Below, piece by piece: positions 1-64,000 of a stretch of DNA of 64,000 nt. Numbering within the stretch: the first letter of the stretch is position 1; each line of letters begins with the position of its first letter. The notes below the pieces were generated by a model. It was not told where the DNA came from and did no database searches. It worked only from the letters and a program-made list of their open reading frames with translations. A program made the position numbers and the translations under genes. This stretch comes from Desulfatitalea tepidiphila (GTDB lineage: Bacteria > Desulfobacterota > Desulfobacteria > Desulfobacterales > Desulfosarcinaceae), in the NCBI RefSeq assembly GCF_001293685.1, contig NZ_BCAG01000004.1, positions 62,001 to 126,000 on the forward strand, in the 5' to 3' direction.

Positions 1-759
<759 letters not shown>

Positions 760-826
760 CCGACGCCACTTTCGGCGCGATTCGATCGCATTGGGATCGA
801 TCGGGCCCCAAGGAGTAAAACCATTC

Positions 827-3800
827 ATGCTATTTTCAAGTGACGCCATGGAACGCTGGCTGATGTCAACCAGATCGAGAGCCGAGACAGCGTGGGCCGC
901 TCTGCGGGCCTGCGGTCGGATGCCCGTTTTCTGGGGCCGTTGCCCGGCCCACTATATGGGAGGGGCCTGGATCGTCTTTCCCCTCGACACCTGCCGGTTG
1001 CACTGTGGATTGGCTGGATTGATCCGTATCCAACCGCCCAGGATCCAGGGTGAGGTGAAGGATGTGGCGAGCCTGGCCGAAACGATCGACGCAATCGTTC
1101 CCCTCTCCTTGTCCCACTGCATCGACAACGGGGTGACCCTTTCGGATGGCTATCTCGGTGGCGACCAACCGCTTGAGCAGCTATACAAGGAAGCCTGCGG
1201 GCTGAAGCATGAAACACTTTTTTTGCGTCTGTTGACCGACCAGATGCAGCAGGCCCAAATTCAAACGCTGTGCGAAAAACTGGATGCCTTGATCGATCAG
1301 GAAGTTGCCACGCTTCAGGGCCGTATCGGGTACCTGCCCACCATCGATGCCGAAATCGCCGACCGGCGCATCGAGAAGATCAAAGACATCGCATGGTGCC
1401 TGCGGGTCGAACTGCTCGACAACATCGCGAAAACCAAGGCATTGATGGGGGATGGCGATGCGAATCCGCCGGCCCAGGCAATCGCCATCTTCCGCAACCT
1501 CAACACGGTTCTCAACAGCATCGACCGGCTGGAGGTGCGAGGACGCGATTCGGCCGGCATTTCGCTCCTCTTTCTCTTCAAAGATGATGCCCTCGACCTG
1601 GCCGAACAGGCTTGGAACGCAGCGAATCTCGGCGATCAGGTCAAATCGCGGACGGCCCGTTCGATTCTGGGCAACCGCTCGATCGCCATTCGTCGAAACG
1701 GCGAAACAGGTTTGAGCGGCGTGACCCTCACCTATAAAGTGGCCGCGGAAATCGGCCGCCTGGGCGACAACGTGCGCGAACTGCGTCGGGAAATCAGCAC
1801 CGATCCGCTCCTGCACCTCATCTCCCGAACCCCCCATGAATACCATACGGTGTCCGCCCATACCCGCTGGGCATCGGTGGGGGCCATCACCATCGCCAAC
1901 TGCCATCCGGTGGATAATGCCACCAATGGGGAGGCGAACCTGCGCAAAGGCATGATTCACGCTTGCCTGAACGGGGATATCGACAACTATCTGACCCTGA
2001 AACTACGTTGGGAGCAAAACGGCGAACCCATTCCCGAGGAGATCACCACCGACACCAAAATCATTCCCCTGCAGATCGAATACTATCTGCGCCAGGGTCA
2101 TTCGGTGGAAGAGGCGTTCCGGCTGGCCGTGAGCGACTTCGAGGGATCGCATGCCATCGCCATGCATACCGACCTGGCACCGGGCAAATTTTTCCTGGCC
2201 CAAAGAGGCAGCGGCCAAGCCGTCTTCGTTGGATTGGCCGAGGATCATTATCTGCCCACATCGGAAGTATATGGATTCGTCGAGCAAACCCAGTCCTACA
2301 TCCGGCTCAACGGCGAAAAAATCGTCCCGGGCATTAATGGGTCGACCCAGGGTCAAATCTTCGTCCTCGATCAGAACAGCCCCGGCGGCCTGAGCGGCAT
2401 CGCGGCCACTTACTACGACGGCACCCCCATCGATCTCAAACCGGAAACCGTCCAGCATACGGAAATCACCTCCCGCGACATCGACCGGCAGCAGTTTCCC
2501 CACTATTTCCTGAAAGAGATATCCGAATCACCCGTTTCGGTGGCCAGAACGCTTCAAAACCGATGGAAAATCGCCAAGGACGATCCCGGCCGTTACACCA
2601 TCGCATTGCCGGAGAACGCTTTCCCCGAGCGGATCGTCGAGGCGCTGCGCACCGACCGTATCCGTAGGGTCTACTTCATCGGCCAGGGAACGGCCGGCAT
2701 CGCCGCCCAGGCCATCGGCAATATACTGGAATACTATCTCAACGAACCTTCGTTGAAAATCAGCGCCCTGAAAGCATCGGAATTGAGCGGTTTTCAACTT
2801 GGCCCCGCCGAAGACCCTGAGGCCATGTCCGACGCCTTGGTGATCGCCATCAGCCAGTCGGGCACCACCACGGACACCAACCGGGCGGTGGACATGGTGC
2901 GGGCGCGCGGCGCATTGACCATGTGCATCGTCAACCGCCGCGATTCGGACCTGACCTTCAAGGTCGACGGCGTAGTATACACGAGCAGCGGCCGCGACAT
3001 CGAGATGTCGGTGGCCTCCACCAAGGCCTTCTATTCCCAAATCGTGGCCGGTGCCCTGATCAGCCTCAAGATCGCCGAAGCCAAAAAGCGCCGGTCGCCG
3101 GAATTCATCGCCGAGGAGATCCGGTCCCTGCTCGCCCTCCCGGACCAGATGCGCCGGGTATTGGCCCTCGGCGATCAGATCCGCGCTTCGGCCGAACGGC
3201 TGGCCCCCATGCGCACCTACTGGGCGGCCGTGGGTAGCGGCCCCAACAAGTCCGCCGCCGACGAGATCCGAATCAAGCTGAGCGAACTGTGCTACAAGAC
3301 GATCTCTTCGGACTATGTGGAAGACAAGAAGCACATCGATCTCTCCTCCGAGCCGCTGATCCTCATCTGCGCGGCGGGCGCCGGACGTACGGTCATCGGC
3401 GATATCGCCAAGGACACGGCAATCTTCCGGGCCCACAAAGCCGCCCCGGTGGTGATTGCCGATGAAGGCGAAACCCGCTTTGACGCCTATGCCGAGGACA
3501 TCTTCCAGGTGCCGGGCATATCGCCCCACCTGGCGCCGATCCTCAACACCCTGGTCGGCCACCTGTGGGGCTATTACGCCGCTCTGGCCATCAACAGCGG
3601 CTCGGGCTTCCTGCACCGATTCCGGGAAGAGATCAAACAGACCGTGGAGCGCTGCGCCCAGGACGGACTGGACGTCTACGAGGTGGTCCTCGAAAAGAGC
3701 TTCCGGGAGCAGGTCGCCCAGTTCTATTCGGAGTTCAGAAGACGACTCACCGAAGGCAAACTCCCCAGCACCATCGGACACGCGGCCGACCTTCTGCTGC

Positions 3801-4588
3801 TTCTCAAATACCTGACCGGACGCCTGCCGGTGGCCGATTTCGAACTCGATTTCGGCAAGCGCGGTACGGCCCTGAACATGCTCGACAGCCTCTTCGAATT
3901 CCTGGGTAAATCGATCAACGGCATGTCGCGCCCAGTGGACGCCATCAAACACCAGGCCAAGACCGTGACCGTGGGAACCAGCCGCATCAGCGAACGGGTC
4001 CAAGGCATTCTCTTCGATGCCCTGGCCGACCACGACATCAGCGCCAGCCGCCTGATCAACCGCAATATCCTGGTGCTCAAAAACCTTCAGCACGTCGTGG
4101 CGGACATCAAGGGATCGATCCTCTACCGCATCGACAACCTCAACGTGCTGGGAGAACCAACGGACGACTCGACCATTGAAATCATCAAAAAGACGGGGGT
4201 GTTGGCGCCGCTGAAATCCCGAGTGGAATCCGACCGGCGCCTGAAGGGCACCAAACGGATTGTCGTCGCCCAAGGCAACGTCTATATCGGCAAGGGCCGC
4301 AAGGACGACCGCAGTATCCTGATCATTCCCGCTTTTTCCACGGCGCCCGGGGCCACCAACCGCATCGAGCAGCTGCTGTTGCTCAACATCGGCTTTCAGG
4401 AGCACGTCCCCCTGCCGCAAAAAATCAAGGCCCTGGGCGGTAAATACGAACACATCAAGAACATTGTCCATGAAAACAGCATCGCTTGGGAAGACGCACA
4501 CCTGGAGCGGGTGCCCATGGAAGAACTTTTCGGAAGATCGGCGGAAAAAGTCGGCGAGATGATCGTCGCCATGCAACCCCAGAAGTAG
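827..4588 (+). CDS. Giant glucosamine-6-phosphate synthase-like protein (GATase + two SIS domains)
   Basis: This 1253-residue protein is about twice the size of GlmS (about 610). The start at 827 follows AAGGAG at 810-815. A glutaminase-like region contains HCGLAGL with Cys60, EVRGRDSAG near residue 236, HTRWASVG and CLNGDIDNY; in GlmS the Cys is residue 1 after Met removal and EYRGYDSAG follows about 25 residues later, so here there is a 59-residue N-terminal extension and about 175 inserted residues. Two sugar-isomerase (SIS) domains follow: FIGQGTAG, ISQSGTTTDT and SVASTKAF near 615-740, and VGSGPNKSAADE with KHIDLSS near 800-860. A C-terminal region of about 300 residues is not recognised. 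The second domain suggests fructose-6-phosphate-type sugar binding; glutamine hydrolysis is doubtful because the Cys is internal unless the chain is cleaved. It lies 10 bases before the aldolase gene. Confidence 0.75.
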   Translation: MLFSSDAMERWLMSTRSRAETAWAALRACGRMPVFWGRCPAHYMGGAWIVFPLDTCRLHCGLAGLIRIQPPRIQGEVKDVASLAETIDAIVPLSLSHCIDNGVTLSDGYLGGDQPLEQLYKEACGLKHETLFLRLLTDQMQQAQIQTLCEKLDALIDQEVATLQGRIGYLPTIDAEIADRRIEKIKDIAWCLRVELLDNIAKTKALMGDGDANPPAQAIAIFRNLNTVLNSIDRLEVRGRDSAGISLLFLFKDDALDLAEQAWNAANLGDQVKSRTARSILGNRSIAIRRNGETGLSGVTLTYKVAAEIGRLGDNVRELRREISTDPLLHLISRTPHEYHTVSAHTRWASVGAITIANCHPVDNATNGEANLRKGMIHACLNGDIDNYLTLKLRWEQNGEPIPEEITTDTKIIPLQIEYYLRQGHSVEEAFRLAVSDFEGSHAIAMHTDLAPGKFFLAQRGSGQAVFVGLAEDHYLPTSEVYGFVEQTQSYIRLNGEKIVPGINGSTQGQIFVLDQNSPGGLSGIAATYYDGTPIDLKPETVQHTEITSRDIDRQQFPHYFLKEISESPVSVARTLQNRWKIAKDDPGRYTIALPENAFPERIVEALRTDRIRRVYFIGQGTAGIAAQAIGNILEYYLNEPSLKISALKASELSGFQLGPAEDPEAMSDALVIAISQSGTTTDTNRAVDMVRARGALTMCIVNRRDSDLTFKVDGVVYTSSGRDIEMSVASTKAFYSQIVAGALISLKIAEAKKRRSPEFIAEEIRSLLALPDQMRRVLALGDQIRASAERLAPMRTYWAAVGSGPNKSAADEIRIKLSELCYKTISSDYVEDKKHIDLSSEPLILICAAGAGRTVIGDIAKDTAIFRAHKAAPVVIADEGETRFDAYAEDIFQVPGISPHLAPILNTLVGHLWGYYAALAINSGSGFLHRFREEIKQTVERCAQDGLDVYEVVLEKSFREQVAQFYSEFRRRLTEGKLPSTIGHAADLLLLLKYLTGRLPVADFELDFGKRGTALNMLDSLFEFLGKSINGMSRPVDAIKHQAKTVTVGTSRISERVQGILFDALADHDISASRLINRNILVLKNLQHVVADIKGSILYRIDNLNVLGEPTDDSTIEIIKKTGVLAPLKSRVESDRRLKGTKRIVVAQGNVYIGKGRKDDRSILIIPAFSTAPGATNRIEQLLLLNIGFQEHVPLPQKIKALGGKYEHIKNIVHENSIAWEDAHLERVPMEELFGRSAEKVGEMIVAMQPQK

Positions 4589-4598
4589 CGCCAAGGCC

Positions 4599-5276
4599 AT
4601 GAAGAAACCCCATGCGAACGAAACCCCTGGCCTGGATCGAAAAAAAGACGAACTGCTCCATTATGGCCGTGAAATGATCGCACTGGGGCTGACCACAGGC
4701 TCGGGCGGCAACCTCAGCATTCTGCTTCGCGAAGAAGATCGGATCCTCATTTCACCCAGTGGCGTGGCCTACGCGGCCATGACCCGTGACGATGTCGTGA
4801 CCTGCGACCGCCAGGGCCGGGTGATCCGTGGCACGCGGCGCCCATCCAGTGAACTCGGCTTTCACCTGGCGCTTTACGACCACCGCCCGGACATCGGCGC
4901 GGTGGTTCACACCCATTCCGTCTTTGCCACCACCCTGGCCTGCATGCACCGGGAGATACCGGCCGTTCACTACCTGGTGGGGTTCGCCGGCCATAAAGTC
5001 CCGCTGGCCCCCTATGCCACGTTTGGCACGCCTGCCCTGGCCAACGCCATCATCGACACCATCGGCCAGAGCAACGCCGTGCTCATGGCCAATCACGGCC
5101 TGGTGGCCGTGGGTCCGGATCTGGCCGCTGCCTTCAACGTGGCCGAAGAGATCGAACTGGTGGCCCGCATCTACTATCAGACCCTCGTGGCCGGCGAACC
5201 TCAAATTCTCTCCACGCAGCAGATGGATGAAGTGCTGGAGAAATTCAAGGGCTATGGCCGGCCGATGGAAAAATAG
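4599..5276 (+). CDS. Class II aldolase, L-fuculose-phosphate aldolase type
   Basis: The 225-residue protein matches the fuculose-phosphate aldolase/AraD family in length (FucA is 215). Visible motifs are TTGSGGNLS (phosphate binding), ISPSG, RPSSELGFH (catalytic Glu region), VVHTHS (two zinc His) and ANHGLVAVG (third zinc His), so all zinc ligands are present. Such enzymes cleave ketose 1-phosphates to dihydroxyacetone phosphate and an aldehyde in the cytosol. It begins 10 bases after the giant GlmS-like gene and is likely co-transcribed with it; the pair suggests sugar-phosphate handling. Actual substrate cannot be told from sequence; 5-methylthioribulose-phosphate-like aldolases have the same fold. 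Confidence 0.85.
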   Translation: MKKPHANETPGLDRKKDELLHYGREMIALGLTTGSGGNLSILLREEDRILISPSGVAYAAMTRDDVVTCDRQGRVIRGTRRPSSELGFHLALYDHRPDIGAVVHTHSVFATTLACMHREIPAVHYLVGFAGHKVPLAPYATFGTPALANAIIDTIGQSNAVLMANHGLVAVGPDLAAAFNVAEEIELVARIYYQTLVAGEPQILSTQQMDEVLEKFKGYGRPMEK

Positions 5277-5332
5277 GCGGCCGACGATTATTTCAATCTG
5301 ACGAAAACATTCGAGGAGTTGCATTACCCTCC

Positions 5333-6409
5333 ATGGCCAATGGAATGAACTATTTATTATTCTACCTGTTTACCGCGCTGGGGGTTTCCTTCTTGTGTTC
5401 CCTCCTGGAATCGGTGCTGTTATCGATCACGCCGGGTTTCATCGGTGTATACGAGAAAAAGTCACCGGGAACCGGAGGTCTGATCCGCCACCTGAAAATG
5501 GACATCGATCGCCCATTGGCCGCCATCCTCAGCCTCAACACCATCGCGCACACGGTCGGCGCAGCGGGCGTCGGAGCCCAATCGTTGATCGTCTTCGGCA
5601 GTGAATACGTAGCCATCAGCTCGGCTGTACTCACTGTTTTGATCCTGGTTCTCACGGAAATTATCCCCAAGACTTTCGGCGCCATCTATTGGCGGGAACT
5701 GGCACCAATGACGGCACGAACCCTCCAGTTCATGATCGTGGTGCTCTCTCCCATCATTTTTCTGTCGATGAAACTGACCCAACTGATATCACGCGGCAAG
5801 AGGCGCAAAATGTTCAGCCGCGAGGAGTTCCAGGCCATTGCGGATATCGGGATTCGGGAAGGGCAGTTCCGGGAGCAGGAATCGCGCATCATCAAAAATC
5901 TCTTCCTGCTGAGGAAATTAAGGGCCGACGACATCATGACCCCGCGCACGGTCATGTTCATCCTGCCGGCGAACATGACCATCGGGGAAGCGGTGAAACT
6001 CGATGATGCCCGTTTTTCGAGGATTCCGATTTACGAAGACAATCCGGACCATATCGTCGGATTCGTTTTGAGAAGCGACATCTATCTCGAAGCCTCGCGC
6101 GGTAACCAGACCCAACCCCTGGCCACCCTCCGCCGGGACCTGCCGGTGGTTCCGGAAACGGTGCCATTGATTCAGCTTTTCGAACGCTTTTTGAAGCAGC
6201 GCCAGCAGGCCACGCTTACAGTGGATGAACACGGCGGTGTAGCCGGCATTCTCACCATGGAAGATATTATCGAAACCTTACTGGGCATCGAAATCATGGA
6301 CGAGACGGACACGGTTGCCGACATGCGGGCCCTGGCCAGGCAGCAATGGATCAAACGCGCCAAGGCCTTGGGCATCGTGACCGGCGATGAAGGCCCTGAC
6401 GTCCAGTAA
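5333..6409 (+). CDS. CNNM-domain membrane protein with CBS pair (hemolysin/CorC-related)
   Basis: A 358-residue membrane protein. Residues about 1-170 form the CNNM (DUF21) domain with four hydrophobic segments (near 8-30, 60-80, 88-110, 128-150) and the family motif TEIIPKTFG. Two CBS domains follow, at about 190-250 (DIMTPRTVMF) and 260-320 (DEHGGVAGILTMEDIIE). The C-terminal CorC_HlyC domain of longer relatives is absent; the chain ends soon after the CBS pair. Family members are linked to Mg2+/Co2+ efflux and are usually, probably wrongly, called hemolysins. GAGGAG at 5313-5318 lies 14 bases before the ATG, a longer than usual gap. It converges with the Tim44-like gene, separated by 27 bases. 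Confidence 0.88.
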   Translation: MANGMNYLLFYLFTALGVSFLCSLLESVLLSITPGFIGVYEKKSPGTGGLIRHLKMDIDRPLAAILSLNTIAHTVGAAGVGAQSLIVFGSEYVAISSAVLTVLILVLTEIIPKTFGAIYWRELAPMTARTLQFMIVVLSPIIFLSMKLTQLISRGKRRKMFSREEFQAIADIGIREGQFREQESRIIKNLFLLRKLRADDIMTPRTVMFILPANMTIGEAVKLDDARFSRIPIYEDNPDHIVGFVLRSDIYLEASRGNQTQPLATLRRDLPVVPETVPLIQLFERFLKQRQQATLTVDEHGGVAGILTMEDIIETLLGIEIMDETDTVADMRALARQQWIKRAKALGIVTGDEGPDVQ

Positions 6410-6436
6410 TCGACAAACAGCCGCGGCACCAAAGCC

Positions 6437-7336
6437 TCACTGTGCCACCTGCTGAATGCCCTCCAGCTGCCAGAACGAATCCGGGTTTCCAAGTTCACGG
6501 CTGAAATGCCATACCTCGCGGACCTGCTTGGATAAATCGTCTTCATCTTCCCTCAGCATGACATCGAAGAGCACCGAGGCGATGGTCTGGTCCTGCGTGT
6601 CGCGCACTTCGAGCAAACGCGGGGTGATCAACAGCAGCTCGGTTTTACCCGGTGAGGGGTCTTCCTCGGCTTGCCGCTGAATTTCAGAAAAGACTTCTGG
6701 CGAGGTGAACTGGCGGATATCCTCCAGATCGCGCTTGTCCCAGGCGTTTTGCAGACGAACGTAGAGGGCCTGGGCGCCTTTAAGAAATTCGTCGGCATCG
6801 AATCCCGGTGGCAAACCGGCCTGCTGGGGTGAAGCGGACTCTGTCTCATCGTCCAGGGCACCGCCGGCCCAGCCCCATGCCGGGTCTGTGTCACGCGCAA
6901 AGGCCATGCCGCCGGATCCGGCGGCCGATGCCGCAGCCATGCGCCGGGCCTGCAGGAACCGAAACAACAGGAAAAGCCCCCCTCCGATCAGCAAGATATC
7001 CAGCAGGCCGATACCACCGGCCCCCAAACCGCCGCCGAAGAGCAGGGAACCAATCAGGCCGCCCATGAGCAGGCCGCCCAGCATACCACCGGTACGTCCC
7101 ATGGGCGAGGCTGTTGGGCCGGTGTTGGGCTGGGCCTGAGCCGTCTGACCGTTTTTCGTTGGAGAACCGGCCGGGCTCTGCGCGGGAGGCTGTGCACTGC
7201 GCTGGTAGGTCGGTTTGCTGCCGAAGGATCTACTGCGCCCGAATCGGGCGGCCTCGGCCGACGTCTGCCATAAATAAAAGAGGCTGAATGCAAAAGCGAA
7301 AATCATACATATGGACAACCGGTGCATTCTGTTCAT
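6437..7336 (-). CDS. Tim44-like domain membrane protein
   Basis: A 299-residue protein of the Tim44/TimA family found in proteobacterial envelopes. An N-terminal signal-anchor (hydrophobic SICMIFAFAFSLFYLW) precedes a Gln/Pro/Ser-rich linker, then a very glycine-rich double hydrophobic segment (GGMLGGLLMGGLIGSLLFGG and GLLDILLIGGGLFLLFRF), and a C-terminal Tim44-like domain of about 130 residues ending in REVWHFSREL and FWQLEGIQQV. The start at 7336 is chosen because AGGA sits 8 bases upstream; an ATG at 7345 would leave no spacing. The family is thought to interact with membranes or translocation machinery; no enzymatic role is visible. Its leader contains a strong promoter and an intrinsic-terminator-like hairpin. 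Confidence 0.82.
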   Translation of the reverse strand: MNRMHRLSICMIFAFAFSLFYLWQTSAEAARFGRSRSFGSKPTYQRSAQPPAQSPAGSPTKNGQTAQAQPNTGPTASPMGRTGGMLGGLLMGGLIGSLLFGGGLGAGGIGLLDILLIGGGLFLLFRFLQARRMAAASAAGSGGMAFARDTDPAWGWAGGALDDETESASPQQAGLPPGFDADEFLKGAQALYVRLQNAWDKRDLEDIRQFTSPEVFSEIQRQAEEDPSPGKTELLLITPRLLEVRDTQDQTIASVLFDVMLREDEDDLSKQVREVWHFSRELGNPDSFWQLEGIQQVAQ

Positions 7337-7408
7337 CGATGTCATTCCTATTCTCAATTTTTCGTGTTGAGGTTCCTTTCGGGCGAACGCGATTTCCCGA
7401 CCGGTCAT

Positions 7409-7455
7409 AAAAAAAAGGCCTTTACCCCCAGGTTCAATTCTTTCAGGGGTAAAGG
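7409..7455 (-). terminator. Intrinsic terminator/attenuator in the leader of the Tim44-like gene
   Basis: On the minus strand CCTTTACCCC (complement of 7446-7455) pairs perfectly with GGGGTAAAGG (complement of 7419-7428) across a 17-base loop and is followed by eight U (complement of 7409-7416). It lies between the promoter at 7508-7535 and the start codon at 7336, so it could terminate transcription before the gene. There is no minus-strand gene upstream that would need a terminator here. Confidence 0.75.
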
Positions 7456-7507
7456 TCTGCATTTCCCGATGGCACCGGTTCATGCCGCCGGGTACCTTTT
7501 ATGCAAG

Positions 7508-7535
7508 ATTATGGGAAATGACGATCGCTTGTCAA
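7508..7535 (-). promoter_or_regulatory. Sigma70-type promoter for the Tim44-like gene
   Basis: On the minus strand TTGACA (complement of 7530-7535) is followed after 16 bases by CATAAT (complement of 7508-7513). It drives a leader of roughly 165 bases containing one imperfect hairpin (GGTACCCGG with CCGGTGCC) and then the terminator-like hairpin at 7409-7455. Confidence 0.6.
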
Positions 7536-7557
7536 GTCAAACCGGATCGGTCGTCTC

Positions 7558-7584
7558 TTGATCTTTTGCCGTTCCGGTTATACT
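7558..7584 (+). promoter_or_regulatory. Possible sigma70 promoter for the PerM-like gene
   Basis: TTGATC at 7558-7563 and TATACT at 7579-7584 are separated by 15 bases, about 100 bases before the ATG at 7683. The spacing is short, so this is only a candidate. Confidence 0.35.
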
Positions 7585-7682
7585 ACGGATGCACATCAGA
7601 TTGAACTGGTGCCCACGCGCACCTGGCCATTTTGCGATAACCTTCAAAAAAAACTTCTCTTGATCGTTGAACGGAGCGAACC

Positions 7683-8816
7683 ATGCAGCGCCAAACCATC
7701 AACAATCTCGTGTTGCTGTCCCTGCTCTTTCTGATTTCGGCCATTTTTCTTTCCATGATTCGCAATTTTCTCATGGCCCTTTTGCTGGCCGGGATCTTTT
7801 CCGCCATGGCGCAACCCATTTTTCGAAAAACCACCAGACTGCTGGGCAATCGACCCCGGGCGGCCGCTCTCTCCACCCTGCTGCTGTTCTGTCTGGTGGT
7901 GCTGGTGCCGCTGTCCGGCCTGGTGAGCATCGTCACCGCGCAGGCCGTCAAAGTGGGGCAGTCGATTACCCCCTGGGTGAGACACCAAATCGCTCAACCA
8001 ACCGCCTTTTCCGAATATCTGCAACGAATTCCCTACTACGATCAACTGCTCCCCTACCATGACCAGATCGTTAGCAAAGCCGGTGAGTTGGCCAGCAGGA
8101 TCAGTGTCTTTCTGGTTAACAGCCTATCTGCCGGTGCCATGGGCACGGTGAATTTCATCTTCATGTTTTTCGTCTTTTTGTACGTCTGCTATTTTTTCCT
8201 GATGGACGGCAAAGCCCTGATGGTGCGCATCCTCTATTATTTGCCCCTGCAGGAAAAAGAGGAAAACCGATTGCTGGACCGGTTCACATCCGTGACACGG
8301 GCCACGCTGAAAGGGACTGCACTGATCGGTGTGTTGCAGGGCGCCCTGGCCGGAGTGGCCTTTGCCGTGGTGGGCATCGACGCTTCGATTTTCTGGGGAA
8401 CGGTGATGGCGGCGCTCTCGATCATCCCGGCCCTCGGCTCGGCCATCGTATGGGTTCCGGCCGCCATCATCCTGGCGGCCGGGGGGAGTTATCTAAAGGC
8501 GATCGGGCTGACGCTGTTTTGCAGCCTGGTCGTCGGCAGTCTCGACAACCTGCTCCGCCCGCGATTGGTCGGCAAAGACACGCAGATGCATGATCTGATG
8601 ATTTTTCTCGGCACCCTGGGCGGTATCGCCATGTTCGGCGTGATCGGGTTCATCATCGGACCGATCATCGCCGCCCTGTTCGTGACGATCTGGGACATCT
8701 ACGGAGAAGTGTTCAAGGATTTCCTGCCGGGACTGGGCATGGAACATGGGCCGGAGGGGGATAAAAAAGGCCGGCCATCAGGGGAAGGCCGGCCCGAGAG
8801 CACACCGCAGGAATAA
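7683..8816 (+). CDS. AI-2E/PerM family membrane transporter
   Basis: A 377-residue polytopic membrane protein of the UPF0118/AI-2E exporter family (PerM, TqsA, YhhT; usual length 340-370). Hydrophobic pairs lie at about 8-40, 62-88, 155-180 and 205-345, and the family signatures MDGKALM, LKGTALIGVLQGALAG, IPALGSAIVWVPAAI and DNLLRPRLVGKD are clear. The hydrophilic tail from about 350 is short and charged. Relatives export autoinducer-2 or act as Na+/H+ exchangers; the substrate here is unknown. GGAG precedes the ATG by about 8 bases. The last 18 codons also encode, on the other strand, the terminator of the SDR gene. Confidence 0.88.
   Translation: MQRQTINNLVLLSLLFLISAIFLSMIRNFLMALLLAGIFSAMAQPIFRKTTRLLGNRPRAAALSTLLLFCLVVLVPLSGLVSIVTAQAVKVGQSITPWVRHQIAQPTAFSEYLQRIPYYDQLLPYHDQIVSKAGELASRISVFLVNSLSAGAMGTVNFIFMFFVFLYVCYFFLMDGKALMVRILYYLPLQEKEENRLLDRFTSVTRATLKGTALIGVLQGALAGVAFAVVGIDASIFWGTVMAALSIIPALGSAIVWVPAAIILAAGGSYLKAIGLTLFCSLVVGSLDNLLRPRLVGKDTQMHDLMIFLGTLGGIAMFGVIGFIIGPIIAALFVTIWDIYGEVFKDFLPGLGMEHGPEGDKKGRPSGEGRPESTPQE
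8762..8794 (-). terminator. Intrinsic terminator of the SDR gene, inside the PerM-like coding sequence
   Basis: GGCCGGCC at 8787-8794 and at 8769-8776 form an 8-bp stem with a 10-base loop, followed on the minus strand by UUUUUU (complement of 8763-8768). It begins 30 bases after the SDR stop codon and lies within the 3' end of the convergent PerM-like gene. Confidence 0.8.
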
Positions 8817-8823
8817 CTTTGAT

Positions 8824-9582
8824 TCAGGCCAGGTGGCCGCCGTCACAGACGATATACGTGCCGGTGGTGAAGGAGGAGGCGTCGGAAACCAGATAGAGCA
8901 CAGCGCCGGCCATTTCGTCGGGCGTGGCGTGGCGCCCCAGAGGAATGCTTTGAATCGCGTAATTATAGATATCTTTGTTCGAAATCAACGCATCGGCGAA
9001 TCTGGTTTGCGTCAAGCCTGGTAAAAGGGCATTCACCCGGATCTTGCGACCAGCCAGCTCCTTGGCATAGGCCTGGGTCATGGAGATCAGGGCCGCCTTG
9101 GTCATGGAGTAGATGCCCTGCATGGGCGCCGGGCGAATGCCGTTGATCGATGCAACATTGACGATGGCGCCGCCGCCGGTTTCCGTCATCAGGGCGGCGG
9201 CCTTTTGAATCATGAAATAGGGACCTTTGACATTCACATCGAAAGTCTTGTCGAAGGCGCCTTCATCTGCGCCCAGCATTTCACCGAAATAGGGATTGGT
9301 GGCCGCGTTGTTGACCAGGATGTGCAACTTGCCGTGCTGGGCCCGGACCTCTTCGAACAACTGATCGATCTGATTCAACTGTCCCATATGACAGGCGATC
9401 GATTGCGCACAGCCGCCCTTTTGCGTTATCTTCTCTTCGACTTGCCGCAGACTGTCGATCTTGCGGCTGACCAAAATGCAATGGGCGCCATAATCGGCCA
9501 ATGTTTCGGCGATAGCGGCGCCGATGCCTCGGCTGGCACCGGTGATAAGCGCGATTCTGCCATCCAGTCTGAAATCCACCAT
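8824..9582 (-). CDS. Short-chain dehydrogenase/reductase (FabG-like)
   Basis: A 252-residue classical SDR. The NAD(P)-binding TGASRGIG (residues 14-21), NNAATN, the catalytic Ser in NVASINGI and YSMTK (Tyr-x-x-x-Lys) are all intact, with the C-terminal TGTYIVCDGGHLA typical of the family. It is a cytosolic NAD(P)-dependent oxidoreductase; the substrate (acyl thioester, sugar or alcohol) cannot be decided. AGGAGG lies 7 bases before the ATG. It is a single-gene unit with its own terminator at 8762-8794, and an AACGA-type palindrome upstream at 9706-9719 suggests TetR-family control. Confidence 0.9.
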   Translation of the reverse strand: MVDFRLDGRIALITGASRGIGAAIAETLADYGAHCILVSRKIDSLRQVEEKITQKGGCAQSIACHMGQLNQIDQLFEEVRAQHGKLHILVNNAATNPYFGEMLGADEGAFDKTFDVNVKGPYFMIQKAAALMTETGGGAIVNVASINGIRPAPMQGIYSMTKAALISMTQAYAKELAGRKIRVNALLPGLTQTRFADALISNKDIYNYAIQSIPLGRHATPDEMAGAVLYLVSDASSFTTGTYIVCDGGHLA

Positions 9583-9705
9583 CTCTTTCCTCCTGAATCT
9601 GTCGGTTATGAGAACGGGCAGGCCCTATACAGCCTGGCAGGGATGCCCGCAGAAACGTCGCGGCCCGACTGTCCCTATCCGACATCCCGGCGATTGTCAA
9701 TATAG

Positions 9706-9719
9706 AACGAGCGTTCGTT
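9706..9719. promoter_or_regulatory. TetR-type palindromic operator upstream of the SDR gene
   Basis: AACGAGCGTTCGTT is a near-perfect palindrome of the AACGAACG/CGTTCGTT kind bound by many TetR-family repressors of fatty-acid or aromatic metabolism. On the minus strand a TTGACA (complement of 9695-9700) follows 5 bases later, which would place the site just upstream of a -35 box for the SDR gene; the matching -10 is weak. No TetR gene lies nearby. Confidence 0.5.
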
Positions 9720-9842
9720 TTTTATCAAGGGAAGGCGGCTGGCACTTGACCGCTTGGCGTGCGGCATCGGCCACCTGTTCCACTCACACCGGGTTTAATG
9801 AATCGCGTTCAGTTAGAATCTCTGGTCACGGGCAAAAAAAAG

Positions 9843-11348
9843 TTAGGGCCCAAGCGGCGGTATGGGAATCCGGTACCGTTCGGTGATCATCCGGTGGATC
9901 GAGGACAGCTGAACCGGATCGAGAAAGATCTGCTTGGGGTGCTGCATCAGTTCGATCTTGTGGAACCCCTCTATCGGACTGGCCAGCGCCTTGCGCACAT
10001 CTTCCAGGTTGCCGATGGGTTGATCGTTGACGCGGACGATCACCAGGTTGGACAGGTTCTCATAACCGATGGTAAAGGGTGTCGCGATGACATCGGAGAT
10101 GATCACGATTTTTTCGCGCCGGTCGCCGTTCAGGTAATCCTGGTTCTGGTGGTAGTAGAGCAGGTGGATGGGGGCGTCGGTCGCCCAGTTGTTGCCGTAC
10201 TCCCGCAAGTAGGGCAACGAGAGCTCCTGGATGACCAATCCGCCGACAATGAGATGTTCGGGTACGGTGTCGACCCGGTAGGGGGGCACCAGGTATTCTT
10301 CCGGTCCGCGATGGTCGAGCTTGATCTCCAGATGGACGACCTGCCCATTGCGCTGGATCCGGGTCGGGACAATATCACCGGCATGATAGAGCGTGCGAAT
10401 CAGGTGCACCACCGAAATTTTGCCGTGGGGCGCCAGTTCAAACAGGCCTGTATTGGTAATTTTAAAATCCCCCATTTGGGAGATGACATCGCCGGCCTGC
10501 AGTCCGGCAAGATCGGCCGGCCCCCCCTTGATCACCTTCTGCACGTAAATGCCGGTGACATCTTCGGGCAACCCGATGTAACGGCGCAACTGGGGGTCGA
10601 GCGTCGAACCGTAATGAAAGCCGGCACTGGGGAACCCCTGGTAGTCGCCATGGACGGCATCGTCCAGAAAATGGCGGATCACCGGAGCGGCAATCACTTC
10701 AACGGCTTGACCGGACGGCTGCTGCCGCAAGACCAGGCCGGCCAGCCGATCTCCGCGAACCACCGGCAAGGTGACATTGTTGAATCGGTACGGCAGTGAA
10801 TTGTCCAATCGGTAAATCAAAAAAAAGTTGTTCTGCGTGTAAATCCCCAGGTCCACGGAAGTCACCTGCCCGCGGCTGGGAACCACATCGCCGCCCGGTT
10901 TGACCTGCCAGACGGTGAGTCCATCGCCCACGGTCACCCTATCGGCCATCTCCAACGGACGATGACCGTTCAAGAAAGAGGGGTCCAGCGGCGCCAGCAA
11001 GGCCAGGTTGGCTTCGTAATCCACCACCACCACGCGCGCCGGCTGCTTGAGTTGGGTATCGAGGGTTTCCAGCTCGATGTAGCGATGATCGGCAACGAGC
11101 AACCCGTTGACCAGTACCATGCCGCCGGGCACGACGACGCCGATGGCGGTCTGCGTGATTGGCCGCCGCTGCTGCCAGGGGCGATGGAAAATATAGCTCT
11201 GGCTGGTCACGGTGACGCGCAGCAGCGATTGTTGGGCCATCGGTGGCGCGAAGTCATTGCGGGCGCCGGTGGGCATCGATGCGCAACCCCCAAGAACCAG
11301 GAAAAGAAATACGGCTAAAAAGCGATGATGGCTTCGAAGAATCGTCAT
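9843..11348 (-). CDS. Degenerate trypsin-like PDZ lipoprotein (pseudoprotease)
   Basis: A 501-residue predicted lipoprotein: hydrophobic leader, lipobox LGGC with Cys22. It is a paralogue of the protease encoded directly upstream (similar length, PDZ-containing layout and C-terminal half, e.g. FGGLVFQ/VGGLVIQ and the YYHQNQDYL/YYTQFLEEELYL region), but the triad is gone: the TNAHVV His position reads VNGLLVADH, the DCDLAML Asp position reads EANLALL, and the GNSGGP Ser position reads FNNVTLP. A PDZ domain is visible near 265-330 (GIYVQKVIKGGPADLAGLQAGD). I infer a non-catalytic periplasmic partner, adaptor or inhibitor of the active protease. The two genes are 49 bases apart on the same strand. 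Confidence 0.8.
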   Translation of the reverse strand: MTILRSHHRFLAVFLFLVLGGCASMPTGARNDFAPPMAQQSLLRVTVTSQSYIFHRPWQQRRPITQTAIGVVVPGGMVLVNGLLVADHRYIELETLDTQLKQPARVVVVDYEANLALLAPLDPSFLNGHRPLEMADRVTVGDGLTVWQVKPGGDVVPSRGQVTSVDLGIYTQNNFFLIYRLDNSLPYRFNNVTLPVVRGDRLAGLVLRQQPSGQAVEVIAAPVIRHFLDDAVHGDYQGFPSAGFHYGSTLDPQLRRYIGLPEDVTGIYVQKVIKGGPADLAGLQAGDVISQMGDFKITNTGLFELAPHGKISVVHLIRTLYHAGDIVPTRIQRNGQVVHLEIKLDHRGPEEYLVPPYRVDTVPEHLIVGGLVIQELSLPYLREYGNNWATDAPIHLLYYHQNQDYLNGDRREKIVIISDVIATPFTIGYENLSNLVIVRVNDQPIGNLEDVRKALASPIEGFHKIELMQHPKQIFLDPVQLSSIHRMITERYRIPIPPLGP

Positions 11349-11397
11349 GATGGTATTCTCTCGGTGTAATAGTCGAATCGGTTAGAGCCCCGGATAT

Positions 11398-12909
11398 TTA
11401 TTCCCACCCCGGCGGGACGATCCCGTCTTCCAGATAGGCCGCCGCGGTGATGCCGTATTGACGTTGGATGCGTTCGCGGGCCGCGATGACCGCCTTGGCC
11501 TCGAGAACCAGGGGTTGGGGATCGCCCTTCAGGCGAATCACGTAAAATTCCGATGGTTGGGAGAAGATAGCGGCCAGTTCCTTCAGGGTTCTGATCTTGA
11601 CATCGTTGACCTGATCGACGATGGCATAGACAAATCCGTCGAAATAGCTGGTCGTCGGATCGGGCAGAACCTTGCTAATGACGATCACTTCGGGATGTTC
11701 GAGGTAGAGCTCCTCTTCCAGAAACTGTGTGTAGTAGTAACGGAGCGGGATCGGCTTGGTTTCCAGGGCCGAATAGAACGAGCTGGAAAGCGGCTGAAAA
11801 ACGAGGCCGCCGAAAATGACAAATCGCGGTCGCACGTCGTATTGATTGGCCTGAATCAAATAGGGCCAAGGGGTGGTGAGCGAGATGGTCTCGACCGTCT
11901 CCTTGCCATTGCGCAGTACTTTCAGATCGACGGTGTCGCCCTTGAATTTGCGTTCCACCACCTCGTTGAACATCACACGGCTGTTGTCCATCTCCACCCG
12001 GCCGTCGCTGGTGATGGGCCGATCGTCGATAGCCAGAAGTACATCACCAGGGAACAATTGTCCGTAGGCCGCACCGGCGCGCATCACCTCCCCCACCATG
12101 ACACCGTAATCCCCGGGCCCCAGCCCCAGGGCGCGTCGGTGGGTGGCATTGATCAGGGGAAAATATTGGAATCCCACATCCACATAAAGATCGTAGCGGC
12201 CGTCGGCCACATCCTTCAAAAAACGATCGATCACCGGTGTGGGGATCATGTAGCCCACGTTCTGGGCCACCATGCCGCTGAACCCCTGAAAGGCCACGCC
12301 GACCGCGAGGTTGTCCTGAACCACCGGCCCACCGCTGTTACCCGGATTGATGGCCGCATCGATCTGCACCACCAGGTGGGCATCCACCCCGGAGTGGGCA
12401 TATCCACGATAGTCGATGCGCGATACGACGCCCCGGGTCACCGAGAGGCGATCGCCGCCGATGGGGTAGCCCAACACCGTGACCGTGGAATCCAGGGCCG
12501 GCACCGCGCCGAGCTTCAACGCGGTGGTCCCGTCGAAGAAACGGCCATCGGCCACCTCCAGCATGGCCAGATCGCAATCGTGGGCGATGAACTTGACGTG
12601 GGCCTCGTAGCGCCGGGCATCGCCCTCCTTCTCCAGGCTGATGAAACGGGCATTGCTGACCACATGGGCATTGGTGATGATGCGCCGCTGAGAAATGATA
12701 AAGCCGGTCCCCCACCCCTCTCCCGACCCGCCTGGGGCCCAGGGAATCAGGTAGTCGGGGGTCTGGGACACGGTGTAAATGCGCACCACGCTACGGCGAA
12801 GGGTTTCGATCCGGTTGCCTGCCGGCGCCGCAACAACGGTGCCATACCAGAGCACCAGGACGATCCCCCAGAAGATGGTCATGAATAGCTTCGATCGGTC
12901 AATCGACAT
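11398..12909 (-). CDS. Periplasmic trypsin-like serine protease with PDZ domain (DegP/Deg10-like)
   Basis: A 503-residue protein with an N-terminal signal segment (LFMTIFWGIVLVLWYGTVVAA). The catalytic triad is intact: His in TNAHVV near residue 82, Asp in DCDLAML near 112 and Ser in NPGNSGGP near 191. A PDZ domain follows at about 260-350 (VMRAGAAYGQLFPGDVLLAIDD), then about 150 residues resembling the second PDZ region of plant and bacterial Deg-type proteases (PRFVIFGGLVFQPLS, ISKVLPDPTTSYFDG). It should act as an envelope protease or chaperone. It is first in a two-gene unit with a triad-less paralogue (9843-11348). Confidence 0.88.
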   Translation of the reverse strand: MSIDRSKLFMTIFWGIVLVLWYGTVVAAPAGNRIETLRRSVVRIYTVSQTPDYLIPWAPGGSGEGWGTGFIISQRRIITNAHVVSNARFISLEKEGDARRYEAHVKFIAHDCDLAMLEVADGRFFDGTTALKLGAVPALDSTVTVLGYPIGGDRLSVTRGVVSRIDYRGYAHSGVDAHLVVQIDAAINPGNSGGPVVQDNLAVGVAFQGFSGMVAQNVGYMIPTPVIDRFLKDVADGRYDLYVDVGFQYFPLINATHRRALGLGPGDYGVMVGEVMRAGAAYGQLFPGDVLLAIDDRPITSDGRVEMDNSRVMFNEVVERKFKGDTVDLKVLRNGKETVETISLTTPWPYLIQANQYDVRPRFVIFGGLVFQPLSSSFYSALETKPIPLRYYYTQFLEEELYLEHPEVIVISKVLPDPTTSYFDGFVYAIVDQVNDVKIRTLKELAAIFSQPSEFYVIRLKGDPQPLVLEAKAVIAARERIQRQYGITAAAYLEDGIVPPGWE

Positions 12910-13019
12910 CGTACCCTCATTTTGCAGTTGATAATTTCAGGCCACTGTAAGCCAATTCCCCCCAAGGCGCAATACGGGATCAGTCCGCTTGCATCTGCGG
13001 GCAGACGCACGAATAGGAT

Positions 13020-13048
13020 TTGTCACCCCACCGCGTTCGTGTTATAAA
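13020..13048 (+). promoter_or_regulatory. Sigma70 promoter of the gshB-ABC transporter operon
   Basis: TTGTCA at 13020-13025 and TATAAA at 13043-13048 are separated by 17 bases, with the gshB start 33 bases downstream of the -10 box. Confidence 0.65.
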
Positions 13049-13081
13049 ATTATTTCCTAACCCAAAATGGTGGATCTATTT

Positions 13082-14098
13082 ATGATCATTGCCTTTCTGA
13101 TGGACAAACTCGAAACGATCGATCCGAGTTTCGAAACCACAAGCCACCTCATGTATGAATGCAACCAGCGCGGACACAAGGTTTTTTTTCTGGAACCGCA
13201 CGATGTCTATATCCGCGGCAACGAGGTCGTCGCACGCATGCGCGACATCACCGTGCCGCCGGACATGCCGCTAAAGGCATATTGGCAGGCGTTGATTGCC
13301 TGTCTCCAGAAGGAAGAACTGATTTTCGAATCCATTACCGATCTGGACGTCCTTTTCCTGCGTAAAGACCCGCCGCTCAACTACCAGACGCTGGAATTCC
13401 TTCAGCCGGTCAACCGCAAGGTCTTCATGATCAACAACACCATCGGCCAGATCATGGGCAACAGCAAGCTCTACACCTTGAACTTTCCGGATATCATTCC
13501 CGATACCCATGTGTCGCGCGATCCCAAGCGGCTGATCAAGCTCATCGAGAATTTCGGGGGCGCCATGGTGGTCAAGCCGTTGCAGCGTTTCGGCGGCGAG
13601 GGCGTCATCAAGGTCAGCACCCGGGACCGCGAAAACCTGATCTCGCTGATCAACTACTACACCCAAGCCAGCCGGCAATACGCCGAGCGGGAACCGATCA
13701 TGGTGCAGGAGTACCTGGAGGCGGGCCAGCGTGACGGGGATGTGCGTATCCTGCTGCTCAATGGCGACATATTAGGAGCCATGCGGCGGGTTCCCCAGGC
13801 GGGCGAATTCCGCTCCAATGTCAAGGCCGGCGGCAAGGTAATGCGCCACGATATCACCCCCCAGGACGTTCAAATCTGCGAACGCATCAAACCGCGCCTG
13901 ATCGCCGATGGTCTGTACTTTGTCGGTATCGATGTCATCGGGGACAAGCTGATCGAGGTCAATTGCGTGTCACCGGGCGGCATCCCACGCATCAATGCCT
14001 TGAACGGTGTGCAGATAGAGGCCCAGGTCATCGATTTCGTCGAACAGAAGGCCTTGGAACACAAGCGCCAGAACGATGCGAGAGCTGTCCATGCCTGA
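13082..14098 (+). CDS. gshB: Glutathione synthetase
   Basis: A 338-residue ATP-grasp ligase that joins gamma-glutamylcysteine and glycine. The N-terminal substrate-binding part begins IIAFLMDKLETIDPSFETT, followed by LRKDPP, NSKLYTL, VVKPLQRFGGEGV (ATP-grasp glycine loop), GDVRILLLNGD and FVGIDVIGDKLIEVNCVSPGG (metal and ATP ligands), all in the family order; E. coli GshB is 316 residues. The start at 13082 is chosen because GGTGGA at 13069-13074 lies 7 bases upstream, whereas the ATG at 13067 has no ribosome-binding site. No gshA is in view. It leads an operon with a peptide ABC transporter, whose first gene overlaps it. Confidence 0.9.
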   Translation: MIIAFLMDKLETIDPSFETTSHLMYECNQRGHKVFFLEPHDVYIRGNEVVARMRDITVPPDMPLKAYWQALIACLQKEELIFESITDLDVLFLRKDPPLNYQTLEFLQPVNRKVFMINNTIGQIMGNSKLYTLNFPDIIPDTHVSRDPKRLIKLIENFGGAMVVKPLQRFGGEGVIKVSTRDRENLISLINYYTQASRQYAEREPIMVQEYLEAGQRDGDVRILLLNGDILGAMRRVPQAGEFRSNVKAGGKVMRHDITPQDVQICERIKPRLIADGLYFVGIDVIGDKLIEVNCVSPGGIPRINALNGVQIEAQVIDFVEQKALEHKRQNDARAVHA

Positions 14099-15824
14099 TC
14101 GCCGCCAACCCGGTGCCGCGCCAGCACGCTGGGCCGTCATCTGCTTTCTGTTGATCCTCGTCATCTCGAACGCATCCTGCCGGGATACCCCCCACATGGA
14201 AGGATGTCTGCGCATCGGCCTGCCCGAAGAACCCCTGACCATGAATATCTTTCTGGCCACCGATGGCAACACGCGCAATGTCCTGCGTCAGATCTACCAG
14301 CCGCTTTACGAGCACCACCCGGAGACCTTGGAGATCGTTCCCTGGCTGGCCGCGGCCCTGCCGACCTATGATCGCGAAAAAAAGAGCTACACCCTAACAT
14401 TGAGGGCGGCCCGCTGGTCCGACGGCCGCGAGCTGACCTCGAACGATGTCGCATTCACGGCCCGACTCATCCAGGACTTCAAGCTGCCCGTTCTTTCCTC
14501 ACGGTGGCAAGAGGTTGAACGCATCGACACCCCGGACCCCGCCACGGTGATCTTTTATCTGAAAAAGCCCATCGCCACCTTCCTCACCCACACCCTTCAG
14601 GTGCCGATCGTCCCGGCACACCAATGGGGCCCCATCGTTGAATCGGCCCTTCGTACCGAAAAACCGCTGGCCGCTTTGCTCAATCATGAAATCGAGGCAC
14701 CCATCGGGTCAGGCCCCTTCATCCTGAGAAAATGGACGCGCGGGGATTTCCTCCATTTCGAAAGAAACAACCATTTTTTTGCCTCGGGCCAGACGATCGG
14801 CGGCCGCAGGCTGGGTCCCCATGTCAACGGGTTGCTGTTCAAGATATATGGCACCACCGATGTGGCCATGCTCGCCCTGCGGCGGGGCGAGATCGATATG
14901 TTCTGGCAGGGCATTCAACCGGGCTATATCGATATCCTCAGACGCGAACCCCATATCCGGGTCTATACGAGTCCCAAAAGTGCGCTCTATTATATGGGGA
15001 TGAACCTCCGCCGACCGCCGTTCGACGATGTCCATCTGCGACGGGCCGTCGCGATCCTGATCGACAAGGATTTCATCGTCGAACGTCTGCTCCAGGGGCG
15101 CGGCGCCAAGATGTTCTCCATCGTGCCCCCGGGCAACGAAAAATGGTGCAACACCAGCTTGCCGCTCTATGCCGATGGCCAGAGTCGGGAAGAGCGTATC
15201 CGGACCGCCCATGCGATGCTTTCCCGGGCCGGATACAGCTGGGACCGCCCGCCGGTGGATGCCGGAGGCGATGTCGTCCCCGGTGAGGGGTTCCGGTCGC
15301 CCGATGGCAATCTCGTGGCCCCTTTCACCATCCTCACACCGCCGGCCGACTATGATCCGGCCCGGGCCATCAGCGGCACCATCATCCAGGAGTGGCTGCG
15401 GGAAGTGGGCATGCCCGCTTCCGCGCGCCCCATGGAGTTCAGCGCCCTGATCGACCAGATCAAAAATCGCCACGACTTCGAGGCCTTTATCCTGGGATAC
15501 GGCCGGCTCTCGCTGGACCCTTCTTACCTGGGCGCCTTTTTCGACACCAAAAACGACAAGCCCCGGGGATGGAACATGAGCGGCTACCACAGCGAGACGT
15601 TCGACCAGTTGGCTGCGCGGGCGGACAAAGAGTTGGATCCCGTCGCACGGCGTGAGATTATCCTGGAAATGCAACGCATCATTATCGAAGATGTGCCCTA
15701 TCTGCCGCTCTATGTGCCCGACCTGATCGAGGCGGTACGCACGGATCGGTTCGATGGCTGGGTCTCCATGCTGGACGGGATCGGCAACCGTTGGTCGTTC
15801 AATGAAATCAGGCCAGTAGAATAA
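14091..15824 (+). CDS. Peptide/nickel ABC transporter substrate-binding lipoprotein
   Basis: About 577 residues, family 5 (DppA/OppA-type) extracellular binding protein. A hydrophobic leader (WAVICFLLILVISNASC) ends in a lipobox Cys, so it should be anchored in the envelope. Family motifs include YEHHPETLEIVPWLA, TLTLRAARWSDGRELTSNDVAFT and GSGPFILRKW. The start at 14091 has GAGAG 6-7 bases upstream and overlaps the gshB end by 8 bases; an ATG at 14076 is possible and would add five residues. It supplies substrate to the permeases and ATPases that follow. Substrate is not determinable; di- or oligopeptides, or glutathione given the gshB link, are options. Confidence 0.88.
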   Translation: MPDRRQPGAAPARWAVICFLLILVISNASCRDTPHMEGCLRIGLPEEPLTMNIFLATDGNTRNVLRQIYQPLYEHHPETLEIVPWLAAALPTYDREKKSYTLTLRAARWSDGRELTSNDVAFTARLIQDFKLPVLSSRWQEVERIDTPDPATVIFYLKKPIATFLTHTLQVPIVPAHQWGPIVESALRTEKPLAALLNHEIEAPIGSGPFILRKWTRGDFLHFERNNHFFASGQTIGGRRLGPHVNGLLFKIYGTTDVAMLALRRGEIDMFWQGIQPGYIDILRREPHIRVYTSPKSALYYMGMNLRRPPFDDVHLRRAVAILIDKDFIVERLLQGRGAKMFSIVPPGNEKWCNTSLPLYADGQSREERIRTAHAMLSRAGYSWDRPPVDAGGDVVPGEGFRSPDGNLVAPFTILTPPADYDPARAISGTIIQEWLREVGMPASARPMEFSALIDQIKNRHDFEAFILGYGRLSLDPSYLGAFFDTKNDKPRGWNMSGYHSETFDQLAARADKELDPVARREIILEMQRIIIEDVPYLPLYVPDLIEAVRTDRFDGWVSMLDGIGNRWSFNEIRPVE

Positions 15825-15899
15825 AAAATAGTTTTAAGTGTGAAGTTTTAAGTGAAGGAATGAGGCCGATTTAAATCAGAGTGCCTCGCGGTGTCCCAG

Positions 15900-16877
15900 A
15901 TGACCTTGAATCGCTACATTTTCAGACGGCTGATCGAGATCGGCATCAGCTTCTTCATCATCTTGACCGGTCTGTTCCTGCTCTTCCATCTGGCCCCCGG
16001 CGACCCGGTGGCGCGCATGGTGGACCCGGGCATGACGGCCGAGGATGAAATGCGGCTCATCGCCCAGCTCGGCCTCGATCAACCCCTTGGGCACCGCTAT
16101 TTGAAATTCGTAGTCAATCTGTTCCGAGGCAATCTAGGCATCTCGTTCCACTACGGCCAACCGGTGTCCCGAATCATCGCCGACCGGCTGCCCAACACCA
16201 TCCTGTTGTTCACGACCGCGGTTATCCTGTCGGCCATCGCGGGTGTGTGGCTGGGCAAAATCATCGCCTGGCGCAAGGGACGATCGGTGGATACGGCCGT
16301 GACCATCGGCGCACTGGTGTGCCACACGCTATTTTTGCCCTGGATCGCCCTGCTGCTGATCTGGCTGCTGGGGTACCAGCTGGGATGGTTTCCCATCACC
16401 GGCATGATATCGGCTGAAGTGTGGATCGATCCCCAAGCGACTCTCTTGACCAAACTTATGGATGTGCTGCATCATATGGTGCTGCCCCTGCTGACCCTTT
16501 TTCTGATCCATTTCGGCAGCTACCTGTTGATCATGCGCAGCAGCATGCTCGACACCCTGGCCGAGGATTACATTTACACGGCCCGGGCCAAGGGACTGCC
16601 CGAACGGATGATCCGCGACCACCACGCGGCCCCCAATGCCGCTTTGCCCGTGGTCACCAGCGTCGGTCTCAGCCTGGCGTTCTCCATCAACGGCGGCGCC
16701 CTGACCGAAAAGGTCTTTTCATGGCCGGGCATCGGCCGCGAACTGGTCTTCGCCGTGAGCAACAACGACTACCCCTTGGCCCTGGGATGTTTTCTGCTCA
16801 TCGCCGTCGTGGTGCTGCTGGCCAATCTGGTCGTTGACGTGCTGTATGCCTTCCTGGATCCGAGGATACGCTACTGA
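15900..16877 (+). CDS. dppB: Peptide ABC transporter permease, DppB type
   Basis: A 325-residue inner-membrane permease with about six hydrophobic segments (near 10-30, 95-118, 130-160, 185-210, 250-270, 292-315). It shows the DppB N-terminus (YIFRRLIEIGISFFIILTG, FHLAPGDPV) and the EAA loop that contacts the ATPase (DYIYTARAKGLPERMIRDHHA). The ATG at 15900 is used; a GTG at 15891 in the same frame could be the start instead, and neither has a strong ribosome-binding site. The stop TGA overlaps the ATG of the next gene by one base, indicating translational coupling. Confidence 0.88.
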   Translation: MTLNRYIFRRLIEIGISFFIILTGLFLLFHLAPGDPVARMVDPGMTAEDEMRLIAQLGLDQPLGHRYLKFVVNLFRGNLGISFHYGQPVSRIIADRLPNTILLFTTAVILSAIAGVWLGKIIAWRKGRSVDTAVTIGALVCHTLFLPWIALLLIWLLGYQLGWFPITGMISAEVWIDPQATLLTKLMDVLHHMVLPLLTLFLIHFGSYLLIMRSSMLDTLAEDYIYTARAKGLPERMIRDHHAAPNAALPVVTSVGLSLAFSINGGALTEKVFSWPGIGRELVFAVSNNDYPLALGCFLLIAVVVLLANLVVDVLYAFLDPRIRY

Positions 16878-17830
16878 TGGCGAAAAACGCGACGATCTCG
16901 AACAACAATGCCAACCCCATGGACGGCGCCGGATTGCCGGAAGCCTACTGGCAAAGCGCGTTCATGAACAACTGGTCGATGCTCAGCCACCACCTTATCG
17001 GCCGGATCGGGATCGCACTGCTGGCCCTTTTCGCGCTGATGGCGGTCGGCAGCTTCGTTCCACCGTTGATCGACCCCATCTACAATCCCATGAGCGGCGT
17101 GGATCCCGACATCGCCTATGCCAGTCCGCCCAGCTGGCGGCATTGGCTGGGGACCGATTTCATCGGCCGCGACATCTTCAGCCAACTTCTGGCCGGGGCT
17201 CGCATCGCTTTCATGGTGGGTATCTCCTCGGCTTTCATGAGCATCTTCCTCGGCACGGCCATCGGCATCGTGGCCGGCTATGCCGGTCGCTGGACCGACA
17301 CGGCCCTGATGCGCACGGCCGACATCGTGATGGTCATGCCCACCCTGCTGGTGTTGCTGATCATGTCGGCGCTCTTCGGCCAGCTCAACATCTGGACCAT
17401 TGTGCTGCTGATCGCTCTGTTCCGATGGCCGGGCGTGTCGCGCGTCATTCGCTCCCAAACCCTCACCTTGAAACACCGGCCGTTCATCGAGGCGGCCAAA
17501 ATCGCCGGTGCTTCCCACGCACGCATCATCGTGCGTCACCTGTTGCCAAATGTCCTTCCGCTGGCCCTGCTCTACATGACGTTCCGGGTCACATCGGCCA
17601 TCGTCATCGAAGCCGCGCTGGCCTTTCTCGGATTCGGGGACCCCGGAACGGTCAGTTGGGGCATGATGCTGCAATGGGTTTGGAAAACCGGCCATATGTT
17701 TCAGGCCCTCTGGTGGCTGCTGCCGCCGGGGATCTGCATCTCGCTGCTGACCCTGGCCTTTTACATGCTGGGCCGGGCCATGGAAGAGATACTGGACCCG
17801 AGGTTGCGCAGGGAAGACCCCGAAGAGTAG
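16877..17830 (+). CDS. dppC: Peptide ABC transporter permease, DppC type
   Basis: A 317-residue inner-membrane permease. The DppC N-terminal segment (LIGRIGIALLALFALMAVG), the HWLGTDFIGRDIFSQLLAGARIAF motif region and the EAA loop (PFIEAAKIAGASHARIIVRHLLPNVLP) are present, with six hydrophobic helices. It pairs with the DppB-type protein to form the channel of the importer. The start codon overlaps the preceding stop by one base and the next gene follows 11 bases later. Confidence 0.9.
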   Translation: MAKNATISNNNANPMDGAGLPEAYWQSAFMNNWSMLSHHLIGRIGIALLALFALMAVGSFVPPLIDPIYNPMSGVDPDIAYASPPSWRHWLGTDFIGRDIFSQLLAGARIAFMVGISSAFMSIFLGTAIGIVAGYAGRWTDTALMRTADIVMVMPTLLVLLIMSALFGQLNIWTIVLLIALFRWPGVSRVIRSQTLTLKHRPFIEAAKIAGASHARIIVRHLLPNVLPLALLYMTFRVTSAIVIEAALAFLGFGDPGTVSWGMMLQWVWKTGHMFQALWWLLPPGICISLLTLAFYMLGRAMEEILDPRLRREDPEE

Positions 17831-17841
17831 ATTGCATAAAC

Positions 17842-18831
17842 ATGGCGCCTTTACTGGAAATACAGCATTTAAACATCGACTACCGTGGCGGCAGGGGAAG
17901 ACGCACCACTGCCGTGGACGATGTCTCCTTCAGTCTGGCCAAGGGGGAATCCCTGGGGTTGGTGGGTGAATCGGGCAGCGGGAAATCGACCATCGGCGCC
18001 GCCATCATGGGGCTGCTGCCCGGCAATGCGGAGATCACCGGCGGACAGATACTTTTCAACGGAGAGGACCTGCTGCGGATCGACGCCGAGCGGCTTCGCC
18101 AGATGCGCTGGAAACATATTTCCATGATTTTTCAAGCAGCCATGAACGCGCTCAATCCAATTCATCGGGTAGGCGACCAGATCGTCGAAGCCATTCGCGT
18201 CCACGAACCCGACACCACGCCGGAAGATGCACGCGCGCGGGTCAGCACCCTTTTCGAACAGATGGGAATTGCCTTGGAGCGTCTCGGCCATTTCCCGCAC
18301 CAGTACAGCGGAGGCATGCGCCAACGCGCCATTATCGCCATGGCCCTGGCCTGCAACCCCCAGTTGGTCATTGCCGACGAACCGACCACTGCCCTGGATG
18401 TCATCGTCCAGGACCAGATTCTGAAAACGATCAAGGCGCTGCAACAAAAGTTATCCATAGGCATCGTGTTCATCTCCCACGATATTGCCGTCGTCGCCGA
18501 TGTGTGCCACCATGTGGCCGTCATGTATGCCGGACAGATCGTGGAGATCGGGCCGAGCGCGGAAGTATTCGCCACACCGGGCCACCCCTACACCCGCATG
18601 CTGCTCGGTGCCCACATCACCCTTGCCGATGAGGGGGACCGGACGACGGAGGTCGTTTGCAGAATCGCCGATACGGCCGTCAGCGCCTCGGCCTGCCGAT
18701 TTGCGCCACGCTGTCCCCACGCCACATCGCAATGCGCCGAAACGCCGCCCCAGTGGGTGCGTCGGGGAGACAACCATTGGACCCGCTGCGCCATGGCGAC
18801 CGAAGGAACACCATGTCCACTGCAACCATGA
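17842..18831 (+). CDS. dppD: Peptide ABC transporter ATPase, DppD type
   Basis: A 329-residue ATPase. Walker A is GESGSGKST, the Q-loop lies in ISMIFQAAM, the signature is YSGGMRQR, Walker B is LVIADEPT and the H-loop is FISHD, so it should be an active subunit. The C-terminal oligopeptide-transporter tail has the usual cysteines (CRFAPRCPHATSQC and TRCAM), which in characterised relatives bind a [4Fe-4S] cluster. The next ATPase gene starts inside its end, overlapping by 19 bases. Confidence 0.92.
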   Translation: MAPLLEIQHLNIDYRGGRGRRTTAVDDVSFSLAKGESLGLVGESGSGKSTIGAAIMGLLPGNAEITGGQILFNGEDLLRIDAERLRQMRWKHISMIFQAAMNALNPIHRVGDQIVEAIRVHEPDTTPEDARARVSTLFEQMGIALERLGHFPHQYSGGMRQRAIIAMALACNPQLVIADEPTTALDVIVQDQILKTIKALQQKLSIGIVFISHDIAVVADVCHHVAVMYAGQIVEIGPSAEVFATPGHPYTRMLLGAHITLADEGDRTTEVVCRIADTAVSASACRFAPRCPHATSQCAETPPQWVRRGDNHWTRCAMATEGTPCPLQP

Positions 18832-19823
18832 CCCATTCGCAAACCCAAGCACCGCCGGTGATTCGCCTGGAGCGGGTCACGCGGGCGTATTCTACCGGCG
18901 GTGGCGGATTCGCTGGGGGCCATACCATGGTGACATCGCTCCATGAGGTGGACCTGGAGATCCACGCCGGTGAAATCTTCGGCCTGGTGGGCGAAAGCGG
19001 CAGCGGTAAGACGACCGCCGCCCGGTTGATGGTCCGCCTGGAACATCCCAACCACGGCCGGGTGTTGTACCATGACGAGAATATCGCCAAGTTGCGCGGA
19101 AAAAAACTGAAACGATTTCGACGCCGGGTGCAGATGATCTTCCAGGACCCTTACCAATCACTCAACCCTTATCAGTCGGTGCAGCATATCGTCGAGGAGC
19201 CGCTGGCCATTCATCAATTGGGACTGCCGGCCCAACGTCAGGACAAAGTGATCGAGACGCTGACCCAGGTGGGACTGACACCTTGCCGGACGTACCTTCA
19301 TCGCTATCCCCACCAGCTCAGCGGGGGGCAACGTCAGCGCGTGGCCATTGCTCGGGCCTTGGTACTGTCCCCCGATGTGTTGATCGCCGACGAACCCACA
19401 TCCATGCTCGATGCCTCGATTGCCATTCAAATCTTCGGGATTTTGTCCGAGGTGCAGCGGCGGCGGCAGGTCACCATGCTCTTTATTACCCACAGCCTGG
19501 CGGCGGCTCACTTCTTGTGCGATCGGATCGCGGTGATCTACCGCGGTCACATCGTCGAAATCGGCCCGGCCAAATCGGTGATTGCCGAACCGCGACATCC
19601 TTACACCCAAGCCCTGCTCGACGCACTGCCACGGTTCGGGCATCCATGGGGAGAACGCCGGTTCAACACCCTGAGGGAGATACACCGTAGCGAACCAGCG
19701 ACCGGCGGTTGCCCCTTCTTCTCCCGCTGCGCCCCGGCCAACCTGGATCTTTGCCGTCACCAGCGGCCGGCGCTGAAATCGATAGATGGCATACACAGCA
19801 GTGCCTGCTTTTTGGTGGACTGA
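18813..19823 (+). CDS. dppF: Peptide ABC transporter ATPase, DppF type
   Basis: A 336-residue ATPase, the second motor subunit of the importer. Walker A GESGSGKTT, Q-loop MIFQDPYQSLNP, signature LSGGQRQR, Walker B VLIADEPT and H-loop FITHS are intact. The C-terminal tail keeps cysteines of the oligopeptide_CTERM type (GGCPFFSRCAPANLDLC). The start at 18813, with GAAGGAA just upstream, overlaps the DppD-type gene by 19 bases. A heterodimer with the DppD-type protein is expected. Confidence 0.92.
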   Translation: MSTATMTHSQTQAPPVIRLERVTRAYSTGGGGFAGGHTMVTSLHEVDLEIHAGEIFGLVGESGSGKTTAARLMVRLEHPNHGRVLYHDENIAKLRGKKLKRFRRRVQMIFQDPYQSLNPYQSVQHIVEEPLAIHQLGLPAQRQDKVIETLTQVGLTPCRTYLHRYPHQLSGGQRQRVAIARALVLSPDVLIADEPTSMLDASIAIQIFGILSEVQRRRQVTMLFITHSLAAAHFLCDRIAVIYRGHIVEIGPAKSVIAEPRHPYTQALLDALPRFGHPWGERRFNTLREIHRSEPATGGCPFFSRCAPANLDLCRHQRPALKSIDGIHSSACFLVD

Positions 19824-19844
19824 TATCAATTGGAGATTGATCCG

Positions 19845-20627
19845 ATGCAACTGCCGTTTGTCCTGTCCATTCCCCATTGCGGCTCTGAAATGCCGCCCGA
19901 GATCCGATCCGACGTGGTCTTGACCGATCGTGAAATCGTCGAATCGGTGGATTTCGGCACACGAGAAATTTTCGGCAGCCTCAAGGCGCTCCATGCCATC
20001 CAGGCCCGTTGGAGTCGTCTAGTCGTCGATTTGAACCGCAACCCTTCAGACTTCGGCGCCAAGGGCGTTGTGGCGCTGAAAGATTATCATGGAAGAGAGG
20101 TGTTTCTGCCTGGCAAGGCACCCACCCGGGCCCAAATCGAAAGGCGGATGATTCGCTACGCCCGGCCCTACCATGAGGCCATCGTCAACGCATTGCGCAA
20201 CGACGAAGCCATCGGACTGATCGACTGTCACTCTTTGAACGGCATTGGTCCCGCCGATGCGCCGGACCGCGGCCTGGTGCGTAAAGACATCACTTTGAGC
20301 AATAATGGTGACCCGCACGGACGACCGCTCTCCGACGACGCGGCAACCACCTGCCCGGCCGAAACCCTCAAGATGGCCGCAGAGGCCTTCCGGGCCCAGG
20401 GATTTTCGGTCTCGATCAACCGCCCCTACCGGGGCGGCTATATCGTCAATCATTTCGGTGGGCTGCTTCGGTCGCGGGGCCGTTTTGCGATCCAGATAGA
20501 GATGAACCAGGATCTTTACATGGCGAGGGATGCCATTCTTCCCGACCCTGCATGCATCGAAAGCATTACGGAACGGGTCAAACAGGCCTTTGCCGAATGG
20601 ACGCTGGGACTGCAGAACCACACCTGA
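19845..20627 (+). CDS. N-formylglutamate amidohydrolase family protein (HutG-like)
   Basis: A 260-residue zinc hydrolase of the FGase/N-formylglutamate amidohydrolase family. It begins with the family's SIPHCGSEMP, followed by SRLVVDLNRNPSD, IDCHSL and RPYRGGYIVNHFG, which carry the conserved His, Asp and Arg residues. The start at 19845 has GGAG 9 bases upstream; a TTG at 19830 is less likely. It follows the ABC ATPase by 21 bases and is probably the last gene of the gshB-transporter operon, which suggests that the imported compound is a glutamate- or peptide-type amide, though histidine degradation is the classical role and no other hut gene is present. Confidence 0.8.
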   Translation: MQLPFVLSIPHCGSEMPPEIRSDVVLTDREIVESVDFGTREIFGSLKALHAIQARWSRLVVDLNRNPSDFGAKGVVALKDYHGREVFLPGKAPTRAQIERRMIRYARPYHEAIVNALRNDEAIGLIDCHSLNGIGPADAPDRGLVRKDITLSNNGDPHGRPLSDDAATTCPAETLKMAAEAFRAQGFSVSINRPYRGGYIVNHFGGLLRSRGRFAIQIEMNQDLYMARDAILPDPACIESITERVKQAFAEWTLGLQNHT

Positions 20628-20692
20628 TGGCCCCCGGCCATTGGAGATGAGGATGAGATGCCTATAACCCTAAAAACCAATCCTGAATCTCA

Positions 20693-22138
20693 ATGGCCCC
20701 GACACCCGTGAAACGTGATGGAAAACAGAAGGATGGGCGCCAAAGCGTACGCCGGGTGCTGATCAGCGGCGTCTTCTGGCGGATTCTGGTCATCGAAATG
20801 ATCTTGCTGGTCTTTTCGCTGGCCTATCGCGCCTACACCCAGGAGGTGCAGGCCGTCGACCTTTTCTGGTACGCGGTCCGCATTCTCGTTCTGGTCGCCA
20901 TCATCATCGCCTTCGTCACCTTGTCGCTGCGCCGTTTCCTCAACCGGCGCATCATTGAGCCGTTGGAAGAAATTTCGCGCGCCAATCAGCACCTGAACAC
21001 CGACGCGCCAGAGGTCAACAGCGTGCGACTGCCCGAGGGCACCCCCGACGAAATCGTACAAATCGTCGATACCCGCCAGCGCATGCTCCAATCGATCCTC
21101 GACGTCTCGGCCGACCGGCTCCGGCTGGTCAACTTTATCCGCGACACCTTCGGCCGCTATCTCTCCCGCAAAGTGGTGGACGAGATTCTGGCATCGCCGG
21201 ATGGCAGCAATTTGGGGGGGCGGCGCGAAACGGTGACCATCCTGATGGCCGATCTGCGCGGGTTTACCCGCATTGCCGATACCTACGATGCCGAGCAGAC
21301 CATGGCCCTGCTCAACCGCTTTTTCGGCGACATGGCGCGCATCATCTTCTCTTACGATGGTATGATCGATGAATTTCTAGGTGATGGCATCCTGACCATC
21401 TTCGGTGTGCCCGAACGGCACCTCGACGATCCGGCCCGGTCCGTGGCCTGCGCCATCGACATGCAAAATCATCTGGTCGCGCTCAACGCCGAGATTTCCA
21501 GGGAAGGATACCCCCCATTGTCCATGGGCATCGGCATTCACACCGGCCAGGTGATCGTGGGCAACATCGGCTCGGAGATCCGGGCCAAATATGGCATCGT
21601 GGGCAACACGGTCAATATCGCGGGGCGCATCGAATCTCTTACCACCGGCGGAGAGATTTATATCAGCGAGGATACCCACCGCTTGATTCCTTGCCCGTTG
21701 GATGTCGAGGGACCCGAGACCGTGATGATGAAAGGCTTGGTCCGGCCGCTGGTCTGCTATGCGGTCAAGGCCATCGGTGCACCGTATGACCTCAGGCTGC
21801 AGGCCCTCCAGACAAAGGAAGACGAAACGGAAATCAACCTGTCGCTCACCTGCTGGCGTGTGGACGACAAAAAAGTCGTTGAACCCGGCATACCAGGACA
21901 GACTCACTGTGTCACGGAAAATGGTATCAGCATCACCCTGGCGGAGCCGCTGCCCAACCAGAGCGACGTCAAGCTGCAACTTGATTTTTGCACCCAGGCG
22001 CACTGTTTCAATGCCGTTTACGCCAAAATCATTGCAACGGAAACCCGGGGCCCGCACACCCTGCATCGTTTACGCATCACCTCCATCGATCCCAAAGACC
22101 GCGACATCCTGCGCCACTGGCGAAAGGCAGCCGCTTAA
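20693..22138 (+). CDS. Membrane adenylate/guanylate cyclase (class III) with HAMP and C-terminal PilZ-like region
   Basis: A 481-residue signalling protein: two transmembrane helices near 25-45 and 58-80, a HAMP-like segment (RRFLNRRIIEPLEEISRAN) and a class III cyclase domain at about 150-340. Catalytic elements are visible: the metal Asp in ILMADLRGFT, a second in DEFLGDGILT, and the transition-state residues in GNTVNIAGRIE. The base-selecting position that is Lys in classical adenylate cyclases is Glu here, common in bacterial relatives, so ATP or GTP use is open. The last 110 residues (INLSLTCWRVDD, then RLRITSIDPKDRDILRHW) resemble a divergent PilZ domain. The start at 20693 lacks a good ribosome-binding site. 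Confidence 0.82.
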   Translation: MAPTPVKRDGKQKDGRQSVRRVLISGVFWRILVIEMILLVFSLAYRAYTQEVQAVDLFWYAVRILVLVAIIIAFVTLSLRRFLNRRIIEPLEEISRANQHLNTDAPEVNSVRLPEGTPDEIVQIVDTRQRMLQSILDVSADRLRLVNFIRDTFGRYLSRKVVDEILASPDGSNLGGRRETVTILMADLRGFTRIADTYDAEQTMALLNRFFGDMARIIFSYDGMIDEFLGDGILTIFGVPERHLDDPARSVACAIDMQNHLVALNAEISREGYPPLSMGIGIHTGQVIVGNIGSEIRAKYGIVGNTVNIAGRIESLTTGGEIYISEDTHRLIPCPLDVEGPETVMMKGLVRPLVCYAVKAIGAPYDLRLQALQTKEDETEINLSLTCWRVDDKKVVEPGIPGQTHCVTENGISITLAEPLPNQSDVKLQLDFCTQAHCFNAVYAKIIATETRGPHTLHRLRITSIDPKDRDILRHWRKAAA

Positions 22139-22150
22139 GCCATCGATCTC

Positions 22151-22163
22151 GAGTTGACAACTC
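22151..22163. promoter_or_regulatory. 13-bp perfect palindrome upstream of the lipoprotein/TRAP genes
   Basis: GAGTTGACAACTC is a perfect dyad (6+1+6) that includes a TTGACA hexamer, about 190 bases before the lipoprotein start. It may be an operator over a -35 box; no convincing -10 was found. Confidence 0.35.
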
Positions 22164-22355
22164 GGCCCGGCTGTGGTCTTTTGAATCATCTCTGCAAGGG
22201 CATGGAAGCCACTTTTTAAAGGTGTGATACCCGCGTTCAGCGCAAGTTAAGACAAATCGTTCCCCGGTTCTACAGCTCCAAGAAATCTATACCGGCAAAG
22301 GCATCGGCGATAGGTTCCGTTTTCTAGTCATCAACCTAAATAGGAGGATTGAACC

Positions 22356-22787
22356 ATGCTGCGATTCGTAAAAGCGTCACTCTGCCCGGCGTTTGTTGTG
22401 CTCCTGGTATGCCTTGGCATCGCTGGCTGCGCCGGCCAAAAACTCAAACCCGGCGACGTCTGCCCTTGTGTCCCCGAAGCCAGACTGGAAAAAAGCATTG
22501 CCGCGGAAGCGTCCCTCGAGGATTTTTCGTGCACCCTGAAAAAGTGGGAAGGCAGCGACACCTTGCACTTTCTCGTCACCCTGAAAAATGTCAGCACCCA
22601 ACCCCAGCGCTACCGTGTCCACATTTTTCTCGACAACGGCAAGGCGGTGGGCGGCCTGATACCTTCATCGACCAAGCAGGGGCTGGTGGAACCCGGGAAG
22701 ACGGCTTCGTTCGCATATCCGGTGCCAGGCGTGATGGTGCATCTGCCCAAATCGCTTGTCCTGACGGTCAAAACCGTAACGCCATAA
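22356..22787 (+). CDS. Small predicted lipoprotein of unknown function
   Basis: A 143-residue protein with a signal peptide and lipobox GIAGC (Cys25). After a Cys pair (VCPCVP) it has a beta-rich domain with FLVTLKNVSTQPQRYRVHIFLDNGKAVGGLIP, resembling Ig-like or YcfL-type lipoprotein folds that handle protein or ligand contacts. AGGAGG precedes the ATG by 9 bases. It sits 29 bases before the TAXI binding protein, so it may be an accessory envelope component of that TRAP system, but no such role is known to me. No enzymatic motif is visible. Confidence 0.7.
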   Translation: MLRFVKASLCPAFVVLLVCLGIAGCAGQKLKPGDVCPCVPEARLEKSIAAEASLEDFSCTLKKWEGSDTLHFLVTLKNVSTQPQRYRVHIFLDNGKAVGGLIPSSTKQGLVEPGKTASFAYPVPGVMVHLPKSLVLTVKTVTP

Positions 22788-22816
22788 GAGCTGAATCAGA
22801 AAGGGAGGTGTGTGAT

Positions 22817-23785
22817 ATGAAACGTGCGACTCTGTTTGTTCTTTCCCTCGTGGCGATAGCCCTGGTCGTGACCCCGGCAATGGCCAAAACGACCTTTGTC
22901 AGCATCGGCACCGGCGGTACCGGCGGCATTTACTACCCCTATGGCGGCGGGGTGGCCGAGATCTGGTCCAAACACGTCAAGGGCGTGAAGGCGGTGGCCG
23001 AAGTCACCGGCGCCAGCGTGGAGAACGTCAAACTGGCCCACAAGGGAGAAACCGTGGTCGGCGAGGTCATGGGCGATGTGGCCGTGGCCGGCTATACGGG
23101 TGACAGCAAATTCCAGGGCAAGAAACACGACATTCTCTCCATGGCGATCATGTATCCCAACCTGCTGCAGATCGTTGTCCTGAAAAAGAGCGGGATTACC
23201 GATATCATGCAGGTCAAGGGGCGCAGCATCAGCTCCGGCAGTCCGGGCAGCGGCACAAACTTCATGGCCGAGGCCGTGCTCAAGTCGTTGGGGATTACGC
23301 CGGACGACTATAAAGACAGCCGCCTTTCTTTCACCGAAACGGCCAACGCCCTTCGCGACGGCACCATCGAGGTGGGCATCTGGTCGGTGGGCCCGGGCAC
23401 CAGCTCGATCCTGGACCTGGCCACGACCCACGAGATTCACATGATCGCCTTTACGCCCGAACAGACCGAAAAAATCCTTGCGGCCAATCCCACCTATTCG
23501 GCCATCGACCTGACCGGCGGCGTCTATCGCGGTATCGACCAGCCCGTGCCCACCATCGGCGTGTGGAATGTGATGATCGTCCAGTCCTCTCTGGACACCG
23601 ACCTCGTCTACCGACTGGCCAAGGCGCTGTTCGAGAAAAACGACTACCTGAAGAAAATTCATCCCTCGGCCGCCTATACGACACCGGAGAATGCGGTGAA
23701 ATACTCGCCGATTCCACTGCATCCGGGGACGATCAAATATCTCGCAGAAAAAGGCATCACCGTTCCCGACAATTTGAAGCCCTGA
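22817..23785 (+). CDS. TRAP transporter TAXI-family solute-binding protein
   Basis: A 322-residue periplasmic binding protein with a cleavable signal peptide (KRATLFVLSLVAIALVVTPAMA). The mature start FVSIGTGGTGGIYYPYGGG and the later SSGSPGSGTNFMAE and GTIEVGIWSVGPGTSSI are TAXI-family signatures. GGGAGG lies 8 bases before the ATG, which excludes longer upstream frames. With the DUF1850 protein and fused permease that follow it forms a complete TRAP-TAXI uptake system driven by an ion gradient. Relatives bind glutamate, C4-dicarboxylates or remain unknown. Confidence 0.93.
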   Translation: MKRATLFVLSLVAIALVVTPAMAKTTFVSIGTGGTGGIYYPYGGGVAEIWSKHVKGVKAVAEVTGASVENVKLAHKGETVVGEVMGDVAVAGYTGDSKFQGKKHDILSMAIMYPNLLQIVVLKKSGITDIMQVKGRSISSGSPGSGTNFMAEAVLKSLGITPDDYKDSRLSFTETANALRDGTIEVGIWSVGPGTSSILDLATTHEIHMIAFTPEQTEKILAANPTYSAIDLTGGVYRGIDQPVPTIGVWNVMIVQSSLDTDLVYRLAKALFEKNDYLKKIHPSAAYTTPENAVKYSPIPLHPGTIKYLAEKGITVPDNLKP

Positions 23786-23791
23786 TGCGAG

Positions 23792-24340
23792 ATGAAGGCA
23801 AGGTCCGTCAAACGCCTGGCATTGCTGGCAGCTGCGCCTTTAGTGCTGCTGATCGCCGGCGGATGTTATCTTCCCGGCGGTTTTGAGCTATCCGTGACAC
23901 CGGTACTGGGGGGCGCGCCGCTCCTGGTGCTGCCCCTCGAACCGGACGAACGCTTCACGATCCGCTACATCCATTCGGTCGAAAAATCGCCCATATGGGA
24001 AGTCCACAGCGTGGACCATGCGGGTCGCATTCACATCGAAGAAGAAATCTACCTGAAATTCGGTGCAGGCATGGGAAAAATGCCGGGGATCGGCCGCATG
24101 GTGACGAGGGGGCCCTACGAAGTCATCGAGGGGATGCACATGCCGACCGGGGACTTCGTCCTGCGCGTCGGCAGTGCAGGTGTGGATCATACCGTCATCT
24201 GGCGCGGCAGCCGGACCAACTTGTCGGCCCTGGCGCCGCACAAGGCCGTGCAGTTCCGGGCTCACCCCGTGTCCTGGCTCCGTCGCGCGTGGCATCGCAT
24301 CTTTCCCCATGCCGCCACACCGTCGCCCAATTCCGTGTAA
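23792..24340 (+). CDS. DUF1850 protein of a TRAP-TAXI system
   Basis: A 182-residue protein with a hydrophobic leader and lipobox-like IAGGC. The body (RFTIRYIHSVEKSPIWEVHSV, GAGMGKMPG and VIWRGSRTNLSALAPHKAV) is the DUF1850 pattern, a small domain that nearly always occurs between TAXI binding protein and TRAP permease genes. Its role is not established; an accessory function in transport is inferred from context. It starts 6 bases after the TAXI gene. Confidence 0.85.
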   Translation: MKARSVKRLALLAAAPLVLLIAGGCYLPGGFELSVTPVLGGAPLLVLPLEPDERFTIRYIHSVEKSPIWEVHSVDHAGRIHIEEEIYLKFGAGMGKMPGIGRMVTRGPYEVIEGMHMPTGDFVLRVGSAGVDHTVIWRGSRTNLSALAPHKAVQFRAHPVSWLRRAWHRIFPHAATPSPNSV

Positions 24341-24406
24341 GGAGAATCCAGTCGCCTGAATAGATACGATAGTGTATGGCCCGATCGCTTACCCAAATGG
24401 AAATGG

Positions 24407-26413
24407 ATGTCAATGACACCGAAACCGAACACCGCCCTGGATAACGGTAATCAACTCCTGATCGTCGCAACAGCAAAAATCGTCATGGTCGTCGCCATCA
24501 GTCTGAGCCTCTATCAGCTCTACACGGCCGGCATCACGGCCCTGACCGCCCTGGTGCAGCGCTCGATCCACCTGGGGGCCATCCTGACCCTCACGTTTCT
24601 ATTGAAACCCGCGTATTCCAAAGCCGACAAGGATCGCATCAATGCCTGGGTCGTCCTCGACTGGGTGCTTGTGGCGGCCTCGATCTACTGTACGGCCTAC
24701 ATCTGCCTGAACCTCACCGAAATCTTCGACCGCCAGGGCGACTGGCTGCCGGCCGATCGTCTGGTGAGCGTCATCGGCACGATCCTCGTGCTAGAGGCCT
24801 GCCGGCGCGTCATCGGCCTCTTCATGACCGGCATCTGCATCGTCATGATGCTCTATGCCTACTTCGGGCCCTACATGCCCGAACTGATCATCCACAAGGG
24901 CTATTCCATCGAACGAATCGCCACCACCCTGTGGCTCACCACCGAGGGCATCTTCGGCCTGCCCCTCGGCGTGGCCGCCACGTTTGTATTTGTATTCGTG
25001 CTCTTCGGCGCCTTCCTGGAAAGCACGGGCGGCGGCAACTTCTTTATCGAGATGGCCTATGCGCTCACCGGCCGATTTTCGGGAGGTCCGGCCAAGACCT
25101 CGGTGGTCGCCTCCGGTTTCATGGGATCGGTTTCCGGATCGGCCGTGGGCAACGTGGTGGCTACCGGATCGTTCACCATCCCCATGATGAAACGGGTAGG
25201 CTATCGGCCTCATGTGGCCGGCGCCATCGAGGCCGCGGCCTCCACAGGCGGGCAGCTCATGCCGCCCATCATGGGCGCCGGCGCCTTCCTCATGGCCGAA
25301 TTTACCAACACCAGTTATTTGACCATCATCAAGGTGGCCCTGGTGCCGGCCATCATGTACTATCTCACCGTCCTTATCTTCGTGCACTTCGAGGCCCAGA
25401 AAATGGGCCTCAAGGGCCAACCCAAAGAGAAGTTGCCGCGAATCGGCCAAACGCTCCGCAACGGGCTGCACTTCATCATCCCGGTGGCGATCCTGATCTA
25501 TGTGCTGCTCAACAACTATTCGCCCATGATGGCCGGCTTCGTCACCGTCATCAGCACGGTGCTTGCCAGCATGGCCGCCAACGCCGTGCGATGGGTCAGA
25601 ATGCCGGCCGGTGGGGAAAATAAACGGTCCGTTTTGGGATTTGCCACCGATGAACTGGTCAGCATCAAAGAGGCCCTCGAAAAAGGGGCCAGGAATGCCG
25701 TCATGGTCTCGGTGGCGTGCGCCGCGGCGGGCATCATCGTGGGCATGGTGACACTCACCGGCATGGGTCTTAAATTCTCCAGCCTGGTGCTCGAATTGAG
25801 TTTCGGCATCAAGGCCCTGGCCATCCTGCTCATCGGCGCCGCGTCTTTAGTGCTGGGCATGGGGCTGCCGGTCACCGCCAGCTATATCGTTCTGGCCACC
25901 CTGGCGGGCCCGGCCCTGTTGGACATGGGCGTGCCCCTGCTGGTCGGTCACATGATCGTGTTCTGGTATTCCCAGGATGCCAATGTCACCCCGCCGGTCA
26001 GCCTGGCGAGTTTCGCCGGGGCCGGCGTGGCCGGCGCCAATCCCATGCGCACGGCCTTCACCTCGTGGAAGCTGGCCAAAGGGCTCTACATCATCCCTCT
26101 GGTCATGGCCTATCGGCCCCTGTTGGGTGTCGGTCCGACCTATCAGCTGTTCGACCTGGAGGTGGGGCTGACCATGCTCACCACCACCCTGGGTCTGGTG
26201 GCCTTCGCGGCAGGTATCGAACGCTATTTCTTCCGAAAAGCAACCTGGCTGGAAACCATCCTCTTCTGGGCGGCCGCGGCCTGTCTGCTCTGGCCCATAT
26301 TTTGGGTCGACATGCTGGGGTTGGCGTTGTTCGTCATCGTCATTGTCATGCAAAAAATGATTGGGGATGGAGGGGAGCGGGTCGCGTCGCCCAACATTCA
26401 GCAACTTAAATGA
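24407..26413 (+). CDS. TRAP transporter fused permease (DctQM fusion)
   Basis: A 668-residue inner-membrane protein of the TRAP 4TM/12TM fusion family. About 16 hydrophobic segments are visible; the N-terminal 150 residues correspond to the small DctQ subunit and the rest to DctM. Conserved DctM features include GFMGSVSGSAVGNVVATGSFTIP and GGQLMPPIMGAGAFLMAE, and the second repeat's GLPVTASYIVLATLAGPAL and SQDANVTPPVSLASFAGAG. It completes the TAXI system at 22817-24340. Two nearby ATG codons (24407, 24413) are possible starts. Confidence 0.93.
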   Translation: MSMTPKPNTALDNGNQLLIVATAKIVMVVAISLSLYQLYTAGITALTALVQRSIHLGAILTLTFLLKPAYSKADKDRINAWVVLDWVLVAASIYCTAYICLNLTEIFDRQGDWLPADRLVSVIGTILVLEACRRVIGLFMTGICIVMMLYAYFGPYMPELIIHKGYSIERIATTLWLTTEGIFGLPLGVAATFVFVFVLFGAFLESTGGGNFFIEMAYALTGRFSGGPAKTSVVASGFMGSVSGSAVGNVVATGSFTIPMMKRVGYRPHVAGAIEAAASTGGQLMPPIMGAGAFLMAEFTNTSYLTIIKVALVPAIMYYLTVLIFVHFEAQKMGLKGQPKEKLPRIGQTLRNGLHFIIPVAILIYVLLNNYSPMMAGFVTVISTVLASMAANAVRWVRMPAGGENKRSVLGFATDELVSIKEALEKGARNAVMVSVACAAAGIIVGMVTLTGMGLKFSSLVLELSFGIKALAILLIGAASLVLGMGLPVTASYIVLATLAGPALLDMGVPLLVGHMIVFWYSQDANVTPPVSLASFAGAGVAGANPMRTAFTSWKLAKGLYIIPLVMAYRPLLGVGPTYQLFDLEVGLTMLTTTLGLVAFAAGIERYFFRKATWLETILFWAAAACLLWPIFWVDMLGLALFVIVIVMQKMIGDGGERVASPNIQQLK

Positions 26414-26440
26414 ACCACCCTCACTACGGTGGCAAGCCGC

Positions 26441-26908
26441 CTAAAGCGCTTCGAGCGCCTTGGCCAGCTTGGGCACCGTTTCTTTGGGGCTGATCCTGTA
26501 CCAGGCATCCAGTATCAAACCGGCTTCGTCGAGGAGGAAAGCCGATCGAACGATGCCCTCGATCGTCTTGCCGAACATCTTCTTCTCCCCCCAGACCCCG
26601 TAGGCGGACGCCACGCGGTGGTCCGGATCGGACAGGAGCGGAAATCCCAGGCCATATTTCTCGTCGAATTTTTTCTGCTGAGCCGGCAGGTCCGGACTGA
26701 TGCCCAGCATCGCCACGCCCATCTTTTTCATTTGGGGCAGTGCGTCCCGCACCGCCTGGGCTTGAGTGGTTCAGCCAGGCGTATCGGCCTTGGGATAAAA
26801 ATAGAGAAAAAGCTTTTTCCCTTGAAATTCCGATAATGAAACACGCTTCCCATTCTGGTCGGGCAGCGAAAACGCAGGGGCCTGATCGCCTCTCTCAAGT
26901 TGGTTCAT
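26441..26908 (-). CDS. bcp: Selenocysteine-containing peroxiredoxin (Bcp/PrxQ type)
   Basis: A 155-residue thiol peroxidase read through one in-frame UGA (26771-26773, codon 46). The context YPKADTPG-U-TTQAQ aligns exactly with the peroxidatic Cys of Bcp (FYPKALTPGCT), so Sec46 is the peroxidatic residue. The resolving Cys found five residues later in many Bcp proteins is replaced (QAQ), making it a one-Sec enzyme that needs an external thiol. The fold continues with MLGISPD, FPLLSDPD, YGVWGEKKMFG and RSAFLLD. GGAG lies 7 bases before the ATG. A SECIS-like hairpin starts 14 bases after the UGA. It removes hydroperoxides in the cytosol. It converges with the TRAP permease gene. Confidence 0.9.
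26736..26756 (-). promoter_or_regulatory. Bacterial SECIS-like hairpin of the peroxiredoxin gene
   Basis: On the minus strand GGCGGTGC and GCACTGCC form an 8-bp stem (one G-U pair) with loop GGGAC. The loop lies 22 bases after the UGA and starts with GG, as expected for bacterial SECIS elements recognised by SelB. Confidence 0.7.
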
Positions 26909-27019
26909 GAAGCTTCTCCTTTGCTGCAAATTTCATGTGCCTGCAGTTGTATTTTGATTTGGAAAGTGAATTTATCATATGTTTGAATGAACGCAAGACG
27001 CAACCGGACGGAGGTTTTC

Positions 27020-27799
27020 ATGGGAAGACAACTCATCGACCTGGCCATCGCCATTGAATCGGGGCTGCCCAGCGATCCCGAGATGATGATTCCGCAAATC
27101 GACTACATCGATCACACCCAGGGGGCTGAACAAATGACCCAGTTCTTTCCGGGCCTCAAGAAAGAACAACTGCCCGATGGTCTGGGATGGGCCGTGGAGT
27201 CGATCCACCTGACCACCCACTCGGGCACCCACCTGGATGCACCGTTTCATTACCATCCCAGAATGGATGGGGGCGCCCCGGCCATGACCATCGATCAGGT
27301 GCCCCTGGAGTGGTGTTTCCAGGATGGCGTGTTGCTCGATTTCAGCCACAAAACGGATGGGGACCGCATCACCGCCGACGATGTAGCTACCCGATTGAAA
27401 GAGATCGACTACCGGCTCAAACCCCTGGACATCGTGCTGGTGCGAACCGGCGCCGACCGCTTCTGGGGCCGCCCCGAATATCTCGTCAAAGGTGCCGGTA
27501 TGACCCGAGAGTCGACCCTCTATCTCTTGGAACGCGGCATCAAGGTGGTGGGAATCGATGCCTGGTCGTGGGACCGCCCCCTGCCTTTCCTGGCGCAGGA
27601 ATTTCAATCCAAGGGTGATCCTTCGGTCATTTGGGAGGCCCATTTTGCCGGTATCGAGCGGGGTTACTGCCACATGGAAAAAATGGCCAACCTCGACCGG
27701 ATCCCTGTCGCCCACGGTTTCAAGGTGGCCTGCTTCCCCGTCAAGATCAAAAACGCCTCGGCCGGCTGGACACGGCCGGTGGCCATCATCGAAACCTGA
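27020..27799 (+). CDS. Cyclase-family metal-dependent hydrolase (kynurenine formamidase-like)
   Basis: A 259-residue protein of the cyclase/KynB family. The metal-binding signature is THSGTHLDAPFHY at about 69-81, followed by VLVRTGADRFWG and GIDAWSWDRP. Family members hydrolyse N-formylkynurenine, isatin or cyclic amides using Zn or Mn. The start at 27020 has GGAGG 5 bases upstream; an in-frame ATG at 26987 lacks a site. No tryptophan-catabolic neighbours are present, so the kynurenine role is unlikely and the substrate is unknown. It is divergent from the selenoperoxiredoxin gene. Confidence 0.82.
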   Translation: MGRQLIDLAIAIESGLPSDPEMMIPQIDYIDHTQGAEQMTQFFPGLKKEQLPDGLGWAVESIHLTTHSGTHLDAPFHYHPRMDGGAPAMTIDQVPLEWCFQDGVLLDFSHKTDGDRITADDVATRLKEIDYRLKPLDIVLVRTGADRFWGRPEYLVKGAGMTRESTLYLLERGIKVVGIDAWSWDRPLPFLAQEFQSKGDPSVIWEAHFAGIERGYCHMEKMANLDRIPVAHGFKVACFPVKIKNASAGWTRPVAIIET

Positions 27800-27809
27800 C
27801 GGCACCGTT

Positions 27810-27980
27810 AAAGGCCCAATATCTGCGTTGCGCTCATCCCGTCGTCCTTGCGGCGTACGACAAGTACGCCTCAGGACACGGAATTTCGCGCGCCTTGATC
27901 TTGAACCTACTACGACGCCGTTTGGCAATGACTTGCTACGAAATCGTCAAACATCTGATGGATTTTGAAAAAGTCGTTGC
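27810..27980. repeat. Intergenic palindromic element, possibly a dispersed repeat
   Basis: GGCGTAC (27852-27858) and GTACGCC (27864-27870) form a perfect stem with loop GACAA, extended outward by TCCT/AGGA pairing. The surrounding intergenic stretch between the cyclase-family gene and miaA holds no plausible gene. The arrangement resembles the REP-like elements common in Desulfobacterales, but only one copy is in this window. Confidence 0.4.
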
Positions 27981-27991
27981 CGGACAGTGTC

Positions 27992-28924
27992 TCAGGCCGC
28001 GGCAAAAAAGCGGTCGATCTGTTCGGCCGCGGTATCGATCTCGTCGGGGGCCAGCCAGTGCATCCCGTCCACTGCCTTGAACCAGGTCAGCTGACGTTTG
28101 GCATAGCGGCGATGGTCGCGTTTCAGGGTTCGCAACGCTTCATCCCAGGTCAACTCGCCCTGAATATAGGCGATCATGTGGCGGTATCCCAGCGATTGCA
28201 TGGACTTGAGCTCCGGCCCGTATCCCGATGCGAGCAAACCGCGCACCTCTTCGAGCAACCCGGCTGCGATCATGGCGTCCACGCGTCCATCGATCCGGGC
28301 GTACAACTGCTCTCGCGGCAATGTCAGGCCGATGTAAGATCCCCTGTAGCGCGCTTTCCCAAAATGATGGGCTTCATGGAATTCGCTGATGGCGCGCCCC
28401 GTCGTCTCGACAACTTCCAGGGCTCGCAATATACGGTAGGTGTCGTTGGGATGGATGCGTGCCGCCGCCGAAGGATCTCGATCCTTTAGAGCGTCATACA
28501 GGGCCGGCGCGCCCTCGTCGGCCAACCGGGCCTGTAAGGTTTGCCGAACCCTGTCATCGACGGTGCGGCCTTTGAAAAGGCCATAGATCAATGCCTTGAT
28601 GTACAACCCCGTGCCACCGACGACAAACGCAATCTTATTGTCCGCCAGAAGTTGCGTGACGATCGCATCGGCCCGTCGACCGTATGCTGCCGCGTCAAAC
28701 GGTTCATCCGGAGCGATGATATCCACCATGTGGTGGGGTACGACCGCTTTTTCTTCGGCTGTTGGCTTGGCCGTGCCGATGTCCATCCGACGGTAGATCT
28801 GCATGGAGTCGGCCCCCACGATCTCTCCACCGAATCGTTTGGCCAGCTCGATGGCAAAAGCGGTTTTACCCACGCCGGTGGGGCCGCAAACGATCACGAT
28901 TTTCGGTGGATCGGAAGTATTCAC
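27992..28924 (-). CDS. miaA: tRNA dimethylallyltransferase
   Basis: A 310-residue enzyme that adds the dimethylallyl group to N6 of A37 in tRNAs reading UNN codons. The P-loop GPTGVGKT (residues 14-21), DSMQIYRRMDIGTAKP, PHHMVDI, VGGTGLYIKAL and GYRHM are the standard MiaA motifs in order, and the length matches E. coli MiaA (316). The ferritin-like gene lies 36 bases upstream on the same strand, so the two may be co-transcribed. Confidence 0.95.
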   Translation of the reverse strand: MNTSDPPKIVIVCGPTGVGKTAFAIELAKRFGGEIVGADSMQIYRRMDIGTAKPTAEEKAVVPHHMVDIIAPDEPFDAAAYGRRADAIVTQLLADNKIAFVVGGTGLYIKALIYGLFKGRTVDDRVRQTLQARLADEGAPALYDALKDRDPSAAARIHPNDTYRILRALEVVETTGRAISEFHEAHHFGKARYRGSYIGLTLPREQLYARIDGRVDAMIAAGLLEEVRGLLASGYGPELKSMQSLGYRHMIAYIQGELTWDEALRTLKRDHRRYAKRQLTWFKAVDGMHWLAPDEIDTAAEQIDRFFAAA

Positions 28925-28960
28925 GGATTGGCAGGCACGTTCGCCGATGTCATCGCAGGT

Positions 28961-29428
28961 TCAATCGCCCATTTCAGACATAAAATCGTCATACATCGTT
29001 TCCAGCGACAACTTGTGTTTGGCCTCTTCCTGGCACAGCATCTTGAACACCTTTTTCTGTGCATCGGTTTGGGCGTTGGCCAACAGCTCGTTGTACAATT
29101 TCAGGGCATTCTCCTCCCGTTTCATGGCGAGCATCAACAATTCATTATAGCCCATGCCGGGATGGTAGGTGATCTCATCGACGTAGTCGCTACGCTTGAT
29201 GTCGGTAATCCACTTGAACTTGTAGTCATCGAGTTTCTGGCCCACATTGCCGGCCTTGAGATCTTCGAGCAACGCCTGGTGCTTGCGCTCTTCGGCGGAG
29301 AACTCCAGCAGCATCTCCTTCTTACCGCTGAACTTCTCCTGCTCGCTGACCTCCATATAAAAATCAGCGGCCTCTTTTTCCTTTTCAATGGCAAAGTCGA
29401 TGATATCGTCGAGATTTTTGAACGGCAT
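28961..29428 (-). CDS. Ferritin-like diiron protein (rubrerythrin-type, no rubredoxin domain)
   Basis: A 155-residue four-helix protein. Diiron ligand motifs EKEAADFY, SAEERKHQ, KREENALKLY and EEAKHK supply the Glu and the two Glu-x-x-His sets of the rubrerythrin/ferritin-like family. The C-terminal rubredoxin FeCys4 domain of classical rubrerythrin is absent. The start at 29428 has AAAGGAAA upstream; the frame is open further but without a ribosome-binding site. Relatives reduce peroxide or store iron in anaerobes, which fits the selenoperoxiredoxin 2 kb away. It may share a transcript with miaA. Confidence 0.85.
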   Translation of the reverse strand: MPFKNLDDIIDFAIEKEKEAADFYMEVSEQEKFSGKKEMLLEFSAEERKHQALLEDLKAGNVGQKLDDYKFKWITDIKRSDYVDEITYHPGMGYNELLMLAMKREENALKLYNELLANAQTDAQKKVFKMLCQEEAKHKLSLETMYDDFMSEMGD

Positions 29429-29660
29429 ACGGTTTCCTTTCTGGATTGTCTGCGGCACACCTCGTGAACCGGCCTGCCGGGTGACCAACAGGGTTGGTGT
29501 TCGGGCATTCAAACGGTTTCCCAGATAATAGCGTCAATTAGACAGACGTCAATATTATTTTGGCAGCTCTGATCAGGTGGTTGATCGATTTGAATTTAAG
29601 CGAAATTGAATGTATAGTTCGCTCATCTCACCGTATGCCATTGAGGAGAGGAAACCCGCC

Positions 29661-31127
29661 ATGAAAATTGCCATCGTCGGCTGTGGCGATCGCAGCGTTC
29701 GCCTGATGAAAATATTCGATCAGTATGCCTTTCAAGAGATCCACCCGCTGGTCGTCGCGGTGGTCGACATCGCCCCGGATGCACCAGGGGTTCAAATCGC
29801 CCTGCAAAAGGGCATCCCGGTTTTTGCCGACTATCAAGAGCTCCTGCCGCGCACCGATATCGATTTGATCATCGAACTGACCGGCAAGGACGACATCTTC
29901 AATGACCTGCTGCGTCGCAAAAGCAAAAGTGTCCGCATCATCTCTTCCCAGACGGTCAAGCTGTTCTGGGAACTCTCCTATGCTTCCCGATTGCAGGAAC
30001 AGACCAGCCGGGAGCTCAACGAGACCCGGGCCAAATGCAAGATGATCATGGATGAGCTCATCCAGGAAGAGGTGATGATCATCGACCAGGATTACACCAT
30101 CGCCGACATCAACAAGCATCTGTTGAACAAGCTCGGCCTGAAGAAGGAGGAGGTTATCGGCCGCCGCTGCTTCGAAATCACCCACCACCGCGACACCCCC
30201 TGCTCGGGCGAAAATCATCCCTGTCCCCTGATCGAGACCCTGCAAAGCGCCATGCCTTCCCAGACCACCCACATCCATTTGGATCGATACAACCGCGAAA
30301 TTTATTACTCGATCAGCACCTACCCGATCATCGAAAGAGGCGACGTGACCGGTGCCATCGAAATCGCAAGGGACATCACCCGGGAGATCAATGTCCAGAA
30401 AACCCTGATGCAGCAGGAAAAGATGGCCTCCATTGGAAGACTTTCGGCCGGTGTGGCCCACGAAATCAACAACCCGCTGACCACCATCCTCACCTCGGCC
30501 ATGCTCGTCCAGGAGGAGCTGGGGCAGGATGATCCCAACTACGAAGAGCTTCAAATCATTGCCAACGAAACCCTGCGCTGCCGTAAAATCGTGAGCAGTC
30601 TGCTCGATTTTGCCCGCCAGAACAAACCCCAAAAAAAGATGGTCAACTTGAACGAGATCATCACCGAAAGCGTGCTGCTGACCCACAAGCAGGCGGCTTT
30701 CAAGGATATCACGGTCCAATCCCGCCTGGCGCCGCAAGTTCCCGATCAGATGCTCGACAAGGGGCAGATCGAACAGGCCTTGATCAACCTGATCCTCAAT
30801 GCCGTTGAAGCGACACCGGAAGGGGGCACCGTCAGCATCAGCACCGACCTGATGCCGGGCGGTAATGCCATCCATGTTGCCGTTGCGGACACAGGTTCCG
30901 GGATCGAAAAGGATTATCTGGACAAAATTTTCGAACCTTTTTTCACCACTAAGGAGTCGGGTACCGGCCTGGGGTTATCCATCACTCACGGCATCCTCGA
31001 ACAGCACGGCGGGACCATCTCGGTGGAAAGCACCGTCGGGCAGGGGACCTGTTTCAATATCCATTTGCCGATAGCCAAAGGACAGGCGGATGACACAAAG
31101 CACACGCGTTCTGGTGGTGGACGATGA
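29661..31127 (+). CDS. Sensor histidine kinase with N-terminal Rossmann-like domain and PAS
   Basis: A 488-residue cytosolic kinase with no transmembrane segment. Residues 1-105 look like a nucleotide-binding Rossmann domain (KIAIVGCGDRSVRL, then VVAVVDIAPDAPG and DIDLIIELTGKDD, as in homoserine-dehydrogenase-type NAD domains). A PAS domain at about 125-245 carries a cysteine cluster (GRRCFEITHHRDTPC, then HPCPL). HisKA has its H-box at AGVAHEINNPL (His267), and the ATPase domain is complete (LINLILNAVEATPEGG, VADTGSGI, GTGLGLSI). GAGGAGAGG lies upstream of the chosen ATG. The NtrC-type regulator gene overlaps its end by 38 bases, so the two are partners. I infer sensing of NAD(H) or redox state. 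Confidence 0.88.
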   Translation: MKIAIVGCGDRSVRLMKIFDQYAFQEIHPLVVAVVDIAPDAPGVQIALQKGIPVFADYQELLPRTDIDLIIELTGKDDIFNDLLRRKSKSVRIISSQTVKLFWELSYASRLQEQTSRELNETRAKCKMIMDELIQEEVMIIDQDYTIADINKHLLNKLGLKKEEVIGRRCFEITHHRDTPCSGENHPCPLIETLQSAMPSQTTHIHLDRYNREIYYSISTYPIIERGDVTGAIEIARDITREINVQKTLMQQEKMASIGRLSAGVAHEINNPLTTILTSAMLVQEELGQDDPNYEELQIIANETLRCRKIVSSLLDFARQNKPQKKMVNLNEIITESVLLTHKQAAFKDITVQSRLAPQVPDQMLDKGQIEQALINLILNAVEATPEGGTVSISTDLMPGGNAIHVAVADTGSGIEKDYLDKIFEPFFTTKESGTGLGLSITHGILEQHGGTISVESTVGQGTCFNIHLPIAKGQADDTKHTRSGGGR

Positions 31128-32502
31128 GCCCCAAATATGCCATAACTGCCTTAAAATACTAACCAAAGACAAATATCACGTCCAATGTGCCTATAATGGG
31201 CAGGATGCCTTGGCCCTGTTTTCCGAAGCCCCATACGACGTGGTGGTCACCGATTTAAAAATGAACCGTCTGGGCGGTATGGAGCTGCTGCGCCGCGTCA
31301 AAAGCATGGCACCGGACACCATGGTGATCGTCATCACCGGCTACTCCACCGTCTCCTCGGCCGTGGAGGTGATGAAACTCGGGGCCTTCGATTATCTGCC
31401 CAAACCCTTCACACCCGATGAACTGCGCTCCATGGTGGCCCAGGCCGTCAAAGCGCGCCGGGTGAGGATGGAAAACCGCGACCTGGTGGCGCAGCCGCAA
31501 CGCCCACAGAAAACCATCCATCAACTGGTCGGCAACAGCCCGAAGATCAGAAAAGTGGTGGAGATGGTCGCCAAGGTGGCTCCCACCGATGCCACTGTTC
31601 TAATCTATGGTGCCAGTGGCACGGGAAAGGAGCTCGTGGCACGCGCGGTGCACGCCAACAGCCGACGCGCCGACCGGGTATTTTTTGCCGTGGACTGCGG
31701 CACCTTATCAGGCAACCTGCTGGAAAGCGAGCTTTTCGGCCACGCCAAAGGAGCCTTCACGGGTGCCCACAAAGAGAAGGAGGGCATTTTCAAACGGGCG
31801 GACGGCGGCACGGTTTTCCTGGATGAAATCGGCAACATCGATCTGGAGGTGCAGGGGAAGTTGCTGCGTTTTCTGGAGAGCCGCGAGTTTATTCCCGTGG
31901 GCCACACCACGCCGCAGCGCGTCGATATCCGGTTGATCCTGGCCACCAACCAGAACCTGGAGGAGATGGTGCAAAGCGGGCGGTTCCGCCACGATTTTTA
32001 CTACCGTATATTCGTATATCCCATCTATCTGCCGCTGCTCAAAGAACGCACCGAAGACATATTGCCCATCGCCTACCACTTCATCGGCCAATTCGCCGCC
32101 AAGGTGGGCAAAACGGTCCGTGGACTTGCCGACGACGCCCTCAAGCATCTGATCGGCCACGAGTGGCCGGGGAATGTGCGCCAGCTTCGCAATGTGATCG
32201 AACGGGCCGTGATCCATTGCGAATCCGAGCTTATTCAACTCAAGGATCTCACCTTCGGAGATCCTCAGGATGAGTTGAGCCTGCTGCTGGAAAATGTTCC
32301 GGAAGATAATGAGGCCTTGAAAAGGATGAAAAAGGAGATTCGCGAAAAAGCCATCCGCAAAGTCGAAAAGAATTTCATCCTGCAGGCCTTGAACCGATCC
32401 GATTGGAACGTCACCCAAGCCGCACGCCAGGTCGGGCTGAAACGCACCAATTTCCAGACCTTGATGCGCAAGTACGGCATCCGCAAAAGAGGTCTTGCCT
32501 GA
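31090..32502 (+). CDS. Sigma54-dependent NtrC-family response regulator
   Basis: A 470-residue regulator with three domains: receiver at 5-120 (VVDDE, phospho-Asp in VVTDLKMN, Lys in PKPFTP), AAA+ sigma54-interaction domain at about 145-375 (Walker A YGASGTGKE, the sigma54-contact loop GAFTGA, Walker B VFLDEIG, GHEWPGNVRQL), and a Fis-type helix-turn-helix near 435-465 (VTQAARQVGLKRTNFQTLMRKYGI region). It should activate sigma54 promoters after phosphorylation by the upstream kinase. A sigma54 promoter lies 247 bases after its stop codon, making the double-receiver gene the obvious target. Confidence 0.94.
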   Translation: MTQSTRVLVVDDEPQICHNCLKILTKDKYHVQCAYNGQDALALFSEAPYDVVVTDLKMNRLGGMELLRRVKSMAPDTMVIVITGYSTVSSAVEVMKLGAFDYLPKPFTPDELRSMVAQAVKARRVRMENRDLVAQPQRPQKTIHQLVGNSPKIRKVVEMVAKVAPTDATVLIYGASGTGKELVARAVHANSRRADRVFFAVDCGTLSGNLLESELFGHAKGAFTGAHKEKEGIFKRADGGTVFLDEIGNIDLEVQGKLLRFLESREFIPVGHTTPQRVDIRLILATNQNLEEMVQSGRFRHDFYYRIFVYPIYLPLLKERTEDILPIAYHFIGQFAAKVGKTVRGLADDALKHLIGHEWPGNVRQLRNVIERAVIHCESELIQLKDLTFGDPQDELSLLLENVPEDNEALKRMKKEIREKAIRKVEKNFILQALNRSDWNVTQAARQVGLKRTNFQTLMRKYGIRKRGLA

Positions 32503-32606
32503 ACCTTCCATCTCTTAAAAGCCATATTCCATACACTGCCTATTTTTTTTATACATCATTGACCCTTAACCTCCGAAAATTCCTGATAATGTATTTTTAA
32601 ATATTA

Positions 32607-32619
32607 TATCAATATATTA
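32607..32619 (+). promoter_or_regulatory. IHF-like binding site
   Basis: TATCAATATATTA matches the IHF consensus WATCAANNNNTTR exactly, in an AT-rich tract within otherwise GC-rich DNA. It lies 130 bases upstream of the sigma54 promoter, a usual position for IHF-assisted looping. The intergenic stretch 32503-32828 contains no gene. Confidence 0.55.
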
Positions 32620-32748
32620 AAACAAACGTCGCCTCTCGCAGACGCGACAACGACCCGCCTGAAATTTTTATACGATCTCCTCGAAAGGCCGAGCCACATT
32701 CTAAATTTAAACCTTTAAATCAATAGGTTGTATCGAAATCCGCCCCCC

Positions 32749-32763
32749 TGGCACGACCGATGC
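32749..32763 (+). promoter_or_regulatory. Sigma54 promoter of the double-receiver gene
   Basis: TGGCACGACCGATGC fits the -24/-12 consensus TGGCACGNNNNTTGC except for one base, with GG and GC at the required spacing. It is 66 bases upstream of the ATG at 32829 and follows an NtrC-type activator gene. Confidence 0.75.
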
Positions 32764-32828
32764 AGAACACATAGCAAATCCATTCGCAAATTCCTGCATC
32801 ATGCGAACACCATAACGAGGAGGACATC

Positions 32829-34487
32829 ATGGAAAAACAGGTCAATATCATGGTCGTGGACGACGAAGCCGGTATCTGCCGGAATGTGGAAAAAATCCTG
32901 TCCAAAGGCAGCTATCGGGTAACCTCGGCCACCAGCGGCGACGAAGCCCTGCAAAAAATGGCTGAAGGATCATTCGACCTGGTCATCTCCGACATTTTGA
33001 TGCCGGAAATGAACGGCCTCGAATTTTTAAAATCCCTCAAGGCCAGGTGGCCTGAAACAAAGGCCATCATGATGACCGCCTATGCTTCCACCGATACGGC
33101 CGTAAAGGCTATCCGCCTTGGGGCACTGGACTACATCCCCAAGCCTTTTACGCCGGACGAACTGCGCGCCATGGTCGAGGAGGCTATCCAGGGCAAACTG
33201 GTCGAGGCCCAGGTGAGCCCCAAGGAGAAGGCGTCGATCAACGTGATCGACGTGGACATTCCCTTCGATGCGGACGAGGTGGCCAAATATACCGGAGAAC
33301 AGTATGCCCGCAGCGTAGGGCGTTCAGACATTCCCACCGTGGAAGTCAAACTGCCCAGCGCCGCCGAAGGTTTTTGCGAAGTGGGGGCCATGGTCTGCGA
33401 CATCTTCAAGAAATTGGGTGCCACCTGCAAGGCCGGCACCAAAACCAAGGAGTGCCCACAACTTATGGCCGGCAAGAAAAAGAGCGCCTCGAAGAAGGAT
33501 GCCGCACCGAGCGTCAAAACCCTGGTGGGTATCGATCACCCCTTCAACTACGAGGAAGTTCGCGCGGTGACGGGCCCCGAATACTTGAATTATCTGCGCC
33601 ACGACGGCGTGGTGCAACCCACCTACGAGGAACTGAAGGCCAATGTGGCCCGCATGGACCAGAAGCGACGCATCGATGTGGATGTGCCCTTCGACTACGA
33701 GGAGGTGGCCCGCAGCACCGGTGAAGTATATGCCCGCCATGTCGGCCGGTCCGACGTCCCGGTGGTGGAAGTGGTCGTCGACAAAGAGCTGGAAGGATTC
33801 TGCGAGGTCGGCGACATGGTCTGCGACATTTTCAAAAAGCTTGGCGCCACGTGTAAGGCCGGCACCAAAAAGGGTGCCTGCCCCCAGAAAAGTGCCAAAC
33901 AGCCCAAGAAAGCCGCACAATCCAAAACAGCCGATACACGCCGCCTGATTGCCCCGGACATGCCCTTCGACTATCAAGAGGTGGCGGCGATGACCGGTCC
34001 GGAATACATAGACCACTTGGTTTATGACGGTATCGTGCAGATGCCCTACGCGCAACTCAAAGCCAACTACCAAAGGATCCTCGAGTCCGAAGGGTCGGCC
34101 GCTCAAACGGCGACGGCTCCCATGGAGAGGGTGCTGGTGGTGGATGACGAGGTGGCGGTCAACAACAACATCCGCAAGATCCTGAGCAGACGCAATTACA
34201 CCGTCGAGCAGGCCACCACCAAAGAGGAAGCACTGGCTAAGTTTGCGCAAGGTTCATATTCACTGGTCCTGCTCGACCTGAGGATTCCCGGCGTACAGGG
34301 TCTGGAACTGCTCGCGGCTGTGCGCAAAGCCCAGCCCCAGGCCAGGGTGGTGATCATCACCGGCTATGCAAGCATTGAAACGGCCAAGGAAGCCGCGCGC
34401 ATGGGAGCCGTGGACTACGTACCCAAACCGTTCACCCCCAAAGAGATCCGCACAGCAGCCGAAGAAGCGCTGAAAATCGCCGCCTGA
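32829..34487 (+). CDS. Double-receiver protein with duplicated four-cysteine modules
   Basis: A 552-residue protein with receiver domains at 5-122 (phospho-Asp55) and 433-552 (phospho-Asp483); both keep VVDDE, the Thr (MTAYAS, ITGYAS) and PKPFTP. Between them is a duplicated unit. Module A (137-211 and 279-353) starts with DVDIPF/DVDVPF and contains GFCEVG-MVCDIFKKLGATCKAGTK, giving Cys183, 190, 200, 209 and Cys325, 332, 342, 351, both spaced C-X6-C-X9-C-X8-C. Module B (231-275 and 371-417) has DHPFNYEEV or DMPFDYQEV, then TGPEY and DGxVQ. Modules are joined by Lys/Ala-rich linkers. There is no output domain. I infer a metal- or redox-responsive scaffold or phosphate relay; the modules are not recognised. 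It is preceded by a sigma54 promoter. Confidence 0.85.
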   Translation: MEKQVNIMVVDDEAGICRNVEKILSKGSYRVTSATSGDEALQKMAEGSFDLVISDILMPEMNGLEFLKSLKARWPETKAIMMTAYASTDTAVKAIRLGALDYIPKPFTPDELRAMVEEAIQGKLVEAQVSPKEKASINVIDVDIPFDADEVAKYTGEQYARSVGRSDIPTVEVKLPSAAEGFCEVGAMVCDIFKKLGATCKAGTKTKECPQLMAGKKKSASKKDAAPSVKTLVGIDHPFNYEEVRAVTGPEYLNYLRHDGVVQPTYEELKANVARMDQKRRIDVDVPFDYEEVARSTGEVYARHVGRSDVPVVEVVVDKELEGFCEVGDMVCDIFKKLGATCKAGTKKGACPQKSAKQPKKAAQSKTADTRRLIAPDMPFDYQEVAAMTGPEYIDHLVYDGIVQMPYAQLKANYQRILESEGSAAQTATAPMERVLVVDDEVAVNNNIRKILSRRNYTVEQATTKEEALAKFAQGSYSLVLLDLRIPGVQGLELLAAVRKAQPQARVVIITGYASIETAKEAARMGAVDYVPKPFTPKEIRTAAEEALKIAA

Positions 34488-34523
34488 TTCGACGCTACGG
34501 CGGTAGTCTGAGCACATGATCGG

Positions 34524-34555
34524 AAGGGGCTGCTCCAAACAGCCCCTTTTTCTTT
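34524..34555 (+). terminator. Intrinsic terminator of the double-receiver gene
   Basis: AAGGGGCTG (34524-34532) and CAGCCCCTT (34540-34548) form a 9-bp stem with a 7-base loop followed by a T-rich tract. It starts 36 bases after the stop codon. Confidence 0.85.
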
Positions 34556-34952
34556 GGGAGGCGGCCCTTATTTTGAACAATGTTTCATAATAAGAGCCGC
34601 CTCCATCACTCGGTTCACAACGCGGGATTTCCATGGCGGCCCAGGTCCAAGACGGCGAGCCCATGCTCTTGCGCTGACCCCCAGCATGATGCTTTAAAAA
34701 GGGCCGATGGGGAAGAAGATTGATATTTATAAGCTCAAGATCATATGCACGATAGGCGGTGCCGAACGGCAACTCGGTCGGCGAGGCTACAGGCGCCCAT
34801 CAGCGCTGGAATACATATCGATCCGCCATTCTCGGCCCCGCTCATCGCATTGTATCCGACTCAATGCGCATCCGTCCGTAAGAGTCTGATCTCGCATCCA
34901 AATCGATTCAGGGACATGCATTGTCAGGGTCGAATCCAACGGTCGAATTTTA

Positions 34953-34998
34953 TTGACAAGCCCATATTCAACATATAGATGAAAACGAGCGTACGCTC
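34953..34998 (+). promoter_or_regulatory. Promoter and palindromic operator of the hdrA-N/nuo/mvhD cluster
   Basis: TTGACA (34953-34958) and TATAGA (34974-34979) are 15 bases apart. The perfect 12-bp palindrome GAGCGTACGCTC (34987-34998) lies directly downstream, over the expected transcription start, where a repressor would block initiation. The first start codon is about 250 bases further on, implying a long leader. Confidence 0.5.
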
Positions 34999-35151
34999 AG
35001 CACATAGCAATGCGCATCATCCGGCCGCTCGAAGGCTATCGCTTCATGATGATTTGGAATTTGAATCTCGTAACGTATCGTGATAGGAAATTCAATGGAC
35101 AACGGGTTTGATGCTCGATCACTTAGCGCAACGCATTGTGTCAATTCCGCA

Positions 35152-35200
35152 AACCGCTGGATTCGATCCAAGGCAGCCAACGGGATCGAATCCAGCGGTT
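35152..35200 (+). promoter_or_regulatory. 18-bp perfect stem-loop in the leader of hdrA-N
   Basis: AACCGCTGGATTCGATCC (35152-35169) is exactly complementary to 35183-35200, with a 13-base loop. No U-tract follows, so it is not an intrinsic terminator. It ends 33 bases before the ATG and just before the ribosome-binding site, a position suited to mRNA stability or translational control, or to binding a dimeric regulator as DNA. Confidence 0.6.
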
Positions 35201-35233
35201 CTTGTGTGCAACATATCAAGGAAGGAAAAACCA

Positions 35234-35617
35234 ATGGCAAATAGTGTTAACGGCTCCGTTCTGGTTGTCGGTGGCGGTATTTCCGGGATGCAGGCCGCTT
35301 TGGACCTGGCCAATTCAGGCTATTACGTCTACCTGCTCGAAAAATCCCCTGCAATTGGTGGGGTCATGTCCCAATTGGACAAGACCTTCCCCACCAATGA
35401 CTGCGCGATGTGAATTATCTCGCCCGTACTGGTCGAGGTCGGCCGGCATCTAAATATCGAACTAATTACCTATGCGGATTTGGAAGAAGTTCAAGGCAAA
35501 CCAGGCAACTTCAAGGTCAAAGTGCGTAAACGCGCCCGCAGCATCGACCTGGATTTATGCACCGGCTGCGGTGCTTGTGTCGAAAACTGCCCGGTGGTCC
35601 AAACCACCGGCGCCTGA
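35234..35617 (+). CDS. hdrA: HdrA/QmoA N-terminal half with selenocysteine (split gene)
   Basis: A 127-residue protein read through UGA at 35411-35413 (codon 60). It starts with an FAD-binding Rossmann motif ([18 protein letters not shown]), continues with [23 protein letters not shown], the HdrA site where many HdrA proteins have Cys or Sec, and ends just after a [4Fe-4S] motif ([13 protein letters not shown]) at a TGA (35615-35617). The rest of a normal HdrA unit is missing here but is found at residues about 210-530 of the fusion protein encoded at 38154. GGAAGG lies about 8 bases before the ATG. I infer that the two chains assemble in trans; a simple truncated remnant is the alternative. 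Confidence 0.8.
35421..35446 (+). promoter_or_regulatory. SECIS-like hairpin of hdrA-N
   Basis: CCG-U-AC (35424-35429) pairs with GU-CGG (35438-35442), leaving a bulged U on the 5' side and a loop UGGUCGAG. A bulged U and GGUC in the loop recall the E. coli fdhF SECIS. The loop starts 17 bases after the UGA. The stem is shorter than in the other two cases. Confidence 0.5.
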
Positions 35618-35708
35618 CACCAGGTTGCAGCATGGCGGTTTCCGAAACGATCACCGCCGTTAACCTTTAATTTATTGCCAAATTTTTGCGATTTCGGGAG
35701 AAAAGCAG

Positions 35709-36206
35709 ATGAGCGAAGCCGCTGCGACCCTTAGTGGTCCTGTCGAAGAGATCGACATTCGCGAACTCGATGACATCATTGAAAACCAGTTCGGCAACGA
35801 CAAAGAAAACCTGATCATGATTCTGCAGGCCATTCAGCGGCGATACAATTATCTGCCGCGGCCGGCACTCACCTACCTGGCGCCTAAAATCGGCGTGCCC
35901 TTCAGCAAAATTTACGGCGTGGCCACCTTTTATGCCACCTTCAGCCTCGAGCCGCGCGGACGCAACATCATTTCGATCTGCCTGGGTACGGCCTGCCACG
36001 TCCGTGGCGGCGAACGCATTCGCGAACGCATCACCGATTCGCTCAAAATCAAGGACGGTGAGACGACACCGGACGGCCGTTTTACGCTGGAATCCGTCCG
36101 TTGCATCGGCTGCTGCAGCCTTGGGCCGGTGATCAAGATCAACGAAGACATGCATGGACGCATCGGCACGGATGAAGTCGAAAAGGTTCTGAATGAATAC
36201 GAATAA
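35709..36206 (+). CDS. nuoE: NuoE-like [2Fe-2S] thioredoxin-fold subunit
   Basis: A 165-residue subunit equivalent to NuoE/HndA/HydC. It has the N-terminal helical part (ENLIMILQAIQRRYNYLPRPAL), KIYGVATFYATFS, and the four [2Fe-2S] ligands in CLGTACHVRG and CIGCCSLGP. The usual partner is the NuoF-type subunit encoded next, whose start overlaps this end by 14 bases. In electron-bifurcating hydrogenases and NADH-linked complexes this subunit carries electrons to or from the FMN. GGGAGAAAAG precedes the ATG. Confidence 0.95.
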   Translation: MSEAAATLSGPVEEIDIRELDDIIENQFGNDKENLIMILQAIQRRYNYLPRPALTYLAPKIGVPFSKIYGVATFYATFSLEPRGRNIISICLGTACHVRGGERIRERITDSLKIKDGETTPDGRFTLESVRCIGCCSLGPVIKINEDMHGRIGTDEVEKVLNEYE

Positions 36207-38130
36207 CGGCATTAGCGAGGCATCAACCATGAAAATCGCGTCTGCGAAAGATCTGGAAAAAATTAGAAAAGCATACGCCCCGAGCCTTTACCACCCTGAA
36301 GGAATCAAGATCAATGTGGGCATGGCTTCGTGCGGCATCGCCGCCGGGGCCGTGGATGCTTTTGAAAAGGCATCCGAGGCCTTTAAAGATGATGACCATA
36401 TCACCGTCTGCCAAACCGGTTGCATCGGTTTCTGTGAAGTCGAGCCTCTCGTGGAAATTTTGGCGGACGGCCGACCACGCGTGATATACAAAAACATCAC
36501 GGCGGATAAAATTATCGAAGCCGTCGAGGACTACCAGAACGGCGCATCCAAAAAGAAATGGATTCTCGGTCAGATGCGCGATCCACGCTGCGTCCTGGAA
36601 GACGATCTCGACAATCCCATCGACAAAATCGAACCCATCGAAGGCATCCCCTTTCTGGAGGATGTGCCTTTTTACAAAAACCAGGTCAAGGTGGCCTTGC
36701 GCAACTGCGGCTACATCGATCCGGACGAGATCGACGCCTACATCGCCAAGAAAGGCTACCTGGCTTTTATCGACGCCTTGAACCATCAGGAGCCCAAGAA
36801 AATCATCGAGACCATCAAGGACTCCGGGTTGCGCGGACGCGGCGGCGGCGGTTTCCCCACCGGCATCAAGTGGGCCACGGCCGCCAAGCACCATGGCGAA
36901 CGCTATATCATCTGCAATGCCGACGAGGGCGATCCCGGCGCATACATGGACCGTAGCATCCTTGAAGGCGATCCGCATAGCGTCTTGGAAGGCATGCTCA
37001 TCGCGGGCTACGCTATTGGCTCGCGGCAAGGTTACATCTACGTACGAAACGAGTATCCACTGGCCGTCAAGCGTCTGCTGGCCGCCATCAAGCAGGCCGA
37101 AGCGTACGGGCTCTTAGGAGACAACATCGCCGGCAGCGATTTTTCTTTCCACATCAAAATCTCCACCGGCGCCGGTGCCTTCGTATGTGGCGAATCCACT
37201 GCCTTGATGGCCTCGCTGGAAGGCAAGGTGGGGCGCCCACGCGCTAAATATGTGCACACGGTCGAAAAAGGATTCCGTGAAAGCCCTACCAACTTGAACA
37301 ACGTGGAGACTTACGCCAACGTACCGGCCATCGTTCTTAAAGGAGCGGACTGGTATGCCGGCATGGGAACAGAACACAGCAAAGGCACCAAGGTGTTCTC
37401 GCTGGTGGGCAAAATACAGAACACCGGCCTGGTGGAAGTTCCCATGGGCGTTTCGCTCAAGCAGATCGTGTTCGACATCGGCGGCGGCGTTCCCAAGAAA
37501 AAGAAATTCAAAGCCGTGCAAACCGGCGGACCGTCGGGTGGATGCATCCCCGAACGTTTCCTAGACCTGCCGGTAGACTACCAGAAGCTGGCCGAGGTGG
37601 GTTCCATCATGGGGTCCGGTGGTATGATCGTCATGGATCAGGACACCTGCATGGTGGACGTGGCCCGCTACTTCCTCGACTTTCTCAAGGAGGAGTCTTG
37701 CGGCCAGTGCAACCCTTGCCGTGAAGGCATCAAACAGATGCTCGACATCCTGACCGACATCTGCCAGGGCAACGGTAAAGATGGCGATATCGAACTGCTC
37801 GAAGAGTTGGGCGCCATGGTCCAAAAGTTTTCACTGTGTGGTCTGGGCACTTCGGCACCCAACCCGGTCCTGACCACCATCTTGTACTTCCGTGACGAAT
37901 ACGAACAGCATATTCGCGATAAGAAGTGCCGCGCCGGTGTATGCAAGGAGTTGTTTCACTATGAAATCGATGCCGAGGCCTGTACCGGTTGCCAGGTATG
38001 CTTCCGTAAATGCCCTCAACATGCGGTCTCGGGGGAAAAGAAAAAACCCCACAGTATCGATCAGACCAAATGCATCAAGTGCGGTATTTGTTACGAAGGA
38101 TGCAAATTCGACGCGATTAAAATCTGCTAA
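36193..38130 (+). CDS. nuoF: NuoF-like NADH-binding flavoprotein with extra ferredoxin domains
   Basis: A 645-residue diaphorase subunit of the HndC/HydB type. An N-terminal [2Fe-2S] thioredoxin-like domain (GMASCGIAAGA, CQTGCIGFCEVEP) is followed by the FMN/NADH domain (GLRGRGGGGFPTGIKW, CNADEGDPGAYMDR, GAGAFVCGESTALM), SLBB, the [4Fe-4S] motif SCGQCNPCREG with a distal Cys in FSLCGLG, and two C-terminal [4Fe-4S] clusters (CTGCQVCFRKCP, CIKCGICYEGC). It should oxidise or reduce NAD(H) in the cytosol. An alternative ATG at 36229, with GAGG 8 bases upstream, would remove 12 residues. This layout is typical of bifurcating complexes rather than complex I. Confidence 0.95.
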   Translation: MNTNNGISEASTMKIASAKDLEKIRKAYAPSLYHPEGIKINVGMASCGIAAGAVDAFEKASEAFKDDDHITVCQTGCIGFCEVEPLVEILADGRPRVIYKNITADKIIEAVEDYQNGASKKKWILGQMRDPRCVLEDDLDNPIDKIEPIEGIPFLEDVPFYKNQVKVALRNCGYIDPDEIDAYIAKKGYLAFIDALNHQEPKKIIETIKDSGLRGRGGGGFPTGIKWATAAKHHGERYIICNADEGDPGAYMDRSILEGDPHSVLEGMLIAGYAIGSRQGYIYVRNEYPLAVKRLLAAIKQAEAYGLLGDNIAGSDFSFHIKISTGAGAFVCGESTALMASLEGKVGRPRAKYVHTVEKGFRESPTNLNNVETYANVPAIVLKGADWYAGMGTEHSKGTKVFSLVGKIQNTGLVEVPMGVSLKQIVFDIGGGVPKKKKFKAVQTGGPSGGCIPERFLDLPVDYQKLAEVGSIMGSGGMIVMDQDTCMVDVARYFLDFLKEESCGQCNPCREGIKQMLDILTDICQGNGKDGDIELLEELGAMVQKFSLCGLGTSAPNPVLTTILYFRDEYEQHIRDKKCRAGVCKELFHYEIDAEACTGCQVCFRKCPQHAVSGEKKKPHSIDQTKCIKCGICYEGCKFDAIKIC

Positions 38131-38153
38131 AAACATACAGAGGAAAGTCCATT

Positions 38154-41100
38154 ATGATTACCTTCAAGATCAACGGCCAGACGGTTCAGGGAGAAGAGGG
38201 CCAATACGTACTGCAAGTGGCCCAGAAGTACGGCATTGAAATCCCCACCCTGTGCCATCATAAGGCTCTGGAACCGGCTGGCATGTGCCGGCTTTGCACC
38301 GTGGAGATGTTCGACGGCCGGCGCTCCAGATTCGTGACGGCCTGCAACTACCCCATATGGGAAGGCATGGAGATCAACACCGACACGGATTCGGTGCACC
38401 AGGGGCGCAAATTGATCGTGGAGTTGCTCATGGCCCGATGCCCGGAGGTCCCCATCCTTCAAAAGCTGGGCAAAAAATATGGGATCGAGAAATCCCGTTT
38501 CAAGGCGGAAGACGACACATGCATCTTGTGCGGCTTGTGCGTTCGCATGTGCGAACGGATGGGCAACAGCGCTATCGAACTCACCGGACGCGGCGTCGAG
38601 ATGAAAGTCGATACCCCCTTTCACACCCAGACCGATGTGTGTCTGGCCTGCGGGGCCTGTGCATCGGTCTGCCCGACCGGACACATTACGCTGGACAAAA
38701 TCCGTGACGAAATCACGAAAAAGAAAAATGTCCATAAAATTCCCTCAGAATATGACATGGGGCTGAAAGGCCGCAAGCCGGTCTACGTACCCTATGCCCA
38801 GGCCGTGCCCAATACGCCAGCCATCGATCGCGACGTGTGCGTGCACTTTAAAACCGGCGGTTGCCAGGTGTGCACCGAGTTTTGCGGGGTTAACGCCATC
38901 AACCACAAAATGGAAGATGAAATCGTCGAATTGGAAGTGGGCTCGATTATCCTGGCGCCCGGCTTTCAGCCTTTCGATCCCTCCAAGTTTGACTCCTACG
39001 GCTATGCCAACCACCCCAACGTCATCACCTCCATGGAGATGGAGCGGCTGCTCTCCGCATCGGGGCCCACGGGCGGCCATCTCGTGCGACTCTCCGATCA
39101 CAAGGAGCCCAAAAAGATCGCATGGTTCCAGTGCGTCGGCTCCCGTGACCTGAACCGCTGCGACAACAGTTACTGTTCGTCGGTCTGCTGCATGTATGCC
39201 ATCAAGGAGGCCGTCATCGCCAAAGAGCACGCCGGTGCCGAACTCGACTGCGCCATCTTCTATATGGATATGCGCACCCACGGTAAGGATTTCGAACGAT
39301 TTTACAACAATGCCAAAGACAAGGGCGTGCGCTTCCTGCGCAGCCGGGTGCACACCATCGATCCGGTGCGGGGCAGCGACGAGCTGTCGGTGCGCTACGT
39401 CAACGACGATGGCAGCCTGCAGGAGGAGCAGTTCGACATGATCGTGCTCTCCATCGGTCTGGAGACCTCCCCGGAAGTGGTGCGATTGGCCCAGAAACTG
39501 GGCATCGAACTGACCGAAGGCAATTTCTGCAAGACCGACACCTTCGAACCGGTGGCCACCAGCAAGCCGGGCATCTATGTATGTGGCGCCTTCCAAGGCC
39601 CAAAAGACATTCCCCAGTCAGTGGTCGATTCCAGCGCCGCCGCTGCTGCGGTGGGCGAAATTCTGGCGACGGGGCGCAACACGGCCACAAAGAAGCCCGA
39701 AGTGATCCCCGAGGTCAATGTTCAGGGCGAACGGCCGCGCATCGGTGTCTTTGTCTGCCGCTGCGGCATCAACATCGCCGGCGTGGTGGACGTTCCCTCG
39801 GTGGCCGAATATGCCGCCACCCTCCCCTATGTCGAATATGCCACCGACAATCTTTACTCCTGCGCCCAGGACACCCAGGACAGGATGACCCAGATCATCA
39901 AGCAGAAAAATCTCAACCGCGTCGTGGTGGCTGCCTGCACGCCCAAAACTCATGAGCCGCTGTTCCAGGAGACCTTGATCAATGCGGGGCTGAACAAATA
40001 TCTTTTCGAGATGGCCAATATCCGCAACCACGACTCCTGGGTGCACAAGAACAATCCCGACTTGGCCACCCGGAAGGCCAAGGACCTGGTGCGTATGGCC
40101 GTCAACAAGGTAGGCCTCATGCAGCCCCTCCAGGAGGCAGAACTGGAGGTCAACCAGGCTGCTCTGGTCATCGGCGGCGGCATTTCAGGCATGACCGCGG
40201 CCCGCAGCCTCGCGCGCCAGGGATATGAAACCCACATCATCGAACGCGGAGAACGTTTGGGCGGCCAGGCCCACAATTTGTACAAAACCATCAGCGGCGA
40301 TCTGGTGGCTGATAAATTGGCTGAACTCGTCGCCGAGGTTGAGCAGAACAAAAATATCAATGTCCATCTGAACAGCGAACTGACCGCTTTGGACGGTTTT
40401 GTGGGCAACTTCAAATCGACCGTGAGCTCCAACGGCAGCCAGAAGGAGATTGTGCACGGCGTGGCCGTGATCGCCACCGGCGGCGCACCGCTGCAGACCG
40501 AAGAGTACTGCTATGGTCAAGATCCCCGCATCATGACCAGCCTGGAACTGGACCAACGTATGAAAGCCGATGACCCGGCTTTGGCCGCGGCCAATGCGGC
40601 GGTTTTTATTCAATGCGTCGGTTCGCGCGAACCCCAGCGGCCTTACTGTTCTCGGGTATGCTGCACCCATTCTATCGACAACGCTTTGGAGTTAAAAAAG
40701 CGCAACCCGGATATGAACATCTATATCCTCTATCGGGACATCCGCACCTATGGAGAGCGTGAATACCTGTACAAAGAGGCACGCGAAAAAGGCATTATCT
40801 TCATCCGCTACGAGCTGGAAAACAAGCCCCAGGTCGCAGTGGCCGAAGGTCGCATCCGGGTGACGGTCATCGACCATGTACTCGGTCTGCCGGTCACCAT
40901 CGAGCCCGACCTGCTCTCTCTGGCAACAGCCGTCGTGCCCAACCGGGACGACAAACTCGCCCAGTTCTTCAAGGTGCCGCTCAACGACGACGGATTTTTC
41001 GTCGAAAAGCATGCCAAACTGGGCCCCTCGGAGTTTGCCACAGACGGTGTCTTCCTCTGCGGTTTGGCCCACTACCCCAAACCCATCGACGAAGCCGTCG

Positions 41101-41414
41101 TGCAAGGGCGCGCCGCCGCCAGCCGGGCGGTCACCCTGTTGGCCCGCGAAAAGATCAAGACCAGCGGCCAGGTGGCCCAGGTCGATCCCATGATGTGCAG
41201 CAGTTGCGGCGTCTGTGTCTCGATCTGCCCCTATTCGGCGCCCTCTTTCATCCCCGCCGATGCCCGGATGCACGCCGGCAAGGCCCAGATCAATGCTGTG
41301 CTGTGCAAGGGGTGCGGCCTGTGCGTGGCCTCGTGCCGATCGGGTGCCATCCATTTGAAAGGATTCGACAATGACCAGATCTTTGCCCAAATTTCTGCGG
41401 TGAGCTGGGAATAA
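38154..41414 (+). CDS. hdrA: NuoG-like / HdrA / HdrA fusion
   Basis: A 1086-residue fusion. Residues 1-75 are a NuoG-type [2Fe-2S] domain ([24 protein letters not shown]), then two [4Fe-4S] clusters ([24 protein letters not shown]). About 205-530 is the second half of an HdrA/QmoA unit ([53 protein letters not shown]); its FAD/ferredoxin first half is absent and is encoded at 35234-35617. About 540-1086 is a second HdrA unit with its own N-terminal domain ([19 protein letters not shown]), FAD motif VIGGGISGM near 672, a second CVGSRE-YCSRVCC block, and C-terminal [4Fe-4S] motifs [12 protein letters not shown] and [11 protein letters not shown]. The second unit lacks the NDCAM-C/U site. It is likely the bifurcating core. 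Confidence 0.9.
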
Positions 41415-41475
41415 CTGCGAAAAAGGCATAGCATGCCATGACCCATATTCAACCTACCAAAACGGAGCCGACATA

Positions 41476-41907
41476 ATGAGTGAATGGGAACCTAAAATCG
41501 TCAGCTTTCTATGCAACTGGTGCAGCTATGGCGCCGCCGACCTGGCCGGTGTCAGCCGTATGGAGTATCCGCCCAACATCCGGGTGGTACGCATTCCGTG
41601 TACAGGGCGAATGAGCCCAAAATTTGCCCTGGCCGCCCTTCGCGAAGGCGCCGATGCGGTGTGGGTGTCCGGGTGACATCCGGGCGAATGCCATTACCTG
41701 GAAGGTAATTACTACGCACGACGTAAATTTATGTTGATGAAAAAACTGCTCGAATACATGGGTATCGAATCGGACCGTCTTCACTTCTCCTGGATTTCTT
41801 CCGCCGAATCCACCAAATTCGTGAAGGTCGTCGGTGAGGTCACGGCCAAGGTCAAAGCCCTTGGCCCAAACAAACGATTCGTGAAAAAGGAAGCCAAGGT
41901 AGCCTAA
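41476..41907 (+). CDS. mvhD: MvhD-like electron-transfer subunit with selenocysteine
   Basis: A 143-residue protein read through UGA at 41674-41676 (codon 67). It has the MvhD/FlxD [2Fe-2S]-binding pattern: [23 protein letters not shown] and VSG-U-HPGECHY, where methanogen and bacterial homologues have CHPGDCHY and some have Sec at the first Cys. Beyond the UGA the frame keeps family sequence ([21 protein letters not shown]), which shows read-through. MvhD passes electrons between the HdrA flavin core and the partner oxidoreductase. The stop codon is followed after one base by the next ATG. Confidence 0.93.
41693..41709 (+). promoter_or_regulatory. SECIS-like hairpin of mvhD
   Basis: ATTACCT (41693-41699) and AGGTAAT (41703-41709) form a perfect 7-bp stem with loop GGA. 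It starts 16 bases after the UGA and has GG at the start of the loop, as bacterial SECIS elements do. Confidence 0.7.
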
Positions 41908-41908
41908 G

Positions 41909-42856
41909 ATGTCAACTTACACTGAAAAGATCAGGGAAATCGCCCAACGGCTGCTCAAAGAGTGCCGGGTTGAGATGGTTATCGGGTTCCGAAAGGGTTC
42001 CGTTCCTATGATGAACGAACCGTGTTTCGTACGCAAACCCGAGGAGGTCGATGCGCTGATGTGGGACAGCAACTGCGGCATCAACCTGGCCAACTACCTC
42101 ACCAATCGGAAGGAAAAGATCGGCATCGTCGCCAAGGGGTGTGATTCACGCAATATCGTGACCCATATCCTTGAAAATAAAATCAAACGCGAACAGCTCG
42201 TCATCATCGGTGTGCCGTGTCAGGGCATGATCGACAAACGCAAGATCGCCGCCATGGCCCAGGGCGAAGTTCTCGAAGTCACCGAAAGCGACGGTCAGGT
42301 GCATGTCAAAACCGCCGCCGGCAGCCAGACATTCGATAAGAAAGACGTGCTTCAGCAGAATTGCAGCGTCTGTGTCCACCGCAACCCGGTCATTTCCGAT
42401 GAGATGGTGGCCGATCCGGTGGAAGAGCAAAAAGATGTGGACCCATACGCCGACGTGGCTTCCCTGGAAGCCATGACCACCGATGAGCGCTGGGCCTTCT
42501 TTGACGATTTGCTGGCACCCTGCATCCGTTGTTATGCGTGCCGCAACGCATGCCCGCTGTGCTACTGCCCGACCTGCTTCGTGGATGAAGCCAAACCGCA
42601 GTGGGTGGGCAAGAGCCAGGACCCCATCGATGTCCGCACCTTTCATCTTCTGCGTGCCTACCACTGTGCGGGACGCTGCACCGATTGCGGTGCCTGTGAA
42701 AGAGCCTGTCCGATGGGCATCAACATGCGCCTGTTGACCAAGAAGCTCAACAAGGACTGCCTGGATCTCTATGGTTGGGAAGCCGGGCTCTCCCTGGATT
42801 CACGGCCGGCGCTCGATGTCTACAAGCCCAACGACACCAACGATTCTATTCTCTAA
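41909..42856 (+). CDS. FlxC-like iron-sulfur subunit (FrhB-related, dicluster ferredoxin)
   Basis: A 315-residue Fe-S protein. The N-terminal half resembles the FrhB/FdhB family (IGIVAKGCDSRNIVTHILE, IIGVPCQGMID, QQNCSVCVHRNPV). The C-terminal half has a dense cluster motif CIRCYACRNACPLCYCPTC and a second CTDCGACERACPMG, enough for at least two [4Fe-4S] clusters. It is followed by a second, AsrA/HydB-like member of the same general type and by a flavin subunit, the FlxC-FlxB-FlxA set known from FlxABCD-HdrABC clusters in sulfate reducers. It should relay electrons between the NAD-binding flavin subunit and MvhD/HdrA. The assignment to FlxC is by family resemblance and order. Confidence 0.8.
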   Translation: MSTYTEKIREIAQRLLKECRVEMVIGFRKGSVPMMNEPCFVRKPEEVDALMWDSNCGINLANYLTNRKEKIGIVAKGCDSRNIVTHILENKIKREQLVIIGVPCQGMIDKRKIAAMAQGEVLEVTESDGQVHVKTAAGSQTFDKKDVLQQNCSVCVHRNPVISDEMVADPVEEQKDVDPYADVASLEAMTTDERWAFFDDLLAPCIRCYACRNACPLCYCPTCFVDEAKPQWVGKSQDPIDVRTFHLLRAYHCAGRCTDCGACERACPMGINMRLLTKKLNKDCLDLYGWEAGLSLDSRPALDVYKPNDTNDSIL

Positions 42857-42875
42857 TCAGACTAAAAGGCAAATT

Positions 42876-43940
42876 ATGAAGGTCATTAAAATCGAAAAAA
42901 GCCAATGGTCACCGGGCCTGGAAAAATTGAAGGGGGCGTTCAGACTGATCGGGCCGGTCAAGGAAAAGACGTGGCATAACTTCCAGGAATTGGCCGCCGG
43001 ACAGATGCCCGACCTGGCCTTTCAGAACACGCGGCTCTCGCCAAAAAGCCTGGTTTTTCCCCAATCCGAGATCATGCTCGACTACTCCCTCGACAAAAAG
43101 GACCCGGATTGCAACATCACCAAGATGGCCGAGAAAGATTATTCTCCCAGGGCGGTCATCGGCATTCGCCCATGCGACGCCAAAGCTCTGGTCCTGGTGA
43201 AGATGAACTTCGATACGGATGAGTACCAGGATCCTTACTGGCTGAATCTCTATGACGCCACCACCTTCGTGGGACTGGCATGCGATACGCCCTGCAGCAC
43301 CTGTTTTTGCACCAGCACCGGCTGCGGCCCCTACCATGAGGAAGGGCTGGACGTACTGCTGGCCGAGCGGGAGGATCATTTCGTCGCCAAGGTGTTGACC
43401 GATAAAGGTGCACGGCTGATGGAAAGCGCCGGCTGGTCGACCGTTCTGCCCGATGCGGCTGCCATGGACCAGGCAAAGAGCGCCGCCGAAGAAAAGATCG
43501 TCTCCAAAATCGAAACCGGCAATCTGGCGGCTGCCGACACCATGGCCCTGCACGGTGCCGATTTCTGGGAAGATATCTCCTTCGCCTGTATCAATTGCGG
43601 TACCTGTACCTTCTCTTGCCCCACCTGCTGGTGTTTCGACATCCAGGATGAAACCTATGGCAAGAAAGGGGTGCGCATGCGCAACTGGGACAGCTGCATG
43701 TTTCCCATCTTCTCCGTACACACCACCGGGCATAACCCCCGAGACACCAAATTGGCCCGATTGCGGCAGCGTTTCATGCACAAGCTCAAATATTTCGTGG
43801 ATAAATATGACAAAGGCATCATGTGTGTGGGTTGCGGACGTTGCGTCCGGCAGTGTCCGGTCAATATCGATATCCGCACCATCAGCAAATTGATGAACAA
43901 TCTGGCATCCGAAGCCAAGTGCGCAGTTCAAGGGAGCTGA
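42876..43940 (+). CDS. FlxB/sulfhydrogenase beta-like iron-sulfur subunit
   Basis: A 354-residue protein of the AsrA/HydB family (sulfite reductase and sulfhydrogenase electron-transfer subunits). Visible features are VIGIRPCDAKALVLVK, ACDTPCSTCFCTSTGCGP, then two ferredoxin-type motifs CINCGTCTFSCPTCWCFD and CVGCGRCVRQCPVNIDI. ATG 42876 has AAAAGG 8 bases upstream; the frame is open further but that part overlaps the preceding gene. It should carry electrons from the FAD/NAD subunit encoded just downstream to the rest of the complex. Confidence 0.85.
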   Translation: MKVIKIEKSQWSPGLEKLKGAFRLIGPVKEKTWHNFQELAAGQMPDLAFQNTRLSPKSLVFPQSEIMLDYSLDKKDPDCNITKMAEKDYSPRAVIGIRPCDAKALVLVKMNFDTDEYQDPYWLNLYDATTFVGLACDTPCSTCFCTSTGCGPYHEEGLDVLLAEREDHFVAKVLTDKGARLMESAGWSTVLPDAAAMDQAKSAAEEKIVSKIETGNLAAADTMALHGADFWEDISFACINCGTCTFSCPTCWCFDIQDETYGKKGVRMRNWDSCMFPIFSVHTTGHNPRDTKLARLRQRFMHKLKYFVDKYDKGIMCVGCGRCVRQCPVNIDIRTISKLMNNLASEAKCAVQGS

Positions 43941-43941
43941 C

Positions 43942-44841
43942 GTGCCGGTGGTCATCCAGCAGCGCCCCGAACGCACCCGATCGAGGGAGGAATTCGTGCA
44001 AAATCCATATCTGCCATATCCGGTCCGTATCGACGACATTACCGTCGAGAGCGAAGATCGCAATTTAAAAACCTTTAAATTCGTGTTCCTCAACCCGGAC
44101 GATGAAGCCAAATTCGCATACAGAGCCGGTCAGTTTGCCGAATTGTCCATCGCCGGAGTGGGCGAAATCCCCATCGGCATCGCCTCTTCCCCGGTGGAAA
44201 AAGGGTTCATCAAGTTTACCGTGAACAAGGCCGGGGTCGTGACCTCTCGTCTCCACAATATGCAGGTGGGCGACATCATGGGTGTGCGCGGCCCGCTGGG
44301 CAACTGGTACCCCTGGGACCTGCTCGAAGGCAAGAACGTGCTGATCGTCGGCGGCGGATTCGCCTTCACCACCTTGCGATCTTCGATCATTTACATGCTC
44401 GACCCGGCCAATCGGAAGAAGTTTAACGACATCAGCGTGGTTTACGGCGCCCGCTCTCCAGGTATGCTCCTTTATAAAAACGAGCTGATCGAGTGGGAAA
44501 AGCGCGATGATATCAACATGCACATCACCGTGGACGGCACGAAAGATCCGGACTGGAAATACAATGTCGGCTTTGTGCCGCCGATCACAGAACAGAAGGC
44601 CCCCCCGGGTGATGAAAACTCTTACGCCATCGTTTGCGGCCCCCCCATCATGATCAAATTTACACAGCCGGTCCTTGAAAAACTGGGCTACGACCATGAC
44701 CACATCATCCTTTCTCTGGAAAACCGGATGAAGTGCGGTATCGGTATGTGCGGCCGCTGCGGTATCGGTCGCGAATTGGTCTGCAAGGACGGCCCGGTAT
44801 TCACCCTGGCTCAGGTGAACCGGACACCGAGAGAATATTGA
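43942..44841 (+). CDS. FlxA/sulfhydrogenase gamma-like FAD/NAD(P)-binding subunit
   Basis: A 299-residue oxidoreductase subunit of the AsrB/HydG family (ferredoxin-NADP reductase fold). It starts at GTG (GGGAG 6 bases upstream). The FAD domain shows AGQFAELSIAG and VTSRLHNMQVGD, the NAD domain IVGGGFAFTTLRSS, and the C-terminus has the [2Fe-2S] motif KCGIGMCGRCGIG with a further Cys in LVCKDG, as in DHOD electron-transfer subunits. The cluster therefore contains two separate NAD-binding flavoproteins (this and NuoF), which is unusual. It ends 145 bases before dsrC. Confidence 0.88.
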   Translation: MPVVIQQRPERTRSREEFVQNPYLPYPVRIDDITVESEDRNLKTFKFVFLNPDDEAKFAYRAGQFAELSIAGVGEIPIGIASSPVEKGFIKFTVNKAGVVTSRLHNMQVGDIMGVRGPLGNWYPWDLLEGKNVLIVGGGFAFTTLRSSIIYMLDPANRKKFNDISVVYGARSPGMLLYKNELIEWEKRDDINMHITVDGTKDPDWKYNVGFVPPITEQKAPPGDENSYAIVCGPPIMIKFTQPVLEKLGYDHDHIILSLENRMKCGIGMCGRCGIGRELVCKDGPVFTLAQVNRTPREY

Positions 44842-44881
44842 TCCGTTTGGAACAGATAAGCGCCAATCGCGTGTTTTCGTA

Positions 44882-44910
44882 TTGACAACAAACAGGTGAT
44901 TCGTTATTAG
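44882..44910 (+). promoter_or_regulatory. Sigma70 promoter of dsrC
   Basis: TTGACA (44882-44887) and TATTAG (44905-44910) are 17 bases apart, giving a leader of about 70 bases. dsrC can thus be expressed independently of the redox cluster upstream. Confidence 0.65.
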
Positions 44911-44986
44911 GGTTAACTTCACAGTTTCGGATTAGCAAAGGCTGACTAGCCAAGGACCATAAAATATTGGCAAAGGAGGAGTTTAA

Positions 44987-45304
44987 ATGCCGACAGTTGA
45001 ATTTAGTGGAAAAACTTTTAACGTAGACGAAGATGGTTTCATCGATGATTACAAAAACTGGAGTGAAGAGTGGGTCCAGTATGTAAAGCAGCAGGAAGGC
45101 ATCGATGAGCTGAACGATGAACACAAAAAGGTGATCGAGGTGCTCCGCGAGTACTATGAAAAGAATGGTATCGCCCCGATGGTTCGCGTTCTTTCCAAAG
45201 TCACCGGGTTCAAACTGAAACACATTTATGAACTCTTTCCTTCCGGACCGGGCAAGGGAGCCTGTAAAATGGCAGGTCTGCCCAAACCGACCGGTTGCGT
45301 CTAA
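44987..45304 (+). CDS. dsrC: Dissimilatory sulfite reductase-associated protein DsrC
   Basis: A 105-residue protein of the DsrC/TusE family. The body (DGFIDDYKNWSEEWVQYVKQQEGI, HKKVIEVLREYYEKNGIAPMVRVLSK) and the flexible C-terminal arm (GKGACKMAGLPKPTGCV) are canonical. Both redox cysteines are present: Cys104 next to last, and Cys93 eleven positions earlier (CX10C), so it can carry the trisulfide formed by DsrAB and be reduced by DsrK- or Hdr-type enzymes. A strong AAAGGAGGAG precedes the ATG and it has its own promoter and terminator, which suits a highly expressed protein. dsrAB is not in the window. Confidence 0.96.
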   Translation: MPTVEFSGKTFNVDEDGFIDDYKNWSEEWVQYVKQQEGIDELNDEHKKVIEVLREYYEKNGIAPMVRVLSKVTGFKLKHIYELFPSGPGKGACKMAGLPKPTGCV

Positions 45305-45328
45305 TCCGATTCGGCATCAGTTCACTCG

Positions 45329-45356
45329 AAGGCCCTGCAGTGCAGGGCCTTTTTTA
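45329..45356 (+). terminator. Intrinsic terminator of dsrC
   Basis: AAGGCCCTGC (45329-45338) and GCAGGGCCTT (45342-45351) form a 10-bp stem with a 3-base loop followed by a T tract, 24 bases after the dsrC stop codon. Confidence 0.9.
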
Positions 45357-45455
45357 TTTGAGAAGTGATCCGGAAAAATGATAGCAAGAATTGAGATGTC
45401 GCCTGCCGACAAGGGTTCTAAATGAATGCTGTTCATTAAACCCGGGAGCGCAGCC

Positions 45456-45872
45456 ATGCAACTGAGCATAAAAACGCATAGCCAGACGGAAATGATCGAC
45501 ATCACCGGTGAAGTCCAGCGCCTGATCGACGCATCCGGCGTTCGGGAAGGGATTTGCATGGTTTACGTGCCGCACACGACGGCGGCGGTCACCATCAACG
45601 AAAACGCGGATCCCAGTGTGCCGACGGATATGTTAATGGTACTCAACCAGATGGTGCCTTGGAAGGCGCCTTACCGACACCGGGAGGGCAATTCGCCGGC
45701 CCACGTCAAGAGCGCCCTGATCGGGTCCTCTGAACTCGTCCAGGTAGAAGGCGGCCGCTTGGTACTCGGCACGTGGCAAGGTATCTTCTTCTGTGAATTC
45801 GATGGGCCGCGCAGCCGAAAAGTCAATATCACATGGATGGCATCGACATTCACGTCGCCGTCCCAAAGCTGA
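45456..45872 (+). CDS. YjbQ family protein (UPF0047)
   Basis: A 138-residue protein of the YjbQ/UPF0047 family, some members of which show secondary thiamine-phosphate synthase activity in vitro. The family signature VYVPHTTAAVTINENADP and the C-terminal GTWQGIFFCEFDGPR with its metal-binding residues are intact. The start at 45456 has GGGAG about 8 bases upstream; the frame is open 30 bases further upstream without a site. It begins a short unit with an AhbA/B-like gene and a nitrilase-family gene. Its physiological role is unknown. Confidence 0.88.
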   Translation: MQLSIKTHSQTEMIDITGEVQRLIDASGVREGICMVYVPHTTAAVTINENADPSVPTDMLMVLNQMVPWKAPYRHREGNSPAHVKSALIGSSELVQVEGGRLVLGTWQGIFFCEFDGPRSRKVNITWMASTFTSPSQS

Positions 45873-45882
45873 GGTCAGCCCA

Positions 45883-46335
45883 ATGAGCCTGGACGACACC
45901 GACAAGGCGATTCTCAACCGCATTCAGTCGGATTTTCCCATCGAAACTTGCCCGTTCGGCGTGATTGCCCGCGAATTGAACTTGAAGGAAAGCGAAGTCC
46001 TCCAACGGGTCCTGCAGCTCAAGCAAGCGGGCATCATTCGCCGCATCGGCGCCAATTTTGTACCCGGTAAGGTGGGGTTTGTCAGCACCCTGTGCGCGGC
46101 CCGGGTGCCTGATGACAAAATCGAGACCTTTTCCCGGGTGGTCAATCGTTATCCGGGTGTGACCCACAACTACCAACGGGACGATGAATTCAACGTGTGG
46201 TTTACGTTCATCGCCCGTTCCAGAGAAGAGATTGCCCAGAACCTCGAACGAATCGCCAAGGAGACCGGCGTGGAGACGATCCTGAACATGCCGGCGACCA
46301 AAGTGTTTAAAATTCGGGCCCAATTCGACTTGTGA
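45883..46335 (+). CDS. AsnC/Lrp-type siroheme decarboxylase-like protein (AhbA/AhbB family)
   Basis: A 150-residue protein with a winged-helix N-terminus (DKAILNRIQSDFPIETCPFGVIARELNLKESEVLQRVLQLKQ region) and an AsnC-type ligand domain containing RRIGANFVPGKVGFVSTLCAARVP and VTHNYQRDDEFNVWFTFIA. The last motif is characteristic of AhbA/AhbB (NirDLGH-type) siroheme decarboxylases, which act in the alternative haem pathway of sulfate reducers. AhbA and AhbB normally form a heterodimer; only one member is here, so either the partner is elsewhere or this is a regulatory relative. GAGGT lies upstream of the chosen ATG, 10 bases after yjbQ. Confidence 0.78.
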   Translation: MSLDDTDKAILNRIQSDFPIETCPFGVIARELNLKESEVLQRVLQLKQAGIIRRIGANFVPGKVGFVSTLCAARVPDDKIETFSRVVNRYPGVTHNYQRDDEFNVWFTFIARSREEIAQNLERIAKETGVETILNMPATKVFKIRAQFDL

Positions 46336-46336
46336 C

Positions 46337-47146
46337 ATGAAAAATCTCCGCGTCGCCGCAGTGGTGTGCCGATCGCCGGTGGGAGAGATCGAATTCAATC
46401 TATCCCGAACCGCCTTCTGGGTTCGACAAGCCCAAAAAAACGGCGTGGCGCTCATCTGTTTTCCCGAATTGAACATCACGGGCTATGTGAACCATAGCGA
46501 CATGTCAGCTTACGCCCAACCCCTCCCGGGAGATGTGAGCGAACGTCTGTCCGCGCTTGCCGCTCGGCACCGGATGATCATCCTGGCCGGAGTGGCCGAA
46601 CGAAGTGCCACAGGCAAGGCATACGCCAGTCATGGCATCTTTTGGCCCGATGGCCGGACCGGCTACTACCGGAAACTCTATCTGGCGCCCAACGAGACGC
46701 CTTACTTCGTTCCAGGCAATGACATCCCCGTTTTCGATACCACCCACGCCATCCTCGGTATCCAACTGTGCTACGATGCGCATTTTCCCGAACTTTCAAC
46801 CGCCATGACTGCCAAAGGCGCCGACATTCTCTTCATGCCCCATGCGTCACCCAGAGGAGACGCCGCCACCAAACATCGATCGTGGCTGCGCCACCTGACG
46901 GCCCGGGCCTATGACAACGGGGTCTTTGTGGTGGCCTGCAACCAACTTGGGGAAAACGACAGGGGACTCGTTTTTCCTGGCAACGCGGTGGCTATCAATC
47001 CGTCGGGTGAGGTCATCGCCAAACGCCTGGAAAGCACGGAAGGCATGCTGATAGTGGATCTCATGGCGGCTGAGATCGAAACGGTTCGGTCGCATCCCAT
47101 GCGCTACTTTTTCCCCAACCGCCGGCCTGACCTCTACGGCCGATAA
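46337..47146 (+). CDS. Carbon-nitrogen hydrolase (nitrilase superfamily amidase)
   Basis: A 269-residue enzyme with the nitrilase-superfamily triad: Glu in CFPELNITGY, Lys in YRKLYLAPNE and Cys in IQLCYDAHFPE. Members hydrolyse amides, nitriles or N-carbamoyl compounds; the substrate cannot be told here. The ATG follows the stop of the AhbA/B-like gene after one base, so the two are translationally coupled. Confidence 0.88.
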   Translation: MKNLRVAAVVCRSPVGEIEFNLSRTAFWVRQAQKNGVALICFPELNITGYVNHSDMSAYAQPLPGDVSERLSALAARHRMIILAGVAERSATGKAYASHGIFWPDGRTGYYRKLYLAPNETPYFVPGNDIPVFDTTHAILGIQLCYDAHFPELSTAMTAKGADILFMPHASPRGDAATKHRSWLRHLTARAYDNGVFVVACNQLGENDRGLVFPGNAVAINPSGEVIAKRLESTEGMLIVDLMAAEIETVRSHPMRYFFPNRRPDLYGR

Positions 47147-47233
47147 GACGCAAGAGTTCATTGCTTTCCATCAAAGGCGGCCAGCGTCCACCGGCATTCC
47201 GCGCCGCAGCCCGCTAAAGAACGGATTCTGATA

Positions 47234-47914
47234 TCAAAAGGCAGGTACGATAGTGATGCGGGGCCCATTCCGGATGATTTTGACCTGGAACCTGCGCAAC
47301 GTTTCTGCCAGCGGTCGACCGAACAGGAAATCGAGCAAAGAGGGGTCCAGGCGGGAGCGTTCAACGGTCACCTGCCGCAGGCTCTGGTCATAACGAACCA
47401 TGCCTAGCAGCTCTTTGGCCGCCGTACCGCCCATTTTCCGGTTTTTGATGGCCGTCGCCAATTCGGCGACACGCGGATAAGCGCAACGGTGCTGATGCTC
47501 GCCGACCAGGTCGAACAAACCCGGCAGACGCGACAAGAGCCGGCTACGGGTCAGGCGATCCTGATCATACATCATCATGATCGCCTGGGTGTCCCAGCAC
47601 GTGAGCACACGACACTCCGCGGGTCGGTGATCATAAATGGTGCACCCAACGGTTTCCTGGTTCAAGAACCGGCAGGTCGCGTCCGTGTCGGACACCCCCT
47701 TGATCTTGATGATGTCGCTCGGGGCCGGGCTCACCACGCCGCGGATGTTGTCGAAAGCCGGTTCACCTTCGCGAATGGTGCACAAATCCTTCAACAGGAT
47801 TTTGCCCGAGGTGACAAGCGTCTCGTCCTGGACATGCAGGGCAGGCCCGCCCTTACAGCAACAGGTTCCGCAACGCCGGCACTGGTATTCGGATGGATGC
47901 ATGACGGTCGACAT
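47234..47914 (-). CDS. YkgJ-family cysteine cluster protein
   Basis: A 226-residue protein with the YkgJ (zinc/iron-chelating) pattern: N-terminal CRRCGTCCCKGGPAL, then CRFLNQETVGCTIYDHRPAECR and later Cys (VLTC, HRCAYPR). The cysteines are thought to hold a metal or Fe-S cluster; biochemical function is not established. The C-terminal 90 residues are not recognised. AGGGGG lies just before the ATG. It is transcribed in the same direction as the pyruvate:ferredoxin oxidoreductase gene but is separated from it by that gene's terminator. Confidence 0.82.
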   Translation of the reverse strand: MSTVMHPSEYQCRRCGTCCCKGGPALHVQDETLVTSGKILLKDLCTIREGEPAFDNIRGVVSPAPSDIIKIKGVSDTDATCRFLNQETVGCTIYDHRPAECRVLTCWDTQAIMMMYDQDRLTRSRLLSRLPGLFDLVGEHQHRCAYPRVAELATAIKNRKMGGTAAKELLGMVRYDQSLRQVTVERSRLDPSLLDFLFGRPLAETLRRFQVKIIRNGPRITIVPAF

Positions 47915-47945
47915 GAGGCCCCCTATTACAACAAATCGGCCAAAT

Positions 47946-47979
47946 TAAAAAGGCCGCTTCATACCAAGATGAAGCGGCC
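47946..47979 (-). terminator. Intrinsic terminator of the pyruvate:ferredoxin oxidoreductase gene
   Basis: GGCCGCTTCAT (47952-47962) and ATGAAGCGGCC (47969-47979) form a perfect 11-bp stem with a 6-base loop; on the minus strand a U tract (complement of 47947-47951) follows. It starts 31 bases after the stop codon. Confidence 0.9.
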
Positions 47980-48009
47980 CCTGGAAAGTGCAATCCAATC
48001 GATGAGGGT

Positions 48010-52137
<4,128 letters not shown>

Positions 52138-52323
52138 ATGCGCCAAAACCACGATGAAGAGCCTAACGCGTCTATTTCCGCCTTTATCCCCAAAGCCCTG
52201 TTCGAGCGGGTGGAGGCCTTGTGCAAAGCCAAGGGTTTGGATCCCAAAGAATTCATTTTTGATGCCATCAGTGAAAAATTGGCAAACATGCACAAAGAAA
52301 AACGAAGGAAGCCCAGGCTTTAG
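52138..52323 (+). CDS. Small ribbon-helix-helix-like protein
   Basis: A 61-residue protein: SISAFIPKALFERVEALCKA, then KGLDPKEFIFDAISEKLANM and a basic tail KEKRRKPRL. One strand followed by two amphipathic helices is the ribbon-helix-helix (CopG/Arc) layout, so a DNA-binding dimer is likely. AGGGA lies about 8 bases before the ATG; the frame is open further upstream but without sense. No toxin gene is adjacent, so it is not an obvious antitoxin. The family assignment is by pattern only. Confidence 0.55.
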   Translation: MRQNHDEEPNASISAFIPKALFERVEALCKAKGLDPKEFIFDAISEKLANMHKEKRRKPRL

Positions 52324-52619
52324 ACCGTCCCAACGTGTCACACCGGATTTGACAGGCCTGGCCGTTTCGTTTAGGATAAAAACATTCGTCGCAGTGCAGC
52401 AGCGTTTCTGATCAGCAGACCGTTTCACAAGCCATTCCCCCGAATTGGATGTGCCCTTCGGATGTCGCGCCTCCGAGCGTCGAGCGAACCACCCCCTAAC
52501 TGAACTGAATAACGACCTCCCACAGTCGCTGTTTTGCTTTTCAAACCATGAGCGATGCGTGCCTGCGGCCAACCCTTCAACTTCCCGGCGCTGGGGTGCC
52601 GGGCCGAAAGGAGGTCATC
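52324..52619. other. Intergenic stretch without recognised features
   Basis: I see no gene, clear promoter or terminator in these 296 bases; the only firm element is the AAAGGAGG ribosome-binding site at its end for the gene at 52620. Confidence 0.4.
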
Positions 52620-52811
52620 ATGAAATTCAGTGACTTGTTTATTCCGCGTTGGCGGAACTCAAATCCCGACGTCCGGATCAAGGCAATTGATAAAATAGAC
52701 GATATCAACCTGCTCAAGCAGATATCCGAACGAGATGAGCACGCCATGGTGCGCGACGTCGCCGCGGACAGAATCGCGAAACTGGCGGCAACGACAAAAA
52801 TAACGGAATAA
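52620..52811 (+). CDS. Small HEAT-repeat-like protein
   Basis: A 63-residue protein preceded by a textbook AAAGGAGG 5 bases before the ATG. It contains one or two HEAT-like helical pairs (NPDVRIKAIDKIDDINLLKQI and MVRDVAADRIAKLA), the pattern of short HEAT_PBS proteins that act in protein contacts. Function is unknown. It lies 106 bases upstream of the first 7TM sensor gene. Confidence 0.6.
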   Translation: MKFSDLFIPRWRNSNPDVRIKAIDKIDDINLLKQISERDEHAMVRDVAADRIAKLAATTKITE

Positions 52812-52917
52812 CATCAAGCTTCAATCCAACGGGCAGCGCGAGTCAGGGCGCCATTGACAATCGACCCACGATAACGTATCTGCGAACCACTTTTATAGAG
52901 AGTCGCAGACGGTGCCA

Positions 52918-54234
52918 ATGCCCCCTGAATTAATCTACAGTACGCCCTTCTTTCTCGCATCGATAGCCATTCTGGTGGTGGCGGTGTTCATCCTTATTCG
53001 TCGAACCACACCCGGTGCCTGGTATTTGATCATGCTCTGCATGGCGGGGGCGTTCTGGGCGACCTGCGAAGGCATGCTCTATCTGGGCCTGGAAACGGCA
53101 GACAACATCCGCATCACCTTGATCCAGTATCTCGGCATCGCCACCGTTATCCCACTGGCGTTGATGTTTACGCTGTCAACATTCGATTTCCAGCGCTGGG
53201 TCAACACCATCAGCATCACGACGCTGACGGCCGCCGCAGCCACGATCATCGCCCTGGTCTGGAGCAACGCCTCACACCAACTGGTGTTCAGCCGTTTCTT
53301 CCCCATCGACGAAGGGCCGGTGCCCATGCTCGGCATCGAGCATGGCCCCTTATGGTGGGCGATCATCGGATATCACTATGCACTGACGGGGCTGATGAGC
53401 GCGATACTGATTCGGACCGTGCATGTCAACCAGGGCGCCCGCCGTTCCCAGGCAAGTGTCGTGCTAGCCGCCATCGGCGTGGTCTGGCTGGCCAACGCAA
53501 TCTACGTCATGGGGAAAAGCCCGGTTGCCAACATGGATCTCGGGCCTCTGGCCTTTATTTTTGTCGCCTTTTCCCTTGCCTGGGGATTTTTCAAATATGA
53601 CCTGCTTCAGCTCCTTCCCATTGCCAAGGCGCTTATTTTCAAGTCCCTGAGCGATCCCATCATCGTCATCGACGAAAAACGTCGAATCATAGACATGAAC
53701 CCCGCAGCCGAAAAACAGTTCAATTTCAAGGCCTCCGACGCCATTGCACGGAATTTCGATCAAATATTCGACAAGCACCTGCAATTAAAAGGCATTCTCG
53801 ATCAAGCCGCGGCAAGACAGCTCACCTTCCATACGGCCGAAGGGCCGCGGTTTTTCGACTTGGGCAGGTCCACGATCCGGGACAAAACGGGGAAAGAGAT
53901 CGGGCAGATCCTGATTTTCCAGGACGTCACAGAAAACAAGCTGGCAAACGAGACCATTGTTGAAAACGAGCGCATGCAAGGCGTCCTGGAAATGGCCGGT
54001 GCGGTATGCCACGATCTGAACCAGCCCGTCGCCGTCCTGTTGAAGCAGACGGATAGGCTTGAAAGCGTGATAAGCAGCGACCATGCGCTCTACCCCAAGG
54101 TGCTCAAATTGGCCGAGCAAGCCAATCGATTGAGGGAAACGACCTTGAAACTGACAGGTATCACCCGCTATGAAACCCGCGAATATCTACGCAGTAAGAT
54201 CGTCGACATCGACAAATCATCGGCAGATGCTTAA
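52918..54234 (+). CDS. 7TM-PAS sensor with histidine phosphoacceptor helix but no ATPase domain (copy 1)
   Basis: A 438-residue membrane protein. Seven hydrophobic helices fill residues 5-225 (histidine-kinase N-terminal 7TM type), a PAS domain follows at about 235-345 (SLSDPIIVIDEKRRIIDMNPAAEKQF), then a DHp-like helix with the H-box GAVCHDLNQPVAVLL near 360. The chain ends about 75 residues later, without the N, G1 and G2 boxes of the HATPase domain. ATG 52918 is used; a GTG at 52912 is possible. The gene at 54283 encodes a close paralogue. Without its own ATPase it would need phosphate from another kinase or act by heterodimerising. Confidence 0.82.
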   Translation: MPPELIYSTPFFLASIAILVVAVFILIRRTTPGAWYLIMLCMAGAFWATCEGMLYLGLETADNIRITLIQYLGIATVIPLALMFTLSTFDFQRWVNTISITTLTAAAATIIALVWSNASHQLVFSRFFPIDEGPVPMLGIEHGPLWWAIIGYHYALTGLMSAILIRTVHVNQGARRSQASVVLAAIGVVWLANAIYVMGKSPVANMDLGPLAFIFVAFSLAWGFFKYDLLQLLPIAKALIFKSLSDPIIVIDEKRRIIDMNPAAEKQFNFKASDAIARNFDQIFDKHLQLKGILDQAAARQLTFHTAEGPRFFDLGRSTIRDKTGKEIGQILIFQDVTENKLANETIVENERMQGVLEMAGAVCHDLNQPVAVLLKQTDRLESVISSDHALYPKVLKLAEQANRLRETTLKLTGITRYETREYLRSKIVDIDKSSADA

Positions 54235-54282
54235 TGGTCGCGTGCCCCAGCACTCGATCGCCCCTCTTGACGGAACGGTGTC

Positions 54283-55596
54283 ATGCGTCCCGAACTGATC
54301 TATAGTGCGCCTTTTTTCATCGCCGCGTTTCTCATCATCATCGTCGCCGTGTTCGCCTGGCGACGGCGACGGATTCGAGGCGCCCGGTATTTATCCTTGG
54401 TATGCATGGCCGGCGCGGTCTGGTCGATATTCGAGGGTTTGCTCTACCTGGGATTGAGCCTGGAGACCGACATGTGGGTCACCTATGTGCAATATCTCGG
54501 CACCGCTCCCATGATTCCCCTGGCGCTTTGTTTCACATTCGCCATTTTTGGATTCGAACGTTGGATCCATCGCACGACCAAAACGATTTTCATCCTGATT
54601 CCCCTGGCCATGTTGGCGCTGGCGTGGACCGACCCCCTGCACCACCTGGTATATAAAAATTACTACCTGATCCACGACCATGCGGTTCCCATCCGTGGTT
54701 TCGAACGCGGTATCCTATGGTGGGGCATCATCGGCACCCAGTACATACTGGCCTTTGGGCTCACCACATTTTTGATCTACGTCGCGTGGATATCGTCGGG
54801 GGTCATGCGTGCCCAGGCCGGCGTCATCCTGGCGGCGGTCTCTATCGTTTGGCTGACAAGTGCGGTCTATGTGACCGGCAACAGCCCGATTTCCCATATG
54901 GATATCAGCCCTCTGGCCTTTATTCTCGTGGCCCTGTCCATGGCGTGGGGCTTTTTCCGCTATCACCTGCTGGACGTGTTGCCCATCGCCAAGGCCGATA
55001 TCTACTCGGGTATCGGCGATCCCATCCTCGTCGTCGATGATCAGAACCACCTGTTGGATCTCAATCCCGCCGCCGAAGCCCTGTTTCATATTCGAACCTC
55101 TGCCAAGGATGCCGCCTTTCCCATGCCGATTCAACGGCCGGTCGCCCTGCCCTTGTCCCTCGCTCAACCCGAGGAAACGGTCTGCCTGGTAAACAATGGC
55201 ACGAAACGTTTTTATGAAACCCGGACAACCCCTTTGCCGGACAAACGCGGCAACCGGATCGGTCGTATGATCATCTTGCGGGACGTCACCGAGCGTCATC
55301 GCGCCCAATGGGCACTGGGCCAAAGCGAGCGGCTGCAAGGTGTGCTGGAGATGGCCGGCGCCGTGTGTCACGACTTGAACCAACCGATCATGGCCATTAT
55401 GGGCTATGCGGAATTGATCCTGCTGGACCTTGCCCAGGACGATCCCTTGTATCCCATCATGATGAATCTCACGGCGCAGTTGGAAAAAATCACCACGATC
55501 ACCCAAAAACTGATGCGCATTACCCGTTACGCGACCAAAGACTACGGCGGTCAACAGATCATCGATATTGAAAAAGCCGCCACAGCTTCTGACTAA
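54283..55596 (+). CDS. 7TM-PAS sensor with histidine phosphoacceptor helix but no ATPase domain (copy 2)
   Basis: A 437-residue paralogue of the preceding protein with the same layout: ELIYSAPFF start, seven transmembrane helices to about 225, PAS near 235-340 (GIGDPILVVDDQNHLLDLNPAAEALF), and the H-box MAGAVCHDLNQPIMAIMGY near 357, then an early end. The HATPase domain is again missing, so the loss predates or accompanies the duplication. The stop codon TAA lies inside the left arm of the palindromic element at 55593-55761, which may have supplied the present C-terminus. Confidence 0.82.
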   Translation: MRPELIYSAPFFIAAFLIIIVAVFAWRRRRIRGARYLSLVCMAGAVWSIFEGLLYLGLSLETDMWVTYVQYLGTAPMIPLALCFTFAIFGFERWIHRTTKTIFILIPLAMLALAWTDPLHHLVYKNYYLIHDHAVPIRGFERGILWWGIIGTQYILAFGLTTFLIYVAWISSGVMRAQAGVILAAVSIVWLTSAVYVTGNSPISHMDISPLAFILVALSMAWGFFRYHLLDVLPIAKADIYSGIGDPILVVDDQNHLLDLNPAAEALFHIRTSAKDAAFPMPIQRPVALPLSLAQPEETVCLVNNGTKRFYETRTTPLPDKRGNRIGRMIILRDVTERHRAQWALGQSERLQGVLEMAGAVCHDLNQPIMAIMGYAELILLDLAQDDPLYPIMMNLTAQLEKITTITQKLMRITRYATKDYGGQQIIDIEKAATASD

Positions 55597-55761
55597 GTGG
55601 TCGCGGGCAAAAATACAGTGACGCAACGAGATGGTCGAGGCGCCCGTCCCGCAAGGCGCGAGAAGCGAGAATAGCGGGCCTATTTGAGCGCCGAGCAACG
55701 CAGTCGGGACGGGATGCATCGGCCATCGAATGCCGCTGTATTTATGCTTGCGACCACTAAG
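55593..55761. mobile_element. MITE-like palindromic element abutting a stop codon
   Basis: A 169-bp unit bounded by 26-bp inverted arms (55593-55618 and 55736-55761; 22 of 26 positions match). A second inverted pair lies inside (55630-55651 with 55705-55727), so the whole element can fold into one long cruciform. It encodes nothing. The left arm includes the TAA of the upstream gene. This is the structure of a non-autonomous MITE or large REP element; a second copy was not seen in the window. Confidence 0.7.
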
Positions 55762-55811
55762 ATTCCGCCGGCGCTCGCCGCCGGCAAACACGCAGGGGAG
55801 GAATGATCGAC

Positions 55812-56339
55812 ATGACACCTGGCCGAACAGGGACGTTCACCCTCTTTCTGGTTCTATGGATCGCCGCGCAGGGCTGCGCCGTGCCGCAGAAAATGTGGCC
55901 GCAAAAAGATATGGCACCCGCCGTGCGCACCGGCACCGTCGATGCGCCTAACATCCTGGTGGCCTCACGCCACAGTGCGTTCAAAACCGCACTGGTCGAC
56001 GAACTCGGCCAACAAATGGCGTCCAGGGGGTTAAGTTTGGAAATCTTGGGGATAGAGGCGCTGGAAACGGTTGAGATGGAACGGTACGACGCGGTGGTGA
56101 TCATCAGCACCTGTCTGGCATGGGGATTGGATACGCGGGTGCGCGCCTTCGTCGATCGGCAACCCCGCCACGACAAGTTGATTCTGGTCACCACCTCAGC
56201 GGCCGGCGATTGGCTTCCTGATGGCGAAATGCAGGCTTACGATGCCATCTCCGCGGCGTCCGAAATCGCCGAGGTGGAAGCCGTGGCGCGCAACGTCATG
56301 TCGAGCCTCCTATCGGTCATTGGCGATGTGAGCCCTTGA
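55812..56339 (+). CDS. Flavodoxin-like predicted lipoprotein
   Basis: About 175 residues. The leader (TGTFTLFLVLWIAAQGC) ends in a lipobox Cys, predicting an exported lipoprotein. The mature part has flavodoxin-like alternation: NILVASRHSAFKTALVDELGQQM, then MERYDAVVIISTCLAWGLDTRVRAFV and KLILVTTSAAGDWL. In flavodoxins the first loop after strand 1 binds the phosphate of FMN; here it reads ASRHSAF, related but not canonical, so FMN binding is uncertain. GGGGAGG lies upstream; ATG 55803 is an alternative start. A GC-rich hairpin (GCCGGCG/CGCCGGC) precedes it. It converges with the CoA-transferase gene. Confidence 0.65.
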   Translation: MTPGRTGTFTLFLVLWIAAQGCAVPQKMWPQKDMAPAVRTGTVDAPNILVASRHSAFKTALVDELGQQMASRGLSLEILGIEALETVEMERYDAVVIISTCLAWGLDTRVRAFVDRQPRHDKLILVTTSAAGDWLPDGEMQAYDAISAASEIAEVEAVARNVMSSLLSVIGDVSP

Positions 56340-56378
56340 TGGTTGATGGATTCCTAAAAAAATAGTCGGACGGTGCCG

Positions 56379-58256
56379 TCAATCCTTGAGCTGATCGAAC
56401 TTGCAGCTCAAGGTCAAGGCCTCCCCATCGAAGGTGGTCTTGACCTTGTAGGGCAGGGTTTTAAACAAACGGATCATGGGCTGGTTGTGAGCGGCCGTGT
56501 AGGCCACCAGACCGGAGATGCCGTTTTCACGGGCCGCATCGGCGATCTTTTTGATGAAAATTTTGCCCAACCCCTTGCCTTGAAACTCCCGGCTCACCGT
56601 AAATGCCACCTCCGCCATGTTGCTCTCCAGCAACAGCAGGTATTCAGCGACGGCCACGACCCGGTCGAAACCCGATTCGCCGACGACACCGATAAGCGTC
56701 ATGTCCTTGATGTAGTCGATCTGGGACTTGTTCTCGACCTCCCAGCGTTCGAAACTCGTCTTTTCGTGGAAAAAGCGCAGGAAGATATCGTCCTTGTCCA
56801 GCCGGTAATAGTGCTCCTGGATACGGCGTTCATCCACCGGCTTGGCCGGACGGATGGTAATGGTCTCGCCGTCCACAACGATCTTCTCTTCCAGGCTGAC
56901 CGGGTAGACCGCCTTGGCCGCTTCGCCCAGGGTCCGCTCGGGGCCGACCAGACCGGCCTCCTTGGCCGCTTGAAACAGCTCGTCGCGAAAGTCCGGATGG
57001 GCGATGCTGATCATGGCGATCACCCGCTCCTGCAGACTCTTGCCAAAAAGATTGACCACGCCATATTCGGTGGCCACATACTGGACATCGCCGCGGGTCA
57101 CCACCACGGCCTCGTTTTGCATCATGGGGATGATGCGGCTCTTGTTCCCGTCCGGCGTCGTGGAGCGCAGCATGATGATCGATTTGCCGCCGGGGCTGCG
57201 GCGGGCGCCCCGCACAAAGTCCCCGATGCCGCTGACACCGGCGAACAGGGTCTGGGCCACGGCTTCAGACGACACCTGGCCGGTCAGGTCGATGGCGCTG
57301 GCCACGTTCATCGACACCATGCGGTTGTGACGGCTGATGATATAGGGATCGTTGACATAGTCCGAAGGATGAAACTCGATGGCCGGGTTGTCGTGCAAGA
57401 ATTCATAGAGCTCCTTGGTGCCCAAAGCCGCCGAGGCCACCAATTTGCCGTCGTTGAATCCTTTCTTGCGATTGGTGATCACCCCGATGGCATACAGATG
57501 CATGATGTCGTTGGTCAAATATTGTGAGTGGAAGCCCAGGTCGTTCTTCTGGGCCAGGGCCTGGACCGTGGCCTGGGAGTTGGCATCCAGTCCGACCTGC
57601 AAGGTAGCGCCATCGTCGATCAATCGCGAAATGTGGCGACCGATCCAGGTGGCGATTTCCGACCGCGGCGCCGGTTCGATGGTCAGCAACTCCTCCTCCT
57701 GCTCGACGATGCAATCAACGTCGTTGACATGGACGAAACTGCGCCCCATGACGCGCGGCATCCGGGAGTTGACCTGGGCAATGACCCTGGTGGCCGACAT
57801 GGCCGCGGCCTGGGTCACATCGACAGAAACACCGAGGCTCATCCAGCCGAAATCGTCCGGCGGAGACACCTGAATCAGGGCCACGTCTATGGGCAGCTTG
57901 CGGCTCCGAAATAACAGGGGTACGTCGGAAATGTTCATGGGGGTGACAAAACGCAGGTTACGGGCGAAATATTCCGAACGGGCCGCACCCAGATAGATCT
58001 GGCGGATACTGAAACTGGTTTCGTAGCTCTTGGTGGCGATTTCGGTCAGCGGCGCACTTTCGTTGGACATCATGCGCACGATTTCGAGACCGGTAAAGGT
58101 ATGCGCCTGGTCGGCCAGGGCCCTGACCAGGGCCTGGGGTTCACCGCATGCCGAGCCGATAAACACCCGCTGGCCGGAATGGATTCTTTGGATCGCCTGA
58201 TCGGCACTTTGCCGTTTTTCAAGATAATTGTCGGCCCAATAGAGCGATTTGGCCAT
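56379..58256 (-). CDS. Acetyl-CoA hydrolase/transferase fused to a GNAT acetyltransferase domain
   Basis: A 625-residue fusion. Residues 1-440 are a class I CoA-transferase/acetyl-CoA hydrolase (IHSGQRVFIGSACGEP, GAGR-like loop SGIGDFVRGA, SPGGKSI, and the catalytic Glu in YVATEYGVVNLFGKS). After a linker the last 150 residues form a GNAT domain (ITIRPAKPVDERRIQEHYYRL, AEVAFTVSREFQGKGLGKIF, the acetyl-CoA pyrophosphate loop). AAGGAG lies 8-9 bases before the ATG at 58256. The next gene upstream encodes ADP-forming acetyl-CoA synthetase, so the pair can move acyl groups between CoA carriers and make ATP; the GNAT part may acetylate one of these enzymes. A weak hairpin with a U7 tract follows the stop. 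Confidence 0.88.
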   Translation of the reverse strand: MAKSLYWADNYLEKRQSADQAIQRIHSGQRVFIGSACGEPQALVRALADQAHTFTGLEIVRMMSNESAPLTEIATKSYETSFSIRQIYLGAARSEYFARNLRFVTPMNISDVPLLFRSRKLPIDVALIQVSPPDDFGWMSLGVSVDVTQAAAMSATRVIAQVNSRMPRVMGRSFVHVNDVDCIVEQEEELLTIEPAPRSEIATWIGRHISRLIDDGATLQVGLDANSQATVQALAQKNDLGFHSQYLTNDIMHLYAIGVITNRKKGFNDGKLVASAALGTKELYEFLHDNPAIEFHPSDYVNDPYIISRHNRMVSMNVASAIDLTGQVSSEAVAQTLFAGVSGIGDFVRGARRSPGGKSIIMLRSTTPDGNKSRIIPMMQNEAVVVTRGDVQYVATEYGVVNLFGKSLQERVIAMISIAHPDFRDELFQAAKEAGLVGPERTLGEAAKAVYPVSLEEKIVVDGETITIRPAKPVDERRIQEHYYRLDKDDIFLRFFHEKTSFERWEVENKSQIDYIKDMTLIGVVGESGFDRVVAVAEYLLLLESNMAEVAFTVSREFQGKGLGKIFIKKIADAARENGISGLVAYTAAHNQPMIRLFKTLPYKVKTTFDGEALTLSCKFDQLKD

Positions 58257-58367
58257 GGCATCTCTCCTTCGCTGAACCACAACATTGAACGCCCGGTTCA
58301 TACAGTCTGATGTTGGACCGGACAGATGACCGGAAGAACTAGACGATAACAGCGCCACCCCGCACGA

Positions 58368-60542
58368 TCAGGTGGACGCCTTGCAGGATCCAGAATCCGG
58401 CGGATCGAGGATAAACCGACAATCGGCCACCGTGGCTCCCTTGCCTTCAGGATGCACCAACAGCGGGTTGATGTCCAACTCTTTAATTTCCGGGTTGTCG
58501 CACACCAGATCCGACAAAGAGACGATCAATTTTTCCAGGGCCGCCAAGTCAACCTTGGGGTTGCCCCGAAATCCGTTCAAAAGGGTAAATCCCTTGATGC
58601 CGCGCACCATGGAGCGGGCACTGTTGCGATTGATCGGCGCCAGACGAAAGGTGACATCCTTGAACACCTCGACCATCACCCCGCCCGACCCGAACATGAG
58701 CAGGTGGCCGAACCTATCGTAACGGTTGGCGCCGAGAATCACCTCCTGGCCTTTGGGGGCCATCTTCTGTACCAGCACGCCGTCGATGACGGCTTCGGCT
58801 CTATAGGCCTTGGCGCCATTGATGATGTCGTCGAAGGCCTTCTCCACGTCCGCGGCATCGGCCAGGTTGATCTTGACGCCGCCGGCATCCGATTTGTGCA
58901 CGATCTGGTCGGAAACGATCTTGAGCACCACCGGGTACCCCATGGCGTCGGCCGCCTTGACCGCATCGGCCGCCGATTGGGCCAGGATTGTGGGCAGCAC
59001 GTCAAAACCATACGCCTTCAGCAGGTGAACGCCGTCCAATTCACCCAGGTAGTGTTTGCCGGCCGCCAAACTCGCTTCGATCGTCTCCCGGGCCGCGGCT
59101 TTGTCATGATGGAATGCGTAAGGCGCGAGTTCCTGCCGATTGAGCCATTTGGCATAGCGGTAGATGGCCCCGAAGGCTTTGGCCGTGTGCTCGGGAAACG
59201 GATAGACCGGCACACCGCTCTCCTGAAGGTATTTGACCCCGGCGGAAACATCGATGATCCCCATGAAACAGCAGAGGATCGGCTTGTGGGAACGCTTGGC
59301 GATGCGCACGATGGCCTCGGCCGTGCCGATGGCGTTGGTCATGGATTGGGGGGTGAGGATCACCAGGGCGCCATCCACCCCTTCGTCCCGAATCACGGCG
59401 TTCAAGGCGCTTTCATAACGGTCCTGGGCCGCGTCGCCGATGATATCCACCGGGTTATGGACATTGGCGGTGGCCGGCAGATGGCTTTTGAGCACCTCCA
59501 CCGTCTCTTCGTGGAATTTGGCCAGTTCCAGCCCGGACACCACGGTCATGTCGGTGGCCACGATGCCGGGACCGCCGGCGTTGGTGACGATGGCCACCCG
59601 ATTGCCATTGGGGACTTTGCGCCGCATCTTGCCCAGGGCGTTTTCATTTTTGTAGGCGAAGGCGATGGCGAAATCGAAGAGTTCATCGATGCTCTCCACG
59701 CGGATGATGCCCGACTGTTTGAAGATAGCATCGTATACCGCCTCGGACCCGGCCAGGGAACCGGTATGCGAAGCCGCTGCCTGGGCACCGGCGCTGGTGC
59801 GCCCGGACTTGATCACCAGGATCGGCTTGGGACGGTTGCCGCCGGTAATCTCCTTGGCGATCTTGATAAACTCCCGGCCACACTGGAGCTCTTCCAGGTA
59901 GATCATGATCACTTCGGTGTCCGGATCGTTCTGGAAGTATTTGAGCAGATCCACCTCGTCCACGTCGGCCTTGTTGCCGATGGAGATGAACTTGGAAAAA
60001 CCGAAATCCCGATCGGCCGCAAAATCGAGCACCGCGGTGCACAGGGCGCCGCTCTGTGAGATGAACGACACGTTGCCGGCCTTGGGCATCCGGGCGGAAA
60101 AACTGGCGTTCAGACGCACATTATCGAGGGGGTTGATCACCCCCAGGCAGTTGGGACCGACGATCCGTACGCCGTGTTCCCGGCACATCTCGACGATCCG
60201 CCGTTCGATCTCCAACCCTTCGCCGCCCACCTCCTTGAATCCGGCCGAAACGATCACGACGCCCTTGACCCCCTTGTCGATGGCTTCCTGGATGGCGCCG
60301 ATGGCGAGCTTGGGCGGCAGTATGATCATCGCCAGGTCGAGGGGATAGGGTATCTCGCTGATGCGCGGATAGGCCCGCACGCAGGCGATGGATTCCGCGC
60401 TGGGATTGACCGGGTAGAGCACGCCCCGATATCCTCCCTTTAGAATATTCACGAAAATATCATGTCCCACCTTGCCCGGTGTCGTCGAAGCACCCACGAC
60501 GGCTACGGATTGGGGGGTAAATATGGCATCCAGGTCGATCAT
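58368..60542 (-). CDS. Acetate-CoA ligase (ADP-forming), fused alpha and beta subunits
   Basis: A 724-residue single-chain enzyme that converts acyl-CoA, ADP and phosphate to the acid, CoA and ATP. The CoA-binding domain (FTPQSVAVVGASTTPGKVGHDIF), succinyl-CoA-ligase-like domain with the phospho-His in AASHTGSLAGS, and the C-terminal ATP-grasp part (YPVVLKIVSDQIVHKSDAGGVKINL, ELDINPLLVHP) are in the usual order of fused Acd/Acs proteins. GGAG precedes the ATG. It conserves energy from acetyl-CoA or other acyl-CoA. It is 111 bases upstream of the CoA-transferase/GNAT gene on the same strand. Confidence 0.94.
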   Translation of the reverse strand: MIDLDAIFTPQSVAVVGASTTPGKVGHDIFVNILKGGYRGVLYPVNPSAESIACVRAYPRISEIPYPLDLAMIILPPKLAIGAIQEAIDKGVKGVVIVSAGFKEVGGEGLEIERRIVEMCREHGVRIVGPNCLGVINPLDNVRLNASFSARMPKAGNVSFISQSGALCTAVLDFAADRDFGFSKFISIGNKADVDEVDLLKYFQNDPDTEVIMIYLEELQCGREFIKIAKEITGGNRPKPILVIKSGRTSAGAQAAASHTGSLAGSEAVYDAIFKQSGIIRVESIDELFDFAIAFAYKNENALGKMRRKVPNGNRVAIVTNAGGPGIVATDMTVVSGLELAKFHEETVEVLKSHLPATANVHNPVDIIGDAAQDRYESALNAVIRDEGVDGALVILTPQSMTNAIGTAEAIVRIAKRSHKPILCCFMGIIDVSAGVKYLQESGVPVYPFPEHTAKAFGAIYRYAKWLNRQELAPYAFHHDKAAARETIEASLAAGKHYLGELDGVHLLKAYGFDVLPTILAQSAADAVKAADAMGYPVVLKIVSDQIVHKSDAGGVKINLADAADVEKAFDDIINGAKAYRAEAVIDGVLVQKMAPKGQEVILGANRYDRFGHLLMFGSGGVMVEVFKDVTFRLAPINRNSARSMVRGIKGFTLLNGFRGNPKVDLAALEKLIVSLSDLVCDNPEIKELDINPLLVHPEGKGATVADCRFILDPPDSGSCKAST

Positions 60543-60931
60543 GTTTGTCGCTCTCCAATTTACGAGTTTAATGGAAAAGTATGAAAGTCGGAAAGTGGTA
60601 AGTATGAAAGCTGTGGCACTCTGTCATTTGATGTGACCGTCGAGAGCGTCTGAGTTTGTTTCAGTGGCCAGCAGTAAACATTAAAAAACAATATAGCTAA
60701 ACTTTCCAACCTTGATAAAACTTTATAAAATCGCAGAGGCGTCATGTCGGCGAACGCCGGCATCCAGACCATAGCAAAAATACTGGATCCCGGCTTCCGC
60801 CGGGATGACGGGAAAACCTGATTCCGGATTTTTTCGACTTCATCAACTTTCATACCTTCATGCTTTCGTACTTTCTGGCTCTTTTACTTGTCTCGACCGT
60901 TCTAAAGAAAAAGGTCGATTCAAAAAATAAG
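60543..60931. other. Repeat-rich intergenic interval
   Basis: No gene is supported. It contains the palindromic repeat at 60741-60809 and, flanking it, further imperfect inverted copies of the motif AAGTATGAAAG (60577 onward and, inverted, near 60848), so several palindromes are nested here. Confidence 0.5.
60741..60809. repeat. Dispersed palindromic repeat (GTCAT...GGCGAACGCCGG type)
   Basis: Two 27-bp arms, 60741-60767 and 60783-60809, are inverted copies with few mismatches around a 15-base spacer. The arms contain GGCGAACGCCGG and CCCGGCTTCCGCCGGG, the pattern of the very common proteobacterial repeat built on GTCATTCCGGCGAA...GCCGG. It encodes nothing and lies between the acetate-CoA ligase and fumarase genes. 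Confidence 0.75.
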
Positions 60932-62542
<1,611 letters not shown>

Positions 62543-62677
62543 TTCATCTCCTTGTTCTGATTGGACAGCCTGGAACAACACATTGTGAGGTCGCCGGCCG
62601 ATAATGAAAAGAAAAACCATTTAGTGACATTAACCGCGGGAAGTCAAGCCAATTGGTGACCGGCAAAACCGATGCGC

Positions 62678-64000
62678 TCAAGGGCAGTCCGAACGGCAGC
62701 TTTGCACGCGGTAAGCCTTGTCCCCGACGGTGATTTGGATGGCGCCGCAATGGTCGGTGCGCCATAGCCGGCAGCCGGCCTGGCGATACCGTTCGATCAC
62801 TTGCGGGTGGGGAAAGTGAAAGGGATTGTGCCAGCCCGCAGAGGCGATGGCCTCGCGTGGCCCCACGGCCCGGAGAAAATCCTCGGAACTGGAGTTGCGG
62901 CTGCCATGGTGGGGCACCAGAAGGATGGTGCTGCCGAGTCTTTCGGCGCCATGCCGGGCCACCAGATCGGCCTCGGCCGCCTTTTCGATGTCGCCGGGAA
63001 ACAAAAAAGAAATGCCGCCCCAGGCGATCCTCACCACCAGGGAATGGTTGTTCGAACCGCCGCTTCGGACGCCTGCCGAACGAGCGGCGAAATCCGCGGG
63101 CGGCCCAAGAATATCGAAACGTACCCCGGCGCGCACGCTCGATCTGGGCAGCCGTTCGAAGGCCGTGTGCGCCAACCGCCTCCGGGCGATGATCTCCTGC
63201 CACTGGCGATAGCCTTCGGTCGGTGCCGCCTCATGGTTGCTCCAGATCTCTTTGACATCGAAATGGCGCAGAATATAGAGCAATCCGTTGAGGTGATCGC
63301 TGTCCGGATGGCTCAAAACGATCAGATCCACTCGTTTGATCTTGTGATACCAGAGCAACGGTGCCACAATGCTGCGCCCCACGTCGAAGACAGATGAGTC
63401 ACTGAAACCGCCGCCGTCCACCAGCACCGTGTACCCTCCCGGCAACTGGAGCAAGTTGGCGCTGCCTTGCCCCACATCCAGGGCCGTGACCACCATTCGC
63501 TCCGGATCGTAGCGGCGGTGATGCCAGTAAACCCCGTCGGCCACCGTTGCCATGAGGACCACGACCATCGCAACCCACCGAAAATGTACTCTTTTCCAAA
63601 AAAACAGCAGCGCAACAAACAGGTAAAAGAGCACGATCTCCACGACCGTGGGGGTAACCGAAACCCAGGCCACCCCCTCGAATCGGGAGATGTTCTCGAC
63701 GAACCAGAGAATGGCCCGCACCCCCCAGGCGGCGATCTGCCAGGAAAACACCGCTGCAGTTGGACTCAGGGGTGCACACAAGACGCCCGCCAATGCCGCC
63801 GGCACCACCACCGTGCCCACCAGCGGAACGACGACCAGGTTGGACACGGGCCCCACCCACGACACCAGGTTGAAATAGCGCATGACCAATGGCAGGGTGC
63901 CGATGGTCGCCAGCATGGAAACCCATGCCAGACCGGCACTTCGCGCACCCCATCGCCGCCAAACAGGTTGATCCGTCCCGTGGGTCAGAAACGGCAAGGC
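62678..64000 (-). CDS. comEC: ComEC/Rec2-like DNA uptake protein, C-terminal part
   Basis: The gene runs off the right edge; about 440 residues are visible. The first part has the end of the competence membrane domain (LPLVMRYFNLVSWVGPVSNLVVVPLVG) and several transmembrane segments to about 150. The rest is a metallo-beta-lactamase-fold domain with VTALDVGQGSANLL, VDGGGFSD, the metal motif LSHPDSDHLNGL and VPHHGSRNSS, as in ComEC C-termini. This domain is thought to degrade the non-transported DNA strand. It is read toward the fumarase gene, 135 bases upstream of it. Confidence 0.92.
   Translation of the reverse strand, partial: ALPFLTHGTDQPVWRRWGARSAGLAWVSMLATIGTLPLVMRYFNLVSWVGPVSNLVVVPLVGTVVVPAALAGVLCAPLSPTAAVFSWQIAAWGVRAILWFVENISRFEGVAWVSVTPTVVEIVLFYLFVALLFFWKRVHFRWVAMVVVLMATVADGVYWHHRRYDPERMVVTALDVGQGSANLLQLPGGYTVLVDGGGFSDSSVFDVGRSIVAPLLWYHKIKRVDLIVLSHPDSDHLNGLLYILRHFDVKEIWSNHEAAPTEGYRQWQEIIARRRLAHTAFERLPRSSVRAGVRFDILGPPADFAARSAGVRSGGSNNHSLVVRIAWGGISFLFPGDIEKAAEADLVARHGAERLGSTILLVPHHGSRNSSSEDFLRAVGPREAIASAGWHNPFHFPHPQVIERYRQAGCRLWRTDHCGAIQITVGDKAYRVQSCRSDCP

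Follow-up and report, generated by a model that had tools for sequence, protein, structure and literature searches.

A candidate two-chain HdrA divided by an inserted NADH module in Desulfatitalea tepidiphila

Organization of the operon

The window examined here is a 64,000-nt stretch of Desulfatitalea tepidiphila contig NZ_BCAG01000004.1, and all coordinates are positions within it. Those given for 35234-41414 in an earlier note on this DNA were rechecked along with the sequences, and both are correct. Family scans (Pfam, NCBIfam) covered ten genes between 32.8 and 45.3 kb. The locus comprises the following features.

35152..35200, just 5' of the operon: perfect inverted repeat with 18-nt arms and a 13-nt spacer, a possible hairpin or operator, which also shows as a minus-strand self-match
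35234..35617, + strand: small selenoprotein gene, the predicted front half of HdrA unit 1 (aligns with 5odc HdrA 144-258), carrying an FAD beta-alpha-beta motif, Sec60 and C109/C112/C115/C119 of a half ferredoxin domain
35411..35413, + strand: in-frame TGA, the predicted codon of selenocysteine 60, which pairs with HdrA Cys197 in an ungapped alignment
35429..35446, + strand: SECIS-like hairpin with an AGGT loop, conserved in relatives
35709..36206, + strand: nuoE, BfuC-like [2Fe-2S] subunit (Pfam PF01257, NCBIfam NuoE)
36193..38130, + strand: nuoF, BfuB (HydB)-like FMN and NADH subunit with a C-terminal 2[4Fe-4S] domain
38154..38723, + strand: fusion residues 1-190, NuoG'/BfuA-like segment with a [2Fe-2S] domain and an 8-Cys ferredoxin domain (C123-C133, C163-C173)
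38739..39713, + strand: fusion residues 196-520, the predicted back half of HdrA unit 1 (5odc HdrA from 260 on), carrying C229/C237/C240/C244, E297 and K351
39729..41414, + strand: fusion residues 526-1086 (about), a second HdrA unit in a single chain
41476..41907, + strand: MvhD with selenocysteine, absent from the ORF list because of its own in-frame TGA
41909..42856, + strand: X1, a 4Fe-4S protein, FlxC-like by position only and kept downstream in relatives
42771..43940, + strand: X2, an AsrA / sulfhydrogenase-beta-like 4Fe-4S protein
43942..44841, + strand: FNR-like FAD/NAD(P) protein, AsrB / sulfhydrogenase-gamma-like
44987..45304, + strand: DsrC with two C-terminal cysteines, adjoining this operon in many relatives

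The selenocysteine MvhD gene and the X1, X2, FNR and DsrC genes that follow it downstream of the fusion were absent from the earlier note. The listed start of X2 is probably too early; relatives align from about residue 25-36.

Fit of the two chains to one HdrA unit

The family scan agrees that nuoE, nuoF and a NuoG-like segment sit between the two HdrA halves, as had been proposed. The two ends were also described as complementary and, against solved HdrA (PDB 5odc), residues 7-121 of the small protein correspond to HdrA 144-258 and fusion residues 196-453 to HdrA 260-512, with one residue missing and no overlap. On the NCBIfam HdrA2 profile (NF040770), the small protein covers positions 137-257 and the fusion 256-566. 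Both alignments, a check suggested in the earlier note, have the two chains covering one unit. The FAD (TrxR-like) domain and the inserted 2[4Fe-4S] ferredoxin domain are complete in sequence with both chains and in neither alone. The absence of an FAD and NDCAM part from the first HdrA segment of the fusion likewise holds, with the GxGxxG and NDCxM stretches missing there, and the observation made in that note is confirmed. The direct junction with the NuoG-like segment also stands, but HdrA begins at residue 195-196, about ten residues earlier than the residue 205 first assigned.

The small gene (127 residues) is open only when TGA 35411-35413 is read as U60, within NDCAMU. An 18-nt hairpin, CTGGTCGAGGTCGGCCGG (35429-35446), begins 15 nt past the TGA codon; of the 39 relatives found by motif, 38 have it unchanged and the other differs by one base. 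SelB and tRNA-Sec were both detected in the genome above their cut-offs. With UGA at CxxU, a SECIS-like hairpin and Sec machinery all found, the gene is predicted to encode a selenoprotein HdrA. Sec60 falls on HdrA Cys197, a residue whose role is taken from an excerpt of PMC9012536. The protein had been said to end just past the cluster motif, and among the 40 adjacent relatives measured the distance from this CP to the stop is 6-19 residues, with TGA, TAG and TAA all in use as the stop codon, so this is a true gene end. The terminal TGA was also considered as a further Sec codon and rejected because relatives have TAA or TAG there. An annotation or assembly artefact, in which a recoded TGA or mis-assembly breaks up a single gene, has a negligible probability and is already refuted by the comparative data. 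While an in-frame TGA does hide selenoprotein genes from ORF lists, MvhD here being an example, tens of assemblies show nuoE and nuoF separating the halves, and the terminal stop varies among relatives. From sequence, a split of HdrA into two chains by an inserted NADH module appears well supported.

The cut sits within the inserted 2[4Fe-4S] ferredoxin domain of HdrA and leaves four cysteines per chain. C109/C112/C115/C119 are invariant in 23 small-protein rows, as are C229/C237/C240/C244 and the eight NuoG' cysteines in 33 fusion rows. The four first-motif cysteines are present in 54/55 NuoE-F-G' rows, 42/42 plain rows and 31/31 GltD rows; the lone row short of four (L061) is shortened by a contig end, with the motif present. 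A rarer formate-dehydrogenase-like variant divides the ferredoxin cysteines 3+5, the front half holding three first-motif cysteines and the back half the fourth (2/2). Its order is the front half with an Fe-S domain, a separate FdhA gene (in-frame TGA), then an FdhB-like stretch with the HdrA back half; the FdhB label was assigned by eye, Pfam giving no match for that stretch. A fusion of the front half to FdhA was rejected on the reading frames, which show a separate FdhA gene.

These cysteine patterns bear on whether the last Fe-S motif of NuoG' (C163-C173) instead replaces the lost HdrA motif in cis, leaving only the FAD half in trans and no shared cluster. The HdrA' start is indeed preceded, at a distance of about 20 residues, by a CxxCxxCxxxCP motif, and a single Pfam model, PF13484, spans 163-247. 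However, that motif is required by the 8-Cys domain of NuoG' itself (Fer4_7, Fer4_21 at 119-179), the four cysteines of the small protein, kept in complete rows, would be idle, and the formate-dehydrogenase-like variant divides the first motif 3+1 between chains. Such a replacement is considered unlikely. The half-ferredoxins covary with a Spearman coefficient of 0.53 versus 0.27-0.43 for five other parts, a difference whose bootstrap is above zero at 95% in one of five comparisons and borderline in another. In one-chain AlphaFold models, fusion residues 187-260 have pLDDT <50 and the small protein is mostly poor (mean 56.7); prediction is just as poor for the NuoG' ferredoxin domain, which is complete (120-176 <50), so the models are no clean test of the halves or of whether the first HdrA segment of the fusion folds without the small protein, an outcome that the earlier note had named as contrary evidence. 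HdrA chains rank top in a Foldseek search; neither this search nor the one-chain models can test pairing.

Turning to the rest of the fusion, E297 and K351 are invariant in 33/33 rows and align at E356/K409, the bifurcating signature of HdrA according to a portion of PMC9430772. A pattern search of 63 split rows returned the unit 1 Lys in 59, with 4 unmatched. At the Lys409 position of unit 2, the same rows have D (21), E (15), K (4), H (3) or L (1), the rest being unmatched; the window has Asp842. This second unit consists of an N-terminal cluster domain, its own FAD domain and a C-terminal ferredoxin domain, and its alignment contains neither an inserted ferredoxin domain nor a Cys197 equivalent.

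Within the inserted block, the nuoF product scores 717 bits against the bifurcating hydrogenase B subunit versus 362 against complex I NuoF. Its alignment with 7t2r, a NiFe-hydrogenase B subunit, extends to residue 642 and keeps the C-terminal cysteines, consistent with the BfuB-type C-terminal Fe-S clusters that complex I NuoF lacks. The N-terminal cysteines of the BfuBC set (six clusters, including an N-terminal [2Fe-2S]) align in part only. The block resembles the HydABC/Bfu bifurcating core more closely than plain NuoEFG.

Relatives and a proposed mechanism

Of 52 loci with a full junction, 43 have the front half adjacent and 3 have it at another place in the genome; the remaining 6 loci are cut by a contig end. 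Retention of the fusion with loss of the small gene, which the earlier note had named as contrary evidence, was not seen, the front half being present in 46/46 assessable loci. Loss was considered and rejected for the three unlinked cases (G016, G001, G182), where the gene was located beside an HdrB-like gene and nuoE, and in G182 also nuoF. For two contig-end loci (G180 and G167, genomes 86% and 81% complete), the closest copy genome-wide has 66% and 69% identity. The front half is also the best-conserved part, with mean pairwise identities of 0.91 and 0.85 versus 0.62-0.80 elsewhere (38 rows).

Alternatively, the small selenoprotein may be an independent redox protein of the operon, with the first HdrA segment of the fusion a shortened, FAD-free electron-transfer domain. 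The unlinked front halves could be taken this way, as could another free-standing front half that this genome encodes, a Cys form at C1:195355 beside two MvhD genes, around which the 16 kb seen hold nothing HdrA-like except a QmoA-like protein. Similar orphans are conserved (L113, L123 and L124, with at least about 1 kb of flank visible), and a front half can therefore exist without a visible partner. Against independence, the end points are complementary to one residue, E297, K351 and the half-ferredoxin cysteines of the fusion are unchanged in 33 rows, losses are zero among the 46 assessable loci, and a front-half-NuoE fusion in eight loci ties the front half to the complex. Taken together, an independent role is very unlikely.

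This in-frame fusion to NuoE occurs in 8/16 named loci holding both genes, six of the eight being in archaea or other bacterial phyla. With NuoG' joined to the back half, each cut end of HdrA bears an end of the inserted block; as both scars predicted by an insertion are present in the eight loci, the insertion reading is directly supported. Unsplit relatives, for which the earlier note had suggested a search, were found in the same operon context. Its proposal of a block entering an ancestral hdrA is thus strengthened by the scars and unsplit forms, but its placement at a domain boundary is not, the cut being inside the ferredoxin domain.

Of the 164 HdrA units found, 144 were placed in a tree, leaving out those with no second unit or <600 residues, duplicates and unclassified units. 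A front half was available for 130 of the 144 rows; most of the other 14 lie at contig ends, and they include L086, with an unlinked front half, and L186, with one past the distance limit. Explaining the architecture label takes 33 changes along the backbone tree, and the split is therefore not distributed as one vertical event. For the NuoE-F-G' label, the FastTree backbone, which carries a warning that two long branches meet, needs 22 changes (17 forced by starred branches), versus 7 or 5 on front-half columns. A fine scan traced the signal for architecture to the surroundings of the ferredoxin domain, namely the final portion of the front half and fusion residues 237 to about 290. Without the 30% most architecture-specific columns, changes rise from 4 to 17 and from 3 to 20; with most of the signal gone, part of it may reflect architecture-specific constraint rather than recombination. 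Since many backbones carry the same cassette, bounded by the same end points, we infer that cassettes may have been exchanged between HdrA backbones.

Chain association, shared clusters and the route, direction and substrates of electron transfer are what we infer in the following mechanism. A HydABC/Bfu-type core (nuoE, nuoF, nuoG') would have been inserted into hdrA within the part coding for its inserted 2[4Fe-4S] ferredoxin domain. The small selenoprotein would contribute the FAD dinucleotide-binding motif, Sec60 and four cysteines. The fusion would supply the other four cysteines, the remaining FAD site and the bifurcation residues Glu297 and Lys351, on a chain that continues from the final Fe-S domain of the Bfu core. 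Upon rejoining, the chains may form two [4Fe-4S] clusters from cysteines of both. NuoG' and the bridged ferredoxin domain could then serve as the electron path linking NAD(H)/ferredoxin at the Bfu core with the bifurcating FAD. The other branch would be the second HdrA unit of the fusion, MvhD, X1, X2 and FNR, while Sec60, in register with Cys197, may complete the cluster in the N-terminal domain of that second unit. It is highly probable that the two chains rejoin in this manner as a bifurcating HdrA unit sharing clusters and coupled to the Bfu core.

More broadly, the evidence leans towards the inserted ferredoxin domain of HdrA being a socket of general use, into which electron-input modules are plugged. 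Within a single family of operons, three modules that are unrelated to each other (Bfu core, GltD and formate-dehydrogenase-like genes) enter it at nearby points; two of these would leave both the ferredoxin domain and the bifurcating FAD site divided between two chains, and cassettes would have been swapped many times between HdrA backbones, including into archaea and several bacterial phyla. This suggests that cells of these sulfate-reducing bacteria plug various electron sources into one HdrA socket. HdrA is one of four known kinds of electron-bifurcating enzyme (PMC9304861). If the two-chain reading is true, separate polypeptides can together build a flavin site that bifurcates and a ferredoxin domain with two clusters, and adding or omitting the small subunit offers a simple handle on which cofactors bifurcation needs. 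The split also predicts a complex with two directly wired bifurcation sites, the Bfu FMN-FeS and HdrA FAD. Annotators should be aware that gene callers easily miss or shorten the selenoprotein half.

Comparison with known systems

By family and order, FNR, X2, X1 and MvhD recall FlxA-D of FlxABCD-HdrABC, with DsrC adjoining. Relative to that system, the window has an added Bfu core, and hdrBC was not found among the operon genes scanned. Once the chains are joined, the parts and their order match HdrA of HdrABC-MvhADG (5odc; 8rvu) and HdrA2 (NF040770). The HdrABC-MvhADG enzyme shares the Glu/Lys signature, the Cys197 position and the neighboring MvhD, and differs in having no Sec at that position, no tandem second HdrA unit and, unlike the genes scanned here, HdrBC. 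Moreover, those HdrAs are one chain, whereas in the window a Bfu-like core occupies a break within the inserted ferredoxin domain.

In the Bfu family (HydABC-like, PMC9304861), bifurcating BfuBC cores match the nuoE and nuoF products, and nuoG' corresponds to a BfuA-like N-terminus. The Bam complex of class II benzoyl-CoA reductase combines a Bfu core (BamG-I) with an HdrA-type module and two coupled bifurcations (PMC9304861); on that description, the pairing of Bfu core and HdrA-type module is common to both. BamBC-like benzoyl-CoA reductase genes were not among the ten family-scanned genes (32.8-45.3 kb).

In the literature consulted, GltD inserts in HdrA are published and a description of this HdrA split was not found. 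The supplement legend of PMC2702500, in the portion available, describes several Hdrs of that species as two or more colocalised genes in domain order and does not name this split. GltD-inserted forms (HdrL, HdrA-NfnB or type III HdrA) are covered in portions of PMC2702500 for Db. autotrophicum, PMC9012536 for ANME-1, PMC12054007 for methane archaea and PMC9430772 for Moorella HdrA. Pfam detected no GltD-like domain, the type III hallmark, in the fusion of the window. Among its relatives, L089-L098 carry a GltD insert by tblastn (L089 also by Pfam), and such GltD-bearing relatives keep the same operon (MvhD, X1 and/or X2, FNR, DsrC). The GltD insertion lies about 30 residues further on and leaves one chain, whereas the three-gene module of the window splits the gene in two.

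A probable divided HdrA unit and its predicted selenocysteine

The operon in the window runs on the plus strand in the order selenoprotein, nuoE, nuoF, NuoG'-HdrA fusion, Sec-MvhD, X1, X2, FNR-like and DsrC, NuoG' being the NuoG/BfuA-like N-terminal segment of the fusion.

Features in and around the operon
32829-34487: gene for a double-receiver regulator, 5' of the selenoprotein gene
35152-35200: inverted repeat of perfect 18-nt arms in front of the operon; another, incomplete copy lies at 34927-34943
35234-35617, plus strand: 127-residue selenoprotein, front half of HdrA
38154-41414, plus strand: NuoG'-HdrA fusion, 1086 residues
41476-41907, plus strand: MvhD with an in-frame TGA (Sec 67), missed by the ORF list

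Alignment to a solved HdrA (PDB entry 5odc) places the small protein on residues 144-258 and the fusion on 260-512, and the HdrA2 profile is matched at its positions 137-257 by the former and 256-566 by the latter; the two ends are thus complementary, as the earlier note had proposed. Residues 526-1086 of the fusion form a second HdrA unit in a single chain. E297 and K351 of the fusion, invariant in 33 of 33 fusions, align with E356 and K409, which are said in PMC9430772 to mark the bifurcating HdrA flavin. In the window's second unit, Asp842 stands where K409 would.

Selenocysteine at residue 60 of the small protein is supported by a conserved hairpin that starts 15 nt past the TGA codon (identical in 38 of 39 relatives) together with the SelB and tRNA-Sec encoded by the same genome. 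Among the 42 loci with the front half as a separate neighbour, 40 have Sec at this position (38 of the 40 measured relatives, L245 and the window itself) and two have Cys. The fusions of loci L080 and L081 (genomes G152 and G181) carry an in-frame TGA in the N-terminal domain of the second unit, within the motif GVFVCH-TGA-G, possibly a second selenocysteine serving as a cluster ligand.

When the 192 genomes of the class were searched with the junction, at least 51 gave full-length matches, for 52 loci including the window. In 42 of these the front half stands as its own gene 5' of nuoE; in one it is joined to a response regulator (L087/L107), in three it lies elsewhere in the genome (L111, L112, L114), and in six it falls past the contig end (L042, L043, L068, L072, L080, L244). 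Loss of the small gene with the fusion kept, the outcome that would have spoken against a two-chain HdrA, was seen in none of the 52, six of which end at a contig edge, and such calls in MAGs hinge on binning. In G180 and G167, incomplete genomes with contig-end loci, the closest front-half copy is only 66% and 69% identical. The front half has the highest pairwise identity among the parts compared. In L107 (6743-8509, minus strand) a response-regulator domain precedes the front half in one chain.

Counting against the split-HdrA reading are orphan front halves. One, in Cys form, lies beside MvhD genes elsewhere in the same genome (C1:195355-195714; L101, about 7811-8242, minus strand), and similar Cys-form genes stand beside MvhD genes in L113, L123 and L124. 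By eye, their surroundings hold CCG-domain HdrD/HdrB-like proteins, with HgdB-like proteins in L101, L123 and L124; no HdrA back half was found near them in the stretches examined at these four loci.

Probable insertion into hdrA and the site of the cut

Among the best 80 named loci of at least 588, the NuoG'-HdrA junction occurs in 19. In eight of them the front half and NuoE form a single reading frame (L184 and L199, Spirochaetota; L186, Cloacimonadota; L237, Verrucomicrobia; L193 and L206, archaea; L236, an unplaced bacterium; L189, a Desulfobacteraceae MAG); in another eight the front half is separate, and it is missing from the covered stretch in L160, L188 (start too late) and L174. If a nuoE-F-G' block had inserted into hdrA, a front end fused to NuoE and a back end fused to NuoG' would be expected. 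Unsplit relatives, which the earlier note had suggested seeking, occur in the same operon, as plain tandem HdrA in L166-L169 and L171, and as HdrA with a GltD-like insertion in L089-L093; both are followed by MvhD, X1 and/or X2, FNR and DsrC. Entry of the block into an ancestral hdrA is supported by these relatives and by the fused cut ends. In a third form (L088 and L235), formate-dehydrogenase-like genes occupy the cut: the front half comes with an Fe-S domain, the FdhA gene contains a TGA in frame, and the back half is joined to an FdhB-like stretch.

The cut had been placed at a domain boundary, which does not hold. Each of the three kinds of insertion instead falls inside one of the two cysteine motifs, or between them, in the ferredoxin domain that is inserted in HdrA, at the limits assumed for that domain. 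The split form keeps both motifs, with four cysteines per chain, and NuoG' has eight of its own; where formate-dehydrogenase-like genes sit in the cut, three cysteines of the first motif lie on the front half and the fourth comes from the back half (2 of 2). Ordinary 2[4Fe-4S] ferredoxins use the fourth cysteine of a motif as a ligand to the other cluster. The simplest reading of these motif patterns is that the two chains would share one cluster domain. Structure models of the single chains are weak over both half ferredoxins and equally over the complete NuoG' ferredoxin domain, and covariation between the halves is modest.

Likely exchange of modules and relation to known systems

A backbone tree built from 144 HdrA units (63 NuoE-F-G' split, 42 plain, 37 with GltD and 2 formate-dehydrogenase-like) requires 33 changes in the architecture label. 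Trees of the front half recover the architectures as groups much better than this, but a large share of their signal depends on architecture-specific columns. Repeated exchange of cassettes between backbones is likely, though not proven, from these sequences. Archaeal contigs L206 and L238 hold several HdrA units in a row, of differing architectures in L206. In L045 and L047, of the same genus (g14), nuoE/nuoF are of two sequence types, 74/79% versus 47/63% identical to those of the window, and the small, NuoG' and HdrA parts are nearly equal; the NuoEF core itself seems to have been exchanged.

The nuoF product best matches the B subunit of bifurcating hydrogenases and of Nfn-type enzymes (best 717 bits), as against 362 bits for complex I NuoF. 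The earlier note knew of no description of the split, and a search of the partly accessible literature on HdrA insertions likewise found no HdrA divided by a NuoEFG-like block; an earlier mention is possible, for example in Appel et al. 2021, reportedly a review of HdrA modules. GltD/NfnB insertions in HdrA are described in PMC2702500, PMC9012536, PMC12054007 and PMC9430772, and in the species of PMC2702500 several Hdrs are each spread over two or more colocalised genes that follow the order of the domains. In none of the classes of Bfu, the HydABC-like bifurcating core family, listed in the available part of PMC9304861 is BfuA fused to half of an HdrA; the same source proposes that in the Bam complex a Bfu core feeds an HdrA module. 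By analogy, the Bfu core and HdrA module here may form a Bam-like pair, directly wired. Sec60 aligns with HdrA Cys197, which in the solved HdrA is a ligand to the N-terminal cluster in the other HdrA copy (PMC9012536), and the second unit aligned to 5odc has the N-terminal cluster domain and lacks a Cys197 equivalent. Front half and second unit thus show the same complementarity of Cys197 and N-terminal domain as the tandem HdrAs described there.
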